DNA of 64,000 nt from contig JAIYAT010000039.1 of the NCBI GenBank assembly GCA_027488905.1, forward strand, positions 1 through 64,000. The letters are read 5' to 3'. The first letter of the stretch is position 1; the number at the start of each line of letters is the position of its first letter. This DNA comes from Bacteroidota bacterium (GTDB lineage: Bacteria; Bacteroidota; Bacteroidia; UKL13-3). The translations under genes and the position numbers were made by a program. Shown here piece by piece: positions 1 through 64,000 of the stretch. A model generated the notes under the pieces. It was not told the origin of the DNA, searched no databases, and saw only the letters and a program-made list of their open reading frames with translations.

Positions 1-333
1 AGTTTAATGAACAATTGCCAGGTAAGTTATATCCAAAGCGAAATTAAACCTTGGGCAACAATAGGCGTTGGGGAGCGCTTAAATTCTGCATCAGGTTTTA
101 GCCTATATCCTAATCCAGCCACACAACAGGTTACCCTAAAAAGCTTACATAAACAATCCTTCACCCAAGTTCAATTAAGAAGCATAGAAGGAAAGTTAAT
201 AGAAACCTATCTGTTTATTCAAGCAAAAGAAGAAGTGGTTCTTCAATTGCCGCCATTAAGCAAAGGTTTGTACCATTTATATATTTCAAGTGAAGACATC
301 CAAGGGTTTACCTTGCCGCTTATGATTGAGTAG
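1..333 (+). CDS. C-terminal end of a type IX-secreted protein (partial, 5' end outside window)
   Basis: The frame is open from base 1, so the gene starts upstream of the window; the ATG at base 7 is probably internal. The visible 110 residues end in a type A sorting domain of the type IX (Por) secretion system: an LYPNPA motif, a stretch of short beta strands, then KGLYHLYI and a final IE. In this family the domain directs export across the outer membrane and is cleaved at the cell surface. The functional part of the protein is outside the window, so its role cannot be stated. The next gene follows after 63 bases on the same strand. Confidence 0.8.
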   Translation, partial: SLMNNCQVSYIQSEIKPWATIGVGERLNSASGFSLYPNPATQQVTLKSLHKQSFTQVQLRSIEGKLIETYLFIQAKEEVVLQLPPLSKGLYHLYISSEDIQGFTLPLMIE

Positions 334-396
334 GAAATTAATAGTAATTCTACTTATGAACTTTGTTTTCGAATTTAGATTTATATTTTTATAGGC

Positions 397-1743
397 ATGA
401 ATGATTCTTCAACTTATTTAATCGTCTATTGCTTTGTATCATTACTAGGTTCCTTAATGTGGATTTATTATTTTAAACTCATTGATGTATTTGAACCAGA
501 AAAATTCTTGCATTTACTGGTTTCGTTTTCCTTTGGATTAGCCTCACCTTTCATACTATTCCCACTTTATCCTTTGTTCGAAAACTTAGGGCTTCATTCA
601 GATGACTACCTCCTTCAAACACTCATCGAGAATTTTATTTTAGCTGGTTTGTTAGAAGAATTTTTAAAAGCATTTACCTTTTTGTGTGCCTTTATTTTAA
701 TACGAAAAACAATACATGAACCCCTTGATTATTTAATCCATATATGCCTTTGCGCCTTAGGTTTCTCTGCCACTGAAAATGTGCTTTATTTTACCAGTCA
801 CGGTGCTGCCATCATAGATTTCCGATTTGTTTTTTCTTCCTTCGGCCATATTTTTAATAGTTCAGTTTTTGCCTATGGCGTAATATATGGCATTTATAAA
901 ACACAAAAACATATCCTATTATATGCCCTTTCTTTTTTGCTTCTTGCCGCCCTATTTCATGGCATGTTCAACTTTCTACTTAGTTATGAATTTACTGGTC
1001 ACCTTTTAGTCTTTGGGTTGTATTTCTTTTTATTGGTCTCAATTTTTAGCACAACCTTAAACAATGCCCTTAATAATTCTAGTTTATTCTCCTATAAAAA
1101 ATTAATTTACCCTGACCCAATATTTTTAAGGATGATGCTGGTGTATTGCGCACTGCTATTGATTAAAACAATCTTACTATACTTCCAATTCTCTCTCATA
1201 CATGCACTCAATAGCTTATTTAGTAGTTTTATAATTTCATTACCTATTGTACTTATTGTTTTCCAAAGAATTTCGCGATTTACACTCATAAAAAACCATT
1301 GGATGGAATTTTCATTGGAGTTGCCCTTTACTAGTATCTCCTATTTTTCTGGAACTGGCATAGCCACAAAAATTGTAGTGAAAGGGCAGGGCCAAACAGA
1401 AACCTATTTAGGTTCATTTTTAGGCACAAACAATTTACTTTGCGCCGCATCTGAACGCACATCTTGGTTTGAGAACGCGCCAGAAATACAGGTAAGTCGT
1501 AAACTATTTCTAAATAACTATTCCATCTTCTACCGAATAAAAATAAACGAAGAAACAGAGGATGACACAAGTTACTTTATTAAAGCTAAAATTATTGGTA
1601 ATACCACTATAAATAACACCTATCCAGTAGTTGCTTTATTGTCTTCAAAGGTTAAAGGTGTAAAACATCAAGATTTATATGATTTTGATGATTTTGATTT
1701 CTTAGGCTGGTGTTATCTTAAGCCTATCGGAGTTACCGCGTAA
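397..1743 (+). CDS. PrsW-like glutamic-type intramembrane protease with C-terminal extension
   Basis: 448 residues. The first ~290 are strongly hydrophobic with about eight or nine membrane segments. They carry the motifs of the PrsW (M82) family: EEFLK at 87-91 (Glu87, Glu88), SATEN around Glu127, His151 in HIFNSS and His188 in FHGMFNF. PrsW cleaves membrane-bound anti-sigma factors in Bacillus; the substrate here is unknown. Residues ~300-448 form a soluble tail I do not recognise, which makes the protein longer than typical PrsW. No sigma or anti-sigma gene is adjacent. The ATG at 397 is used because the membrane domain starts directly after it. Family assignment is fairly secure; function is by homology only. 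Confidence 0.75.
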   Translation: MNDSSTYLIVYCFVSLLGSLMWIYYFKLIDVFEPEKFLHLLVSFSFGLASPFILFPLYPLFENLGLHSDDYLLQTLIENFILAGLLEEFLKAFTFLCAFILIRKTIHEPLDYLIHICLCALGFSATENVLYFTSHGAAIIDFRFVFSSFGHIFNSSVFAYGVIYGIYKTQKHILLYALSFLLLAALFHGMFNFLLSYEFTGHLLVFGLYFFLLVSIFSTTLNNALNNSSLFSYKKLIYPDPIFLRMMLVYCALLLIKTILLYFQFSLIHALNSLFSSFIISLPIVLIVFQRISRFTLIKNHWMEFSLELPFTSISYFSGTGIATKIVVKGQGQTETYLGSFLGTNNLLCAASERTSWFENAPEIQVSRKLFLNNYSIFYRIKINEETEDDTSYFIKAKIIGNTTINNTYPVVALLSSKVKGVKHQDLYDFDDFDFLGWCYLKPIGVTA

Positions 1744-1780
1744 TTTTTAGTTTAAGGCATCTATTAAATAAAAGTAAACC

Positions 1781-1848
1781 CTACTTCACCACACTTCCTG
1801 GTTCAATCTCTTGTTCTGGGCTTACGCTGTATAGCTTTCCAAAGTCAT
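1781..1848 (-). pseudogene. Remnant copy of the metG 3' end
   Basis: These 68 bases match 5913-5980, the 3' end of metG, at 64 of 68 positions, including the stop codon. Read on the minus strand they encode the last 22 residues of MetG in frame, from DFGKLYSV to the stop. Three of the four differences are synonymous and one changes Lys to Gln. The pattern implies the fragment was once part of a functional, selected gene. Similarity ends abruptly on both sides. It lies 37 bases past the stop of the PrsW-like gene. Confidence 0.8.
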
Positions 1849-1981
1849 GTATTTTTAAACGCAACTTTTACAAGCAAATCAAACTAGCAAACTTGCCTTT
1901 GTGGGTGGAGTGAGTTGTGTAAAATTTGATTATCTTATTATTAATTTGGCCCTTATCCACTTATTTATCAACTAGGTTTAC

Positions 1982-1989
1982 TAGTTTTG
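1982..1989 (+). promoter_or_regulatory. Bacteroidota -7 box for the large secreted protein gene
   Basis: TAGTTTTG fits the TAnnTTTG consensus and lies 18 bases before the ATG at 2008. No clear TTTG -33 element is seen at the expected spacing. Confidence 0.4.
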
Positions 1990-2007
1990 ATATAAGCTAA
2001 AATTTTT

Positions 2008-5000
2008 ATGAAACAATTTAAATTAACCCTTGCAACAGTTCTATTGCTTTTCTGTTTTACATTAAACACCGCCAAGGCAGCCCATAATGTTGGGGTAGAA
2101 GTTAGATTTAAAAGCATTGCAACACGTGTTTATGAAGTAACCGTAAAATTATACAGAGATTGCCAAGGTATACAATTGTGTAGCGGTTGTGGTACTGGAG
2201 GACCAGGGACAACAGGCTGCTCTTTTAATGTGCAAGTTGTGGGCAGTAGCCCCCCGAACGGTTTACCGCATAATTTACCTGCGCAAACTTGTACTAATGT
2301 TAATTATGGCAATTTCTCATTACCCATTGCTACTGGAACTAGTGTTTTTGATGCAGTGCAACTATGTAACCTTAGCAAAAGTATTTGCACAAATTGCAAT
2401 TCCCGCACCCCTGGCACATTTACACCTGGCATAGAAGTATATACCTTTAGAGGTAATGTTAACCTTACAGGATTGCCGGCATCTTGTTGCTGGGTATCCA
2501 TTGGCGCTGCAAACGCCTGCTGTAGAAATAACGCTATTACCACCCTTCAAAACCCAGGTTCAATAGCTCTTTTTGGCGAGGCACTATTAAACATTTGCTT
2601 AACATCACCGAACGAAAGTCCTGTTTTTATGAATGAGGCAGACCCTGTAGCATTTTCAGGTCAAGATTTTACCTATAGCATTGGTGCCTATGACCCAGAC
2701 GGAGATTCAATAAGTTACAGATTAGGCACCACCCAAGTTTCACGGGGTATAGATGCACCCTATATTGCTCCTTACTCTGCAACCGTTCCATTTCCTTATT
2801 TAGGTATTCCTGGGCAATCTCCACCCGCACTACCGCCTTTTGGAATTTCTTTTAATGCCGTTACAGGTCTGCTTCGGGTTCGACCAACTGGGGCATTTGT
2901 GGCTAATTTGGTTATTGAAGTGCTTGAATGGAGAAAAATTAACAACATCAATACCTTAATTAGCATCACCAAAAGGGACATACATTTTTATTCTTCTGGC
3001 TCAGGTTCTTCAGGCCCTCCAAACATAAAAGTATTTTACAAAGGTGTTGAAACCACAGCTGCTACCCTAAATTTATGTAATGAAACCCAAGCTTGTTTTG
3101 ATATCGTTTCTAATTCAAGCGGCTTGCCTACTAACGACACCACCGACCTCGAGGTTAGCTTTGGGTCATCCAATGCCACTGCAACCATAACCAGACCTTA
3201 CAATGTTGCAACGCGACATATAAATGGTCCAAAACACGATACACTGAGAATTTGTATCAATGGAATGAACAACAATTCAAACTTTCTGGTCAAACCTTAT
3301 ATCCTTTACATCAAAGCAAAAAATAGACAATGTGTTAAAAATGCCTACCTAGTAAGAAGTTTGGTAATAAACAAGGGCTCTTCTGCACCACAAATTACAA
3401 TTGCAAAAGAAACTAAGGTATATGGATTACCAGTAAAGGCTTTTCTTACTTTTTTGAGCAACCCAAACATTGTTAAGGATAGCACACAATGGTTTATTGA
3501 AACCTCCCCAACCTCAAATACCTTCAATTTAATTGGCTCAGGAACTGATACTGTGAATAACATCATCTTAAATCAAGGGGGTTATTTTGGAATAAAGGCG
3601 AGTGTGTATTCAGCTGATTGTGGCAGGTATGAGTTGATTGATTCTATTTTAGCAAAACATGTAGCAGTTAACTTACTAAATGTTTCTCCTGAAAAATGTG
3701 TGGGCGACTCAAATGGAAGAATTGTTTTTAGTCGGTTAGGCGGTAATGGCACTGTCTTAGCAAGTTTACAAGATACCGCCAAAAATTCTCCTCTTCTAAA
3801 ACCTTGGGCTGTTAAGGACACCTTTACAAATATTCCACGCGGATATTATTACCTGAAGGTTGCAGACTCCTTAAATTACAGAGATAGTTTAATCGTTTTT
3901 GTAAATAGAAGTTCTACTGCATTTATTGCAAATGCAGCCACTTTAACCAATATCAATTGTAACGGTGATTCAACGGGTAGAGCCATTCTAAATTTTACTG
4001 GTGGCGACTCTTTAGGCATTCGCTATTATAGCTTTGATAGTACCAATTGGCAATTGAGCAGTACTTTCAATAACCTAAAAGCCGGTGCTTACAGGTTTTT
4101 GGTGAAAGACTCCTCCAATTGCAGGGGTGGTCAAAATGCAGTTTTAACCCAACCCACTTTGTTGGTAGCCAATGCTATAGTGGTGCAACAACTTAGGTGT
4201 AAAGGTGACTCAAGCGCGGCAATTTCTATTCAAATAAGCGGCGGAAGTTCTCCATACCAAACCAAAATTGGGGATGGTAGTTTCGCAACAAAAGTCTTAT
4301 ACGCCGACTTAAAATCTGGCACTTACAACTTTCAAGTGCGAGATAGTAAAGGTTGCATTAAACAAATAAATGCTAGTATTATTGAACCTGAATTTAAATT
4401 TTCTGGCACAGCCAGTATAACACAACCCCAATGTAATTTACTTCCAGGAAGTGTAAGAATAACTGCCACAGGTGGCAACCTGCCGTATCAATATTGGTTG
4501 TCTGGAAATACTCCTGGTTTAAACCCTGTTATTACAAATATACCTGCTGGAAATAGAATTATATTTGCCCGAGATAGCAATCAATGTTTGCTAACTTTTA
4601 ATGTAACGCTTAATAATCCTCCAGCACTTAATTTGCTTCATAATAAGATAGAAACAAAGTGTTTTGGCGACAGCAATGGAAGCATTACCCTTATTCCTTC
4701 TGGTGGCAGAAAACCTTATTTATTTAATTTAAATGGAGGAAATTTTCAAGCAGATTCAGTGTTTAAAAAACTTAGCAGTGGCAATTATACCTTAACCATG
4801 CAGGATTCTTCTGGTTGTACCAAAAGTCTACTTACAAGTTTAACTGCTAGAACCCCTATTGTTACAACCATTTCAACAAGTCCAGAAACTTGTCTTGGTG
4901 CCAAAAATGGTTCGGCCATAGCTACCATTGTGGGTGGTGTAACGCCTTATACAACAAGTTGGGATGTTAATCCACCAGTGAATGGGCTTGCAGTAAGCGG

Positions 5001-5907
5001 CTTAGGTGGAGGTTATGTAAGGTTTAATGTGTTAGATAATGCGCAATGTTTGCATGTAGATTCTCCTTTCATTAAAACCAATCAACCATACACTGATGAA
5101 GTAATTTGCGGTGCTAGTTATATTCAAAACTCGGTTCAAACCGAAATTGCATGGAATAAAACCAGTGGCAAAAATATTACTGCTTATAAAGTGTTTTATC
5201 AAACAAGCTTAGCTGGAGCGCCTATAGAATTAGTTACCCTTCCATTTGCCTCAAACAGCGTAATAATAGATTCAATATCTCCTAGAAATCAAATCATTTA
5301 TTACAGCATAAGCGCAGTAGATAGTTGCAACAACGCCTCTCCTAAAAGCAGTTTAGTTGCTGCTCCATTTTTAGAAGCCACTACAAATGGTAACCTGATA
5401 AACTTAAACTGGAGTTACCAATATGGTGCAAATGGAACCACTGGATTTCAAATTTATAAAAGCATTAACAACGGTGCATTTTTACCATTAGCCTTGGTAA
5501 GTCCAATTACCACAGCCTTTGTAGATTCTTTTGGAAGTGCTTCAAATTGTGCCTATTACTTAGAAGCTGTTTATGGACCTCTTTGCTTTAGTAATTTCAA
5601 AATATTGAGCAATAAGGTTCAGCTTTTGCCAAATAGTCTTTCAGAAAATAGCGCTTCTGTTTCAAATTTTAGGATTTTCCCAAATCCTGCATCCACTGCG
5701 TTTACAATTGTCTCCAAAAATAATGTGCCATTCTCAGAAGTTAAATTATACAACAGTACAGGTGCTTTAGTTAAGGTTTTCGGTTTGAACCAAGCTCAAG
5801 TACAGGCAGAATTTAAATTGCCAATACTGGCAAAAGGTGTGTACTATGTTAAAGTAAACAATGAAAATGGAGATTTTGCTACGCTTCCGTTGTTAATAGA
5901 ACCTTAG
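2008..5907 (+). CDS. Very large secreted protein with SprB-like repeats and type IX sorting domain
   Basis: 1299 residues. An N-terminal signal peptide ends near TAKA (residue ~24). It is followed by a Cys-rich region that opens AHNVGVEV with YRDCQG, as in many Bacteroidota surface proteins. From about 563 to 1005 there are six degenerate SprB-type repeats. Each starts with a C-x-GDS/GAKNGS-like motif and continues with a GG-x-x-PY motif. Two fibronectin-III-like stretches follow. A type A type IX sorting domain ends the protein (FRIFPNPAS near 1224, KGVYYVKV near the end). It is probably exported to the cell surface for adhesion or gliding; that role is inferred from SprB repeats. It ends 5 bases from the metG stop. 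A duplicated metG tail lies just upstream, so the gene may have been inserted here. Two GGTTTGAACC-type sites lie inside it. Confidence 0.8.
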   Translation: MKQFKLTLATVLLLFCFTLNTAKAAHNVGVEVRFKSIATRVYEVTVKLYRDCQGIQLCSGCGTGGPGTTGCSFNVQVVGSSPPNGLPHNLPAQTCTNVNYGNFSLPIATGTSVFDAVQLCNLSKSICTNCNSRTPGTFTPGIEVYTFRGNVNLTGLPASCCWVSIGAANACCRNNAITTLQNPGSIALFGEALLNICLTSPNESPVFMNEADPVAFSGQDFTYSIGAYDPDGDSISYRLGTTQVSRGIDAPYIAPYSATVPFPYLGIPGQSPPALPPFGISFNAVTGLLRVRPTGAFVANLVIEVLEWRKINNINTLISITKRDIHFYSSGSGSSGPPNIKVFYKGVETTAATLNLCNETQACFDIVSNSSGLPTNDTTDLEVSFGSSNATATITRPYNVATRHINGPKHDTLRICINGMNNNSNFLVKPYILYIKAKNRQCVKNAYLVRSLVINKGSSAPQITIAKETKVYGLPVKAFLTFLSNPNIVKDSTQWFIETSPTSNTFNLIGSGTDTVNNIILNQGGYFGIKASVYSADCGRYELIDSILAKHVAVNLLNVSPEKCVGDSNGRIVFSRLGGNGTVLASLQDTAKNSPLLKPWAVKDTFTNIPRGYYYLKVADSLNYRDSLIVFVNRSSTAFIANAATLTNINCNGDSTGRAILNFTGGDSLGIRYYSFDSTNWQLSSTFNNLKAGAYRFLVKDSSNCRGGQNAVLTQPTLLVANAIVVQQLRCKGDSSAAISIQISGGSSPYQTKIGDGSFATKVLYADLKSGTYNFQVRDSKGCIKQINASIIEPEFKFSGTASITQPQCNLLPGSVRITATGGNLPYQYWLSGNTPGLNPVITNIPAGNRIIFARDSNQCLLTFNVTLNNPPALNLLHNKIETKCFGDSNGSITLIPSGGRKPYLFNLNGGNFQADSVFKKLSSGNYTLTMQDSSGCTKSLLTSLTARTPIVTTISTSPETCLGAKNGSAIATIVGGVTPYTTSWDVNPPVNGLAVSGLGGGYVRFNVLDNAQCLHVDSPFIKTNQPYTDEVICGASYIQNSVQTEIAWNKTSGKNITAYKVFYQTSLAGAPIELVTLPFASNSVIIDSISPRNQIIYYSISAVDSCNNASPKSSLVAAPFLEATTNGNLINLNWSYQYGANGTTGFQIYKSINNGAFLPLALVSPITTAFVDSFGSASNCAYYLEAVYGPLCFSNFKILSNKVQLLPNSLSENSASVSNFRIFPNPASTAFTIVSKNNVPFSEVKLYNSTGALVKVFGLNQAQVQAEFKLPILAKGVYYVKVNNENGDFATLPLLIEP

Positions 5908-5912
5908 AAGTA

Positions 5913-8018
5913 CTACTTCACCACGCTTCCTGGTTCTATCTCTTTTTCTGGGCTCACGCTGTATAGCTTTCCAAAGTCATTGCCTGCCATCAAAAGCATG
6001 CCCTGACTTTCGATTCCTCTTATTTTGCGAGGCGCTAAATTGGCAACTACTGTCACCAGCTTTCCTATCAACTCCGCTGGTTGGTAATATTCTGCAATGC
6101 CGCTAAGAATGGTGCGTTTTTCAAAGCCTAAATCTACAGTTAAGTTTAATAGTTTATCTGCTTTAGGAACTTTTACAGCTTCAATAACTTTACCTACACG
6201 CAAATCTAATTTATCAAAGTCTTCCCAAGTAATATTAGTCTTAAGCTCGGCTAAATCGCTGCTGCTTGGTTGCTGGGTATTTGATGCTTTAATCTGTTGG
6301 AGTCTTTCAAGTTGTTTGTTAATTTCTTCATCCTCCACCTGCTTGTATAATATTTCTGGCTTGGCCAACTGTGAGCCAGTTTCTATAATAACTTGAGCGT
6401 TTAACTGTTGCCAACTCACTTGGTTCAAACCTAACAAACCTACTAACTTCTTGGAAGTGTGTGGCAAAAATGGGGTTGCAGCTATGGCTAGCTTGGCACA
6501 TACTTGAAGTGCATCAAACAAAATTCCTTTTACTGCGTCTTCATCAGTTTTAACCAATTTCCATGGCTCTGTATCGGCAAGGTATTTGTTACCCGCGCGG
6601 GCAATATTCATATAACATGCTTGGGCATCCCTCAGTTTAACTTCTTTTAAATCCTGCTCCATCTCTGCAATATTTGCGGCTATTTGCTCAAAACAAATTC
6701 TCTGTGATGCTGCAATTTTTTCATACGTCGCTGAGCTGCTAAAGTCGAATTCCGAAGGAACAACACCCTCATAATACTTATCGCACAACACCAACACGCG
6801 GTTCACAAAGTTTCCAAAAATGCTTACCAACTCACTGTTAATTCTGGTTTGGTAATCCTTCCAAGTAAACTCGCTGTCTTTGGTTTCTGGCGCAATACTC
6901 GTTAATACATAGCGCAGTTCATCTTCTCTATTTGGAAAATCCTCTAAGTACTCATGTAACCAAACCGCCCAATTGCGTGAGGTTGAAATTTTATCTCCCT
7001 CCAAATTTAAAAACTCATTTGCTGGCACATTCGAAGGCAGAATATAATCTCCGTGGGTCATGAGCATCATCGGAAAAATAATGGCATGAAACACAATATT
7101 ATCCTTTCCAATAAAATGAATGAGTTCGGTATCTTCATTTTGCCACCAGTCTTGCCATTTTAAGCTGCTGGCTTCTGGCTGCTGGCTACTAGCAAGCAGG
7201 GCTTCTTTTGTTGCACTGATGTATCCAATAGGTGCATCAAACCAAACATACAATACCTTTCCATCGGCGCCATCAATTGGTACTGGAACGCCCCAATCCA
7301 AATCTCTAGTCATGGCCCGGCTTTGAAGACCTTCGTTTAACCAACTAGCACATTGGCCTTTGATATTAGATTTCCAGCCATCAAAACGCTTAATGTAGGC
7401 TTGAAAAGCAGGTGTGCTCTGCAATTTTCCCATTGGAAGAAACCAGTTTTTTGTTTCCTTTAAAATGGGAACAGCACCGCTTAATGCTGATTTTGGGTTA
7501 ATTAAATCGGTTGGACTTAAAGATGTTCCGCATTTCTCGCATTGATCTCCGTAAGCCCCAGGATTTCCGCAACGTGGGCAGGTTCCAGTAATATATCTAT
7601 CCGCTAAAAATTGCTGCGCTTCTGTATCAAAATATTGTTGGGTAACCTCTTCTTCAAACACGCCTTTCTCATACAAATGCCTAAAAAATTCTTGCGCGGT
7701 TTGATGGTGAACGGGAGAACTGGTTCTGCCGTAATAACTAAAATCTATACCAAATGATTTAAAGGCATTCTTCATAATGCCATCATATTTATCTACAACC
7801 TGTTGAGGTGTAATGCCTTCTTTTTTTGCTTTAATGGTAATGGGTACACCATGCTCATCGCTTCCACAAATAAATAAAACCTCTTTGCCAATGGCTTTCA
7901 AATACCTAACATAAATATCCGCTGGCAAATAACATCCAGCCAAATGGCCAATATGCACTGGACCATTTGCATAGGGCAAGGCCGCAGTAACCAAAACTCT
8001 CTTCTTTTCCACTCCCAT
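5913..8018 (-). CDS. metG: Methionyl-tRNA synthetase
   Basis: 701 residues from the ATG at 8018. An upstream TTG-type extension of 16 residues is not conserved-looking and was dropped. It charges tRNA-Met with methionine. Visible features are the class I HIGH motif at residues 22-25 (PVHIGHL), a CPRC...CEKC zinc knuckle near 145-160, and the KMSKS equivalent KISTS (in GDKISTSRN) in the middle. A C-terminal OB-fold tRNA-binding domain from about 590 opens with DLRVGKV. Length and domain order match the dimeric Bacteroidota form. It converges tail-to-tail with the 1299-residue secreted-protein gene at 5 bases. Its last 68 bases exist as a second copy at 1781-1848. Confidence 0.97.
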   Translation of the reverse strand: MGVEKKRVLVTAALPYANGPVHIGHLAGCYLPADIYVRYLKAIGKEVLFICGSDEHGVPITIKAKKEGITPQQVVDKYDGIMKNAFKSFGIDFSYYGRTSSPVHHQTAQEFFRHLYEKGVFEEEVTQQYFDTEAQQFLADRYITGTCPRCGNPGAYGDQCEKCGTSLSPTDLINPKSALSGAVPILKETKNWFLPMGKLQSTPAFQAYIKRFDGWKSNIKGQCASWLNEGLQSRAMTRDLDWGVPVPIDGADGKVLYVWFDAPIGYISATKEALLASSQQPEASSLKWQDWWQNEDTELIHFIGKDNIVFHAIIFPMMLMTHGDYILPSNVPANEFLNLEGDKISTSRNWAVWLHEYLEDFPNREDELRYVLTSIAPETKDSEFTWKDYQTRINSELVSIFGNFVNRVLVLCDKYYEGVVPSEFDFSSSATYEKIAASQRICFEQIAANIAEMEQDLKEVKLRDAQACYMNIARAGNKYLADTEPWKLVKTDEDAVKGILFDALQVCAKLAIAATPFLPHTSKKLVGLLGLNQVSWQQLNAQVIIETGSQLAKPEILYKQVEDEEINKQLERLQQIKASNTQQPSSSDLAELKTNITWEDFDKLDLRVGKVIEAVKVPKADKLLNLTVDLGFEKRTILSGIAEYYQPAELIGKLVTVVANLAPRKIRGIESQGMLLMAGNDFGKLYSVSPEKEIEPGSVVK

Positions 8019-8045
8019 AATATTATTTAGTAAATAATCTGACTT

Positions 8046-8053
8046 CAAACTTA
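8046..8053 (-). promoter_or_regulatory. Possible -7 box for metG
   Basis: On the minus strand this reads TAAGTTTG (TAnnTTTG consensus), 27 bases before the metG ATG at 8018. No well-placed -33 element was found. Confidence 0.3.
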
Positions 8054-8155
8054 CAAAATACAGCAAATTAACTTGAATAAGTTTGATGTATTATGTGTCT
8101 AACCTTAATTAAACAAATAAATTCTCCGTGCTTTTTTACACTTTTGTACCCAATT

Positions 8156-8647
8156 ATGTTCTACGAGAAACAAAAATTTAACCAATGGTGGATTTGGACC
8201 ATGCTCCTGATTACAGTTTTAGCAATTGCTTACGGCATTTTATCTGGTAAGGCTGATCCAACTGAGCGTTATGGACTATTAATAAGTATTACTTTAGTTT
8301 CAATCATTTCTGTTCTATTGTATTTCACAAATCTTGAAACAAGAATGGATGAACATGGAATTACCTTAAGATTCTTTCCTTTCCAACGCGTTTATTATTA
8401 TGTGAAATGGGAAGAACTACAGTACATTCAGGTACGAAAGTATAAGGCCATTAAAGAATTTGGAGGATGGGGAATCCGGTTCAATTTCGCTGGTGAGAAA
8501 GCTTATACTATCAGGGGCAATGAAGGCTTGCAATTGATTTTAAAAAGTGGAAAGAAATTTCTGATAGGCACACAAGATTCAAAATCTATGATAGCCTTCC
8601 TAGAAAAACTTAACTTAGCTCAGCTGCAGCAGCCTGACCTGCAATAA
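8156..8647 (+). CDS. Small membrane protein with PH-like domain
   Basis: 163 residues from the ATG at 8156 (MFYEKQKFNQ); the frame is open further upstream but those residues look non-coding. Two membrane segments lie near residues 12-32 and 40-58. A soluble region (~60-150) of alternating strands follows, with the GITLRFFPF, WEELQYIQVRKY and GWGIRFN patterns. This resembles small bacterial proteins with a PH-like fold, but no specific family is certain. A near-consensus CACTTTTG lies about 13 bases before the start. The 3' end overlaps the convergent flavoprotein gene by 38 bases. Confidence 0.65.
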   Translation: MFYEKQKFNQWWIWTMLLITVLAIAYGILSGKADPTERYGLLISITLVSIISVLLYFTNLETRMDEHGITLRFFPFQRVYYYVKWEELQYIQVRKYKAIKEFGGWGIRFNFAGEKAYTIRGNEGLQLILKSGKKFLIGTQDSKSMIAFLEKLNLAQLQQPDLQ

Positions 8648-9842
8648 AACCTGTTGTCCAAGCGGCTTGAAAATTAAAACCGCCTGTAATTCCATCAATA
8701 TCTAAAACCTCACCTGCGAAATGTAAGCCACGCATACGTTTAAACTCCATGGTTTTAAAATCAATATCATCTAGGTTCACACCGCCACAGGTAACAAATT
8801 CTTCCTTAAAAGTAGTTTTTCCAGAAACTTCGTAGGTATCATAAAGTAGGTTTTGAATCAATTGATTTAAATTTTCTTTGCTTACCTCACCCCAATTTAG
8901 CTTTTCATTAATTCCGGAGCGCTCCAAAATATAGGTGTTTAAACGTTTTGGGAGCAAAAATGGGAAAAGACTACTAACCTGCTTAGAAGGGTTGGCTGCC
9001 TTTAAATTAAACAATTCTTGACGAACAGCATCCTCCTTTTTATTTTCTAGCCAACTAATTTGTGCCTGAAATTTATACTCTTTTTCTGCAAAATACCTTG
9101 CACCTAATGAGGACAATTTTAAAACTGCAGGTCCGCTTAAACCCCAATGGGTAATTAACATAGGTCCACAATTCTCAAGCTTGGTATCAACAACTCTAAC
9201 CCTCACCGGATTAACTGCAATCCCTTGTAGCGCTAATAATTCTGAGTTTGGAATATTAAAAGTAAACAAAGACGGAACAGGTGTTTCAATTCTTACTCCC
9301 AAATCTTTTACCCAATCCAAGCCTTCTGCTTTAGGAGAACCACCACTGGCAATAATAACTCGGTTACAGACTAGCTTTTGGTCATTTGATAAATATAAAT
9401 CAAATCCTCCATGAAAACTTGGCGCTATACGTTTTACAGCTGTTTCTAGTCTAACCTCAATTCCTAACCTAGAAACTTCTTTTTGCAAACAATCAATAAT
9501 AGTTTGCGAGTCATCCGTAATTGGAAACATCCTACCATCAGCCTCTGCCTTTAGTTTTACCTTTCTTTGTTCAAACCAATTCACTGTATCTTGGGTAAAA
9601 AATCGAGAAAAAGCAGATTTTAAATGCTTTTCTCCTCGCGGATAATTTTTTGCTAATTGTTTTAAATCAAAACAAGCATGCGTTACATTGCATCTCCCAC
9701 CTCCAGAAACTTTTACCTTTTGCAACACTTTTGCGCTCTTTTCCAACAAGATAACCTTGGCTAACTTGTTTGTTTCTGCGCATTGGATGGCAGCAAAATA
9801 CCCTGCTGCCCCTCCACCAATTATTACTACTGTATGTGACAC
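8610..9842 (-). CDS. FAD-dependent oxidoreductase, HI0933/YhiN (BaiN) family
   Basis: 410 residues. The N-terminal dinucleotide-binding motif is VVIIGGGAAGYFAA. It is followed by the family signature KVSGGGRCNVTH near 44-55 and a second GG motif, RVIIASGGSPKAEG, near 165. The C-terminal FAD-binding stretch is DIDGITGGFNFQAAWTTG. The family includes proteins with flavin-dependent reductase activity, but the physiological substrate in most bacteria is unknown. Length (about 400) is normal. It is divergent from the DUF2723 gene, with 93 bases between them. Confidence 0.88.
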   Translation of the reverse strand: MSHTVVIIGGGAAGYFAAIQCAETNKLAKVILLEKSAKVLQKVKVSGGGRCNVTHACFDLKQLAKNYPRGEKHLKSAFSRFFTQDTVNWFEQRKVKLKAEADGRMFPITDDSQTIIDCLQKEVSRLGIEVRLETAVKRIAPSFHGGFDLYLSNDQKLVCNRVIIASGGSPKAEGLDWVKDLGVRIETPVPSLFTFNIPNSELLALQGIAVNPVRVRVVDTKLENCGPMLITHWGLSGPAVLKLSSLGARYFAEKEYKFQAQISWLENKKEDAVRQELFNLKAANPSKQVSSLFPFLLPKRLNTYILERSGINEKLNWGEVSKENLNQLIQNLLYDTYEVSGKTTFKEEFVTCGGVNLDDIDFKTMEFKRMRGLHFAGEVLDIDGITGGFNFQAAWTTGFIAGQAAAAELS

Positions 9843-9870
9843 TAATCTTTTTCTCCTATCAAAACCTCCG

Positions 9871-9878
9871 CAAATTTA
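9871..9878 (-). promoter_or_regulatory. Possible -7 box for the YhiN-like gene
   Basis: The minus strand reads TAAATTTG, 28 bases before the ATG at 9842. No clear -33 element. Confidence 0.3.
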
Positions 9879-9890
9879 GGAGAAATCATT

Positions 9891-9898
9891 TATGTTTG
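9891..9898 (+). promoter_or_regulatory. Possible -7 box for the DUF2723 gene
   Basis: TATGTTTG followed by C matches the consensus and lies 37 bases before the ATG at 9936. No TTTG is seen at the expected -33 spacing. Confidence 0.35.
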
Positions 9899-9935
9899 CC
9901 TTTCTTCGTTAATAGCGCATAATTATTTTGAACGC

Positions 9936-12900
9936 ATGAACAAATATAACCTGTTAAACAGTGTACTCGGATGGCTGCTTTTTGCAGTATCTTTAGTCAC
10001 CTACACGCTCACCCTTGAGCCAACTGTAAGCTTCTGGGATTGTGGAGAATTTATCTCTGCTTCCTATCGTTTGCAAATCTGTCACCCTCCTGGAGCGCCG
10101 CTCTTCTTGATGATAGGAAGAGTTTTTAGTTTGATGGCCTCAGACCCTAGTAAAGTTGCCTTTTGGGTAAACATGGTCTCTGCAGTAACCAGCGCACTCA
10201 CTGTAATGTTTATGTTTTGGACCATCACTCACCTTGCAAAGAAGATTTTAAATAAAGATGGCAAAGAACTTGAATTCTGGAATACAGTTTCCATCATGGG
10301 CGCAGGAGCGGTTGGTGCTTTAACGCTTAACTTTTCAGATACCTTTTGGTTTTCGGCTGTTGAAGCAGAGGTATATGCCTCTTCAAGTTTCTTTACAACC
10401 CTAACTTTTTGGTGCATTCTAAAGTGGGAAAACGTTGCACATGAAAAGGATGCAAGCAAGTGGTTAGTGCTTATTGCCTATCTTATTGGTTTAGCTATTG
10501 GCGTCCATTTGTTAAACTTACTTGTTATCCCTGCGATAGTTTACGTTTATTACTTTAAAAAATACAAATACACCCGAAACGGTTTTCTTGGAGCTTCTGC
10601 TGTAGCTATTTTAGCTATTGGAATTGTTCAATTTGGATTAATCCCAGGCTTACCAGGCATTGCTACTAAATTAGATTACTTTGCTGTAAACTCTTTGGGA
10701 TTAAGCTTTAACTCGGGCGCTCTGCTCTTAATTTTATTATTAATTACACTTTTTGCTTCTTTCTTACATTATACACATACCAAAAGTGCCATTAGCCTTT
10801 ATGTAGCAATTGCTGCATATGGTATTATGTTCATAAGCAATTTGGTCATTAACTTTCACTTTAGTTCATTAATACTTTGGGGAGCAATGACTGGCGCTAT
10901 TTATTTCTTTGTGTTCAAAAAGAAAGCAGCCATGGATGTAATCAATCTTATTGTGCTTTCTATCAGCTTCGTAATTGTTGGCTACTCTTCTTACGCAATG
11001 ATTATCATTCGTTCTTTGGCAAATCCACCAATTGACATGAACGACCCTGAACAACCTTTCTCTTTATTAAGTTACTTAAACCGCGAACAATACGGTGAAA
11101 ATCCACTTCTTTATGGTCAGTATTTCTATGCTAGACCCATTAGATATGATGATGGTGACATGCAATATGCCAAAGGTTTTGATGGAAAATATGTTGAAGC
11201 AGGTACAAAAAAGAAGGCAGTTTACGACCCAAAAGATTGTACAATCCTACCGCGTATGTGGGCGGATAGAGCTGATTACGTAAGAGCATATAGAGATTGG
11301 GAAAAAATTCCTGAAGGTAAAAACAAAGTTAGCTTTGGAAAAAATATCGACTTTATGCTTAGCTACCAATTGGGTTTCATGTATTGGCGCTATTTCTTCT
11401 GGAATTTCATTGGAAGACAAAATGATGAGCAAGGTTATGGTGAACTTACTAGAGGAAATTGGATCAGTGGCGTTAACTTTATTGATGAATGGCGCTTAGG
11501 TCCTCAAAAGAATATGCCAGAAACAATGGCAAACAATAAAGCCAAAAACACCTATTTCTTCTTACCCTTAATTTTAGGAATTATTGGTTTAGTGTACCAT
11601 TTCAAGAAATCAAAGGAAGATGCAATCATTGTTTCAACTTTATTCCTCTTCACGGGTTTTTTCATTATTCTTTACCTAAACTTCCCGGCACATCAGCCTA
11701 GAGAAAGGGATTATGCTTACGTAGGTTCATACCAAACCTTTATGATTTGGATTGGTCTAGGTGTTTTAGGATTGGTTGATTGGTTGAGTAAGAAAATCAA
11801 TAAAAACACCGCTGCTGTTGGCGCAACTGTAATTAGTTTAGCAGCTGTTCCTGTATTAATGGGCCAGCAAAATTGGGATGACCATAACAGAAGTAACCGC
11901 TTTACTGCTTTGGCATTTGCAGAAGACTATCTAAACTCATGTGCTAAAGATGCCATTCTATTTACAAATGGTGATAATGATACCTATCCGCTTTGGTATG
12001 CCCAAAACGTAGAAAATATTAGAAGTGATGTGCGCGTAATTAATATGAGCTTACTAAACACAGACTGGTATGCAGATGGACTTAAACGCCAAGCTTACGA
12101 CAGCAAACCAGTAGAATTTAGCATGACACCAGAAAAATATAAGCAAGGAACAAGGGATTATGTGGTTTTCTTCGAAAATCCAGAACTTGCTAGAAGATAT
12201 GGTATCAATACGCAAGATTATTATCCATTAAAGAATATTCTGGCCTTTATTAATGATGATGCTGACCCAATGGGTACAGTGGCTACACAAGGTGGTGATG
12301 CACTTAGATATTACCCAACAAAAAAGTTTAGCTTAATTGTAAATCGTCAAGAATGTTTAAAAAATGGTGTGGTTCAACCAGAAGACGAACAATTCATGGT
12401 AGATACCATTCGTTGGGAAATTGGAAATAATAACCTCCTAAAAGCTGATTTGATATTATTAGACATTATAGCATCTAATATCAATACCAGACCTATTTAT
12501 TGGGCTATAACCACAGGTAATGATGTTTATCTTAACCTAACCAAATACTTCCAACTAGAAGGTTTAACCTACAGATTGGTGCCTATTACAAGCGAGGTTC
12601 AAAGAGATGGTACTACTGGTAGAATCAACTCAAACATTCTTTACAAGAACATAATGGAGAAGTTTAAATGGGGAAATATGGCTGAAGACAATGTTTATCT
12701 TGATGAAACTATTCTAAGACAAACTAAGAACTTTAGAAATATTTTCTACCGTTTAAGTGAGCAACTCACCCTAGAAGGTAGAAAAGATTCTGCTGTAAAA
12801 GTATTGGACTATTGTTTACAAGTGATGCCGCATAAGCAAGTGGCCTACGATGTTTTTGTAGTGCGTATTTTGGAAGGTTATTACCAAGCTGGCGCTACTG

Positions 12901-13118
12901 AAAAGGCGAATACCTTAGCCAAGGAATTACTAAGAATTCATGAAGAAAATGCTAAATATTTCCTCTCATTTAAAGGAAAGAAAAATAGCGTGCGCCAAGA
13001 TTTGGAAGACAATGTTCAAATACTAAATTATATCTGGCAAGTAGTTGATTTTCACAAACAAACCGAATTAGCAGCAGATTTTAGAAAACGCATCGATACG
13101 CTGCAAGTTGGATTGTAA
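9936..13118 (+). CDS. DUF2723 (TMEM260-like) polytopic membrane protein
   Basis: 1060 residues. The N-terminal half has at least ten membrane segments. It carries the DUF2723 signature near residues 28-55: LEPTVSFWDCGEFI, then HPPGAPLF. The acidic residues in DCGEF resemble the catalytic loop of GT-C glycosyltransferases, and the animal homologue TMEM260 is a protein O-mannosyltransferase. A glycosyltransferase role for the bacterial protein is therefore an inference. The C-terminal ~500 residues are soluble and end with helical TPR-like sequence (ILEGYYQAGATEKANTLAKE). The length is usual for Bacteroidota members. rlmB starts 2 bases after its stop, so the two are probably co-transcribed. 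Confidence 0.85.
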   Translation: MNKYNLLNSVLGWLLFAVSLVTYTLTLEPTVSFWDCGEFISASYRLQICHPPGAPLFLMIGRVFSLMASDPSKVAFWVNMVSAVTSALTVMFMFWTITHLAKKILNKDGKELEFWNTVSIMGAGAVGALTLNFSDTFWFSAVEAEVYASSSFFTTLTFWCILKWENVAHEKDASKWLVLIAYLIGLAIGVHLLNLLVIPAIVYVYYFKKYKYTRNGFLGASAVAILAIGIVQFGLIPGLPGIATKLDYFAVNSLGLSFNSGALLLILLLITLFASFLHYTHTKSAISLYVAIAAYGIMFISNLVINFHFSSLILWGAMTGAIYFFVFKKKAAMDVINLIVLSISFVIVGYSSYAMIIIRSLANPPIDMNDPEQPFSLLSYLNREQYGENPLLYGQYFYARPIRYDDGDMQYAKGFDGKYVEAGTKKKAVYDPKDCTILPRMWADRADYVRAYRDWEKIPEGKNKVSFGKNIDFMLSYQLGFMYWRYFFWNFIGRQNDEQGYGELTRGNWISGVNFIDEWRLGPQKNMPETMANNKAKNTYFFLPLILGIIGLVYHFKKSKEDAIIVSTLFLFTGFFIILYLNFPAHQPRERDYAYVGSYQTFMIWIGLGVLGLVDWLSKKINKNTAAVGATVISLAAVPVLMGQQNWDDHNRSNRFTALAFAEDYLNSCAKDAILFTNGDNDTYPLWYAQNVENIRSDVRVINMSLLNTDWYADGLKRQAYDSKPVEFSMTPEKYKQGTRDYVVFFENPELARRYGINTQDYYPLKNILAFINDDADPMGTVATQGGDALRYYPTKKFSLIVNRQECLKNGVVQPEDEQFMVDTIRWEIGNNNLLKADLILLDIIASNINTRPIYWAITTGNDVYLNLTKYFQLEGLTYRLVPITSEVQRDGTTGRINSNILYKNIMEKFKWGNMAEDNVYLDETILRQTKNFRNIFYRLSEQLTLEGRKDSAVKVLDYCLQVMPHKQVAYDVFVVRILEGYYQAGATEKANTLAKELLRIHEENAKYFLSFKGKKNSVRQDLEDNVQILNYIWQVVDFHKQTELAADFRKRIDTLQVGL

Positions 13119-13120
13119 GA

Positions 13121-13852
13121 ATGAAAGAAAATATTATCTACGGAACCCATGCCGTTAAAGAAGCCTTGGATGCTGGTAAAGACCTTATCAAAATCCAAGT
13201 CATGAAAGGCATTTTTAACCCTGCGCTCGACGAATTGCTTAAAGCAGCTCGTGGAGCGCAGGTTCCGGTTCAAACCGTACCAAAAGAAAAGTTTTTTAAC
13301 TTAAAAGATAAGAATCACCAAGGGGTTATGGCTTTTTCATCCCCCATTTCTTATCATAGTTTAGAACAAATTATTCCTTCGCTTTTCGAACAAGGTGAAA
13401 CCCCTTTTATTCTAATCTTAGATGGTGTTAAAGATGTTAGAAACCTTGGTGCCATTGCGAGAACCGCCTTGTGTGCAGGCGTACATGCACTTGTAGTTCC
13501 TCTCACAGATACAGCACCTGTGAATGAGGATGCCATCAAAACATCGGCAGGTGCTTTACATAAACTGCCCGTTTGCAGAGAAAAACACCTTAAAACTACG
13601 CTTGAATATTTAAATCAATCTGGCTTTACAACTGTGGCTTGTACAGAAAAAGCCAAAGATTCAATTAGCCAAACCGATTTAACAGGACCTTTAGCCATTA
13701 TCATGGGTGGAGAAGAAACAGGTATAAGTATAGAATTAATTAAAAAATGCTCGGCATTGGCGCAAATTCCAATGAATTTTGGTGTTAGCTCGCTAAATGT
13801 ATCTGTGGCAGCAGGCATCATTATGTATGAAGCTTTAATGCAACGCAGTTAA
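13121..13852 (+). CDS. rlmB: 23S rRNA 2'-O-ribose methyltransferase of the SpoU/TrmH family (RlmB type)
   Basis: 243 residues. The N-terminal substrate-binding domain begins IYGTHAVKEAL. The C-terminal SPOUT knot domain carries all three family motifs: VRNLGAIARTA, IMGGEETGIS, and IPM followed by SSLNVSVAAGI. RlmB methylates G2251 of 23S rRNA in E. coli. Paralogues such as TrmH-like enzymes are not fully excluded, but the IYGTHAV opening favours RlmB. It follows the DUF2723 gene at 2 bases and overlaps the convergent fusion gene by 4 bases. One GGTTCAAACC site lies inside. Confidence 0.9.
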   Translation: MKENIIYGTHAVKEALDAGKDLIKIQVMKGIFNPALDELLKAARGAQVPVQTVPKEKFFNLKDKNHQGVMAFSSPISYHSLEQIIPSLFEQGETPFILILDGVKDVRNLGAIARTALCAGVHALVVPLTDTAPVNEDAIKTSAGALHKLPVCREKHLKTTLEYLNQSGFTTVACTEKAKDSISQTDLTGPLAIIMGGEETGISIELIKKCSALAQIPMNFGVSSLNVSVAAGIIMYEALMQRS

Positions 13853-15699
13853 TACAAAACTCTAAATCGTAAGGTCTCGGCTATTCCTTTTAAATCTTCA
13901 ATTGCTTTTGGTGGATAGGCTTTACTTACATCTGTAATTACATATCCAATAGTATCGGTTGTTTTTAAATATTGACCCAACACGTTAATGCTGTAGGAGG
14001 CCAAAATATGGTTTATTTGAGCTAAAACCCCTGGTTTATTTTCGTGAATATGAATAAACCTATGCAGTTGATGCATGCTTGGCAAATGAACTAAGGGTAA
14101 GTTTAAACTCCCGCTAGTGGCGCCAGTATTGATATATTCTAACAAATATTCGCTTAACGATGCTGCAATATTTGCCTGCGTTTGTTGTGTCTTTAACCTT
14201 TCTCTATATCCAACTTTTACTAATTCACTTTCTTTTAAAATGGCGAAATTCTTCTCTTCTAAAACATCTGCATAAAAACCAGAAAGCCTGCCAGCTTTAA
14301 GCATGTCTTTTACCGCCAAAAAATCAATGCAAGCATCGTATCCCAAATGAATTAAAATGCTTTCTTTAGGCAATAAATTCAATTCCTTAGGGCCAATGTT
14401 TAGTTGCCCAATAAAACGACGGCCCGCAACCACTACTACCAACTCACACTTGCGCAATAAATCACTTAATGTTCTAACTTGCTTAGCATTCCCAATGGCT
14501 GGTTTGTGGTCAATATCATAATAATAAACCTCCAAACCCAAATGAGCTGCCATTACGGATAACAAGGAGCCACTGTGTCCATACCCAATAATACCAAGCT
14601 TTTTACCAAATAATTCTTGTTGCTTTTGCCTCGAAAATTGTAATAAATATAATAAGGCCAATTCGGCAACACTTCGAGTATGCGCATAACTGCTGCTAAA
14701 AAATCCTATTCCTGCTTTTGCAAACTTAAGGTTGGTTTCGGTTTGAACCGACTCGCCCCAAATTCCGGCCGCTAATACCTTGTTTTTAGGTTCAAGAATA
14801 AACGAACTCACTGTGCCCCTTTTATCTAATTCTGGTTCAAACAAAACAATATTCACAGAGCCACCCTTTGGGCTACTTTTCAATTGCGATAACAAATCAT
14901 ACTTCTCTACCTGATAACCTTCTCTTTTAAAATATACTTCTGCTTGCCAAGTTAATTTGCCCACCAATAAAGCACTAATGCGCGATTTTGGATAAGAAAT
15001 AGACATGGGTAAATGCTGTTTAAATAGAATTTCATCTAAACTTGGCGCCACTTTTCTAGACTTTGTAATCACACTTGGCCGGCTTACATTTTCGGTATAA
15101 GCATAAAATTCATTGGCCATACCCGATTCAAAAACCTCCAAATCTGTAAAGCCATCTCCAATCATAATTACGTTTCCGCTTAATTTGAGCTGCTTAAGTA
15201 ATTTAACTTTTCCTTGGGCTTGGGCCAATAAATTGGTTTCATCTGCCCCAATGATATTGTTTTTCTTATCGTATATAAATGTATTGGCATATATGCAATC
15301 AGCATCAATGTGATAGGTTTTTACGATAGGATCAATAAATTCCTTAAAACCTCCAGAAATTATTAAGACGTTTCCTTTGTGTGTTTTGAAAAACTGTTTG
15401 TTTCTAACAAATGAAGCGCTTACGCGCTTCCTAAGTCTATTCACCAATAAGTTTAAATGATACTTCTTTGCTGAAAGCAGTGCAATCCTTGCCTTTAATG
15501 ATTTCCCAAAAGGCATTTTGCCTTCCATGGCAAGTTCTGTAAGTTGCTTTATTTTTTCTATTAAAATGTCCCGCTCTGGGTCATTTTCTAAGCTAATGGC
15601 TGCCAACTCCTCCATCGCCTCAACTTGCGTAAAGGTGCTGTCAAAGTCGAATACATACCAAGTTTTTTTCAATCTAGTCTTTAAGAAACTTCTGTACAA
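13849..15699 (-). CDS. Fusion of SerB-like HAD phosphatase, PGDH-like dehydrogenase and ACT domain
   Basis: 616 residues. The N-terminal ~225 residues form a phosphoserine-phosphatase-type HAD domain. Motif I is DFDST (Asp18, Asp20), motif II is IISGG near 114, and motif III/IV is GDGFTDLE at 181-188. The middle (about 285-520) is a D-isomer hydroxyacid dehydrogenase fold with a Rossmann motif GIIGYGHSG at 369-377. The C-terminal ~70 residues are an ACT domain (HENKPGVLAQIN). Together they suggest serine biosynthesis from 3-phosphoglycerate with feedback regulation. In my alignment the dehydrogenase lacks the usual catalytic Arg (Tyr454 instead) and His (Asn510 instead). There is no ATG before the first HAD motif. 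Translation must begin at a TTG, either 15699 or 15672, both at the end of the upstream gene, implying coupling. Confidence 0.8.
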   Translation of the reverse strand: MYRSFLKTRLKKTWYVFDFDSTFTQVEAMEELAAISLENDPERDILIEKIKQLTELAMEGKMPFGKSLKARIALLSAKKYHLNLLVNRLRKRVSASFVRNKQFFKTHKGNVLIISGGFKEFIDPIVKTYHIDADCIYANTFIYDKKNNIIGADETNLLAQAQGKVKLLKQLKLSGNVIMIGDGFTDLEVFESGMANEFYAYTENVSRPSVITKSRKVAPSLDEILFKQHLPMSISYPKSRISALLVGKLTWQAEVYFKREGYQVEKYDLLSQLKSSPKGGSVNIVLFEPELDKRGTVSSFILEPKNKVLAAGIWGESVQTETNLKFAKAGIGFFSSSYAHTRSVAELALLYLLQFSRQKQQELFGKKLGIIGYGHSGSLLSVMAAHLGLEVYYYDIDHKPAIGNAKQVRTLSDLLRKCELVVVVAGRRFIGQLNIGPKELNLLPKESILIHLGYDACIDFLAVKDMLKAGRLSGFYADVLEEKNFAILKESELVKVGYRERLKTQQTQANIAASLSEYLLEYINTGATSGSLNLPLVHLPSMHQLHRFIHIHENKPGVLAQINHILASYSINVLGQYLKTTDTIGYVITDVSKAYPPKAIEDLKGIAETLRFRVLY

Positions 15700-16357
15700 T
15701 CATGCCCTTATCTGTTTGAGCATATAATACATAAAGGCCATTTCCCAAATTACTCACATCAATACTGCTTTGTAAAATTCCACCTTCTTGGGCTAATCTT
15801 CCGCTTAGGTCGTAAATTTTGTAGGCAGTTGGATTTACCCCTCCAATGTATAACATGGTGCTAGCAGGAATTGGATATAATCTGTAGTCATGAACGCTTA
15901 GCTTTGGCAATCCAATTCCAGTTCCATCATAATCAATAATTACACGAAGTAAATCCTGTCCATTCAATAAATCAGCACTTGTAACACCTTGTAAGTTGCC
16001 TAATTTAATCGTGAAATCTTTCTTTCCCCAAAAAGTGGTATTGGGAACAAAATTATAAGCAATTTTTTTGCGATTTGAGGAATCAAATATATTGGTACCA
16101 ATAGGGAAAGTCCACTTCGAGGTACTCATATTAAAATCTATACCAGCCTTAGCAGTTCCATCAATTACAAAAATATCTGCTCCAACCTCAAAATCTAGTG
16201 TGTCATTATTTTGTGGCCATACCAATAATAACAAATGTGCCTTAGGGTCATTTACATTCCAGTTATCATAGTCAATCTGACCAAAACCAAACCTAGTCTG
16301 GGCTTTTAAGCCAACTGCAAGGAATAAAACGGCAACTATTAGTATAACTTTTTTCAT
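15674..16357 (-). CDS. Small type IX-secreted protein
   Basis: 227 residues. The signal peptide (MKKVILIVAVLFLAVGLKAQ) is followed by a ~120-residue beta-rich domain with Calx-beta-like features (GTAKAGIDF...). A type A sorting domain follows, with RLYPIPASTMLYIGG, YKIYDLSGRL and NGLYVLYAQ near the end. The mature function is unknown. The 3' end overlaps the start of the SerB/PGDH-like fusion by up to 26 bases in another frame, so the two are probably transcribed together even though their functions look unrelated. Confidence 0.8.
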   Translation of the reverse strand: MKKVILIVAVLFLAVGLKAQTRFGFGQIDYDNWNVNDPKAHLLLLVWPQNNDTLDFEVGADIFVIDGTAKAGIDFNMSTSKWTFPIGTNIFDSSNRKKIAYNFVPNTTFWGKKDFTIKLGNLQGVTSADLLNGQDLLRVIIDYDGTGIGLPKLSVHDYRLYPIPASTMLYIGGVNPTAYKIYDLSGRLAQEGGILQSSIDVSNLGNGLYVLYAQTDKGMIVQKFLKD

Positions 16358-16460
16358 ACAATTTATTTTTTGATTAATCTACTCAATCAGAATTACAAGT
16401 TTAATAAAATATTTGATGTAAAAAAATCCAATTTGGTTGCAATCCAAGCTTTTGTCTGAT

Positions 16461-17939
16461 TTATTTTTTTGATTGCTTTACAATAACCAATCGCTGACCG
16501 ATAAAAACCACCTCATTTTCCAAGTTATTTGTTGCTTTAATATCTTGAATACTTAAGCCATACGTCTTGGCAATTTTAAATAATGTCTCTCCTTGTCTAA
16601 CGATATGAACGCCCGGTGTACTTTGTGGTTCCTTGGTATCGGCATTAGAAATTGCTGGGTTAATAATTAAACGCTGACCCGCCTCAATTGCATCCGATGT
16701 CAATAGATTTAAATACATGATTGCATCTACTCGAATCCCATATTTTTTACCAATGCTATATAAAGTTTCTCCCCTTTGAACGGTATGAAAAAAACTTAAA
16801 TTTTCCTTGAAATCCTGAATACTGTCCAATGATGTAACGGTTTCAACTGTTTTACTTGTTTCTATGTTTTGCTGAATATTGTCGTAAACCTTGTTGTCAT
16901 AAGTTGTGTCTATAGGCTTTGGTTCAGCAATATCAATAATTATAGTATCAACTTTTGATTTAACCTTTAGGGTGTCAATTGAAACCAATTTAGGCGCATT
17001 ATCACGTTTGGTTTTCAAATAAATCAATTCTCCTACCGCAGGTTGTTGCCCGCTCAACAGCTGATTCCTTTCTAAAAGTTTGTCAAGCTTTACCGCATAT
17101 CTTTGGCTTATCCAATGTAGTGTTTCAGCGCCTGTAACCAAATGATAAAGGCTATCCGACTTATTTCTTTTAGTTTTTAAATAAACTGTATCTCCTTCCT
17201 TACAAACAGCATCTTTTTCTAAATCATTAAATCTATATAATTGATAAACCTTCAAATCATAATTCATGGCAATTTGAGCATAACTCTCATTTGCATTGGC
17301 TATTACGCCAATTACACCATTATTGTGAATTTCCTTACCACGACTTTTTATTAACTCCTCCTTATCATTTTTTAGCTCTTTATCTTCTTCTTCACTTAAC
17401 TTTATACCATCAAACTTATGAAGCTTATGCTTATCAATAAAAGTTATAAGCAACTCTGCATACTGCGGGTTAGTGGCATAGCCTGCCTTTTTAAGTCCAT
17501 AAGCCCAACCCTTATAATCTGTTTTATCTAAATCAAACAAAAATGCATACCGAGGATTATTCATTAAAAAATCTGAATGGTCTCGGTAGCTATCTATGGC
17601 TGCATCGTACTTTCTAAAGCACTCTTGCAAGGCATCATCGTCTTCAAAGATGGTTTTACCCGTCCAGGTTTTTTTGCACTTAATACCAAAATGATTATTG
17701 CCTTCAACAGCTAACCGGCTGTTTCCATTGCCACTTTCTAATATTCCTTGAGCCAGCGTAATACTTGCAGGAATCTTGCTTCTGTACATTTCATCCACTG
17801 CAATAGCACTGTATTTCTCTATATATTGATCTACGGTTTGCTTTGGCATACTAGGCACTTTAACCGGAAAGGTGTCGGTTTGAGCCAACATTGCCAATGG
17901 AATAATGCAGCAAAATAGGTTCAGCAGTTTTTTCTTCAT
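16461..17939 (-). CDS. LysM peptidoglycan glucosaminidase (GH73-like)
   Basis: 492 residues from the ATG at 17939, which gives a clean signal peptide ending MLAQ and fits the promoter just upstream; a longer frame exists but is unlikely. The N-terminal domain (about 35-190) is an N-acetylglucosaminidase of the GH73/FlgJ type: SITLAQGILESGNG with candidate catalytic Glu68, then NNHFGIKC and WAYGLKKAGYATNPQYA. The C-terminal half has about four LysM peptidoglycan-binding repeats, the last two with QRGETLYSI and RQGETLFKI. It probably cleaves the glycan strand of the cell wall during growth or division. Confidence 0.88.
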   Translation of the reverse strand: MKKKLLNLFCCIIPLAMLAQTDTFPVKVPSMPKQTVDQYIEKYSAIAVDEMYRSKIPASITLAQGILESGNGNSRLAVEGNNHFGIKCKKTWTGKTIFEDDDALQECFRKYDAAIDSYRDHSDFLMNNPRYAFLFDLDKTDYKGWAYGLKKAGYATNPQYAELLITFIDKHKLHKFDGIKLSEEEDKELKNDKEELIKSRGKEIHNNGVIGVIANANESYAQIAMNYDLKVYQLYRFNDLEKDAVCKEGDTVYLKTKRNKSDSLYHLVTGAETLHWISQRYAVKLDKLLERNQLLSGQQPAVGELIYLKTKRDNAPKLVSIDTLKVKSKVDTIIIDIAEPKPIDTTYDNKVYDNIQQNIETSKTVETVTSLDSIQDFKENLSFFHTVQRGETLYSIGKKYGIRVDAIMYLNLLTSDAIEAGQRLIINPAISNADTKEPQSTPGVHIVRQGETLFKIAKTYGLSIQDIKATNNLENEVVFIGQRLVIVKQSKK

Positions 17940-17948
17940 CTCAACTGA

Positions 17949-17975
17949 CAAAAGTAGTGCTCTAAATAAGGCCAA
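17949..17975 (-). promoter_or_regulatory. Promoter of the LysM glucosaminidase gene, very short leader
   Basis: On the minus strand, TTG (17973-17975), 16 bases of spacer, then TACTTTTG (17949-17956). The box ends 9 bases before the ATG at 17939, so the transcript would start close to the start codon. This supports the start chosen. Confidence 0.5.
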
Positions 17976-18046
17976 CCATAAGCATTTTCTAACAAAAAAT
18001 ATGAGCTGTATAGTTTTATAAGCAAACCTAAATTTCTTAAAATAAA

Positions 18047-18054
18047 TATATTTG
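18047..18054 (+). promoter_or_regulatory. -7 box immediately before the start of the 18061 membrane protein gene
   Basis: TATATTTG followed by C, ending 6 bases before the ATG at 18061. The TTG at 18052 that could extend the frame lies inside the box and is unlikely to be the start. No obvious -33. Confidence 0.45.
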
Positions 18055-18060
18055 CTCAAT

Positions 18061-19794
18061 ATGGCATTAAAACACTTTAATCATTTTATTAAAGAACTAG
18101 CTTTAATGCTGGCCTTTGTTTTCATTATGTTGTGGGGATTTACTAGTCGCAAAGATTTTATTCATGCAGATGCTTATGGATACTACGATTACCTGCCTTC
18201 AATTTTTCTTCATAAAGATATCAATAGGGTAGATAAACCAAGAAATACACATCCTTTAATTTATTCCAGAATAGATCAAAATTACGCTTACAATAATCTT
18301 GGCAATCTTAGGGTAAATAAATACTCCTGTGGAACTGCTGTGTTTATACTTCCTTTTTATTTACCGCTTCAATTGGTAAGACAAGTTCTTGGTTATGTTG
18401 ATTCAGGTTATGAGTTACCCTATCAAGTTATGGTCTTATTTGCCTCAATATTCTGGTTGATCATCGGTCTCGTTTTCCTTCGGAAAACGCTTATTCAGTT
18501 AAATGTAGAAAGTAATTTGATTTTTCTTGTTCAGCTTTCCATCCTATTTGCTACTCCATTTACCCACTACGCGTGGTTTGATGCAGGATTTAGCCATGTT
18601 TTTTCCTTTACAGCTGTTTCTCTTTTCTGTTATTCTACGATATCCTTCTTCTACCAAAACAAATCAAAATTTATACTTCTAATGGGTCTTTTAATGGGAG
18701 TAATAATCCTTTTAAGACCTATAAATTTCTTAGTGGTTTTTTCAATCCCTCTATTAGTAGGCAATGCCAACAATTTAACTGTTCTATTTAGAAACATATT
18801 TAAATCTTGGAAGTTGCTTTTAATTGCCCTTGTTATCTTTGGTTTTACCCTATTTCTGCAATGTTTTTTATGGTATTTACAAACTGGTAATCTCATTGTA
18901 TACAGTTATCAAAATGAAAGCTTTTACTTTGATAACCCCCAACTTATAAACGCTTGGTTCAGCTATCAAAAAGGCCTTTATATTTATACTCCTTTGCTCC
19001 TCCTCTTTCAACTGCTCACAATTTGGGCTGGGGTTAAAAAAAACAAATATTTCATAACTTACTATATTCTCTACTTTTTGGCTATTTCTTATGTTTTCAG
19101 TTGTTGGTGGAGCTGGTTCTATGGAGGTTCTTACGGCCAACGCGTATATTTAGACTATCTCCCCATTTTAGTTTTACCTGTTTCCTTGATACACTTTAAA
19201 ACTAGGTGGCTGTCTAAATTGGTTTTAGGTTTAATAATTGCCCTATCAATTGTACTAAACTTAATCCAAACTTGGCAACACCAAGAGTACATTTTGCATT
19301 GGGACCAAATGAACAAAGAAAAGTATTGGCAAGTTTTTTTAAGAACCTCAAGTCCTTATAAAGGTTGGGTTTGGAAACAAAAATGTGGTGAACCTAGTAC
19401 AACTGTTACTCAGGTTTTAAGCATTCCAAATTTCAAATCTGCAGGGAATATTTCAGATACATTAATGGCTTCAAATGCCTTTAATTTTGTTGGGTTTGAA
19501 AATGGTGATGAACTTCGTCTGTCGCTTTATCATAACTTTCCACATGAACTTAGAACCGAAATAGCCATTTTTGCAAAGGATACTATTACAGGTAAAACCA
19601 TCTTTTGGGAACAAAAATATCTATTGCAATTTTGTAACGAAACTCCTGGAACTTACCAAAAAGGGGACTATTGGTTCAAACCGAAAAGCCTTAACACAAT
19701 TGCAAATGCAAAGTTATACTTAATAGCCTACAATTTGCAAAAGGGCGATTCTCTTCAAAATATTTTAATTCAAACAATTGCTGCTCCAAAATAA
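18061..19794 (+). CDS. Polytopic membrane protein, possibly GT-C glycosyltransferase-like
   Basis: 577 residues from the ATG at 18061. About ten membrane segments span residues 10-400, followed by a ~170-residue soluble beta-rich C-terminal domain. The first extracytoplasmic loop contains HADAYGYYDYLPS, placed like the acidic loop of GT-C glycosyltransferases, and RVNKYSCGTAVFILPFY follows. I do not recognise a named family. A lipid-linked sugar transferase is the best guess from topology alone. It is divergent from the LysM glucosaminidase gene. Confidence 0.7.
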   Translation: MALKHFNHFIKELALMLAFVFIMLWGFTSRKDFIHADAYGYYDYLPSIFLHKDINRVDKPRNTHPLIYSRIDQNYAYNNLGNLRVNKYSCGTAVFILPFYLPLQLVRQVLGYVDSGYELPYQVMVLFASIFWLIIGLVFLRKTLIQLNVESNLIFLVQLSILFATPFTHYAWFDAGFSHVFSFTAVSLFCYSTISFFYQNKSKFILLMGLLMGVIILLRPINFLVVFSIPLLVGNANNLTVLFRNIFKSWKLLLIALVIFGFTLFLQCFLWYLQTGNLIVYSYQNESFYFDNPQLINAWFSYQKGLYIYTPLLLLFQLLTIWAGVKKNKYFITYYILYFLAISYVFSCWWSWFYGGSYGQRVYLDYLPILVLPVSLIHFKTRWLSKLVLGLIIALSIVLNLIQTWQHQEYILHWDQMNKEKYWQVFLRTSSPYKGWVWKQKCGEPSTTVTQVLSIPNFKSAGNISDTLMASNAFNFVGFENGDELRLSLYHNFPHELRTEIAIFAKDTITGKTIFWEQKYLLQFCNETPGTYQKGDYWFKPKSLNTIANAKLYLIAYNLQKGDSLQNILIQTIAAPK

Positions 19795-19937
19795 TCCTCA
19801 ATTCTTACTTTAGCTTAGATAAATGGAGATTAAATGAGCTCTATTGCTTTAATCCTCATTATGTATAAATTTGTTCCTTACAACTTTTAGGAAAATTTAA
19901 AGTCAGGAATGGTGTTTTTATTCTACACTTAACCGTT

Positions 19938-22034
19938 ATGCATATTATGTTTCGTATAAAAAACTTACTAATTTCGTTTTTATTGCTTGGGCTTTATCCC
20001 TTGTTTCTAAAAGCACAACTCCAACAAAAACCAACTTGGGAGCTTAAAACCTCCAAGCAAGAAGTTTCCATTGGAGAAGAAATTGAACTCATTTTCACCA
20101 GTAAAATTCAAAAAGACTGGTATATGTATTCCTCAGATTTTAGCGAATCTGTTGGACCAGTAGTTGCGCTGTTCGATTTTGAAAAACACCCAAGCTACCA
20201 ATTAGTTGGTAAACTTAAACCAATAGGAAATCACAAACATTACGACGAAGTATTTGAAGGTGAGGTTTCTACGTTCACGGGTAAAGCAGAATTTAGACAA
20301 AAGGTTAAAATCCTAAAGGCAAATCCAGTGATTAAAGTGGCGCTCGAATTCCAAGAATGCTCTCAAATTACTGGCATGTGTGTGTTGTTTGAAGATGACT
20401 TAATATTTAAAAACATAAAAGTAATTGATAATCCTAACAACGCAAAGACTGAAGTTGCCGTTCCAGCTAAAGCAGATACTGCTAATATTGCCGCAGAAGC
20501 AGTAAAAACAGATACCAACCTCAATGTTATTGATACCACTTTTGAGAAAAACATTACAAACAAAAATTCTGTAAGTGGTGGTAACGAAAGCTCTCTTTGG
20601 GGATTCTTACTTTTTGCCTTTTTAGGTGGTTTAGTTGCAGTTGTCACTCCATGTGTATTTCCTATGCTTCCAATGACTGTAACCTTTTTTACCAAACGTA
20701 GCGAAACCAGAAGTCTTGCACTTAAGCGCGCATTTGGTTTTGGACTTAGTATAGTTGGTATTTATGCATCTTTAGGCCTTGTTTTTGGCGTATTTGGATT
20801 AGGAGAAGATTTTGGAAATGCCCTTAGCACACATTGGCTACCTAACATGCTTTTCTTTGTTATTTTCATAGTTTTTGCAGCTAGCTTTTTAGGGATGTTT
20901 GAAATTACCTTGCCCCACCAATTTGTAAACCAAGTGGATAGTAAAAGCTCGATGGGCTCATTTCTTGGTGTTTTCTTTATGGCTTTCACCCTTGTGCTTG
21001 TTTCATTTAGTTGCACAGGACCAATTGTTGGTTCTCTATTAATTGAAGCGGTTGGCGGACAATTCTTAAAACCAGCCTTAGGTATGGCGGCTTTTGGGGC
21101 TGGCTTAGCTGCTCCTTTTACAATTTTTGCAATCTTTCCAAATTGGTTGCAAAACCTTCCAAAATCTGGTGGCTGGCTTAATTCTGTAAAAGTTGTTCTA
21201 GGCTTTCTAGAACTTGCACTTGCATTTAAGTTCCTTTCTATCCCAGACCAAACCTACCACTGGGGTTTGTTAGATAGAGAAGTTTATATTGCCATTTGGA
21301 TTGTTGTTTTCTTCCTACTTGGTTTGTACTTACTCGGAAAATTAAGGTTTGCCCATGATGATGAAGCAACATCTATTAGTGTGCCAAGGCTTTTTATGGC
21401 TATTGCTACCTTTACTTTTGTATTATATTTGTTTCCAGGCTTGTTTGGTGCGCCACTTAAAGCCCTTAGTGGTTACCTTCCTCCGCAAGAAACTTTAGAA
21501 TTTGACCTAAGTAAAGGCAATGCAAAATCTAATAGTAAATATAACTCAGATGATCTTGGTGAAGTGCGCTTTAAAGAATTATTTCATTTGCCGCATGACT
21601 TAAATGGATTCTTTGATTATAAACAAGCCCTTGCTTACGCCAAAAAGGTAAACAAACCAATCTTTATTGATTTCACAGGCCATGGTTGTGTAAACTGTCG
21701 CGAAATGGAAGCAAACGTTTGGAGCGACCCTGCTGTTCTTAAAAGATTACAAGAAGACTATGTGATATTAGCATTATACGTAGATGACAAAACAGAATTG
21801 CCGGCCTCAGAATGGTATACAAGCACGAGAGATAATAAGCAGAAAAAAACAATAGGTAAACAAAATGCAGACTTGCAAATTTCTAAATACAATGCAAACG
21901 CGCAGCCCTTCTATGTTTTAATAGATGCCAACGAAAAGGTTTTGGTTGAACCAACAGCCTATGACCTAAATATCCAAAACTTTGTAAAATTTCTAGACGC
22001 TGGAAAAGCTGCATTTAAAAGCTCCAATCCATGA
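19938..22034 (+). CDS. dsbD: Thiol:disulfide interchange protein of the DsbD/CcdA family
   Basis: About 698 residues; ATG 19938 or the ATG 9 bases later (MFRIKN) could be used, both giving a signal peptide ending LKAQ. The periplasmic N-terminal domain has a Cys pair (CSQITGMC near 143-150). The central eight-helix CcdA domain has the conserved [11 protein letters not shown] and [11 protein letters not shown] cysteines. The C-terminal thioredoxin domain has GHGCVNCRE (Cys584, Cys587). DsbD carries electrons from cytoplasmic thioredoxin to periplasmic disulfides. The gmhA start codon overlaps its stop by 4 bases, indicating translational coupling with a functionally unrelated gene. Confidence 0.93.
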
Positions 22035-22597
22035 GTATTAAACAACATTTTATCGAAGCACAAGGTGTTTTAAACAACTTCTTATCCGACGAAACTAATT
22101 TCGAAAAAATAGAAGCTGTAGGAAAAATCATGGTCGAATCACTAAAAAATGGTGGTAAAATCCTAAGTTGCGGCAATGGCGGAAGCATGTGCGATGCCAT
22201 GCATTTTGCCGAGGAATTAACCGGTAAATACCGCAATGATAGACCTGCAATTGGTGCAATTTCAATGAGCGATGCCAGTCATATTGCGTGTGTTGGAAAT
22301 GATTACGGCTATGATTTCATTTTTAGCCGTTACCTTCAAGCTGTTGGGCGTTCAGGGGATGTGCTGCTTGCCATCTCAACCAGCGGAAACAGCAAAAATG
22401 TACTCAAAGCAATGGAAGTTGCCAAAGAACTCAACATAAAAATAATTGGCCTAACCGGCAAAGACGGCGGTAAAATGGCTGGATTATGTGATGTAGAAAT
22501 TCGTGCACCATTTAGCCAATATGCCGATAGAGCGCAAGAAATTCACATTAAGTGTATTCATGCTCTTATCGATTATATTGAGCAAAACCTCTTCTAG
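22031..22597 (+). CDS. gmhA: Sedoheptulose-7-phosphate isomerase
   Basis: 188 residues, a single SIS domain. The sugar-phosphate loops are visible: [18 protein letters not shown] near 46-63 and [13 protein letters not shown] near 118-130. The Glu and His of the active site lie in AEEL and in the C-terminal QEIHIKCIH. It makes D-glycero-D-manno-heptose 7-phosphate, the first step of the heptose pathway for lipopolysaccharide core. Length is typical (190-200). It overlaps dsbD by 4 bases and no other heptose gene is adjacent. Confidence 0.93.
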
Positions 22598-22605
22598 TAT
22601 CAAAC

Positions 22606-22636
22606 TTGCAATTGCAATATGTATCCTTTAGGTTTG
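22606..22636 (+). promoter_or_regulatory. Promoter of the amino acid permease gene
   Basis: TTG (22606-22608), 20 bases, then TAGGTTTG (22629-22636), ending 19 bases before the GTG start at 22656. Fits the Bacteroidota -33/-7 pattern well. Confidence 0.55.
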
Positions 22637-22655
22637 ATTTTCTAAAACATAAACG

Positions 22656-24350
22656 GTGAACTTCAAATCCCTCTTCAGAAAAAAAACTATTGCTGATATA
22701 CAACGCGACCATGCAGCGCTCTCAGAAAGTGGTGGTGCACTTCACAGAACCTTAGGTTTTAAAGACCTAACTGCCATGGGAATTGCAGCAATCATTGGTG
22801 CTGGAATTTTTTCAACCATTGGCAATGCAAGTTTTCATGGTGGACCAGCAGTAATTACCCTTTTTGTTTTTACTGCCATTGCATGTGGGTTTTCTGCTTT
22901 ATGTTATGCAGAATTTGCTTCTGTAATTCCCATAAGTGGCTCTGCTTATACCTACGCATATGCAGCTTTCGGAGAACTTATAGCTTGGATCATTGGATGG
23001 GCTCTAATTGTAGAATACGCCATTGGAAATATTGTGGTTGCAATAAGTTGGAGCGACTATTTTACAGGCCTGCTCTCCGGATTAGGAGTTCAGATTCCAT
23101 CCTATTTTAGCATGGATTACTTAAGCGCATTCAATGGCAGCAAAGAAGCTGCCGCATTATTGGCAAATCACCAAGAAATTTCCACTAACCTTCTTGAAGC
23201 AAGCAATGCCTGGGCATTAGCCCCAGAAATTTTAGGGTTTAAACTAATTTTAGATTTGCCTGCACTTGCCATTGTTATTGCCATAACATGGTTAATTTTT
23301 AGAGGAGTTAAGGAAACTAAAAACGCCAGCAATATCATGGTGGGGCTTAAGCTAATTGTTGTGGCCCTTGTAATTGTTGTTGGCGCTTTTTACGTAAACC
23401 CAGAAAATTGGAGCCCGTTTGCCCCTAATGGTTTAACAGGAGTATTAAAAGGTGTATCTTCTGTATTCTTTGCCTATGTTGGCTTTGATGCCCTTGCGAC
23501 AACTGCCGAAGAATGCAAAAATCCTAAAAAAGACTTGCCAAAAAGCATGATTGCCTCTCTGATCATTTGTACCGTTTTATATATTCTTATTGCCATTGTG
23601 CTCACAGGTATGGTCAACTACCAAGAACTTGGAGTTGGAGACCCTTTAGCTTTTGTATTTGAAAAGGTTAACCTTCCTTGGATGCAAGGAATTGTAGCCG
23701 TTAGTGCTGTAATTGCAATGGCTAGCGTACTTTTAGTATTCCAAAATGGCCAACCCCGTATTTGGATGACTATGAGCAGGGATGGACTTCTACCTAAAAA
23801 ATTCTCAGCCATTCATCCTCGTTACAAAACACCTTGGTTTGCAACAATCATAACTGGAATTATGGTAGCTGTTCCTGCCTTGTTTATGAATTTAAAGGAA
23901 GTTACCGACCTTTCTAGTATAGGAACCTTATTTGCCTTTGTACTAGTAAATGCTGCTGTAATTGTAATGGAAAGTCATAAAAGTGAATTCCATACGGGTT
24001 TCCGTGTACCTTATATCAATGGTAAATACTGGGTTCCCGCAATTTTTATGGTTGGCGCTTTCTCAACTGTCCTCCTAAATCCCAATTTTATTCAAAACCT
24101 ATTTACCCTTCAAGATTGGTGGCATAATATTCCTGTTTTTGGCTTTCTTATGCTCAGCATCGTTATTACCTTCCTCAGCTATAAAAGAAATTACTCGCTT
24201 ATTCCGGTGCTTGGATTAACAAGTAATTTCTACCTGATGACCGAATTAGGGCTTAGCAATTGGATCGGCTTTAGTATTTGGCTGGTGGTTGGCTTGGTGG
24301 TTTATTTCAGTTATGGCGTCAAGCGTTCAAATCTTAAGGTTTCGGGTTGA
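22656..24350 (+). CDS. Amino acid permease, APC superfamily (cationic amino acid transporter-like)
   Basis: 564 residues with a GTG start. A ~30-residue cytoplasmic N terminus is followed by 12-14 membrane segments. The APC motif GIAAIIGAGIFSTIG lies near 44-58, and FFAYVGFDALATTAEECKNPKKDLP near the middle, a signature of the CAT/YfnA group. It probably imports amino acids across the inner membrane by proton or sodium symport; substrate not deducible. The length is usual for this group. It has its own promoter and stands alone. Confidence 0.88.
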   Translation: MNFKSLFRKKTIADIQRDHAALSESGGALHRTLGFKDLTAMGIAAIIGAGIFSTIGNASFHGGPAVITLFVFTAIACGFSALCYAEFASVIPISGSAYTYAYAAFGELIAWIIGWALIVEYAIGNIVVAISWSDYFTGLLSGLGVQIPSYFSMDYLSAFNGSKEAAALLANHQEISTNLLEASNAWALAPEILGFKLILDLPALAIVIAITWLIFRGVKETKNASNIMVGLKLIVVALVIVVGAFYVNPENWSPFAPNGLTGVLKGVSSVFFAYVGFDALATTAEECKNPKKDLPKSMIASLIICTVLYILIAIVLTGMVNYQELGVGDPLAFVFEKVNLPWMQGIVAVSAVIAMASVLLVFQNGQPRIWMTMSRDGLLPKKFSAIHPRYKTPWFATIITGIMVAVPALFMNLKEVTDLSSIGTLFAFVLVNAAVIVMESHKSEFHTGFRVPYINGKYWVPAIFMVGAFSTVLLNPNFIQNLFTLQDWWHNIPVFGFLMLSIVITFLSYKRNYSLIPVLGLTSNFYLMTELGLSNWIGFSIWLVVGLVVYFSYGVKRSNLKVSG

Positions 24351-24417
24351 ACCAAACCCTTTCATCTACAAAAAATTACCACTCAACATCTCTGTAACAA
24401 GCTTTGTCGCTTTAAAC

Positions 24418-24447
24418 TTTGTTTGAACTAATAGCTAGTTAGTTTTG
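24418..24447 (+). promoter_or_regulatory. Promoter of the TonB receptor operon
   Basis: TTTG (24418-24421), 18 bases, then TAGTTTTG (24440-24447), ending 18 bases before the ATG at 24466. The TTG at 24445 that lengthens the frame overlaps this box, so the ATG is the better start. Confidence 0.55.
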
Positions 24448-24465
24448 TCGGGATTTATTACAATT

Positions 24466-26862
24466 ATGTTACATAAAATACTTCTTACAACTTGCTTTGC
24501 CTGGTTGTTAATTTTACCAAATTCAATTTTGGCTCAAACCAAAAACTTTACGATTAGCGGAGAAGTAACCGATGCTAAAAATGGGGAAGAATTAATTGGT
24601 GCCTCTATTGCCATTGCAGAGCTAAAAACAGGAACTACCACCAATGCATATGGTTTTTATTCTATAAGTTTACCAGCAGGCTCTTATAAAGTCGAAATCA
24701 GTTATGTTGGGTATGAAAGTGTAATAAAAGAGCTTGTAATCAACCAAAACATTAAGCTAAATGTTGAACTAAAGGAGTCACAAAAGGCTTTAAAAGAAGT
24801 TGTTGTAAATTCTGACAAAATTAGCAATAACAATGTCACTCAAAATAAAATGAGTGTCGTAAAAATTGATGTTAAGCAGGTTAAAAAGATTCCAATTTTA
24901 CTAGGTGAAGTTGACATCATCAAAGCAATTCAATTGTTACCTGGTGTTCAAGCCGCTGGAGATGGTTCAACTAATTTTATTGTAAGAGGAGGTAATATAG
25001 ACCATAACCTTGTGCTATTGGACGAAGCTGTAGTGTATAATCCTTCTCACGTTTTGGGTTTCTTTTCTACATTTAATGGAGATGCAATAAAAGATTTTGA
25101 ACTTTACAAAGGAGGAATTCCTGCCCAATATGGTGGCAGATTAGCCTCTGTTCTAGATGTTCACATGAAAGATGGAAACTCTAAGAAGTTTGGCGCTAGT
25201 GGCGGAATTGGAATACTTTCTAGTAGGTTAACCGTTGAAGCTCCAATTATTAAAGATAAATCCTCTTTTCTAATAAGTGGAAGAAGGAGTTATTTTGATG
25301 TGTTTTTTCCGCTTTCTCCTCAATTATCTGAGGTTACTGCCTATTTTGGAGATTTAAATGTAAAGCTCAATTATGCTATAAGTGACAAGGATAAAATTTA
25401 TTTGAGTGGTTACTTTGGAAGAGATGATCTAGCTTTGGATGAAGCTTTTGGCTTTGGGTGGGGAAATTATACAGGCACATTGCGTTGGAATCATATTTTT
25501 AGCAGCAAATTGTTTGTAAATACAAGTTTGGTTTATTCAAGGTATAATTACAATTTCGATATCAATTTGGGTGAAAACCTAAGCTTTAGTCGTATAAACT
25601 ATTTAAACGATGTAAATATCAAAGTTGATGGAACCTATTTTTTAAACAATAAAAATGTTATTAAATTTGGTGCTAAGGCTAACAAGTATGAGTTCCTACC
25701 TGGAAGAATTGAGCCAATCCAGTCAACTTCAATTGTTGAAGCTCAAACATTACCAGTCAAAAATGCTATGCAACAAGACATTTATGGCTCGCATTCTACA
25801 AAATTTGGTGCTCGTTCAACATTGGAATATGGTGCCAGAATTTCAATTTTTTCTAACATTGGAAGCGGCAGGTCTATAAATTATGTAGGAGGTAACCCTA
25901 CTTATATAGAAAATGGTCAAATTAAAGAAAATGCTAAAGATCCACTAAACCCTTATACCAATTACGGTTCAAACGAGATTTATAATACTTTTATTGGGTT
26001 TGAACCAAGGATAAATTACACCTATGTAATCAATGACAATAGCTCTTTAAAAGGCTCATACAACAGAATGTACCAATATATGCATTTGATACAAAACATT
26101 ACTGCTAGTGTAGGCCAAGAGTTTTGGACACCAAGTGATAACTATATTAAACCCCAAATTGCTGATCAAGTTGCTGTTGGGTATTTTAGAAACTTTTTAG
26201 ATAACAAAATTGAGTTCTCTGCAGAAGGCTATTATAAAGTTTTAAGTAACACTATTGAGTTAAGAGAAGGTGCAGATATACAATTCAATGAAGCAATAGA
26301 AGGCCAAATCGTTGCGGGCGAAGGTCGCTCATATGGAATCGAGTTTTTTGCTAGAAAACAAAGTGGAAATACCACTGGTTGGTTGGGTTATACTCTTTCA
26401 AAATCCGAAAGAAGAGCGGATAATATCAATAAAGGCAATTGGTATAACTTTAGATTTGATAGAACACACTATTTAACCTTTGTTCTTAATCAAAAAATTA
26501 GCGAAAGGGTAAGTATTTCTGGAAATTTTGTTTTCGCTACTGGTGAGGCCTTTACTCAAGCAAGCCAACGATACTCTCTTTTTGGTGGCGAACAACCTTC
26601 CATTTATTATGGTTCTAGAAATAATGCAAGATTTCCTGCCTATCACAGAGCAGATGTTTCTTTAACACTAGGAAGAAAGAAAAAACCAGGAAGAATTTAT
26701 AAAAACGAAAGCGATTGGGTATTTGCTATTTACAATGTTTATGGTCGAAAAAATGCTTATACTTTAAGCTATGCCAATGAAGAATTTACAGGTGTCCCTA
26801 TTATTAATAAATGGTACTTGTTCACAATTGTTCCATCTGTAACTTATAATTTTAAATTCTAA
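24466..26862 (+). CDS. TonB-dependent outer membrane receptor with carboxypeptidase-regulatory-like N domain
   Basis: 798 residues from the ATG at 24466. The signal peptide ends SILAQ. A CarboxypepD_reg-like beta domain (about 25-105: SGEVTDAKNGEELIGASI...YGFYSISLPAGSY) leads into a plug domain with LLPGVQAAGDG, NFIVRGGNIDHNLVLLD and a long beta barrel ending in TYNFKF. It is the outer membrane partner of the DUF4249 lipoprotein 5 bases downstream, a common pair in Bacteroidota. The imported substrate is unknown. One GGTTTGAACC site lies in the barrel region. Confidence 0.9.
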   Translation: MLHKILLTTCFAWLLILPNSILAQTKNFTISGEVTDAKNGEELIGASIAIAELKTGTTTNAYGFYSISLPAGSYKVEISYVGYESVIKELVINQNIKLNVELKESQKALKEVVVNSDKISNNNVTQNKMSVVKIDVKQVKKIPILLGEVDIIKAIQLLPGVQAAGDGSTNFIVRGGNIDHNLVLLDEAVVYNPSHVLGFFSTFNGDAIKDFELYKGGIPAQYGGRLASVLDVHMKDGNSKKFGASGGIGILSSRLTVEAPIIKDKSSFLISGRRSYFDVFFPLSPQLSEVTAYFGDLNVKLNYAISDKDKIYLSGYFGRDDLALDEAFGFGWGNYTGTLRWNHIFSSKLFVNTSLVYSRYNYNFDINLGENLSFSRINYLNDVNIKVDGTYFLNNKNVIKFGAKANKYEFLPGRIEPIQSTSIVEAQTLPVKNAMQQDIYGSHSTKFGARSTLEYGARISIFSNIGSGRSINYVGGNPTYIENGQIKENAKDPLNPYTNYGSNEIYNTFIGFEPRINYTYVINDNSSLKGSYNRMYQYMHLIQNITASVGQEFWTPSDNYIKPQIADQVAVGYFRNFLDNKIEFSAEGYYKVLSNTIELREGADIQFNEAIEGQIVAGEGRSYGIEFFARKQSGNTTGWLGYTLSKSERRADNINKGNWYNFRFDRTHYLTFVLNQKISERVSISGNFVFATGEAFTQASQRYSLFGGEQPSIYYGSRNNARFPAYHRADVSLTLGRKKKPGRIYKNESDWVFAIYNVYGRKNAYTLSYANEEFTGVPIINKWYLFTIVPSVTYNFKF

Positions 26863-26867
26863 ATTTT

Positions 26868-27677
26868 ATGAAATTCAAACTATATCTCGTAGCAATTTCA
26901 ATGCTTTTTATTTTTTCATGTAGCGAAAAAATAAACTTAGATATTCCAAATGAAACCCCACTACTTGTAGTAGAAGGAGAAGTAACAAATGAATCAGATA
27001 GCTCATATGTTAAACTCTCGCTTAGCAGAAATTACTATAGCCCAGATGCTTCGCCAATTATAGAAAATGCCTCGGTTAAAGTAAACAATATTCCTTTTGT
27101 TTTTGATGATACATTAAAGGTTTACAAAGGGCCTATTGGGTTCAAAGGACAAATAAATACTACTTATTCTCTTTTGGTTGAATATGATAACAAAATCTAT
27201 ACTGCTCAAACATATATGGAACCAATGTTCAGGGTCGACTCGATTTTCCAAACTTGGAAAGAGGCTGAATTTGGTGGTCAACTACCTGCTGGTTGGGCTG
27301 TTAGCTACGCTGGATTTGATGATAGACCTCAAATAAAATATACATATTTTGTAAGTGGAATTTATAGTAAAATCATTAACCAAGATTCTTTTAACATTGA
27401 TAAAATTACCTTTGATAATAGTTTAACTCCTGTAAATAAACCTTATGTATTTGAATTACCTTTTTCTAGGTACAATAGCGGAGATGTTTTTATAGCAATC
27501 TTTAGGTCTATTGATAAAAACATGTATAGCTTTATCAATGAATATAACAATACTAGCCCAGATATTCCTGGACCTTTTCAAACTCCTCCAGCTAATTTGC
27601 CAACAAATATCACAAATGGGGCCGTTGGATACTTTACAGCATACGATGTGGTTAGAAAACGATATACCTTAAAGTAA
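26868..27677 (+). CDS. DUF4249 lipoprotein, partner of the TonB receptor
   Basis: 269 residues with a lipoprotein signal peptide (MLFIFSCSEK, lipidated Cys at 18). The mature protein opens with LDIPNETPLLVVEGEVTNE, the hallmark of DUF4249, and continues with beta-sandwich-like sequence. Members are consistently encoded next to a TonB receptor with a carboxypeptidase-regulatory-like domain and are thought to sit at the outer membrane as surface or accessory lipoproteins. The exact role is not known. It follows the receptor at 5 bases. Confidence 0.85.
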   Translation: MKFKLYLVAISMLFIFSCSEKINLDIPNETPLLVVEGEVTNESDSSYVKLSLSRNYYSPDASPIIENASVKVNNIPFVFDDTLKVYKGPIGFKGQINTTYSLLVEYDNKIYTAQTYMEPMFRVDSIFQTWKEAEFGGQLPAGWAVSYAGFDDRPQIKYTYFVSGIYSKIINQDSFNIDKITFDNSLTPVNKPYVFELPFSRYNSGDVFIAIFRSIDKNMYSFINEYNNTSPDIPGPFQTPPANLPTNITNGAVGYFTAYDVVRKRYTLK

Positions 27678-27731
27678 ATTTCTTTAAGCTAATATTTAGA
27701 ATTTTTTAAACAATTAACCGTTTGCATGATA

Positions 27732-27739
27732 TAGTTTTG
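27732..27739 (+). promoter_or_regulatory. -7 box close to the start of the beta-barrel gene
   Basis: TAGTTTTG, ending 8 bases before the ATG at 27748. The GTG at 27739 overlaps the box, so the ATG is preferred. No good -33. Confidence 0.45.
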
Positions 27740-27747
27740 TGCAATCA

Positions 27748-28422
27748 ATGAGAATTCTATTTGTAATACTTATTTCGCTTTTTCTCAATAATACCTTGTT
27801 GGGTCAAACCGATTCTACTGAAGAAGTGGAAGAACAACCAATTCCTTGGGTAAAAGCCTCTGATGAAGGAAGATATAGGTTAGGTATAAAAATGGGTTTT
27901 AACATTACTGCAATTTATGGAAGTTATCCCATAGACAAAGGCGCCAGACTAGGCGTTTTAGGTGGCGGTTTTGGAAGAGTTAATTTTAATAAAACAATTA
28001 GCTTACAGCATGAATTATTAATAACCTTCAGGGGAGGAAACTTTAAGGGAACAAGTCCAGATATTGGGGCTATTAAGTTTTTATACCTTGATTTTCCAGT
28101 CATGCTTATGGTTAAACCTGGTCCAAAAAGCCAGCACAGATTTGGTGCTGGAGCCCAATTTAGTCATGCTCTAAATAAACTTGTTTTTCAAGACAATAAC
28201 ACATTTCCTGCCGAAGGAAATATTCCCTTAAATAATAATGATTGGTCCTTAGTTACAGCTTATCAATATCAATTAGATTATATTGCTTTTCAGATTTGCC
28301 TAAAGGGTGGCCTTAGAAATATAAACCTTGGAAGAGATTGGCCCGGTAATAATAACTTACCTATCAATAATAAATTAGGTAGTATGCATAACTTTGCCCT
28401 TGAATTTAATCTTCTATTTTAA
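27748..28422 (+). CDS. Outer membrane beta-barrel protein (PorT-like)
   Basis: 224 residues from the ATG at 27748, signal peptide ending LLGQ. The sequence alternates hydrophobic and polar residues with many Gly and aromatic residues: RLGIKMGFNITAIYG, GARLGVLGGGFGRVNF, SLQHELLITFRGGNF. The last strand ends FALEFNLLF, as in small 8-10-strand barrels. It may belong to the same locus as the TonB receptor and DUF4249 genes. Function unknown. pyrF starts 2 bases after its stop. Confidence 0.75.
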   Translation: MRILFVILISLFLNNTLLGQTDSTEEVEEQPIPWVKASDEGRYRLGIKMGFNITAIYGSYPIDKGARLGVLGGGFGRVNFNKTISLQHELLITFRGGNFKGTSPDIGAIKFLYLDFPVMLMVKPGPKSQHRFGAGAQFSHALNKLVFQDNNTFPAEGNIPLNNNDWSLVTAYQYQLDYIAFQICLKGGLRNINLGRDWPGNNNLPINNKLGSMHNFALEFNLLF

Positions 28423-28424
28423 TT

Positions 28425-29231
28425 ATGTATTCTTTTGAATATTTGGTTTCAGAAATAAAAAGGAAAAAATCCTTTTTGTGTGTTGGTTTAGATACTGATA
28501 TCAGCAAAATTCCAACTCATCTACTTGCTGAACCTGATCCTATTTTCGCCTTTAACAAAGCAATTATTGATGCTACAGAACCTTACACTGTATCCTATAA
28601 AATTAACACAGCATTTTTTGAAGCGGCTGGAGCTTCTGGCTGGGAATCAATGAAACGCACCTTTGATTATATCCCAAAACAGTGCTTTAAAATTGCTGAT
28701 GCGAAAAGAGGGGATATTGGAAATACTAGTAATCAATATGCCAAAGCATTTTTTGAAACATTAAACGCTGATGCTGTTACACTTGCTCCTTACATGGGAA
28801 ATGATTCTTTAGCACCCTTTTTTGAATATGAAGGAAAGTGGGGTATCGTATTGGCATTAACCTCCAACCCTGGTAGTGCAGATTATGAACAACAAAAAAT
28901 TGGAGAGAAGTTTTTATTCGAACATGTAGTTGAAAACACTTGTAAATTAGGTTCAAACCAAAACCTAATGTTTGTGGTTGGTGCCACAAAACCAGAAGAA
29001 TTTCGATTAATTCGAAAATATGCACCTAATCATTTTTTATTGGTACCTGGTGTAGGTGCACAAGGAGGTAGCTTAAAAGATGTTGTTAAGTTTGGTTTGA
29101 ACCAAAGTGTTGGCTTGTTAATTAATTCGTCTAGAAGCATTATTTACGCTTCTAATTCCCATGATTTTACATTGAAAGCAGCCGAAGAAGCCGCTAGACT
29201 GCAAATTGAAATGGCTGATTACATTTCTTAG
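28425..29231 (+). CDS. pyrF: Orotidine-5'-phosphate decarboxylase (type 2)
   Basis: 268 residues. It converts orotidine 5'-phosphate to UMP, the last step of de novo pyrimidine synthesis. The active-site motif DAKRGDIGN is at 92-100 with catalytic Lys94. SFLCVGLDTD near 16-25 and LVPGVGAQGG near 204 bind the phosphate. Length fits the longer type 2 group. It is packed 2 bases behind the beta-barrel gene, suggesting co-transcription. Two GGTTTGAACC-type sites lie 144 bases apart inside it. Confidence 0.95.
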   Translation: MYSFEYLVSEIKRKKSFLCVGLDTDISKIPTHLLAEPDPIFAFNKAIIDATEPYTVSYKINTAFFEAAGASGWESMKRTFDYIPKQCFKIADAKRGDIGNTSNQYAKAFFETLNADAVTLAPYMGNDSLAPFFEYEGKWGIVLALTSNPGSADYEQQKIGEKFLFEHVVENTCKLGSNQNLMFVVGATKPEEFRLIRKYAPNHFLLVPGVGAQGGSLKDVVKFGLNQSVGLLINSSRSIIYASNSHDFTLKAAEEAARLQIEMADYIS

Positions 29232-29471
29232 TTTGTACATTTTTTAACAGTATTTATTGGGGCCCTTTCTTTTTTAAAAAGAGCTTGGCTAAATTTTCTA
29301 AAGGATCTGTTTCAACATTTAAAGGCGCATAACTTGATATATGACTTTTTCATTAGCCTATTTTATCATAATTACTTGTTTTTTGGGTATTAAGATTTAT
29401 TGGCTATCAATTGTTTGTTTGAATTTCCTTCATTTATCTATTAATTGCGTAAATATCAAATTACTTAACTT

Positions 29472-30557
29472 ATGGAATGGGTTAATATCCTAAAGTGCAC
29501 CATCACTGGTAAAGATTTACGTGTACTTGCTTCAAATGAAATTTCAACACTTAATGAATTAAGCAACAAACAAACGCTTTGGCACCTTAACGGCACATTA
29601 GTAGACTACCCAATTGATACGGCGCTTGTTTCTGTTGATGGTTTATATGTTTATCCAATAATTAAAGGTATCGTGGTTTTACTTTCTGATTTGGCAATTG
29701 TTTCAGACCATAGCAAAATTGTTGGAGAGAGTTTAATTGCAGATAAAAAATTGGTTCAAAACTTTTATAATGACAGAGGCTGGTCTAAAGAAGATGAAGG
29801 TGATTATGAAGATGCCATCATTTTTGAAGATTTAAGACCAATGTCTGCAGATTACTTAAAAGATTGTCATAAGCGAGTGAAAAGATACCTAAATGATAGT
29901 GGCACCTACATGCTAGATGCCGGTTCTGGTGCTTTACAATTCACAGATTATTTGCAGTATTCAGATGATTATAAATACAGAATTTGTGCAGATTTATCTT
30001 TCCAAGGCTTGCAAGAATGTAAGAAAAAATTAGGAGATAAGGCCATCTGTTTGTTGTGTGACTTAACAAAATTGCCCATTAAAGACGGAATAGCAGACGG
30101 TTTCATTTCTTTAAATGTTGTTTATCATATTCCAAAAGATGAACAAATTAATGCAATTACTGAAATGTACCGAGTTCTTGCAAAAAACGGAAAAGGTGTA
30201 GTTGTTTATGATTGGTATAAACACTCTATTTTAATGAATGTAACCCTTTTACCTTTCAGGGCTTTTGAGTTCTTTAAACACAGAATAAAGGCGTTATTTG
30301 CAAAAGCTGCTGGTAAAGATAAACCTCAAAAAATGCTTTATTTTTATGCTCATCCTTATGAGTACTTTCAACAAAATATGCCAATGCCTTTTAAATTAGC
30401 GGTTTGGCGGGTTGTTAGTGTTCCCTTTATGAAGGTTTATTTGCATCCATTTTTATTTGGAAAACAGTTGTTAAAATTAATATGGAATTGGGAAGAGAAA
30501 AATCCTGAATATACTGGAAAACACGGAGAATATCCCCTTTTCTATTTTGAAAAGTAG
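29472..30557 (+). CDS. Class I SAM-dependent methyltransferase
   Basis: 361 residues. The N-terminal ~75 residues (LKCTITGKDLRVL...DGLYVYPIIKGIVVLL) resemble a Trm112-like domain. A Rossmann methyltransferase domain follows, with motif I MLDAGSGALQF near 147, CADLSFQGLQE, and the FISLNVVYHIP post-motif region of the Methyltransf_11 type. The substrate cannot be deduced. The 240-base gap before it holds no gene or clear promoter that I can see. It ends at a strong terminator. Confidence 0.75.
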   Translation: MEWVNILKCTITGKDLRVLASNEISTLNELSNKQTLWHLNGTLVDYPIDTALVSVDGLYVYPIIKGIVVLLSDLAIVSDHSKIVGESLIADKKLVQNFYNDRGWSKEDEGDYEDAIIFEDLRPMSADYLKDCHKRVKRYLNDSGTYMLDAGSGALQFTDYLQYSDDYKYRICADLSFQGLQECKKKLGDKAICLLCDLTKLPIKDGIADGFISLNVVYHIPKDEQINAITEMYRVLAKNGKGVVVYDWYKHSILMNVTLLPFRAFEFFKHRIKALFAKAAGKDKPQKMLYFYAHPYEYFQQNMPMPFKLAVWRVVSVPFMKVYLHPFLFGKQLLKLIWNWEEKNPEYTGKHGEYPLFYFEK

Positions 30558-30563
30558 GAAATG

Positions 30564-30591
30564 AAAAAGGCGCCTGTGGCGCCTTTTTTTT
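30564..30591. terminator. Bidirectional intrinsic terminator
   Basis: An 11-bp stem (AAAAAGGCGCC / GGCGCCTTTTT) with a 3-base loop TGT, followed by a run of T on the plus strand. The A-run gives the same on the minus strand. It separates the convergent methyltransferase and deoxyhypusine-synthase-like genes. Confidence 0.88.
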
Positions 30592-30596
30592 ATTTT

Positions 30597-31571
30597 TTAC
30601 CAACCCAATATCCAAGCAAATATGAGCGGCGCAACTATTGTGGCATCGCTCTCTACAATGAATTTTGGAGTATGAATGTCTAATTTTCCCCAAGTAATTT
30701 TCTCGTTTGGTACAGCTCCGCTATATGATCCATAGGAAGTTGTAGAGTCACTAATTTGACAGAAATAACTCCAAAACGGAATATTTTCCATTTCCATGTC
30801 TTGGTATAGCATTGGTACCACACAAATAGGAAAATCTCCAGCTATTCCGCCTCCAATTTGGAAAAATCCTATGCCTTTTCCTTCTGAGTTTTTAACATAC
30901 CAATCAGCTAACCATGCCATGTATTCAATACCTGATTTCATTGTAACTGCTTTTATCTCATTTTTAATCACATATGAGGCAAAAATGTTTCCCATGGTAG
31001 AATCTTCCCAACCAGGAACTACAATTGGTAAATTCTTTTTTGCAGCAGCAAGCATCCAGCTGTCCTTTGGATCAATTTCATAATACTGCTCTAATTCACC
31101 ACTTAATAGTATTTTATACATATACTCATGCGGAAAAAATCTTTCTCCGGCAGTATCAGCATCCTTCCATATTTTATGAATATGTTTTTGAAGCCTTCTA
31201 AAAGCCTCCTCTTCAGGAATACATGTGTCGGTAACCCTGTTAAAATGATTTTCTAATAGGTTCCATTCATCCTGCGGACTTAAATCTCTATAGTTTGGAA
31301 CTCTTTTATAATGAGAATGGGCCACAAGGTTCATAATATCCTCTTCCAAATTTGCTCCCGTGCATGAAATAATGGCAATTTTATCTTGCCTAATCATTTC
31401 TGCTAATGACTTTCCTAACTCAGCTGTGCTCATTGCTCCTGCTAAAGTTACCATCATTTTTCCACCTTCTAAAAGATGTGTTTCATATCCTTTGGCAGCA
31501 TCAACTAATGCAGCAGCATTAAAATGTTTATAATGCGATTCGATAAAATTACTAATTGGTCCTTTATTCAT
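30597..31571 (-). CDS. Deoxyhypusine synthase-like protein
   Basis: 324 residues covering the whole DHS fold. Visible are MMVTLAGAMSTAELGKSL near 39-56, IISCTGANLEEDI near 89-101 and the C-terminal active-site region, which keeps WGKL with Lys296 where eukaryotic DHS has its catalytic lysine. Eukaryotic DHS modifies eIF5A, which bacteria lack. Bacterial members have been linked to polyamine metabolism, for example homospermidine synthesis, so that is the likeliest role. It sits 11 bases downstream of pheS and is probably co-transcribed. Confidence 0.82.
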   Translation of the reverse strand: MNKGPISNFIESHYKHFNAAALVDAAKGYETHLLEGGKMMVTLAGAMSTAELGKSLAEMIRQDKIAIISCTGANLEEDIMNLVAHSHYKRVPNYRDLSPQDEWNLLENHFNRVTDTCIPEEEAFRRLQKHIHKIWKDADTAGERFFPHEYMYKILLSGELEQYYEIDPKDSWMLAAAKKNLPIVVPGWEDSTMGNIFASYVIKNEIKAVTMKSGIEYMAWLADWYVKNSEGKGIGFFQIGGGIAGDFPICVVPMLYQDMEMENIPFWSYFCQISDSTTSYGSYSGAVPNEKITWGKLDIHTPKFIVESDATIVAPLIFAWILGW

Positions 31572-31582
31572 TTCTTTTTTAA

Positions 31583-32599
31583 TTAAATACTCTCAAACTG
31601 TTTTAAAAATCGAGTGTCATTGTTAAAATAAGTGCGCAAATCCTTTACCTCAAATTTTAACATTGCTATTCGTTCAATACCCATTCCGAACGCAAAGCCT
31701 GAATATTTTTCTGGGTCTATATTGCTTGATTTTAGTACATTAGGGTCAATCATTCCACAACCTAAAATTTCTAACCAACCAGTGTATTTACACACATTAC
31801 AACCCTTTCCCTTGCACAATAAACAGCTTATATCCATTTCAGCACTTGGTTCAGTAAAAGGAAAATAACTAGGTCTGAACCTAACATTTACGTCGTTTCC
31901 AAATAATTCCTGTACAAAATAATATAAGGTTTGCTTTAAATCAGCAAAACTCACATTTTCATCAATAAATATACCTTCAATTTGATGAAAGAAACAATTA
32001 GCTCTAGCCGAAATCGCTTCATTTCTATAAACTCTACCAGGCATAATTGCTCGAATTGGTGGTTTTTGCTTTTCCATTAACCTTACCTGTACTGAACTTG
32101 TATGTGTTCTCAGCGCAATATCCTCCGATATAAAAAATGTGTCCTGCATATCTCTAGCCGGATGATTTTTTGGAAAATTAAGTGCAGAGAAATTGTGCCA
32201 ATCATCTTCAATTTCTGGACCTTCATGGTATACAAACCCTAATTTCTTAAAAATAGTAATGATTTCATTTTCAACTTGGTTCAAAGGATGCCTTGTTCCA
32301 TTAAAAATTGTCTCAGCTGGTAAAGTAAAATCAACTAAATTATTGGTACTTTTATTTGTGCTTTCGGTAAATATTAATAAAGCTTCATCAAGCTTTTCCT
32401 GAGCAAGCTTTTTAATATTATTAAGTTTGAGACCAATGTCCTTCTTTTGGTCATTTGGGATGGTTTTAAATTGCTCAAATAAGTCATTTAATTCACCCTT
32501 TTTAGATAAAAATTGAAGTCTATATTGATCAACCTGTTCTTTAGCTTTGATTTCAAATCTTTCAATTTTATCCTTTATCGATTCCAGACGTTCATTCAT
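31583..32599 (-). CDS. pheS: Phenylalanyl-tRNA synthetase alpha subunit
   Basis: 338 residues from the ATG at 32599 (MNERLESIKDKI), the usual PheS length; a frame extension to 32662 would run through the promoter. The N-terminal coiled coil (~1-85) is followed by a class II catalytic domain. This has PGRVYRNEAISARANCFFHQ (motif 2) and FGMGIERIAMLKF (motif 3). A Cys cluster (CLLCKGKGCNVCKYTGW), common in Bacteroidota PheS, precedes LGCGMIDP. pheT is not adjacent, which is usual when alpha and beta genes are split. Confidence 0.96.
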   Translation of the reverse strand: MNERLESIKDKIERFEIKAKEQVDQYRLQFLSKKGELNDLFEQFKTIPNDQKKDIGLKLNNIKKLAQEKLDEALLIFTESTNKSTNNLVDFTLPAETIFNGTRHPLNQVENEIITIFKKLGFVYHEGPEIEDDWHNFSALNFPKNHPARDMQDTFFISEDIALRTHTSSVQVRLMEKQKPPIRAIMPGRVYRNEAISARANCFFHQIEGIFIDENVSFADLKQTLYYFVQELFGNDVNVRFRPSYFPFTEPSAEMDISCLLCKGKGCNVCKYTGWLEILGCGMIDPNVLKSSNIDPEKYSGFAFGMGIERIAMLKFEVKDLRTYFNNDTRFLKQFESI

Positions 32600-33021
32600 C
32601 AGTTTTAATTTCTTCAAAGGTATTATTAGCTGGTTCAACCTGCAATACTTTTCAACGAACATTATAATATGTATTTAAATAATAATCTATTTAATCTAAT
32701 AGTAATAGAGATGTTAATATGGTTGATATTTTCTATTTTGATTATTTGATTTTGTACTTATAAATATTAATTAACATTTTTTTAACTTTGTATTATTTTG
32801 TATTTCTTATAGTTATATTTTTTTGTGGGCTATATTCTTTGTCTTTTAGAGTATATTGAGGAAAAGTTTTTTCTAATGTTAATGTTGAGTTTTATGATCT
32901 TTTTCCCCATTCAAAATATTTTTAGTAACTGTATTTTCTACTCTTAATGTAAATGTTGATTAGTTATTAATTTATTAACACGTTACATACCCTTTTTAGT
33001 CATACATCTGTATAAAGTTAT
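32600..33021. other. 422-bp very AT-rich spacer, candidate replication origin
   Basis: The longest gene-free stretch in the window and visibly the most AT-rich, with long T and A runs. It holds the pheS promoter at its left end. ATGTTAAT occurs at 32711 and 32876 and, inverted, at 32770. A 15-base direct repeat with one mismatch lies at 32874-32888 and 32945-32959. A weak DnaA-box-like TTATTAACA (8 of 9) is at 32972. No perfect DnaA box was found. Hand-sampled GC skew changes sign-direction here. The origin assignment is inference. Confidence 0.4.
32615..32645 (-). promoter_or_regulatory. Promoter of pheS
   Basis: Minus strand: TTG (32643-32645), 20 bases, TACCTTTG (32615-32622), ending 15 bases before the ATG at 32599. 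Good fit, and it fixes the pheS start. Confidence 0.55.
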
Positions 33022-34632
33022 CTAATCAAATGTTAGTTCTTCATTGGTAAGTATTATTTCAGTTTCCCAGTTTGCCTTTATTTTGAGTTCGTTATTTAGG
33101 ATTTTTATTAATTCTGGCTGCTGTCTAGTAACAATATTGCCGTCGTCCCATTTATTATTTGCATTGGTATCATTTACAAGTCTTAATATATATGTTCCTG
33201 GCTTTATGTATTTTAGTATATTATTTCCCTTATTAAGCTTCTCATTATAAATAACATCTTTATTATCTTTTATTTGAATTAGAATATTATTACTATTTGT
33301 GCTATTACTAATTATGTTTATTGTTCCAAAGTCTTCTTGATTAGGTATTGTGAATTTTATATTTTGACCTTTACTGTATTTTTTATAAATATTCTTTGTT
33401 GCAGAATCTTTTATTTCTAAACTATAATTTATAGTTTCTTCTAGTTTTTTACTTAGATAGTAATTGAATGGATCTAGTTTTTTCCACTCTAAGTTTTGAA
33501 TTATTATACTGTCCTGTTTAAGAATAAGTTTTTCTGAAGCAAATTCTGTAACAGGCTGTTTAAACTGTATATGTATGGAGTCACCTTGTTTTTCAGGTAC
33601 TGTTATATTTATTGTTTGTTCTTCAACATCTTTTGACTTTATTCTTTTACCTGTAATTGTAATAGTATCTTTAATTAAATTTCTTTTAAGTGTAAATCTT
33701 TGTGGTAAAGAATCATTTGATAAACCTAGGTAAAATTGAATGGTATCATATTTTTCATTACCTTTTATTTTCTTGTAATAATTTGGTGCTGAATTGTTTA
33801 AAGGAACTATTTCTGCATTTATATGGTCATATATGATAAATTTAATTATTCCTATTTTATTATAAACCGTATCAATTAGTTTATCAGATTGATAATCAGG
33901 TTGTTTAAATAATTTTATGTTTATTTCTTCGTTATTTTTATCTGTGTTAAGAGTTTCATTGTAGAATCCTATTTTTTCACTTTTATCAATTTGATTGTTG
34001 TTGTTTTCATCTTTAAATGCTAAGATTTCAAAAGTATTGGATGGAATATTTGTTAAATTGTATGTCCCATTTTCGTTTGTCTTTGTTAAGTATGTTATTT
34101 CTTTTTTATAAATAACACTATCTTTATTTTGAGGTAATTTACTCAATGCTACTGTTATATCCTTTATTGGTAGATTTGTTTCTGAGTCTAGAATTATTCC
34201 TTTTATTTGGCTTGAATCAATCCATCTTCCTGTTGAAAAGATGAAGTTATAGTTTTCTATTAGTTTACCTTCATGTATATCTGAAATGGCATTCCCAATG
34301 TTAATAGTATAGGTTGTATTTGTGTCTAAAGATTTCTTGATAAACTGTATTTCAAGTTTTTTTCCATTTGTAACAATAATTGGTTTTTGAGTAATCTTAG
34401 GAGAGATAATTATATTCTTTAATTCTTTGATTTGAATGTATTCATCAAATATTATTTCAGCTTTCTCTGAATTAAATTGTATAGTTTTATTTATTGGTTT
34501 TGAACCAATTACTTTTGGTGGAATTTCATCCTTCTGCCCTCCATCAGGTGGAACTTGTTGTGCACAGCCTATCAGGATTAAAAGCATGATAGAAACATAT
34601 AAGACAGTAACAAATGGAATTTTAATCTTCAT
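33022..34632 (-). CDS. Lipoprotein with Ig-like (Big_5-type) domain
   Basis: 536 residues. A lipoprotein signal peptide (LILIGCAQQ) is followed by PPDGGQKDEIPPKVIGSKP, which opens an Ig-like Big_5 domain (about 38-133). This start is typical of a widespread Bacteroidota outer-surface lipoprotein family. Later stretches include a carboxypeptidase-regulatory-like segment near 145-220 (KGIILDSETNLPIKD). The role is unknown. It is the last gene of a seven-gene cluster and overlaps the methyltransferase gene by 11 bases. The coding strand is very A-rich. Confidence 0.78.
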   Translation of the reverse strand: MKIKIPFVTVLYVSIMLLILIGCAQQVPPDGGQKDEIPPKVIGSKPINKTIQFNSEKAEIIFDEYIQIKELKNIIISPKITQKPIIVTNGKKLEIQFIKKSLDTNTTYTINIGNAISDIHEGKLIENYNFIFSTGRWIDSSQIKGIILDSETNLPIKDITVALSKLPQNKDSVIYKKEITYLTKTNENGTYNLTNIPSNTFEILAFKDENNNNQIDKSEKIGFYNETLNTDKNNEEINIKLFKQPDYQSDKLIDTVYNKIGIIKFIIYDHINAEIVPLNNSAPNYYKKIKGNEKYDTIQFYLGLSNDSLPQRFTLKRNLIKDTITITGKRIKSKDVEEQTINITVPEKQGDSIHIQFKQPVTEFASEKLILKQDSIIIQNLEWKKLDPFNYYLSKKLEETINYSLEIKDSATKNIYKKYSKGQNIKFTIPNQEDFGTINIISNSTNSNNILIQIKDNKDVIYNEKLNKGNNILKYIKPGTYILRLVNDTNANNKWDDGNIVTRQQPELIKILNNELKIKANWETEIILTNEELTFD

Positions 34633-35521
34633 TATGTTTTACTATAAACATTATACTTGAATAGTTTTTTGTAAACAATGCAGATAGATTCGATATTCCT
34701 CCAATTAAGGCTCCTTTTAACATAGTCAATTTATTATTACTATGAATCTCACTTCTCATAGAAATATAAGGTGCATCAAAAATTAGTGCTTTTTCTGCTA
34801 CTACTTTAAATCCATATTTCTGCATTAAGTGTTTAAATGATTTTCTATTAAAATGTAGCAGATGACGAGGTACGTCGTATCCATCCCAAAACTTCTTATA
34901 GTATTTTGCGTCAAATGAATCATTTATTGGAACTGCAATAAACATAGTTCCATTAGATTTTAGAACTCTTTTTAGGAATTGCATTCTTTCATCTATTCTG
35001 TGGACATGTTCAAGTACATGCCATTGAGTTATGATTTCATAAGTTTCATTAGGTATTGAATTAAGATTTGATTCATTTAGCACTTCTATGTTAAAGTTTT
35101 CTTTAACATATTTTATTGCATCGTCTGATACATCTGCCGCATCAAATTCGAAATTTTTGTCAGCTTTAACGCCGTTTATAAAATATCCCATTCCACAGCC
35201 TAGATCCAGCAACCTTCCATTAGGATTATATTTCTTGATAATATTTAGTTTTCTTTTGATGCTGAAATTTCTTACTATATCATAGAGTGTATATATGAAG
35301 CCTAGATTCTTTTTTTCTGAACCAGAATGCGATATATATTTATCTGATTGATAATATATGCCAATCTTATTTTCTGTTGGTCTCGGGTTTGTGAATTGAA
35401 GACTACAGTTTTTGCATAATGTAATTTTGAAGTTTTCGCTTGAAGAAACATAATCCTTACAAGTTAGTAGTTCTGTAATTTCTATTCCAGAACATATCTG
35501 ACATTTAGTTAAATTTTCCAC
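34622..35521 (-). CDS. SAM-dependent methyltransferase with N-terminal zinc-ribbon-like segment
   Basis: 299 residues. The first 45 residues hold two Cys pairs (CQICSG and CKNCSLQFTNPRP), a pattern typical of Methyltransf_23 proteins. The SAM domain follows, with RLLDLGCGMGYF near 105, DAADVSDDAI and ITQWHVLEHVHR. Such proteins often modify sugars, lipids or quinone precursors; the substrate here is unknown. It starts 15 bases after mnmG and overlaps the lipoprotein gene by 11 bases. Confidence 0.8.
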   Translation of the reverse strand: MENLTKCQICSGIEITELLTCKDYVSSSENFKITLCKNCSLQFTNPRPTENKIGIYYQSDKYISHSGSEKKNLGFIYTLYDIVRNFSIKRKLNIIKKYNPNGRLLDLGCGMGYFINGVKADKNFEFDAADVSDDAIKYVKENFNIEVLNESNLNSIPNETYEIITQWHVLEHVHRIDERMQFLKRVLKSNGTMFIAVPINDSFDAKYYKKFWDGYDVPRHLLHFNRKSFKHLMQKYGFKVVAEKALIFDAPYISMRSEIHSNNKLTMLKGALIGGISNLSALFTKNYSSIMFIVKHNED

Positions 35522-35536
35522 GGTTGCAAATTACAA

Positions 35537-37402
35537 TTATCTTCCTAAATGTACCATAAGAATAGATATGTCTGAAGGTGCAATACCGCTAATTCTTGCT
35601 GCTTGACCCAACGATTTTGGTTTTTGTTTGATGAGTTTTTCTCTGGCCTCTAGTGATAATGATTTAACATCTCTAAAATCAAAATCATCTTTGATTCTTA
35701 TATTCTCTAGTCTATTCATTTTTTCTACAAGTAATTGCTCTTTTTCCAAGTAACCTTCATACTTCATTAATATTTCGGCTTGCAGTAAGCTATCATTGTT
35801 ATAATGTATTAGATTGCTTTTTAGTTCTTCAGAAGCTACCATGATATCTTGAATACCTATTTGTGGCCTACTGAGAATTTGAAATAGTTTATAGTTCTGT
35901 TTTATTGCACTTGTTTCTTTAGATTCTAATAAAGTATTTATCTCATTCGGATTTATTGAAGTGTTTTTAAAGTATTTGATTATTTCTTCTGTTTCTTTTA
36001 TTTTATCATTTACCATATTTAAGCGTTCTTTATTAGCTAAGCCTATTAAGTGGGATTTTTCTGTTAATCTTATGTCAGCATTGTCCTGTCTTAGCATTAG
36101 CCTATATTCAGCTCTAGAGGTAAACATTCTATAAGGTTCATCAGTACCTTTGTTTACTAAATCGTCAATTAGTACTCCAATATACGCTTCTGATCTACCT
36201 AGTATGAATTCTTCTTTATTGTTTATTTTTTGATGAGCATTTATACCGGCAATTAATCCTTGACATGCAGCTTCTTCGTAACCAGTAGTTCCGTTTATTT
36301 GGCCTGCAAAATATAAATGTTTAATGTTTTTTGATTCTAATGTTAGTTCTAATTGAGTAGGTGGAAAATAGTCATATTCTATTGCATACCCAGGTCTGAA
36401 AATTTTAGCATTTTCAAATCCTGGAATTAGTCGAATTGCTTTAAGTTGTATATTGTCTGGTAGTGAAGTTGAAAATCCATTTACATATATCTCTATGGTG
36501 TTCCATCCCTCTGGTTCAACAAATATTTGATGTCTTTCACGTTCAGCAAATCTATTAATTTTGTCTTCTATCGATGGACAATAGCGAGGTCCAAGTCCTT
36601 GTATTCTTCCTGCATACATTGGTGAGTCGTCAAAACCTTCCTTAAGTACTTCGTGTACATTTTGGTTTGTATAAGTAATCCAGCATGGTAGCTGCCTTGT
36701 TATGTTTCTAGTATTTTTTAAGTAAGAGAATTTATCTGGATTTTCATCTCCTTCTTGAATTTCCATTTTGGAGTAATCAAGGCTTCTTCCATCTACACGT
36801 GGTGGTGTGCCTGTTTTCATTCTCCCTGATTCGTATCCTAAACTCTTCAGTTGTTCTGTGATTCCTGTAGCAGCTTTTTCACCTATTCTTCCGCCACCAA
36901 ATTGTTTTTGACCAATATGAATTATTCCATTAAGGAATGTTCCGTTTGTGATAATAACAGATTTTGCCTTTATTCTTTGTCCCATTCCTGTTATTACACC
37001 TGTAGCCATTCCACCTTCAATGATTAATTCATTGACCATGTCTTGCCAAAAGTCAACATTTCTGGTTTGTTCTAATAATTCTCTCCAATAATTTGTGAAT
37101 AGTGTCCTATCATTTTGAGATCTTGGACTCCACATAGCTGGACCTTTTGACCTGTTTAGCATACGAAATTGTATGGTTGATTTATCACTTACTATTCCAG
37201 AATAGCCACCTAAAGCATCTATTTCTCTAACTATTTGACCTTTTGCTATACCTCCCATTGCTGGATTACAACTCATCTGAGCAATCTTAGTCATATCCAT
37301 AGTTATTAGTAAGACTCTAGAGCCTAGATTTGCCGCTACTGCTGCTGCTTCACATCCAGCATGACCCGCACCAACCACTATTACATCGTACCTTTCAAAC
37401 AT
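35537..37402 (-). CDS. mnmG: tRNA uridine-5-carboxymethylaminomethyl modification enzyme MnmG
   Basis: 621 residues, the usual length. With MnmE it installs the (carboxymethyl)aminomethyl group at U34 of several tRNAs, using FAD. Visible are the FAD-binding VVGAGHAGCEAA at 10-21, the signatures GPRYCPSIEDK and NGTTGYEEAACQGLIAGINA, and a C-terminal helical domain that in this family binds MnmE and tRNA. It lies between ybeY (20 bases upstream) and a methyltransferase. In many bacteria mnmG (gidA) lies near the replication origin, which fits the parS sites beside it. Confidence 0.97.
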   Translation of the reverse strand: MFERYDVIVVGAGHAGCEAAAVAANLGSRVLLITMDMTKIAQMSCNPAMGGIAKGQIVREIDALGGYSGIVSDKSTIQFRMLNRSKGPAMWSPRSQNDRTLFTNYWRELLEQTRNVDFWQDMVNELIIEGGMATGVITGMGQRIKAKSVIITNGTFLNGIIHIGQKQFGGGRIGEKAATGITEQLKSLGYESGRMKTGTPPRVDGRSLDYSKMEIQEGDENPDKFSYLKNTRNITRQLPCWITYTNQNVHEVLKEGFDDSPMYAGRIQGLGPRYCPSIEDKINRFAERERHQIFVEPEGWNTIEIYVNGFSTSLPDNIQLKAIRLIPGFENAKIFRPGYAIEYDYFPPTQLELTLESKNIKHLYFAGQINGTTGYEEAACQGLIAGINAHQKINNKEEFILGRSEAYIGVLIDDLVNKGTDEPYRMFTSRAEYRLMLRQDNADIRLTEKSHLIGLANKERLNMVNDKIKETEEIIKYFKNTSINPNEINTLLESKETSAIKQNYKLFQILSRPQIGIQDIMVASEELKSNLIHYNNDSLLQAEILMKYEGYLEKEQLLVEKMNRLENIRIKDDFDFRDVKSLSLEAREKLIKQKPKSLGQAARISGIAPSDISILMVHLGR

Positions 37403-37422
37403 CTTCTTATATTTTATTTTTG

Positions 37423-37872
37423 TTATTCCACGTGAAACATGGCATTGAATTTTGCTATAGCATTTTCTTCCAGTACCCTCATGTTCCTTTTGTCTGTATC
37501 TTTTTTATCTTTAAAGCCGCATAGGTGCAAAAGACCATGTATAATTACTCTTAATTCTTCTTCTTTGTAGGACGCATTATGAATTTTTGCATTTTCTTTT
37601 ATGCGTTCTATGCTTATGTAAATGTCACCCTCAATTTTTTTATTATTTGTTTCATCTCTTAAGTCAAATGTAATGATATCTGTTAACGTGTCATGATTAA
37701 GATATGATTGATTTATTTTTAATAGAAATGCGTCATTGCCAAAGGTATAAGACAAGCTTTCTATTGCATGACTATGTTCCTTGGATACTTCTAAAATCCA
37801 GCTTTTTATGTTTTTCTTTTTATTTTGAATTTTTACTTCAACTTCATTGAAGCTTATTTTAGTTGATGACAT
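37423..37872 (-). CDS. ybeY: Endoribonuclease YbeY (rRNA maturation)
   Basis: 149 residues. YbeY is a zinc endoribonuclease in 16S rRNA maturation and ribosome quality control. The metal motif appears as HGLLHLCGF with His112 and His116. The third ligand, usually a His six residues on, is Asp122 here, as I recall for other Bacteroidota. It overlaps the upstream secreted-protein gene by 14 bases and precedes mnmG by 20 bases. Its last codons (FHVE, stop) are the ones that encode a parS-like site. Confidence 0.93.
   Translation of the reverse strand: MSSTKISFNEVEVKIQNKKKNIKSWILEVSKEHSHAIESLSYTFGNDAFLLKINQSYLNHDTLTDIITFDLRDETNNKKIEGDIYISIERIKENAKIHNASYKEEELRVIIHGLLHLCGFKDKKDTDKRNMRVLEENAIAKFNAMFHVE
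37424..37439. other. parS-like ParB-binding site 1
   Basis: TATTCCACGTGAAACA matches the bacterial parS sequence TGTTCCACGTGAAACA at 15 of 16 positions. It covers the last codons and stop of ybeY, just upstream of mnmG. Confidence 0.75.
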
Positions 37873-39574
37873 TTATTGTTCCTTTTAATTGTACTATTTC
37901 TTCATTCCTTTTTATTTTTGCAATAAAGAAGTAGACACCTTGTTGTACAACATTATTGTTATTGTCTATTCCTGTCCATGGCGAGCTTAAGTTGTTTGAT
38001 GAATAGATTTGATTTCCCCATCTGTCATAGATTTCTATTGCACTATTATTAAGTTCTATTGATTTGCCCATAAAAGTAAACGATGAGTTTGTTCCGTTTA
38101 TAACTATTGCATTTGGATAGAATATATCTCCAGTTTCAACACTACAAATTGTATTGCTTCTGCTTTTTGTTCCAAGTGCGCTCTCAATAGCTTCTATGAA
38201 ATAGCAATTTACAGAACCTTGATTTACTATTGTTTCTTCAAAAAAGGTATCACTATTAATCTCTGAGATTGCCATGAAATTTATTGTTTCAGGTATATTA
38301 TTTCCTGATGCTCTGTATATTATGTGTTTTTCTATAGCGTTGTTCCACGTGAAATAGCGTGTCCATGATAGCTTTATATTGTCATTGTTTCTACTTAGGC
38401 CCAAGACGATGTTTCCAGAAACTATTGTTGTATCGGAATAGTATCTGCATGCATTTTTGGATACTAGACGATAGATATTATTTTTATCATCTCGAGAGTT
38501 ATTGTCTATAAACACCTTTGATGTTAAGTTTATTGAACCTATTGAGTCAAATGTAAAAAATTCATTTTTCTTTTCTACTGTGAGTTGACTATAATTGTTT
38601 ATTGGGTTTGGCCTTGCTATTATTGAAATACTCTTGTTTGTATTTGCTGTTACAACCTCAATTTCTGTATTGCTTGGATTACTTGATATTCCTGATTTTA
38701 CCATGAAGCTAGAGTTTGACGTAGAGCTGTATTGATTTCCATGTGCTCTTACAAAATATTCAATCTGACTATTTATTGGAGTGTTTTTGTCAAGATATAC
38801 TCGATTTGTATCTGTAATTTCATCTATCATTAGAAATGAACCCCCATTTAGCCTTCTGAATATGAAGTATTTTTGTGGTTCCCAACCTATATATTTACTC
38901 CAAATTAATTTGACCTCGTTTAGACAAGTGTCTATACTAGTTCTTAACCAAATAGTTTGATGAAAATATTTGCCATAATCTCTTCGATTGTCACAGCTAT
39001 CTGATGAGGTTATATCATAAGTTAATGGTTTTGTTTGCGGATTTATGGGTGATGCATCAATGTAAAATGTGTCAACATAATTCTCTGCAAGTCTCGGGTC
39101 AACTCTATCTGAATTATATAAATAGTAGAATGCAAAATCTGGTGTTTTGTTTTTACTCCAGCCAAGATAGACTTGATTGTTTATTGGATTTACACTTACA
39201 GAATCTAAAATGCTTGAATCAGGCTTTATATCATCTACCATTAATGAATCTGTAAATATTTCCAATGTATCTGTTCCACATATTGTCTTGTATTCTATCT
39301 TATATTCCCAGTTTTTAATTGATGGTATATTTGCATTTTTATGTATGTATGATTTTGAAGCTGTGTTAAGATTTGAATCTAGCTTATAATATTGAGCTGT
39401 TTCGTTTTCCTTTGCATACAAATTGATTGTTCCAAATAGTATGCAGGTATCTATTCCTTCTTGCCAATAAATAGTATTATTTATCCCACTATTACATATT
39501 CTCACAAAAATGATTTTTTGTGCAGTGGTAATTTTTATTGTAAATAGAATTAATATGGTTATTAAGTATTTCAC
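37859..39574 (-). CDS. Type IX-secreted protein with type B (gliding-associated) C-terminal domain
   Basis: 571 residues. A signal peptide (ends TTAQ) is followed by three or four fibronectin-III-like domains with repeated WSKY/WTRY and YFVRAHG or YFIEAIE motifs. The C-terminal ~90 residues are the type B sorting domain: GDIFYPNAIVINGTN, IEIYDRWGNQIYSS, WTGIDNNNNVVQQGVYFF. Such proteins are exported by the type IX system and stay at or leave the surface. It overlaps the upstream peptidase gene by 4 bases and ybeY by 14, so it is embedded in a housekeeping cluster. A second parS-like site lies inside. Confidence 0.85.
   Translation of the reverse strand: MKYLITILILFTIKITTAQKIIFVRICNSGINNTIYWQEGIDTCILFGTINLYAKENETAQYYKLDSNLNTASKSYIHKNANIPSIKNWEYKIEYKTICGTDTLEIFTDSLMVDDIKPDSSILDSVSVNPINNQVYLGWSKNKTPDFAFYYLYNSDRVDPRLAENYVDTFYIDASPINPQTKPLTYDITSSDSCDNRRDYGKYFHQTIWLRTSIDTCLNEVKLIWSKYIGWEPQKYFIFRRLNGGSFLMIDEITDTNRVYLDKNTPINSQIEYFVRAHGNQYSSTSNSSFMVKSGISSNPSNTEIEVVTANTNKSISIIARPNPINNYSQLTVEKKNEFFTFDSIGSINLTSKVFIDNNSRDDKNNIYRLVSKNACRYYSDTTIVSGNIVLGLSRNNDNIKLSWTRYFTWNNAIEKHIIYRASGNNIPETINFMAISEINSDTFFEETIVNQGSVNCYFIEAIESALGTKSRSNTICSVETGDIFYPNAIVINGTNSSFTFMGKSIELNNSAIEIYDRWGNQIYSSNNLSSPWTGIDNNNNVVQQGVYFFIAKIKRNEEIVQLKGTINVIN
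38341..38356. other. parS-like ParB-binding site 2
   Basis: TGTTCCACGTGAAATA matches TGTTCCACGTGAAACA at 15 of 16. It lies 917 bases from site 1 in the same orientation, inside the type B secreted-protein gene. Confidence 0.75.
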
Positions 39575-40848
39575 TCTTTTCCAACGATAATTTTTACCAT
39601 ATTATTTTCTGTATAATACTTGTTCGCTATTTCTATCAAATCCTTGCTTGTTGTGTTATTTAGGATAGTTACAAATTCTGGGTAATAGCTATCTGGCAAT
39701 TGATAATCTACCATAATTTTTAGTCTATCTGCCAAAGAAAATGGACCATCCAGGGATTTTAGAAATGAACCTAAATAGTAGTTTTTTGCACTTTGTATTT
39801 CTTCATTGCTAATTTCTTCATTTTTTATTCTGTTTAGCTCTATCCAAATTTCGTTTATTCCCCTTTCTCGGTTTTTGTAATTCAATTCACAATCTATATA
39901 CCATATTCCAAAGTCTTTATATGGTTCTAGAACAGAGTAAATGCCATATGTTAGTCCCTTATCTTCCCTAATGTTTTTCATTAGTCTTGAACCAAAGTAA
40001 CCCCCAAAAATTAGGTTTAGAAATTGAAGTTTTCTAAAGTCCTCACTTTCCCTACTGATACTTATATTTCCAATTCTAATACTTGATTGTACGCTTTCAT
40101 TTTTTGTTATAAAGTGTTGACCTTTTGTAGAATTGATTTGTTGTTTTTCTTGCTCGATATTTGAATTGTGCAAACCACTTTTTTCTATCGCTAAGGAAAT
40201 ACTTTTTAAACTGTTATCTGAAAAGTTACCTGAAACAATTGCATACTTGAATCCTCCTATGATGTTTTTTTCATAAAAGGATACGAGCATTTCCTTATTG
40301 ATGTTTTGAATGTCTTCTTTACTAGGAAATGCAGATAAGGGGTGGTTTGGCCCAAGTACATTTCTGTAAAAGTTCTTTCTACACAGATAGCTGTTTTTTT
40401 TATTTGATACTAGTAGTTTTTGAACAGCATTTTTCTTGATTATTTCTAGTTCTTTTTCTGGAAATATTGAACTTATGATTGCTTCCATAAAGTATCCCAA
40501 ACAATTGTCTACATGTTTTTCCAAGCAATATAGTGTGGCTATTAGGTCTTCTGCATTGCTCTTTACTTGGAAGTATGATCCATAATAATCTAAAGCGTCT
40601 GCTAAAGCTAAGGCTGATTTTGACTTTGTGCCCTCGCTTAACATGCTTGCAGTATAAGATGATTCACCTGTAACTTTTTGTTTCATTACGCCCGCATCAA
40701 ATACTAATTCAATTCTAACAACAGGTTCTATTCCAGCACATAAAGAATATATCTTTTGTTTGTTGCTGTTTATCAAACAATCGTATTGAGGAAAGGTCAA
40801 CTTTTCTATCGTGTTGAAACCTGGCGATATTTTTCTATTTAGATTCAT
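39571..40848 (-). CDS. M16 peptidase-family protein, non-catalytic partner
   Basis: 425 residues, M16 fold. The zinc motif HxxEH is absent from the N-terminal half, but the C-terminal Arg/Tyr region characteristic of the partner subunit is present (RLMKNIREDKGLTYGIYS). In M16B enzymes such a subunit pairs with a catalytic one. The neighbouring gene, overlapping by 14 bases, encodes that partner. The 3' end overlaps the secreted-protein gene by 4 bases. Confidence 0.88.
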   Translation of the reverse strand: MNLNRKISPGFNTIEKLTFPQYDCLINSNKQKIYSLCAGIEPVVRIELVFDAGVMKQKVTGESSYTASMLSEGTKSKSALALADALDYYGSYFQVKSNAEDLIATLYCLEKHVDNCLGYFMEAIISSIFPEKELEIIKKNAVQKLLVSNKKNSYLCRKNFYRNVLGPNHPLSAFPSKEDIQNINKEMLVSFYEKNIIGGFKYAIVSGNFSDNSLKSISLAIEKSGLHNSNIEQEKQQINSTKGQHFITKNESVQSSIRIGNISISRESEDFRKLQFLNLIFGGYFGSRLMKNIREDKGLTYGIYSVLEPYKDFGIWYIDCELNYKNRERGINEIWIELNRIKNEEISNEEIQSAKNYYLGSFLKSLDGPFSLADRLKIMVDYQLPDSYYPEFVTILNNTTSKDLIEIANKYYTENNMVKIIVGKE

Positions 40849-42082
40849 TTTTTGCTTGGTAATAAATTGTAGAACAGTTGCTTTCTATAAACATGGCTTT
40901 TGCAGTTTCTTGCATTTCTCTAGCTGTAACTTTTCGGTAAGATTCTATTTCTGTATTTACAAGCTCTGTGTCGCCTAAGAATTTAGCAAATGCAAGTTTC
41001 ATTGCTCGGTTTAAGATGTTAACATCTCCAAAAAGGATGTTCGTTTCTGTTTTATTAATAACCTTTGTAAGTTCGTTTTCGGCTATACCATTGGTTATCA
41101 AATCTTTTATTTGTATGTCGAGGGCGTTTTCAGCTTCTTTAAAGCTTATTCCCTTTTGCAATTTTCCTTCTATTAAGAATAATCCAGAATCTGTATCACC
41201 AGAAATATATGTATCAATTTCACTAAAGATAGAATTCTCTTTTACAAGGGCGTTAAACAGCCTAGATGAACGACCTGAACCAAGCACATCAGATAGTAAG
41301 TCACAAGCAAAATAATCAGTGTCTAAACGTCCTCCCATTCTATATCCCTTTAGCAGTAAATCAACAGGAACATCTGCTTCAACATTTAAATGTCGTTTTT
41401 CTATTTGTGGTGGTTCTTGTGGATAGGGTGGAATGTTTGAAATTCGGGATGGGATTGGTTCAAACCACTTTGAGCAAAGCCTTTGAGTTTCGCTTAAACT
41501 TATATTTCCAGCAACAACAAGAATTGCATTGGATGCTGCATAAAAATTCTCAAAGAAACTTTTTACATCCTGCAGTTTTGTTTTTTCTATGTGCTCAATG
41601 CTTTTTCCTATGGTTGGCCAATTGTAAGGATGAACTTTGTAGACCAAAGGCAGAATTTTAAGCCAAAGATCTCCATAAGGTTGGTTTAAATAGCGCTCTT
41701 TAAACTCTTCAATTACAACTCCTTTTTGAACATCAAGGCTTTTTTGATTGAAGTTCAAGCTGAGCATTCTGTCGCTTTCTAGCCAAAATCCTGTTTCTAT
41801 ATTGTTAGCTGGAAGCGTTATATAATAATTTGTAATATCATTACTTGTAAATGCATTACTTTCTCCTCCGGCTTTTTGAAGTTCTGTATCAAACTCTTCA
41901 ATATTTATTGAGCCCCCAAACATAAGGTGTTCAAAAAGGTGAGCAAATCCTGTATGGGAAGGATTTTCGTTTCTTGAACCAACTTTATATAGAACATTTA
42001 AAGCACAAAGCTGCGTTGAATTATCTTCATGATGTATAACATGTAAGCCATTGCTTAATGTAAATTCTGAGTATTGTATCAA
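40835..42082 (-). CDS. M16 zinc metallopeptidase, catalytic subunit
   Basis: 415 residues. The inverted zinc motif HLFEH is at 48-52 and a downstream Glu ligand lies in VIEEFKERYLNQPYG near 128. Together with the next gene it should form a clam-shell heterodimer. There is no signal peptide, so it is probably cytoplasmic; the substrate is unknown, and peptide turnover is the usual suggestion. It is the first gene of a cluster of seven overlapping or tightly spaced minus-strand genes running to 33022. Confidence 0.92.
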   Translation of the reverse strand: MIQYSEFTLSNGLHVIHHEDNSTQLCALNVLYKVGSRNENPSHTGFAHLFEHLMFGGSINIEEFDTELQKAGGESNAFTSNDITNYYITLPANNIETGFWLESDRMLSLNFNQKSLDVQKGVVIEEFKERYLNQPYGDLWLKILPLVYKVHPYNWPTIGKSIEHIEKTKLQDVKSFFENFYAASNAILVVAGNISLSETQRLCSKWFEPIPSRISNIPPYPQEPPQIEKRHLNVEADVPVDLLLKGYRMGGRLDTDYFACDLLSDVLGSGRSSRLFNALVKENSIFSEIDTYISGDTDSGLFLIEGKLQKGISFKEAENALDIQIKDLITNGIAENELTKVINKTETNILFGDVNILNRAMKLAFAKFLGDTELVNTEIESYRKVTAREMQETAKAMFIESNCSTIYYQAKNESK

Positions 42083-42101
42083 AGTATTTTGGATTAGCTT
42101 C

Positions 42102-42109
42102 CAAATTTA
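42102..42109 (-). promoter_or_regulatory. -7 box for the M16/ybeY/mnmG cluster
   Basis: Minus strand TAAATTTG, ending 19 bases before the ATG at 42082. No -33 at normal spacing. Confidence 0.4.
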
Positions 42110-42178
42110 CTTCTTTAAAGAAAGCATGAATATTTAAACCACTAACAAGTATCCAATTAAAAATGTGAATAGTTTCTC

Positions 42179-43552
42179 TTATACCTCACCTTCCCATTTC
42201 GCAATTACCCAGGTGGCAAGACAATTTCCAATAACATTTACAGTAGTTCTTCCCATGTCCATTAAGGCATCAACAGCCAGAATTGCAAATGCTTTTGTGG
42301 GGTCTAGTGTGCTACCATCAGGCATATTTAATGTGCTAATTGTAGAAACAAGGATCAGAAAACTTGCTCCCCTAACGCCAGCAACCCCTTTGCTAGTTAG
42401 CATAAGAATTAGGCACATTTGTACTTGTTGACCAACAGTCAAGTCAAGCCCAGAAGCTTGTGCAATAAATACCGACGCCAAGGAAAGGTATAGCGTTGTG
42501 CCATCTAAGTTAAAGCTGTATCCAGTAGGAAGCACAAATGCCACAATTTTTCTTGGAATTCCCATTTGCTCTAATCTTTCCATGGCTTTAGGCAATGCAG
42601 CTTCTGAACTTGCTGTAGCAAATGCGATTGAAACAGGCTCAGAAATAGCGTCCAAAAATCTTTTGAATGGCAGTTTAGTTAATAGTGCGATAGGCACAAG
42701 AACTAATGCGACAAATGAAATTAAAGCACCATATAAGGTGGCAACCAGCTTTAATAAATTTCCTAAAACACCAAGTCCCATGCTTGCAACAGAGTATGCC
42801 ATTGCACCCCCAACAGCTAATGGCGCAAACAACATTACGATATGGGTAAATTTAAACATTACTTCACTTAAACTTTCTGTAAACCTAAGCAATACATTTT
42901 TTTTCTCTTCGTTTTGAACCAAGGCCAACCCAATTCCAAATAGAATGCTGAATATCACAATTTGCAGAATTTGATTGTCTGCTATAGCTTTTGCAATGTT
43001 TTCTGGAAAAACATCTAAAATCACATCGTGTGTTTGCTTTTGAGCAAGGAGTTTATTGGCTTTTTCAATTTGTGTGCTGCCAGCTTCAAGCACTGTTCCA
43101 ACACCGGCCTGTGTAATATTAATTGCTACAAGACCAATTACAAGTGCGACTGTTGTAACTAGTTCAAAATAAACAATAGATTTTAGCCCCATTCGGCCAA
43201 CTTGTTTAATGTTTGAATGACCAGCAATACCAACAACAAGTGTGGCAAATAGCAGTGGTGCAATAATGGTCTTTATAAGTCTTAGAAAAATATCACTGAA
43301 TACTTTCAAGGGTTTGCCAATTTCTGGAAAGTCGTTTCCAAGGGCTACACCAATAAACATTGCCACCATAATCCAGGCAGTAAGATTTTTTCTTTCCCAA
43401 GCAAACCAAGTAGCTACACTTAATCCAACCCATTTTAAAATTTGTAGCACAAATTCTGGAATTTTTGCAATGGCATATTGGTTCAATAAATACAAAATGG
43501 AGAGTGCGCCAAATAAAGAGAATGATGCTATTAAGAGTCTTTTTGCCTTCAT
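42179..43552 (-). CDS. Dicarboxylate/amino acid:cation symporter (DAACS, GltP/DctA type)
   Basis: 457 residues, about eight membrane helices plus two re-entrant loops. Substrate-binding motifs are visible: TASSEAALPKAM (HP1, a variant of the Ser-rich loop), GYSFNLDGTTLYLSLASVFIAQA (helix VII NxDGT) and DMGRTTVNVIGNC (helix VIII). The N terminus has one extra hydrophobic segment. It probably takes up glutamate, aspartate or C4-dicarboxylates with sodium or protons. It stands alone, divergent from the pseudouridine synthase gene. Confidence 0.9.
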   Translation of the reverse strand: MKAKRLLIASFSLFGALSILYLLNQYAIAKIPEFVLQILKWVGLSVATWFAWERKNLTAWIMVAMFIGVALGNDFPEIGKPLKVFSDIFLRLIKTIIAPLLFATLVVGIAGHSNIKQVGRMGLKSIVYFELVTTVALVIGLVAINITQAGVGTVLEAGSTQIEKANKLLAQKQTHDVILDVFPENIAKAIADNQILQIVIFSILFGIGLALVQNEEKKNVLLRFTESLSEVMFKFTHIVMLFAPLAVGGAMAYSVASMGLGVLGNLLKLVATLYGALISFVALVLVPIALLTKLPFKRFLDAISEPVSIAFATASSEAALPKAMERLEQMGIPRKIVAFVLPTGYSFNLDGTTLYLSLASVFIAQASGLDLTVGQQVQMCLILMLTSKGVAGVRGASFLILVSTISTLNMPDGSTLDPTKAFAILAVDALMDMGRTTVNVIGNCLATWVIAKWEGEV

Positions 43553-43556
43553 GAGT

Positions 43557-43564
43557 CAAACTTA
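43557..43564 (-). promoter_or_regulatory. -7 box adjacent to the symporter start
   Basis: Minus strand TAAGTTTG, only 4 bases before the ATG at 43552. If used, the transcript would begin at or inside the start codon. No -33 seen. Confidence 0.3.
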
Positions 43565-43629
43565 GGAAAAAACCGTTATTAATATTGTTGTTTAAATATT
43601 ACAGGCTATAAATATTTTTATGACATTTT

Positions 43630-43639
43630 GGTTCAAACC
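43630..43639. repeat. GGTTTGAACC motif, the only fully intergenic copy of 19
   Basis: The minus strand reads GGTTTGAACC. Other exact copies on either strand start at 5133, 5782, 6422, 13267, 14740, 19673, 25997, 28950, 29094, 41457, 50565, 52163, 55424, 58774, 59229, 62083, 62674 and 62743. All but this one and the copy at the stop codon at 62083 are fully inside genes. Confidence 0.85.
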
Positions 43640-43671
43640 TTATAATATAAAGACTTATTGTGCATAATGTG

Positions 43672-43701
43672 TTGAAAAACCACTAATTATAGATATCTTT
43701 G
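43672..43701 (+). promoter_or_regulatory. Promoter of the pseudouridine synthase gene, probably leaderless
   Basis: TTG (43672-43674), exactly 19 bases, then TATCTTTG (43694-43701) followed by C. The box ends 7 bases before the ATG at 43709. One of the best promoter matches in the window. Confidence 0.6.
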
Positions 43702-43708
43702 CAGGCTA

Positions 43709-45286
43709 ATGATACGAAAAAATACAGCAGGTAAGTCTCCTGCGCGCAAAGGAAAAACAACTAGTTCTAGCACTACTAGTAATAGAAATTCCTCACAATC
43801 AAAAACATACAGGTCAAAATCAGAAGATTCTAATCAAAGAACAGATAACAAATCTCCCCGTACGCAAACTTCAAAACCTCGTTACGATTCAAAAGGGCCA
43901 GCACCTCGCAAATCAGCAGTTAGATATGGTTCAAAGTCAAAAGATTCTGGCACTGATTCAGAAATTAGAGGAAAACGTTTTAACTCTGATAAACCACGTT
44001 TCGATTCAAAAGGAGTTGCCCCACGAAAATCAGCTTCTAGATATGCCTCAAGATCTGAAGATTCTGCGGCCAAATCAGAACGCAGAAGTCCACGTGTTAA
44101 TTCTGACAAACCAAGGTTTGATTCAAAAGGTGCAGCCCCAAGAAAGTCCTCTTTTAAAGTTGGCTCTAGAGCAACTGAAAGTAGGGGCTCAAAAAGGGAT
44201 ATTGATTCGACTAAAAAGCCCTATGGAGCCGCAAGTACTTATAACGATAGAAAAAAGTTAAAGAGCCTTTCTGAAGCAAAGCCAACCAAAGAAAAGTTTG
44301 AATCTGAGGATAAACCTGAAAGAGTATATAGAAGCAGACCTACAACAAATTTTGATGGACCAAAAGGAAAGGGAAAGTTTACTAAAAAGAATGAACTAAA
44401 AGGCTTTAAGCCAAAAATTGGCACTAATCAAGAAGAAGATTTTAGATTTAAAAAGCCAGGTTCTCGCGGAAAACAACTTATAGTTGAAGAGCAACAAGAA
44501 TTAGGAAAAGGAAAGCTTAAGGGGAATACAAAAGAGTGGGTAACAGAGAATGCCCTTAAAAAGGGAGAGGAAATAAGAATTAATAGATATATCTCAAATG
44601 CAGGAGTTTGCAGTAGAAGAGAGGCTGATGAACTAATTGCAGCAGGCTTGGTTTCAGTAAACGGTCAAGTAGTTACAGAATTAGGGCAAAAGGTTAAATC
44701 TGGTGATGTAGTTAGGTTTAATGGAGAAAAACTAAATGTAGAGGCAAAGGTATATTTGATTTTAAATAAACCGAAAGATGCAATTACAACCTCAGATGAT
44801 CCAGAAGGCAGAAACACAGTTATGGATCTATTCGAAGGAAAATTGCAAGAAAGAATTTATCCTGTTGGAAGATTGGATAGAAACACAACTGGAGTTCTGC
44901 TTTTGACCAATGATGGCGAGATGTCACAAAGATTAATGCATCCAAAATATGAGGTTAAGAAGGTTTATAAGGCTACACTTAATAAGATTATCAAACCAAC
45001 AGATTTATGGACTTTAGCCAATGGCGTTGAACTTGAGGATGGATTTATTAAACCAGATGCATTGGGTCAACCAGACCCTAAAGATAAAGCCGTAGTGGGT
45101 GTAGAAATTCATAGTGGAAAGAACAGAATTATTCATAGAATTTTTGAGCATTTAGGATATACAGTGGATAGATTAGACAGGATTCTTTATGCAGGTTTAG
45201 CTAAAGGTAAGCTAAAAAGAGGTGAATGGAGAGAGTTAACGGAAAAGGAACTCAAGCAGCTGAAGCGAATGGTGCATATGAAATAA
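43709..45286 (+). CDS. Pseudouridine synthase (RsuA/RluB family) with long basic low-complexity N terminus
   Basis: 525 residues. The C-terminal ~235 residues are a normal rRNA pseudouridine synthase. An S4 RNA-binding domain starts near 292 (INRYISNAGVCSRREADELI). A catalytic domain follows, with GRLDRNTTGVLLLTNDG and catalytic Asp390. The N-terminal ~290 residues are Ser/Lys/Arg-rich and probably disordered, with three copies of a 39-residue unit containing DSKGxAPRKS. Such tails are common on Bacteroidota RluB-like proteins and may help rRNA binding. Which rRNA uridine is modified cannot be told; RluB (23S) is likeliest. Confidence 0.9.
   Translation: MIRKNTAGKSPARKGKTTSSSTTSNRNSSQSKTYRSKSEDSNQRTDNKSPRTQTSKPRYDSKGPAPRKSAVRYGSKSKDSGTDSEIRGKRFNSDKPRFDSKGVAPRKSASRYASRSEDSAAKSERRSPRVNSDKPRFDSKGAAPRKSSFKVGSRATESRGSKRDIDSTKKPYGAASTYNDRKKLKSLSEAKPTKEKFESEDKPERVYRSRPTTNFDGPKGKGKFTKKNELKGFKPKIGTNQEEDFRFKKPGSRGKQLIVEEQQELGKGKLKGNTKEWVTENALKKGEEIRINRYISNAGVCSRREADELIAAGLVSVNGQVVTELGQKVKSGDVVRFNGEKLNVEAKVYLILNKPKDAITTSDDPEGRNTVMDLFEGKLQERIYPVGRLDRNTTGVLLLTNDGEMSQRLMHPKYEVKKVYKATLNKIIKPTDLWTLANGVELEDGFIKPDALGQPDPKDKAVVGVEIHSGKNRIIHRIFEHLGYTVDRLDRILYAGLAKGKLKRGEWRELTEKELKQLKRMVHMK
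43877..44172 (+). repeat. Three coding tandem repeats with 117-bp period
   Basis: Units begin at 43877, 43994 and 44111, exactly 117 bases apart. Each starts P-R-(Y/F)-DSKG, then APRKS. The third unit is shorter. Codons differ between units while the protein motif is kept, so the duplication is old or under selection. Confidence 0.85.
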
Positions 45287-45296
45287 ACCTAAATCT

Positions 45297-45329
45297 TTTG
45301 AGATAGAAAAATAAAATTTGTTAATTTTG
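45297..45329 (+). promoter_or_regulatory. Promoter of tatA-gatA
   Basis: TTTG (45297-45300), 21 bases, TAATTTTG (45322-45329), ending 19 bases before the tatA ATG at 45349. Confidence 0.5.
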
Positions 45330-45348
45330 AACTTTAAAAATAAATAAT

Positions 45349-45537
45349 ATGTTTGGACTAGGCGGATCGGAAATGATTGTAATTTTACTTGTAGTTTTAT
45401 TACTATTCGGCGGTAAGAAAATTCCAGAATTAATGCGTGGACTTGGAAATGGAATAAGAGAATTTAATGATGCCAAAAAGAACGTTAAAGAACAGATAGA
45501 GGAAGGCATGAAAGCAAAAGAACAAGAAAAAAAATAG
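45349..45537 (+). CDS. tatA: Twin-arginine translocase subunit TatA/E
   Basis: 62 residues: one N-terminal membrane helix ([14 protein letters not shown]), the conserved FG followed by [18 protein letters not shown] amphipathic helix, and a charged tail. TatA forms the pore of the Sec-independent pathway for folded proteins. tatC is not in the window. The gene has its own promoter and lies 12 bases upstream of gatA, so the two are probably one transcript. Confidence 0.93.
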
Positions 45538-45549
45538 TTTCCACGCTTA

Positions 45550-46965
45550 ATGTATACTAGCTTATCTCAAATTCAATCCGATTTAAAATTGGGTGCCATT
45601 TCCTTCACTCAATTGGTTAAGGACTATCTTTACGTAATTAATCAAAAGAGCTCTTTAAATGCATTTTTAGAAGTTTATGAGAAAGAGGCACTTGAACGCG
45701 CAATAATTGTAGAAGAAAAGTTTAACTCTGGTAAGGCTGGCAAGCTGGCAGGAATGGTTATCGGTTTAAAGGATAATATTGTTTACAAGAACCACAAAGT
45801 TTCAGCATCTTCAAAAATTTTAGAGGGGTTTGAATCCCTTTATTCAGCAACTGTGGTTGAGAGGCTGTTAGCAGAAGATGCCATTATCATAGGTCGTTTA
45901 AACTGCGATGAGTTTGCAATGGGGGCTTCAAACGAAAATTCTGCGTTTGGACCAGTTAAAAATGCAGCAGACGAAACACGTGTTTCTGGCGGCTCAAGTG
46001 GGGGAGCAGCCGTTGCAGTTCAAGCTGGAATGTGCTTGCTGAGTTTGGGGAGTGATACAGGTGGCAGCATACGTCAGCCAGCCTCTTTTTGCGGATTATA
46101 TGGATTTAAGCCTACTTATGGTTATATATCTAGGTATGGACTAATTGCATATGCATCTTCCTTTGATATAATTGGCCCAATTGCACATTCAATTTCGGAT
46201 ATACAATTGGTAATGGAAATTATTGCTGGACCAGATGAAAACGATGCAACAGCAACAAAAAATAGCCTTCCAAGCTTTATTGAAAATGCCGAACTAGCTC
46301 AAGGGCCTAAAAAGTTTGCTTACATAAAAGAAACATTGGAAGCTGATGGCATAGAGACGGATGTGAAAACACAGACAGAGAGCTTTATTGCAGATTTATT
46401 GGCAATGGGTCATCAAGTTGAATCAATTAGTTTTGACCTATTACCCGTTTTAATACCTATTTATTACACGCTTACTACTGCAGAAGCTTCTTCAAACCTC
46501 TCTAGATTTGCTGGCATGCATTATGGGTTTAGAAGTAAAAATGCATTTGACTTAGAAAGCACAATTAAGAAGTCGAGGTCGGAAGGCTTTGGACCTGAAG
46601 TAAAGAGACGAATAATGTTGGGCACTTTTGTGCTTTCTTCGGGTTATTATGATGCTTATTACAGTAAAGCCCAAAAGGTTAGGAGATTAGTAAAAAACAA
46701 AACTGAAGAGATTTTTCAGAAATTTGATTTTATTATTTCGCCTACTTCGCCCACCACTGCTTTCAAAATTGGAGAAAAGTCAGAAAACCCTTTGGCAATG
46801 TATCTGGCAGATATCTTTACAGTTCATGCAAACATTGCTGGAAATCCAGCCTTAAGCATTCCATATGGAAAAGATAAACATGGTTTACCAATTGGAATAC
46901 AACTAATGGCGCCAATAGGGAAGGATTCAGAATTGTTACATTTAGCAGAATTTCTTGATAAATAA
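45550..46965 (+). CDS. gatA: Asp-tRNA(Asn)/Glu-tRNA(Gln) amidotransferase subunit A
   Basis: 471 residues. An amidase-signature enzyme that releases ammonia from glutamine for tRNA-dependent amidation. The Ser-cisSer-Lys triad is visible as Lys74 (GLKDNI), Ser149 (VSGGSSGGAAVAVQAG) and Ser173 (SDTGGSIRQPA), with normal spacing. The C-terminal IAGNPALSIPYG pattern is typical of GatA rather than other amidases. gatB and gatC are not adjacent. Confidence 0.95.
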   Translation: MYTSLSQIQSDLKLGAISFTQLVKDYLYVINQKSSLNAFLEVYEKEALERAIIVEEKFNSGKAGKLAGMVIGLKDNIVYKNHKVSASSKILEGFESLYSATVVERLLAEDAIIIGRLNCDEFAMGASNENSAFGPVKNAADETRVSGGSSGGAAVAVQAGMCLLSLGSDTGGSIRQPASFCGLYGFKPTYGYISRYGLIAYASSFDIIGPIAHSISDIQLVMEIIAGPDENDATATKNSLPSFIENAELAQGPKKFAYIKETLEADGIETDVKTQTESFIADLLAMGHQVESISFDLLPVLIPIYYTLTTAEASSNLSRFAGMHYGFRSKNAFDLESTIKKSRSEGFGPEVKRRIMLGTFVLSSGYYDAYYSKAQKVRRLVKNKTEEIFQKFDFIISPTSPTTAFKIGEKSENPLAMYLADIFTVHANIAGNPALSIPYGKDKHGLPIGIQLMAPIGKDSELLHLAEFLDK

Positions 46966-47057
46966 TGTCCTTTGGATATGGCAATGATTGATATCATTGT
47001 TTAAATCTTAATTAATTTCTAAATTTAATTATACATCATTCCATATTTTGCACAGAT

Positions 47058-48281
47058 ATGGCAAGATGGTTTTTGGTATTAGGATTGTTTTTTTTTATAA
47101 AGTTTGGAAGTGCTAAAAATGGTGTTAGTATCTCGGATGAGTTGCTGCAATCTAGAATTGCTTCAATGAATAGTACAATTGAATTGACATGGCACCCATC
47201 TGTTAAACCATTTATTGAAGAATACTTAAATAATCCAGAAAAGGTTCAAGAATTAGTAGGAAGAAGCAAGTATTACTTCCCACTCCTAGAAAAAAGTTTA
47301 AAAGCCAAAGGTTTGCCTACAGGTTTAAAGTATTTGGCTGCAACGGCTTCTGCATTAGACCCTTCAGCAGTTACATCGAATGGAGCAAGCGGTATTTGGA
47401 TGATGACTTATGCAGTTAGTAAAATGTATAAGTTAAAAGTAAATACGTACATAGACGAGCGTAGAGACCCAAATAAATCTAGCTTGGTTGCGGCACAGCA
47501 CTTTAAAGACTTGTATAGTATTTACAAAAGTTGGCCATTGGTGATTGCAAGTTATGGTTGTTCACCAGTTACCTTAAATAAATGCATAAGAATTAGTGGG
47601 AATAGTCTGTATTTTTGGGATATTTATCCTCATATGCCAGCCTTCTGTAAGGATTTATATCCAAAAGTTGTTGCCACTGCATATATTCTTAATTATTATA
47701 AAGAACATGGAATTTCAACAGCAGAGCCCAATTTTGAAGTAGCAACGGATAGCCTATTAATTAATAAATGGCTTTCGTTTGACCAAATTTCAGCTGTTAC
47801 AGGAACTCCAGTTAATGAACTACGAGAGCTTAATCCTATTTTCAGAAAGGATATTATACCTTTTAATGCAGAGGGCTATGTTGTTAAAGTGCCGAGCTCA
47901 AAATCAAAGAATATAGCATTTTTAAAAGATTCGGTTTATAGACCAATAAATGTAGCAGATTTGCAAGCAGACCCGGTTCTTAATCTTAAAGAAGTTGGTG
48001 CAGATAGTGTTAAAGGAAAAGAAACCTCTGCAGCTTCAGAGAAAAAATTCACTAAAAAGAAGCTAATCTATAAGGTTAAAAAGGGCGATAATATTGGTGA
48101 TTTAGCTGATTGTTTTGACGTAACTCCGAAAGAAATCAAGTCCTGGAATAAACTTAAAGGAAATAATTTAAAGTACGGGCAGAATTTAATTATTTGGGTT
48201 GAAGGTGCTAAAATTGGATATTACAAAAAAATAAACACCATGAATCAAGCACAAAAGAAAAAGATTAGGGCGAAAGATTAG
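47058..48281 (+). CDS. MltD-like lytic transglycosylase-fold protein with LysM domain, catalytic Glu missing
   Basis: 407 residues with an N-terminal signal peptide. Residues about 75-200 match the MltD/Slt lysozyme-like fold: LLEKSLKAKGLPTGLKYL, NGASGIWMMTYA, DERRDPNKSSLVAAQHFKDL, and YGCSP where active enzymes usually have YNAGP. Where active enzymes have ESxxNP, this protein has ASALDP: Ala97 replaces the catalytic Glu. The C-terminal LysM (about 333-378, YKVKKGDNIGDLA) binds peptidoglycan. It is probably a non-enzymatic cell-wall-binding protein. A near-consensus -7 box ends 7 bases before the ATG. Confidence 0.85.
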   Translation: MARWFLVLGLFFFIKFGSAKNGVSISDELLQSRIASMNSTIELTWHPSVKPFIEEYLNNPEKVQELVGRSKYYFPLLEKSLKAKGLPTGLKYLAATASALDPSAVTSNGASGIWMMTYAVSKMYKLKVNTYIDERRDPNKSSLVAAQHFKDLYSIYKSWPLVIASYGCSPVTLNKCIRISGNSLYFWDIYPHMPAFCKDLYPKVVATAYILNYYKEHGISTAEPNFEVATDSLLINKWLSFDQISAVTGTPVNELRELNPIFRKDIIPFNAEGYVVKVPSSKSKNIAFLKDSVYRPINVADLQADPVLNLKEVGADSVKGKETSAASEKKFTKKKLIYKVKKGDNIGDLADCFDVTPKEIKSWNKLKGNNLKYGQNLIIWVEGAKIGYYKKINTMNQAQKKKIRAKD

Positions 48282-48286
48282 GGCAT

Positions 48287-48318
48287 AAAAAAACCGCTTC
48301 AATTGAAGCGGTTTTTTT
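48287..48318. terminator. Bidirectional intrinsic terminator (perfect palindrome)
   Basis: AAAAAAACCGCTTCAA is followed directly by its reverse complement. The stem is GC-containing, with an A run on the left and T run on the right, so it works on both strands. It lies between the convergent transglycosylase-like and RRM genes. Confidence 0.88.
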
Positions 48319-48332
48319 ATAGTCATAAGAGA

Positions 48333-48641
48333 TTAAAATCTCTTATTGAATGATCTGCGTTCGCCACCACCACCATTGCTGCTACGAGCTGGTCTCTCTT
48401 CGCGAGGACGAGCTTCGTTTACTGTAATGTTGCGGTCTTTAAAGGCTTGACCATTAAGAGCGTTGATGGCATTATGGCCTGATGTTGTATCAGGCATTTC
48501 CACAAAACCAAATCCTTTACTGCGGCCGGTGAATTTGTCGCTAACTATGTTAGCAGAACTTACTTCGCCGAATTGGAGAAAGAGGCTACGTAAATCATCC
48601 TCAGTTGTGCTCCAGTTTAAATTTCCAATATAGATGTTCAT
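48333..48641 (-). CDS. Small RRM RNA-binding protein
   Basis: 102 residues: one RNA-recognition motif with RNP2 IYIGNL at 3-8 and RNP1 KGFGFVEM near 42-49, then a Gly/Arg-rich tail (SSNGGGGERRSFNKRF). Such proteins in Bacteroidota and cyanobacteria are often cold-induced and bind RNA broadly. The target is unknown. It has its own promoter and a shared terminator. Confidence 0.92.
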   Translation of the reverse strand: MNIYIGNLNWSTTEDDLRSLFLQFGEVSSANIVSDKFTGRSKGFGFVEMPDTTSGHNAINALNGQAFKDRNITVNEARPREERPARSSNGGGGERRSFNKRF

Positions 48642-48661
48642 TGATAAAATATAAGAAGCAT

Positions 48662-48691
48662 CAAAGATAATCTTTGATCTTACTTTTCCAA
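48662..48691 (-). promoter_or_regulatory. Promoter of the RRM protein gene
   Basis: Minus strand TTG (48689-48691, within TTTGG), 19 bases, TATCTTTG (48662-48669), ending 20 bases before the ATG at 48641. Strong match. Confidence 0.6.
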
Positions 48692-48733
48692 ATTTATTTG
48701 CTATTTTGAAATAAAAAAGTGCCTGATAATGTT

Positions 48734-51694
48734 TTATTTGAGTGTGGAGTAAACCTGTTTGCGCCTTGTTACCACATAAACTAGATCATGAATACGGGTT
48801 CTTATGTTTAAATTAGCTAGTTTATTATTGTCTGCATAAGGATGCACCCTGTTTGATAAAAACACTATTATTAGTTTGTTTTTTGGGTCAGCCCAAGCAT
48901 AAGTGCCAGTAAAACCTGTATGTCCAAAAGCAAGTGGAGAACAATTTTTACTTGTTGGAGTTGCTTTTGTAGGATTGGTTTCTGGCTTATCAAATCCTAA
49001 TCCTCTCCTTGAATTTTTATTTTGCCTTTTCGTGAATAAGTCAATGGTTGAAGTTTTTAACACTCGAATATTACCATATGATCCTCCATTCAAGAACATT
49101 TGCATGATAACTGCTACGTCATTTGCGTTAGAAAATAAACCAGCATGTCCGCTAACACCTCCCACCATAGCCGCGGCTGGGTCATGGACATACCCTAATA
49201 TAGTCTGATTTCTAAAAACAGAATCATTTTCGGTTGGTGCTATTCGTACTTTTGTTATATTTTTTTGTCTAGGGTTAAAGCTAATATTACCCAGATTTAA
49301 AGGCATAAAAAAGTGCTTATTAACAAAGCTTTCAAAGTCTTGATTGCTTACGTTTTCAACTAATTTTCTTAAAAGGATGAAGCCTAAGTCAGAATACACA
49401 TATTCCCCGGTTTTTTTCAGCTCTGAATAGGCTATTTGTTTGAAAATTTCTTGTTCATATTCTTTATGAATAAAGCAGCTGTCAGCAATTTGTACTGAAT
49501 AAAAAGCAGAAGGTTTCTTACTAAAAACAGCAGAGTCCATAAAGGTTTGACCCAAAGCTTTTTTATAAAAAGGAATAAATGGAATAAAACCAGCCTGATG
49601 TGTTAAAACGTCTTTGATTGCGAGATGTTCCTTTGTAGTACCTTTTAGAAATGGTAAATACAAACCTAAATGGTCGTTAAGCCCAATAGCGTTTTCTTCA
49701 TAAAGTTTCATTATGGCAAGTGTTGTGGCCAGCATTTTTGTTAAGGAAGCCAAATCATATAGGTGATGGTTTTCAACATTTAAAGCATTAGAATCATAAC
49801 TTAGTTTCCCAAAGGATTTATTGTAAATTACATTTGATTCTGAGGCAATCAAAACTTGACAACCTGGAAATGCATTAGCTTTTAACCCTTCTACAACAAT
49901 TGTATCAATATAGTTTAAAGCTGTATGGTCATATCCAATCTCTTCTGGCATCACAAAGGATAATTTATTAAGGGTTTCTGTTTCGGTGCCCGCTCCCAAA
50001 GGAAAATTTGGAAGAACTGAAACTGGCATTTTACCTGCAGCTGCAATAGATCCGGCTAAAATTTGGGCAGATTGCTGATTGTAAACAGGCAAATCTTCAA
50101 AAGCTAAAAGCACATTTCGCGCCGATTGAAAATGCTGAAGTATGTATGGATTGCCATGGTTTACCAAAATACACTTTCTATCTAAAATAAGTCTATTTAC
50201 AAAATCAATTTGAGTTTGGGTCAAACCTAACTTTTTGCTTACAAACCTGCTGGTTCCATGCAAACTAATAATAACTAGGTTATAGCGCTGAAGTATCGAG
50301 AACATAGAATCAAAGGCTAGTTTAGGACTATTTTTATCAATCGAGAAATAATCTGCCTTGATATAATTGTTCATCATTTTCTGAAAATCAGTAAATTTAT
50401 TTACGCCAACTGAAACACTTGCAATTTTATATTCTTGAGGGTTTTCTATTGGAATTATGTTATCTAAATTTCTTGCAACAACAATACCTTTTTGAATAAT
50501 CTTTTTTATTAAAAGATCTGTTGAACAACAGTTTAGGTCTTCAGACAAGTTTTCTGTTGGTATCGGTTTGAACCTAGTTAAGCCACTCCAATATTTTACC
50601 AATAGGATTTTCTTGCAAGCATTGTCGATGTCTTTTTGTTCAATTTGACCGCTTTTAAGGTATTCCTTAATCCAAAAAATACTATTTGGTACATCTTCCA
50701 CAAACAATAGCAAATCATTTCCTGCCGCCAAAGCCTTCGCTGTTACTTCACCGCTTGAAGCATAATTGGCAACCCCTTTCATATTTAAGCCATCTGAAAC
50801 AACTAATCCATCAAAACCAAGTTCATCTTTTAACAAAGATTTGATGGCGATTTTTGAAATTGAAGTTGCTGTATTTGCATTTGAATCTATAGCTGGCACA
50901 AAAAGATGACCTACCATTACTGCCCCAACTTTGTTTTGAACCAAAATCCGAAAGGGATAAAGTTCTAAGGAGTCTAGTCGTTTTCTATTCGCATTGATTA
51001 TTGGTAAGGCATGATGAGAATCTGATTCTGTATCGCCATGTCCAGGAAAGTGCTTTGCACAAGCAAGTATTCTGTTTTCTTGCAAGCCTTTTGCATAGGC
51101 CACGCCGTGTTTGGCTACAATTTCTTTACTTTCACCAAAGCTTCTATCATTTATTACTGGGTTTGAAGGGTTGTTATTTACATCAATATCTGGTGAAAAA
51201 TTTAATTGAATACCCATTCTTTTGCAGTGTTTTGCAATTTCAGCCCCCATTAATTTAGTAAGTTCAATGTCATTAGCAGCGCCTAAAACCATTTGTCGCG
51301 GAAAATCAGGCGTGCTATCTAACCTCATGCTTAAACCCCATTCTCCGTCTATGCTAATTAATAAAGGAATTTTAGAGGCAGATTGATATCTATTTGTAAG
51401 TCTTACCTGCTTATTGGGGGTCCCTTTCATAAACATTAACCCACCTATTTTATAATCCTTTACAAGCATTTCAACATCCTTTAAATAACTACTATCCCTT
51501 TGACTCCAAACGGCTACAGTGATAAGCTGTGAAATTTTTTCATCATTAGATAAAGTATTAAAGACTGAATCAACCCATGAATTAGATTTAGACCAATTTA
51601 TTATATGACTTTGACCAAAAATATTGGTTACGCTAACGGAGAGAATTAAAAAAAGCGCAGCTATTCCTTTAAACATACTGCAAAAGAAATTCAT
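48734..51694 (-). CDS. Bimodular GH3 beta-N-acetylglucosaminidase / serine beta-lactamase-like hydrolase
   Basis: 986 residues with a signal peptide (start ATG 51694 or the ATG at 51676). The N-terminal half is a NagZ-type GH3 domain: KHFPGHGDTESDSHH at 214-228 with the catalytic His227, and nucleophile Asp301 in VVSDGLNM. A Rossmann-like linker domain (about 395-560) follows. The C-terminal ~380 residues are a beta-lactamase/transpeptidase-like serine hydrolase with Ser650-x-x-Lys653 (SLTK) and HTGFTGT near the end. This two-module layout is standard in Bacteroidota and is thought to act on peptidoglycan fragments in the periplasm. Confidence 0.92.
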   Translation of the reverse strand: MNFFCSMFKGIAALFLILSVSVTNIFGQSHIINWSKSNSWVDSVFNTLSNDEKISQLITVAVWSQRDSSYLKDVEMLVKDYKIGGLMFMKGTPNKQVRLTNRYQSASKIPLLISIDGEWGLSMRLDSTPDFPRQMVLGAANDIELTKLMGAEIAKHCKRMGIQLNFSPDIDVNNNPSNPVINDRSFGESKEIVAKHGVAYAKGLQENRILACAKHFPGHGDTESDSHHALPIINANRKRLDSLELYPFRILVQNKVGAVMVGHLFVPAIDSNANTATSISKIAIKSLLKDELGFDGLVVSDGLNMKGVANYASSGEVTAKALAAGNDLLLFVEDVPNSIFWIKEYLKSGQIEQKDIDNACKKILLVKYWSGLTRFKPIPTENLSEDLNCCSTDLLIKKIIQKGIVVARNLDNIIPIENPQEYKIASVSVGVNKFTDFQKMMNNYIKADYFSIDKNSPKLAFDSMFSILQRYNLVIISLHGTSRFVSKKLGLTQTQIDFVNRLILDRKCILVNHGNPYILQHFQSARNVLLAFEDLPVYNQQSAQILAGSIAAAGKMPVSVLPNFPLGAGTETETLNKLSFVMPEEIGYDHTALNYIDTIVVEGLKANAFPGCQVLIASESNVIYNKSFGKLSYDSNALNVENHHLYDLASLTKMLATTLAIMKLYEENAIGLNDHLGLYLPFLKGTTKEHLAIKDVLTHQAGFIPFIPFYKKALGQTFMDSAVFSKKPSAFYSVQIADSCFIHKEYEQEIFKQIAYSELKKTGEYVYSDLGFILLRKLVENVSNQDFESFVNKHFFMPLNLGNISFNPRQKNITKVRIAPTENDSVFRNQTILGYVHDPAAAMVGGVSGHAGLFSNANDVAVIMQMFLNGGSYGNIRVLKTSTIDLFTKRQNKNSRRGLGFDKPETNPTKATPTSKNCSPLAFGHTGFTGTYAWADPKNKLIIVFLSNRVHPYADNNKLANLNIRTRIHDLVYVVTRRKQVYSTLK

Positions 51695-51799
51695 TAAGTT
51701 CAGAATATGAGTATTACTAGTTATAATTTATAAAATCCAATTGAATTGAAAGTTCTCCACAGGATTAATAGTGTGTAAAAAAATGGATTGCTTTGCAGT

Positions 51800-53611
51800 A
51801 TGAGTGATTTAATTCGTTTGCTACCAGACCATGTTGCCAGTCAAATTGCTGCTGGAGAGGTAATACAACGACCTTCTTCAGTTGTTAAAGAATTGTTAGA
51901 CAATGCAATAGATGCAGGAAGTACAAATGTTGAACTGTTTGTAAAAGACGCTGGAAAGGCATTAATTCATGTGATAGACAATGGTTCAGGAATGTCTTTT
52001 ACAGATGCAAGAATTTGTTGGGAAAGACATGCTACATCAAAAATTACCCAAACTGAAGACTTATACAAAATCAACACGATGGGATTTAGAGGCGAAGCGC
52101 TGGCAAGTATCGCTTCTGTTGCTCAAGTTGAAATGAAAACTAAGAATCAAATTGACGAACTAGGTTCAAACCTAATTATAGAAGGCTCTCAAATAAAGAA
52201 ACATGAACATATTCCTCTGAATAAAGGAACTCAAATCGTTGTTAAAAATCTATTTTACAATATACCTGCACGACGGAATTTTCTTAAATCTAATCCTGTG
52301 GAATGGAAACACATATTGGATGAATTTACAAGGGCAGCGCTTGCAAATCCAGAAATACAAATAAAGTTAGTTCATAATGATGATTTGCAATTTGAATTAC
52401 CATCTCAAAATAAATTTGATAGAATTAAGTCTGTTTTCGAGGATAGAAAAGAATCAGATTTTATTTATTTTGAGGAGCAAACCAGCATAATCAAATTAGA
52501 AGGATTTATTGGAAAACCCAGTATAGCAAAGAGAATCCGTGGAGAACAATATTTTTTTGTAAACAAGCGGTTTTTTAAAGATAATTACCTTAACCATGCT
52601 GTTAACAATGCCTATGAGGGATTATTGACCAAAGAACAATTTCCTTTATACGTAATTTATATTTCAATTGATCCTGCACAAATTGATATAAATATACATC
52701 CAACTAAGACCGAAATTAAGTTTGAGGATGAGAAGAATATTTATCAAATAATAAGGGCTGTTGTAAGAAAGGCTTTGGCTTCGCATATACAAGTTCCAGA
52801 AGAGCCAGGATTTGATGACAATCAGTTTATGCATTTACAATTAAACCCACCTAACAACTTGGATTTGCAGCCGTTTCAAACAGTAGGTAATTCAAAACTG
52901 GATAAATCTTCTATTGGTTTAGAAGGATTTAAAGACCAATATCAGGCTCAAAGAAAGCGAAACAGTCAAAACTGGGAATTATTATTTAATACCCCACAAA
53001 CACTTCCAGTTAAACCTACTCAAACACTACTTAATGTTGGAGAGGATGTTAATGATACTAGGGTTTTCTTTCAATTGAATAATCAGTTTATCGTTACACC
53101 AATTAAGAGTGGAATGATGATAATTAATCAGCAGGCTGCGCATGAAAGGATTCTTTTTGAGAAATATTTGGAGGCACTCGAAAGAAATCCTATTGTAAGT
53201 CAACAGTTACTATTTCCAAAAATAATTACCTTGAATGCCGGTGATGAGTCTGTTTTGTTAGAAATATTACCCGAAATTTCTGCTTTGGGTTTTACGATAA
53301 ATACTTTTGGAAAAAACACCTTTGTGATAAACGGATTACCAGCAGAATTGCACTTAGAAAATGAATCCTTACTGATTTCTGAAATTATAGAAACATATAG
53401 AAACACCTTAACACCTGATATTTCTAAAAACAATCAAGTGGCTAAAACACTTGCAAAAAGAGCAGCCATAAAATCGGGTTTAAAGTTAAAACCGGAAGAA
53501 ATGAATCGCTTGGTGGATGAACTTTTTGCCTGCAATGAGCCCCAATTTGCTCCCGATGGTAAACCTTGTGTCAGTAAATTAACTTTAGAGCAGATATCTA
53601 GGATGTTCTAA
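51800..53611 (+). CDS. mutL: DNA mismatch repair protein MutL
   Basis: 603 residues from the ATG at 51800; a TTG 12 bases upstream is in frame but overlaps the likely promoter. The N-terminal GHKL ATPase has IAAGEVIQRPSSVVKELLDNAIDAG, DNGSGM and TMGFRGEALASIASV. The C-terminal dimerisation domain has a changed endonuclease motif: NQQAAHE at 443-449, where endonuclease-type MutL reads DQHA-x-x-E. Loss of the Asp and His may affect metal binding. Otherwise full length and apparently functional. Confidence 0.95.
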   Translation: MSDLIRLLPDHVASQIAAGEVIQRPSSVVKELLDNAIDAGSTNVELFVKDAGKALIHVIDNGSGMSFTDARICWERHATSKITQTEDLYKINTMGFRGEALASIASVAQVEMKTKNQIDELGSNLIIEGSQIKKHEHIPLNKGTQIVVKNLFYNIPARRNFLKSNPVEWKHILDEFTRAALANPEIQIKLVHNDDLQFELPSQNKFDRIKSVFEDRKESDFIYFEEQTSIIKLEGFIGKPSIAKRIRGEQYFFVNKRFFKDNYLNHAVNNAYEGLLTKEQFPLYVIYISIDPAQIDINIHPTKTEIKFEDEKNIYQIIRAVVRKALASHIQVPEEPGFDDNQFMHLQLNPPNNLDLQPFQTVGNSKLDKSSIGLEGFKDQYQAQRKRNSQNWELLFNTPQTLPVKPTQTLLNVGEDVNDTRVFFQLNNQFIVTPIKSGMMIINQQAAHERILFEKYLEALERNPIVSQQLLFPKIITLNAGDESVLLEILPEISALGFTINTFGKNTFVINGLPAELHLENESLLISEIIETYRNTLTPDISKNNQVAKTLAKRAAIKSGLKLKPEEMNRLVDELFACNEPQFAPDGKPCVSKLTLEQISRMF

Positions 53612-53648
53612 GTGTTACAAAAATCAAAAAAAGTTAACTTGCGCAAAT

Positions 53649-54473
53649 ATGTTTCAACAAATTAGACCATCAATATTTCCACCAGTAGTTAAAAATTTAC
53701 TAATCATAAATGGCTTATGCTATTTAGCAAATGTAGTTTTAGCGGATAGAGGAGTAATAGACTTGAATGCAAAATTGGGGCTGTTTTATCCAGAATCTGT
53801 ATTTTTTCAACCATTTCAATTAATTACACATGTTTTTATGCATGGGAGTTTTATGCACCTGCTTTCAAATATGTTTAGTTTATGGATGTTTGGAAGTCAG
53901 TTAGAGAATTATTGGGGTCCCAAAAGGTTTTTCATATTTTATTTTGTTACAGCCTTAGGTGCTGCTGCATTGCATTTAGGGGTAAATGCCTACGAAATAC
54001 ATCAGGCAAAAAACTTGGTTGCTCAATTTTACGCCAATGCAGATTATGACGGATTTTTATCTTTAATTCAGAAAGATAGCTATTTATCCAATGACGATAG
54101 AATAATTGATTTTGTTTCAGCTTGGCGAAAAGACCCCTCAAATCCTGAATTTTTAGCTGGCGCAAAAGAAATTTCAGATTTTTTGGTGGTAAGAAAAATG
54201 AATATTCCCGTTGTTGGAGCCAGTGGTGCCGTTTTTGGTTTGTTACTTGGATATGGAATGTTATTTCCAAATACAATGTTGATGCTTTTGTTTTTTCCCT
54301 TTCCTATTAAAGCAAAGTATTTTGTGATGATTTTTGGAGCATTTGAATTATTTCAAGGTTTCAATAGTGACCCCTCTGATAATGTTGCCCATTATGCGCA
54401 TTTAGGAGGCATGCTTTTTGGTTTTATTCTTTTGAAGATTTGGAATAAAACTGATAGAAAACATTTCTATTAG
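53649..54473 (+). CDS. Rhomboid intramembrane serine protease
   Basis: 274 residues with about six membrane helices. The catalytic pair is Ser192 in GASGAVFG and His251 in AHLGGMLFG. The oxyanion region HGSFMHLLSNM (His65, His70, Asn74) is intact. An insertion of roughly 65 polar residues (about 115-182) separates two membrane helices, longer than the loop in the E. coli enzyme. It would cleave single-pass membrane proteins; the substrate is unknown. It follows mutL by 37 bases. Confidence 0.92.
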   Translation: MFQQIRPSIFPPVVKNLLIINGLCYLANVVLADRGVIDLNAKLGLFYPESVFFQPFQLITHVFMHGSFMHLLSNMFSLWMFGSQLENYWGPKRFFIFYFVTALGAAALHLGVNAYEIHQAKNLVAQFYANADYDGFLSLIQKDSYLSNDDRIIDFVSAWRKDPSNPEFLAGAKEISDFLVVRKMNIPVVGASGAVFGLLLGYGMLFPNTMLMLLFFPFPIKAKYFVMIFGAFELFQGFNSDPSDNVAHYAHLGGMLFGFILLKIWNKTDRKHFY

Positions 54474-54526
54474 TAAAGTTTGATATTTATTGTTCAAAGC
54501 GTTTGAAAGCGCTTAAAATTATTGCT

Positions 54527-55978
54527 ATGAATTCTATTTTGTTATTGAGTTTTGTAATCATTTATTTTTTTGTATTGCTTGTGGTTTCATATTTAACAAG
54601 CAGAAATTCAACAAACCACACATTTTTTATTGGAAATAAAAGCAGTCATTGGGCATTAGTGGCTTTTGGAATGATTGGCACTTCGCTCTCTGGAGTAACC
54701 TTTATTTCTGTACCTGGAACAGTTGGCAGCAGTAATTTTGCTTATTTTCAAGTTGTTATTGGTTATTTCATAGGCTATTTTGTGGTTGCGTATGTTTTGT
54801 TGCCTTTGTATTACCGCTTAAACCTAACTTCCATTTATGACTATCTTCTTCAGAGGTTTGGCGTCTTATCTTATAAAACAGGCGCTTTATTTTTCATCAT
54901 TTCTAGAACCCTAGGTGCAACCTTAAGACTTTACTTAGTAATAAATGTGCTTCAAATTTTTATTTTGGATGCCCTTGGAATTAGCTTCCATTTTACAGCC
55001 ATAGTTATTTTGGTAATGATCCTTTTGTATACTATGAAAGGCGGCGTAAAAACAATTGTATGGACTGATACCCTTCAAACATTTTTTATGTTATTGGCAT
55101 TGGTTGTTTGCGTTTTTTACATCATGAATAATTTAGGATTTAACTTAGGTTCAACCCTTAAACATTTGAATGAGAGTGGACAAACAGCTATTTTCAACTA
55201 TGATTTTTGGGATAAAAAATATTTTTTAAAACAAATTATTGGTGGGGCGTTTATTACCATAGCAATGACTGGATTAGACCAAGAAATGATGCAGAAAAAT
55301 ATTAGTGTAAAAACGTTGGGTGGTGCGCAAAAAAACATGGTTTTGTTTAGCAGTGTAATGGTATTGGTTAATTTTCTATTTCTCATGTTGGGTGGAGTTT
55401 TATATTTATTTGCACAATCAAACGGTTTGAACCTAAAGGGCGATGATTTATTCCCAAGTATTGCAATGTTTAACATGCCGCCATTTATTTCTATCATTTT
55501 TATCATTGGATTAATTTCAGCACTATTTCCCAGTGCTGATGGCGCAATCACAGCGTTAACATCCTCTTTTTGTATAGATATTTTAGGAATGCAGAGAAAT
55601 CTAAAGATGAGCGATGGAGATAAATATAAGTTAAGAATGTTTATTCATGTAAGCTTTGCAATAGTTTTCTTATTGATGGTTTACTACTTTAAGTTCTTAA
55701 ATAATAAATCTATAATTACTATTTTATTGGATATTGCCGGCTATACCTATGGTCCATTATTGGGTTTGTTTGCCTTTGGTATACTAACCAAGCACCAAAT
55801 TAATGATAAACTTGGGCCTGTAATTTGTTTAATGGCTCCAATATTATGCTATTTCTATCAAAGTCAAATTCAAATATATTTTGGCTGGAAATACCAAGTA
55901 GGAATTGAAATGTTGGTTATAAATGGATTGCTAACTTTTGTAGGTTTATGGTTTATCAGGAGGAAACCCAAATTATAA
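54527..55978 (+). CDS. Sodium:solute symporter family protein
   Basis: 483 residues from the ATG at 54527; a TTG at 54503 would add eight residues. About 13 membrane helices of the SSS fold are visible. FGMIGTSLSGVTFISVPG lies near 53-70 and GLISALFPSADGAITALTSSFCIDIL near 331-356, the latter containing the conserved sodium-site serine region. Substrate unknown. The AlbA-domain gene starts at the very next base after the stop codon. Confidence 0.88.
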   Translation: MNSILLLSFVIIYFFVLLVVSYLTSRNSTNHTFFIGNKSSHWALVAFGMIGTSLSGVTFISVPGTVGSSNFAYFQVVIGYFIGYFVVAYVLLPLYYRLNLTSIYDYLLQRFGVLSYKTGALFFIISRTLGATLRLYLVINVLQIFILDALGISFHFTAIVILVMILLYTMKGGVKTIVWTDTLQTFFMLLALVVCVFYIMNNLGFNLGSTLKHLNESGQTAIFNYDFWDKKYFLKQIIGGAFITIAMTGLDQEMMQKNISVKTLGGAQKNMVLFSSVMVLVNFLFLMLGGVLYLFAQSNGLNLKGDDLFPSIAMFNMPPFISIIFIIGLISALFPSADGAITALTSSFCIDILGMQRNLKMSDGDKYKLRMFIHVSFAIVFLLMVYYFKFLNNKSIITILLDIAGYTYGPLLGLFAFGILTKHQINDKLGPVICLMAPILCYFYQSQIQIYFGWKYQVGIEMLVINGLLTFVGLWFIRRKPKL

Positions 55979-56608
55979 ATGGCCCCGCACCCTCTCTTGT
56001 TAAGGATTGCAAAAGGAGAAAATGAAGTTTTAGATTTTAAAAAAACAATTTCCTCTGCTTCAAAAATTGCAAAAACGCTTAGTGCTTTCGCAAACCATAA
56101 GGGTGGAACTCTTTTAGTGGGCGTAAATGATAATAAAACCATAAGTGGGGTTAGAACTGAAGAAGAAAAGTATATGCTTGAAATGGCTGCCGAATTTTAC
56201 CTTAAACCAGCTGTAACGCTCGAAATTAAAGAATGGGATTTTGGTGGAAAAACGGTCTTAGAAGCAATTATTCCTGAAGGAAAAAATAAACCCTATTTTG
56301 CCAAAGACGAGGAAGGTAAATGGTGGGTTCACATTAGAGTTAATGATCAATCTTTACTTGCTAGCAAAATAGTAGTAGATGTTTTAAAATTAAACTCAGG
56401 CAACCAAATCAACATTATTAAATATTCTGAAAATGAGCAAGCTGTTCTAAAAACCATGGATAAAAATGGGCGCTTAACATTAAAGGAAATATGCAAAATG
56501 CTAAATGTCTCAAGGTGGCGTGCACAAAAAATGTTGGTTAGCCTTGTTAGTGCAGGAGTTGTGAGGTCTCATACAACTGAGAAAGAAGAGTTTTTTACCC
56601 TAAGTTAA
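55979..56608 (+). CDS. AlbA_2 (Schlafen-type) domain protein with C-terminal winged helix
   Basis: 209 residues. The N-terminal ~130 residues fit the AlbA_2 domain: EVLDFKKTISSASKIAKTLSAFAN, NHKGGTLLVGV and a downstream KPYFAK. The C-terminal ~60 residues look like a winged helix-turn-helix (RLTLKEICKMLNVSRWRAQKML). AlbA_2 proteins are usually classed as DNA-binding or nucleotide-binding regulators. It starts directly after the symporter stop, so it may regulate or be co-expressed with that transporter; this is inference. Confidence 0.82.
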   Translation: MAPHPLLLRIAKGENEVLDFKKTISSASKIAKTLSAFANHKGGTLLVGVNDNKTISGVRTEEEKYMLEMAAEFYLKPAVTLEIKEWDFGGKTVLEAIIPEGKNKPYFAKDEEGKWWVHIRVNDQSLLASKIVVDVLKLNSGNQINIIKYSENEQAVLKTMDKNGRLTLKEICKMLNVSRWRAQKMLVSLVSAGVVRSHTTEKEEFFTLS

Positions 56609-56651
56609 GAATAAAGGATAATTTTAGAAACAAAGGTCCGAAATTTGCTAA

Positions 56652-57197
56652 ATGAATTGTATGAAGAAACATATATCTAAATTAGTAATGATTTGCGCTT
56701 TTTTAGTCTCATTCAACCTAAATGCGCAGACACATAACCACAAAGATGGTGAAACCCATAATCCAAGTGGATATCAACCCAACGCTAAAAATGTAGAAAT
56801 TGCAGCAAGGTTTATTTATTATTTAGATAATGGATTCGAACAAATAGATTTGATGAAAGTTGCCAGTATAAACAAGCAGTTTTTTAATTTGGGGAATCCA
56901 AAGCTTGTTGTTTATGACAAAAATGATAAAAGTAAGAAAAATTTATTGGTTTCCTTTACCCTAATGGTTGAACCAAAAATTCCTGATTTCCATGGAAAGG
57001 CTTACCAAAATTATAACCATTTTTTTACGAACGATTGCCGTCAGGCAGTAACAATTTGCCCAACTGGCAGTAAAATTACGTTTATTGAGGTTAGGCTATC
57101 AACAACACTCCCTCAGGCTGTGCAACAAGCACCTGGTTCAAAACATACCTTACCTCAAGGAATGCTTCCTGTTGCATTTTATTTGTATATAGATTAA
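56652..57197 (+). CDS. Secreted protein of unknown function
   Basis: 181 residues (ATG 56652; ATG 56661 is equally possible). The signal peptide ends NLNAQ. The mature part starts His-rich (THNHKDGETHN) and contains two Cys (NDCRQAVTICPTG) likely forming a disulfide. No sorting domain or lipobox is seen, so it is probably periplasmic. The N-terminal histidines could bind metal, but nothing else supports this. I do not recognise the family. Confidence 0.7.
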   Translation: MNCMKKHISKLVMICAFLVSFNLNAQTHNHKDGETHNPSGYQPNAKNVEIAARFIYYLDNGFEQIDLMKVASINKQFFNLGNPKLVVYDKNDKSKKNLLVSFTLMVEPKIPDFHGKAYQNYNHFFTNDCRQAVTICPTGSKITFIEVRLSTTLPQAVQQAPGSKHTLPQGMLPVAFYLYID

Positions 57198-57216
57198 TAA
57201 TATTAAATCTAGACCC

Positions 57217-57224
57217 TACTTTTG
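57217..57224 (+). promoter_or_regulatory. -7 box of purQ
   Basis: TACTTTTG followed by C, ending 20 bases before the ATG at 57245. No -33 at normal spacing. Confidence 0.4.
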
Positions 57225-57244
57225 CAATCTTAAGTAAGTTAATT

Positions 57245-57940
57245 ATGAAGGTTGGAGTAATTGTATTTCCAGGATCTAATTGTGATGAGGATGCAGTGAG
57301 TGCTTTTAGAGACCAGTTTGGTTGCGAAACAGTAAAGCTTTGGCATAAAGACCATGATTTGCAGAGTTGTGACTTAATATTTTTACCAGGAGGTTTTAGC
57401 TATGGTGATTACCTTAGAAGTGGTGCAATAGCTCGATTTTCTCCAATCATGCAAAATGTGATTGAATTTGCTTCAAAAGGAGGATTAGTTTGGGGTGTTT
57501 GTAATGGATTTCAGATTTTATGTGAAAGCCAATTGCTTCCAGGGGCGTTGTTGCATAATGACCATCAGAAGTTTAATTGCAAGAATGTTTTTATTAAGGC
57601 AAGAACCACAAATTCACTTATAACTAATGAGTTAAGCTTAGACCAAGTGTTGCAAATACCAATTGCTCATGGCGAAGGCAGATACCATTGCGATGCAGAA
57701 ACCTTAGAAACCTTAAAAGTGAACGATCAGATTTTGTTTAGTTATTGCAATCAGCAAGGAAATGAAACCAATGAAGCTAATCCAAATGGTTCTCTTTTTA
57801 ATATTGCTGGCATTTGTAATAAGAACAGAAATGTTTTTGGCATGATGCCACATCCTGAAAGAGCCATCGATTCAGAACTCTACAATACAGATGGTAGAGG
57901 ATTGTTTCAATCTCTATTATCTTCAATTGAGTTGGTATAA
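57245..57940 (+). CDS. purQ: Phosphoribosylformylglycinamidine synthase, glutaminase subunit
   Basis: 231 residues, class I glutamine amidotransferase. The nucleophile is Cys86 in [10 protein letters not shown]; the His-Glu pair is in MMPHPERA near 210. The N terminus [12 protein letters not shown] and [16 protein letters not shown] are specific to PurQ. It supplies ammonia for purine synthesis together with PurL and PurS, which are not in the window. The GT-C-like gene follows after 13 bases. Confidence 0.95.
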
Positions 57941-57953
57941 TTAGAATTACCTG

Positions 57954-59378
57954 ATGGAAATAAAAAGGCAGAACACATCTAATTTTGCCTTGTTTTTGAT
58001 TGCAAACACTATCCTTTTTTCCTTTTTGGGATTAAATGGTCCTCTTGTACAAGTAGATACAGCTAATTATTATTCTGCTGCCTACAATTTTTTAAACGGG
58101 AATGGCATTAAGTTATTTGATGGGGAATATTTACAAAATGCACCGCCATTATTTGCAATACTTGCTTTACCCTGTTATTTTTTCGGAATCCCAGAAAACA
58201 TTTATGTGTGGTTGATTCAATTATTAGCATTTAATGCAACCTTATTATTCTGCCTAAAACTACTTTCTCTTTTTAACGTTTCGAACCTAAAATTAGCTAG
58301 TTTATTTGTTTTGACCTTTGGGTTTTCTTGGCTTCACATTTGGACGTTTGCACTAACAGAAGCAGTTTTTTTACCGCTTTATCTGGCTTGGATGTATTTT
58401 TTGTTAAAGTCTGGAAAACATACGCTGATCTATTCAGCTCTATTTTTTACTTTGCTCTGTTTAACAAGATATATAGCTTGGATGATGCTACCTGGGATTC
58501 TTTTGCCAATCTTAATCATCAAAAATTTTTGGCGAAAAGCAGTATTATCTATTATTCCAGCCGCTATAATTAGTGCAGTTTGGTTGTGGTTCAATTATCA
58601 TTTTAACCAAAAGCTTTTAGGTGACCATAACCTAACAAATAAATTTTCTATAGGCGCAATTTGTGATAACCTAATAAATTGGTTCAATGCGCTTGTAACT
58701 GATGCATTTTATTTAAATGTCGCATTTTTAATTTATATAGTATTATTAATAGTTACAACTATATTATTTCTTCGGTTTGAACCAAAATTAGATAAAAATA
58801 TTAAGGCAGCTGCTGGTTTAATTTTGGGAACTGGAGTTTCATTATTATTTCTTCTATTGGCACAGCAAGGCTTGTCCTTAATCCAATTTCCTCGATACAT
58901 TAGTGTTTTATGGACGCCTATAGCTATTTGTGGTTATTTATTAATAGACAAAGTAAAATTGAGTATTGGATTTAAGAAAACCTTTCTTTTAACAGCTATT
59001 GGTTTGCATCTAATCGCTTTTATTTTTCTGGGTAGAAAAGGTAATGATAAGTTAGAATATAATGCAATGTCGCATTTAGCATTTAGTGATTACTTACAAG
59101 AGAATAGTTGTATGTTAGGGGATAACAACCTAAGTAATTATCCTGATTTAGTTTGGTGGGTATCTAAAAAGCAATGTAAATATACACCGTTTCTGAATGA
59201 AGATAGAAACGCTTTTTTAACTAGACTAGGTTCAAACCGAAACCTCAAAATTATTTGGTTTGATAACCAAACCAGAGCGAAGGTAATGAAGGCTGATTTA
59301 GGATGGGTTTTAAAAGCAAAGCCCTGCTTTAATGGGCAGGGCTTTCGTATTATAACTTTGGATTCTCTTTTTTATTGA
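57954..59378 (+). CDS. GT-C-like polytopic membrane glycosyltransferase (putative)
   Basis: 474 residues with about ten to eleven membrane helices and a short soluble C terminus. The first loop holds QVDTANYYSAAYNFLNGNG, with an Asp at the place of the GT-C catalytic acidic residue. PLFAILALPCYFFG follows, a pattern of PMT/ArnT-like lipid-linked sugar transferases. Specific acceptor and donor unknown. It is 13 bases behind purQ and its last codons form a strong hairpin; the end overlaps icd by 7 bases. Confidence 0.72.
   Translation: MEIKRQNTSNFALFLIANTILFSFLGLNGPLVQVDTANYYSAAYNFLNGNGIKLFDGEYLQNAPPLFAILALPCYFFGIPENIYVWLIQLLAFNATLLFCLKLLSLFNVSNLKLASLFVLTFGFSWLHIWTFALTEAVFLPLYLAWMYFLLKSGKHTLIYSALFFTLLCLTRYIAWMMLPGILLPILIIKNFWRKAVLSIIPAAIISAVWLWFNYHFNQKLLGDHNLTNKFSIGAICDNLINWFNALVTDAFYLNVAFLIYIVLLIVTTILFLRFEPKLDKNIKAAAGLILGTGVSLLFLLLAQQGLSLIQFPRYISVLWTPIAICGYLLIDKVKLSIGFKKTFLLTAIGLHLIAFIFLGRKGNDKLEYNAMSHLAFSDYLQENSCMLGDNNLSNYPDLVWWVSKKQCKYTPFLNEDRNAFLTRLGSNRNLKIIWFDNQTRAKVMKADLGWVLKAKPCFNGQGFRIITLDSLFY
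59318..59345. other. Strong hairpin inside the 3' end of a coding region
   Basis: AAAGCCCTGC and its exact reverse complement flank an 8-base loop. It overlaps the last codons of the GT-C-like gene and is followed by TTTCG rather than a T run. It may be a transcript-end or RNA-stabilising structure between convergent genes. Confidence 0.5.
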
Positions 59379-60832
59379 CCTTGAGCTAAAGAATAAGCTG
59401 GTTTTCCATCAAAACTTCTAAGCAATTCAACGGAAGAAACAAAAAAGTCACCTCCTGCAGATTCAGCCAGTTTCATCATTTCGCTTAGGTTTGAACTTCC
59501 TTCTTTTACCTCAAATCTTGCCCGGTATTGGTCTACACATTCTGTAAAAACAGAGCCTGTTGGCCAAACTTGGGTTCCACGGTTAGAAATCATGATTAAC
59601 TTGGCACCATCTCTTTCATGCTTTTGAAGGATAGGTGCAATTTCTGCTGCGGTTTTTTGCGATTCAAAAAACAAATCTACACCAATAACAGCCTCTGGTT
59701 TACGACTTTCGGTAAACATCATTTTTTGAGTTGCTGGTAGGCTAGGGATTTTATAACTGCTAACCGCGGCTGCAGCTTTTCTTGCTTCTCCAGCAGCAGG
59801 AACTCTTCCAAGGTTACGGATTATTAGATCTGAGAATTCCGTTGTATTTAAAGATGGTTTAGATTTATCACCAAAATCACCTGTGTGATTACCTTCTTCC
59901 AGGGTTACCAAAAGTGCGTTTTCAATAGCATTTGCCTGATTCATTAAGCCTAAGTAACGAAGCATCATAAAGCCACTTAAAAGCAAGGCTGTTGGATTAG
60001 CAATGTTTTTTCCCATAATATCTGGTGCTGTGCCATGTACAGCTTCAAAGATGGAAATATTATCTCCAATATTAGCAGAAGGAGCGAATCCTAAACCACC
60101 TACCAAACCTGCACATAAGTCACTCATGATATCCCCTTGAAGGTTTGTAAGAACCACTACTTCAAATGTTTGAGGTTTGCTAACGAGTTTCATTGCCAAA
60201 TCATCTACGATGATATCATTAGATTCAATTTCTGGATATTCTTTTGCTACTTCATAGAAAGTCTCAAGAAATAAACCATCAGTAAGCTTCATGATATTGG
60301 CTTTGTGGGCACAGGTTACTTTTTTAAAACCTTCTTTTTTTGCCATTTCAAAGGCAAATCTATGAACCTGCAAACTTCCTGGACGAGTGATAAACCTTCT
60401 GCACAATGCAACATCTTGGGTTAGCATGTGTTCAATTCCGCCATAAGTTCCTTCAATGTTTTCTCTAACGATGGTTAGATCAATTGGAATAGCTGCTTTA
60501 GAAAAAACGGTATCTACACCAGTTAATGATTTGAAGTGTCTTCTATTTGCATAGGTACTCCAGGTTTTTCTGGCGGTAACATTAATACTTTTTACACCTT
60601 TTCCTTTTGGGGTTTCCATGGGACCTTTAAAAAGAATACCTAGAGACTCAACAGTTTCTTTGGCTTCAGGTGTCATCCCAGTACTAAAGCCTTTGTCGTA
60701 AAAGCTTTTTCCCATGTCAACAAATGAATACTCAAGAGGTACTTGGGCGGCTTCGAAAATTCGGAGAACTGCATCCATAATTTCAGGACCAATCCCGTCT
60801 CCCTTCGCTACAGCAATTTTTATTTTATCCAT
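59372..60832 (-). CDS. icd: NADP-type isocitrate dehydrogenase, long (Thermus-like) form
   Basis: 486 residues from the ATG at 60832 ([19 protein letters not shown]), supported by a -7 box 20 bases upstream. It oxidises isocitrate to 2-oxoglutarate in the TCA cycle. Visible are GDGIGPEIM at the N terminus, the substrate-binding [29 protein letters not shown] and [18 protein letters not shown]. An additional ~140-residue C-terminal domain, as in Thermus thermophilus IDH, distinguishes it from the ~420-residue E. coli type. Coenzyme preference is inferred from family. Confidence 0.92.
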
Positions 60833-60852
60833 GACTTGTATTTTTACGGCGG

Positions 60853-60860
60853 CAAAAGTA
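60853..60860 (-). promoter_or_regulatory. -7 box of icd
   Basis: Minus strand TACTTTTG, 20 bases before the ATG at 60832. It lies in the 54-base divergent spacer shared with the aminotransferase gene. Confidence 0.4.
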
Positions 60861-60867
60861 AGATTTT

Positions 60868-60875
60868 TACCTTTG
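60868..60875 (+). promoter_or_regulatory. -7 box of the aminotransferase gene
   Basis: TACCTTTG, ending 11 bases before the ATG at 60887, only 7 bases from the divergent icd box. The two promoters therefore overlap and could compete. Confidence 0.4.
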
Positions 60876-60886
60876 TTTGCACTATT

Positions 60887-62089
60887 ATGAAGCTTAACAA
60901 TCGACAGCTGTTTTTGTTGCATCAAGCACAAACTTCTGAGTTTCCTTTACTATTGGAAATTGCCAGTGCCCAAGGCAATTATTTGATAGATGTTGCAGGA
61001 AAAAGGTACTTAGATTTGATTTCTGGAATTAGTGTTAGCCATTTAGGGCATGGAAATGTCGCTGTTAAACAGGCTGTTATTGAACAAATGGATGCACATA
61101 TGCATGTGATGGTGTATGGAGAATTTATTCAAAGTGCACAAACTAAATTGGCAGAAAAACTCACCTCTCTTTTGCCACCAACATTGGATGCTGTTTATTT
61201 TTTAAATTCTGGTGCAGAGGCTACTGATGTTGCCTTGAAACTTGCGAAAAGAATAACCGGCAAATTTGAGATATTGGCTTGTAAACAATCATATCATGGC
61301 AGCACGCATGCGGCTTTAAGTTTAAATAGCGAAGAAGAATACCAACAAGCCTACAGGCCATTGTTGCCAGGTGTTGATTTTATTGAATTTAATAATTTAG
61401 AGAGTCTTTCATTAATTTCTTCAAAAACTGCATGTGTAATTGTAGAAGTAATAAGAGGCGAAGGTGGCTATGTGCCTGCAAATCCAGATTTTTTGATGGC
61501 CTTAAGGTCTCTTTGCAATGAACATTGTTGTTTGTTAATTTTTGATGAAATTCAAAGTGGCATGGGAAAAACAGGGAAAATGTTTGCTTTTGAGCACTAT
61601 TCCATATTGCCTGATATACTTTTATTAGGAAAGGCATTAGGTGCAGGAATGCCAATAGGAGCAGTGGTTAGCTCAAAGGCCATGATGTCAAGCTTTTCTC
61701 ACCATCCTATTTTGGGTCATATAACTACTTTTGGTGGGCACCCAGTTATTTGTGCGGCGGCATTTGCAGGTATTGAAGAACTTATGCGTCTAGACTTGAT
61801 AAAAGAAGTTGCTAAAAAGGAAATGCTATTTAGGGATAACCTGCGTCATCAGGCCATTCAAAAAATTGATGGAATGGGATTAATGCTTGCCGTTCAATTA
61901 GATACTTTTGAAAATACAGTTAAGGTTATTCAGTATGCTATTGAGCATGGTTTAATTAGCGATTGGTTTTTATTTGCCACCAATAAAATTAGAATTTCGC
62001 CACCTTTAACCATTACAGAGGATGAAATTAAGTTGGCCTCTAAAATTTTGTTAATGGCTATCGAAAAGGTTTATGGGGTTTCGGTTTGA
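60887..62089 (+). CDS. Class III PLP-dependent aminotransferase (acetylornithine/ornithine type)
   Basis: 400 residues from the ATG at 60887 (MKLNNRQLF); the longer frame runs back into icd. The fold-type I signature is clear: YFLNSGAEATDVALKLAK, CVIVEVIRGEGGYVP, LLIFDEIQSGMGKTGKMFAFEH and LLLGKALGAGMPIGAVVSS with the PLP lysine. ITTFGGHPVICAAA is typical of the ArgD/RocD group. The exact amino donor is not certain, because no arginine genes are adjacent. The stop codon lies inside a GGTTTGAACC motif. Confidence 0.88.
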   Translation: MKLNNRQLFLLHQAQTSEFPLLLEIASAQGNYLIDVAGKRYLDLISGISVSHLGHGNVAVKQAVIEQMDAHMHVMVYGEFIQSAQTKLAEKLTSLLPPTLDAVYFLNSGAEATDVALKLAKRITGKFEILACKQSYHGSTHAALSLNSEEEYQQAYRPLLPGVDFIEFNNLESLSLISSKTACVIVEVIRGEGGYVPANPDFLMALRSLCNEHCCLLIFDEIQSGMGKTGKMFAFEHYSILPDILLLGKALGAGMPIGAVVSSKAMMSSFSHHPILGHITTFGGHPVICAAAFAGIEELMRLDLIKEVAKKEMLFRDNLRHQAIQKIDGMGLMLAVQLDTFENTVKVIQYAIEHGLISDWFLFATNKIRISPPLTITEDEIKLASKILLMAIEKVYGVSV

Positions 62090-62466
62090 ACCAAATCCAA
62101 TAATCCATTTTCCTCAAAATAGGTAACCACCATTTTCCTCAATCTATTTTCTTGGGAGAGTAAATCTGTATAGGGAGGCTTTTTTAACATTCTATAGTGA
62201 GGCCATCCATCAGCATCTGTGTGCTCGTAAGCATAATATCCCTCGTAGCTTAATAGTTTACAGGTGGCTATATGCATTAAATCCATTTTTTCATGTTTGG
62301 CAAATTCACGCATTTGGCCAAGTTCCCTTACGCCAATTAAGAATAGTATTCCGTTCATATCAGGCTTTTTGCCAAATTGCTTTTTCAGGTCAAATACAAC
62401 CCTATACCATTTAGCCTTGCTAGCATCGTCTAGCACAAAGGGGCTATTTTCTGTTTCTGTGTTCAT
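62071..62466 (-). CDS. Conserved small cytoplasmic protein of unknown function
   Basis: 131 residues, no signal peptide or membrane segment, mostly helical. Features are KKQFGKKPDMNGILFLIGVRELG, a Cys in ATCKLLSYEGYY, and HTDADGWPHYRML near 82-94. It looks like a conserved Bacteroidota hypothetical protein, but I cannot assign a function. It overlaps the convergent aminotransferase by 19 bases. Confidence 0.75.
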   Translation of the reverse strand: MNTETENSPFVLDDASKAKWYRVVFDLKKQFGKKPDMNGILFLIGVRELGQMREFAKHEKMDLMHIATCKLLSYEGYYAYEHTDADGWPHYRMLKKPPYTDLLSQENRLRKMVVTYFEENGLLDLVQTETP

Positions 62467-62475
62467 TTAATAACA

Positions 62476-62483
62476 CAAAGGTA
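62476..62483 (-). promoter_or_regulatory. -7 box close to the start of the 62466 gene
   Basis: Minus strand TACCTTTG, ending 9 bases before the ATG at 62466. Confidence 0.4.
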
Positions 62484-62531
62484 ACAAAGCTTTTTGCATC
62501 TGGATTGAATTCATCACTCAAAACTTTTCTT

Positions 62532-62539
62532 TACATTTG
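62532..62539 (+). promoter_or_regulatory. -7 box close to the start of the PhoD-like gene
   Basis: TACATTTG, ending 6 bases before the ATG at 62546. A TTG at 62505-62507 is 24 bases upstream, slightly far. The TTG at 62537 overlaps the box and is not a credible start. Confidence 0.45.
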
Positions 62540-62545
62540 AACAGA

Positions 62546-63916
62546 ATGAAAAAACTATTTTCCCTTTTGCTTGCCTGTATAAGTTTGGGCGCACTAGCTC
62601 AATCGGCAAAGGAGCCCAGCATTCTTGCAGGACCCATGAATGGATATTCGGAACATACCGAAGTGCTTGTTTGGGTTCAAACCAAGTGCGCAAAAACTAT
62701 TTCCATTGAATATCAACTCAAGGGAACCAAGGGTCCGGGTTTGGTTCAAACCGAAACCAATATAGGTAAAGATTTATGTAGGCCTTTGATTACCAAATTT
62801 GTTTTAAGTGGTTTGGAAATGGGCAAGACATATGCATATAACATTTTTTTAGATGGAGAGCGAATAGCTCTGCCTTATTCTACAGAAATTTCAACTAAAG
62901 TTTTATGGGAATGGAGAACTCCTCCGCCTAATTTTACCTTTATGTTGGGCTCTTGCCTATATATTAACGATTCTGCTTATGACAGACCCGGAAGGCCTTA
63001 TGGGCAGCAAACAAGCATTTTGAAAAGTATGACAGAAACCCCGTCAGATTTTATGCTTTGGCTTGGTGATAATGTTTATTTAAGAGAGGCTGATTATAGC
63101 AGTAGGAGTGGCATTGAATACCGCTACAGACACACCCGCAGCTTGCCAGAACTTCAGCCTTTATTGGCAAAAAGGAACAACTATGCTATTTGGGATGATC
63201 ATGATTTTGGAGACAATGATGCAAATAAGAATTTTGAATTTAAGGACCTTACCTACTCATTATTCAAAGAGTATTGGGGAAATAAAACTTATGGAGAAGA
63301 AGGAAGAGGTATTTATAGTAATTTTAGGTTTAGTGATGCCGAGTTTTTTTTGTGTGATGACAGATTTTTCAGAGACGAATCTGATATGGATGAGCGCTTT
63401 TTTCCTAAAACACAACTTGGGAGCGTGCAACTTTCTTGGTTAAAAAACAAATTGAAGTACAGCAAAGCCAGTTTTAAATTTGTGGCGATAGGAGGGCAAT
63501 TTATCAATGAAAACACGGATAAAGAATCCTATAATTTTTACAAAAAGGAGAGAGAGGAAATTATAAAATTCATTACCGAGCAAAAGATCTCTGGTGTTGT
63601 TTTTTTGAGTGGAGACAGACACCATACGGAGCTATTAAAAAACGAAAAGGTTACAGAAAGTCTTGGTTATCCTTTGTATGATTTAACCTCTAGTTCTATT
63701 ACTGCGGGTGCTTCAAATGCTGCAACTACACCGGAGAAAGATAATCCCCAAAGAATTCCCGGCACTTTGGTGGCTGAAAACAATTATTGTACAATTGCTA
63801 TTAGTGGTCCAAAAAGAGGAGAAAGAACACTATTAATAACCTGCTTTGATGTAAAAGGACTTGTAAAATGGGGTTATAGCATTAAAGAGGCAGAGCTTAA
63901 AGCATTAAAACCATAA
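62546..63916 (+). CDS. PhoD-like secreted metallophosphatase
   Basis: 456 residues from the ATG at 62546, signal peptide MKKLFSLLLACISLGALAQ. A short beta domain (about 25-130) precedes the phosphatase domain. Metal-binding motifs are FMLGSCLY, MLWLGDNVYLREAD, YAIWDDHDFGDND and FLSGDRHHTELL, all typical of PhoD alkaline phosphatases. It would hydrolyse phosphate esters outside the inner membrane; a DUF or phospholipase-D-like substrate range is possible. Two GGTTCAAACC sites lie 69 bases apart near its 5' end. Confidence 0.9.
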   Translation: MKKLFSLLLACISLGALAQSAKEPSILAGPMNGYSEHTEVLVWVQTKCAKTISIEYQLKGTKGPGLVQTETNIGKDLCRPLITKFVLSGLEMGKTYAYNIFLDGERIALPYSTEISTKVLWEWRTPPPNFTFMLGSCLYINDSAYDRPGRPYGQQTSILKSMTETPSDFMLWLGDNVYLREADYSSRSGIEYRYRHTRSLPELQPLLAKRNNYAIWDDHDFGDNDANKNFEFKDLTYSLFKEYWGNKTYGEEGRGIYSNFRFSDAEFFLCDDRFFRDESDMDERFFPKTQLGSVQLSWLKNKLKYSKASFKFVAIGGQFINENTDKESYNFYKKEREEIIKFITEQKISGVVFLSGDRHHTELLKNEKVTESLGYPLYDLTSSSITAGASNAATTPEKDNPQRIPGTLVAENNYCTIAISGPKRGERTLLITCFDVKGLVKWGYSIKEAELKALKP

Positions 63917-63918
63917 TT

Positions 63919-64000
63919 ATGGAAAGAAAATCATTCTTAATTCAAGAACAATTTTTAGCTAGGGTAAAAAGTGCTGTTCCAACTAATGTTTCATTTGTAG
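63919..64000 (+). CDS. Start of an unidentified gene (partial, 3' end outside window)
   Basis: Frame open from the ATG at 63919 to the window end, 27 residues: MERKSFLIQEQFLARVKSAV, then PTNVSFV. It starts 2 bases after the PhoD-like stop, suggesting one operon. The opening faintly resembles small Bacteroidota helix-turn-helix proteins that begin with a similar short helix and a VPxNxSxV stretch, but this is too little to assign. Confidence 0.5.
   Translation, partial: MERKSFLIQEQFLARVKSAVPTNVSFV

Follow-up and report, generated by a model that had tools for sequence, protein, structure and literature searches.

A stranded metG 3′ end in a variable T9SS gene array of a Bacteroidota bacterium as the probable scar of homology-assisted illegitimate recombination

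The 64,000-nucleotide stretch of Bacteroidota DNA analyzed here (the window) carries a short remnant of the 3′ end of metG at positions 1781–1848, on the minus strand, in addition to the intact gene. Comparison with related genomes suggests that this stub is probably the scar of homology-assisted illegitimate recombination, left by an imported block within a shuffling array of adhesin-type genes. The scar is real and informative, but the mechanism, one-sided homologous recombination that strands 3′ ends, is already known from the Vibrio T6SS and Rhs loci.

The window opens with the C-terminal end of a T9SS-secreted gene (por7, 1–333, plus strand), which is truncated by the contig start, carries a Por_Secre_tail sorting domain (Pfam PF18962, 2.3e-9), and belongs to a block common to the host genome (G000) and the relative G005. 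The next gene on the same strand, prsW (397–1743), encodes a PrsW-family intramembrane protease (PF13367, 3.6e-22), and its stop is separated from the stub by a spacer (1744–1780) that is 92% identical to the orthologous prsW–metG spacer of G005. The stub, identified by alignment to the working metG, abuts a second relic (1846–1913, plus strand) composed of the last ∼19 codons of another T9SS gene, which end in ..KRNFYKQIKLANLPLWVE followed by the stop. Beyond it lies repB (2008–5907, plus strand), encoding a 1299-aa T9SS-secreted protein in which the SprB repeats (PF13573, 9.3e-26) and the Por_Secre_tail domain (PF18962, 6.7e-11) are both above the Pfam cut-off; homologues with 51–59% amino acid identity occur in the equivalent array of G005 and of a further relative, G017. 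The intact metG (5913–8018, minus strand), encoding methionyl-tRNA synthetase (NCBIfam NF001100, 1.1e-249), is 97% identical at the amino acid level to that of the relative G009 and is G009-like up to its stop. A preliminary description of this DNA had noted that the real metG end and the remnant bracket a 3.9-kb secreted-protein gene, and the order stub, second relic, repB, metG agrees with it. The genes repB and metG are convergent with stop codons 5 bp apart (5905–5915), and this boundary may be a further rearrangement joint.

The stub aligns with the working metG 3′ end (5913–5980) without gaps at 64 of 68 positions (BLAST E = 1.6e-23 to 6e-24 with the complete 3.55-Mb genome as target). 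The four mismatches, at 1793, 1805, 1813, and 1823, comprise three synonymous changes, the number first reported, and one K to Q replacement; the extent of the match is 21 full codons, the stop, and two bases, rather than the 22 codons plus stop originally given. A BLAST search of the 3.55-Mb genome found no third copy, and each of the other 18 genomes of the genus has at most one significant match, always metG itself. A dispersed repeat is thus ruled out, because the significant matches in relatives are single and located at metG. Inspection of 20 loci gave no convincing metG stub downstream of metG in any other genome. Neutral decay of a dead copy would yield at least three synonymous changes among four with p = 0.03, or 0.06 with transitions weighted 4:1, and all four stub states are also seen in the metG tails of relatives. 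The earlier proposal that the copy diverged under protein selection, in another strain, therefore seems sound: the synonymous excess lends it modest support and the occurrence of the states in relatives stronger support.

Two relatives, with relatedness judged by identity rather than by a tree, are especially instructive. The nearest among the genomes compared, G009, is 95% identical over 58 kb (5908–64,000), with the match ending at the metG stop codon; it lacks prsW, the stub, and any close repB, and its alpha-amylase gene lies 186 bp beyond metG. G005 is ∼77% identical across the shared window, mostly between 65 and 86% per kb, and has the order T9SS gene end, prsW, metG, with prsW directly against metG and no secreted-protein gene between them. 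Window positions 1–1846 correspond to positions 331–2176 of G005 contig C21 at 93% identity, and the correspondence resumes from window position 5913 at G005 position 2111, so that the overlap is limited to the tail. Because these elements adjoin in G005, the stub and its 3′ neighbor in the host genome represent that junction. The expectation that strains lacking the 2008–5907 gene would have metG ending where the remnant lies thus holds for G005, where metG ends there against prsW, but not for G009, which lacks repB and in which metG adjoins the amylase gene. Within the genus, prsW occurs in 2 of 19 genomes, those of the host and G005; across the 64 genomes of the family, all other matches are distant (25–31% identity), and a survey of GTDB r220 contigs returned no further prsW neighborhood except that of G005 itself.

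The por7–prsW block is 93% identical to G005, with a dS of 0.21 for prsW and 0.26 for por7 (1–333; 90.7% nucleotide identity). The other 27 window genes compared with the G005 region have dS values from 1.33 to saturation. Slow evolution of prsW as the source of the 93% identity was ruled out by the gene at 9936–13,118, whose protein is equally conserved (93.4%) and whose dS to G005 is 1.33. The block thus has the marks of foreign origin, with a dS of 0.21–0.26 against at least 1.33 elsewhere and no counterpart in G009. The preliminary description was right that recombination produced the remnant from a copy that had diverged in another lineage. In the comparison with G009, the dS of metG (0.38) is the third highest among 36 genes, against a window median of ∼0.17, and dS is raised in all three genes that flank the array: metG, amylase (0.33), and hrpB (0.44) (window 5913–8018; L097 1–5222). 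The flanks look as if they had been exchanged along with the array, and for the right flank, metG, an exchange within the clade is also possible.

The polarity of the event appears to be the reverse of that first proposed, in which the working tail and repB were foreign and the remnant native. Stub and working metG differ at four sites; the working copy has the G009 state at all of them and the stub the G005 state at three. Beyond its stop, the stub continues into the sequence found after G005 metG, not G009 metG. The remnant also stands in one block with prsW and por7 that is anomalously near to the distant G005 and absent from G009, an arrangement at odds with a native remnant, and the 97% amino acid identity of metG to G009 argues against a foreign working tail. 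The low dS to G005, the post-stop sequence, the diagnostic sites, and the distribution of prsW are together best read as import of the prsW block and the stub from the G005 side, with the working metG being resident. Transfer from the host lineage towards G005 could in principle give the same prsW anomaly; import is favored because prsW is absent from the sister G009.

At 1848/1849, the metG tail meets the 3′ end of a T9SS gene, with a short and patchy overlap; the parent sequences share few bases (AAAGnnATG), and the joint is thus nonhomologous with at most short matching sequence. It is known from one assembled genome, the junction at 1848 having been found in no second genome. A T9SS gene on the host's own contig C21 has a 3′ end (G000:C21:118482-118551) to which the second relic is 76% identical in nucleotides. 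At this locus, the replaced and stranded native end may have been that of the T9SS gene instead of that of metG. An analogy had been drawn with islands that regenerate a tRNA gene's 3′ end. It does not extend to this insert, whose two borders are relics of different genes: positions 1849–5912 hold only the T9SS relic and repB, with no integrase or recombinase gene, and no near-identical direct repeats of the attL/attR kind were found, as the 68-bp copies differ at four sites that carry relatives' states.

Both relics lie within an array formed by T9SS SprB-repeat genes in the interval between metG and the amylase/helicase genes. The array varies among genomes: T9SS genes occupy the interval in the host genome, G003, G005, and G017 (with SprB genes in G003 and G017), and it is empty in five relatives (G009, G010, G012, G002, and G008), in which metG and amylase are adjacent. 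In the host, the array is split over contigs C21, C29, and C1, placed as neighbors by metG–amylase synteny. Contig C21 carries the genes that follow metG in G009 (amylase and helicase, at 92%) and, beyond them, a T9SS gene A and a second, near-identical gene start, A′ (95% identical to the start of A). Its end overlaps C29 by exactly 52 bp. The whole of C29 (L119, 3016 bp) is one mosaic T9SS SprB gene, in which the opening ∼125 bases match gene A, the body is G005-like with a dS of 0.05–0.2 that rises to 0.4 near the 3′ end, and the last ∼90 bases revert to the resident-type sequence of gene A. This mosaic suggests that gene bodies can be swapped between conserved gene ends. The window start has no direct overlap with C21, C38, C4, or C32; C29 is 93% similar to window 1–135 but represents a different gene copy, and the overlap is not exact. 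In G005, an exact 100-bp overlap between contigs C17 and C21 allows the order helicase, repB homologue, cyclase, T9SS gene, prsW, metG to be reconstructed.

Taken together, the favored reading is that a donor near G005 would have supplied a block consisting of the 3′ part of a T9SS gene, prsW, and the metG tail, and that this block would have entered the tandem SprB-repeat array between metG and the amylase/helicase genes. On the left, entry may have proceeded by homologous recombination within one of the array's T9SS genes; the left end of the block falls in a T9SS gene inside the contig gap, and the neighboring C29 gene has homologous mosaic joints. On the right, the block would have been joined illegitimately, through few matching bases, to a resident T9SS gene immediately preceding repB, at that gene's 3′ end. 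The donor metG stub would thereby have been stranded together with the final codons of that T9SS gene, and the resident repB and metG would have stayed intact.

The number of events is a matter of inference, and a two-step history, which we regard as possible but unlikely, deserves consideration. A G005-like block would first have been gained by homologous recombination with its right crossover inside the metG tail, so that metG ended against prsW; later, a segment from a close relative (T9SS gene 3′ end, repB, metG) would have entered by homology within metG and by illegitimate joining at its left end, and the hybrid tail would have been stranded. The polarity of the preliminary description would hold for the second of these steps. 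The stub does look hybrid: all four differences from the working metG fall in the stop-proximal part (1781–1823), which has G005 or outgroup states, and the distal 25 bases (1824–1848) match the working copy throughout, even at two sites where G009, G005, and G017 all differ from it. Across 65 positions the stub differs from the working metG at four and from G005 metG at nine, and the raised dS of metG, hrpB, and amylase to G009 is likewise compatible with a second exchange. These features hint at a two-step history or a brief template switch, though the numbers are too small to decide. Against the former, it requires two events, and homoplasy can explain the distal identity: the codons AAG CTA of the distal stub also occur elsewhere in the genus (G011), and zero differences in 25 bases at the ∼10% proximal rate has an estimated probability of ∼0.09.

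Two further explanations seem very improbable. The direct orientation of the two tails and the presence of tandemly duplicated T9SS genes in the array, with A and A′ starts 95% identical, would accord with in situ tandem duplication of the right end of the array in the host lineage and decay of the duplicated metG tail; random decay would not be expected to give relatives' states at four of four sites, however, and a local duplicate would be followed by local sequence, not by the G005-type sequence that follows the stub. An assembly chimera of two co-occurring strains is no more credible: window position 1 is a contig end and G005 is a pond metagenome-assembled genome, as the host genome may be too, but a graph-based misjoin is unlikely because the metG tail and the T9SS end share only few bases, the genome has no second full metG, and independent mosaic joints at C21/C29 occur in the same array, with metG–amylase synteny placing C21, C29, and C1 together.

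The favored event resembles homology-facilitated illegitimate recombination (HFIR) during natural transformation, in which one end of the incoming DNA is homologous and the other nonhomologous and insertion-deletion scars result (PMC3240628); that source cites studies in Streptococcus, Acinetobacter, and Pseudomonas. The likeness lies in the nonhomologous joint at one end of the block. The present case differs in being deduced from sequence, with its left end unassembled, and natural transformation is a conjectural route. HFIR has also been proposed for the orphan immunity genes in the effector-immunity displacement arrays of the Vibrio cholerae T6SS and for Rhs C-terminal displacement (PMC5361080), where incoming modules likewise displace resident 3′ ends and create strings of orphan 3′ pieces at a variable locus; here the cargo is instead T9SS SprB-repeat genes and prsW, and one stranded end comes from a neighboring housekeeping gene, metG. 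Genomic islands that rebuild a tRNA or core gene at its 3′ end similarly leave that end twice, in direct orientation, around an insert. Unlike those, this insert has no integrase, its tails differ by 6%, and of the two tails the stub looks imported and the working one resident.

The scar records transfer between lineages that are saturated at synonymous sites in other genes, indicates a locus of secreted repeat protein exchange and end swapping, and offers a testable case of T9SS surface protein turnover in Bacteroidota. A literature search for work linking SprB repeats to gene transfer returned nothing. We tentatively suggest, as a conjecture that may well prove wrong, that the metG–amylase interval serves the genus as a standing site of T9SS surface-protein gene exchange, at which the conserved metG tail and the conserved T9SS gene ends repeatedly act as homology anchors for body swaps between species, and thus as a cassette-like adhesin locus without an integrase. 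Two other features of this region were observed. An open reading frame in G017 (C471; L038 7312–8841) fuses a piece resembling the start of a diaminopimelate decarboxylase to a T9SS C-terminal end and is a probable assembly chimera. The alpha-amylase gene beside metG itself carries a T9SS tail in five genomes (L036 6636–6821; L042, L043, L044, and L048).
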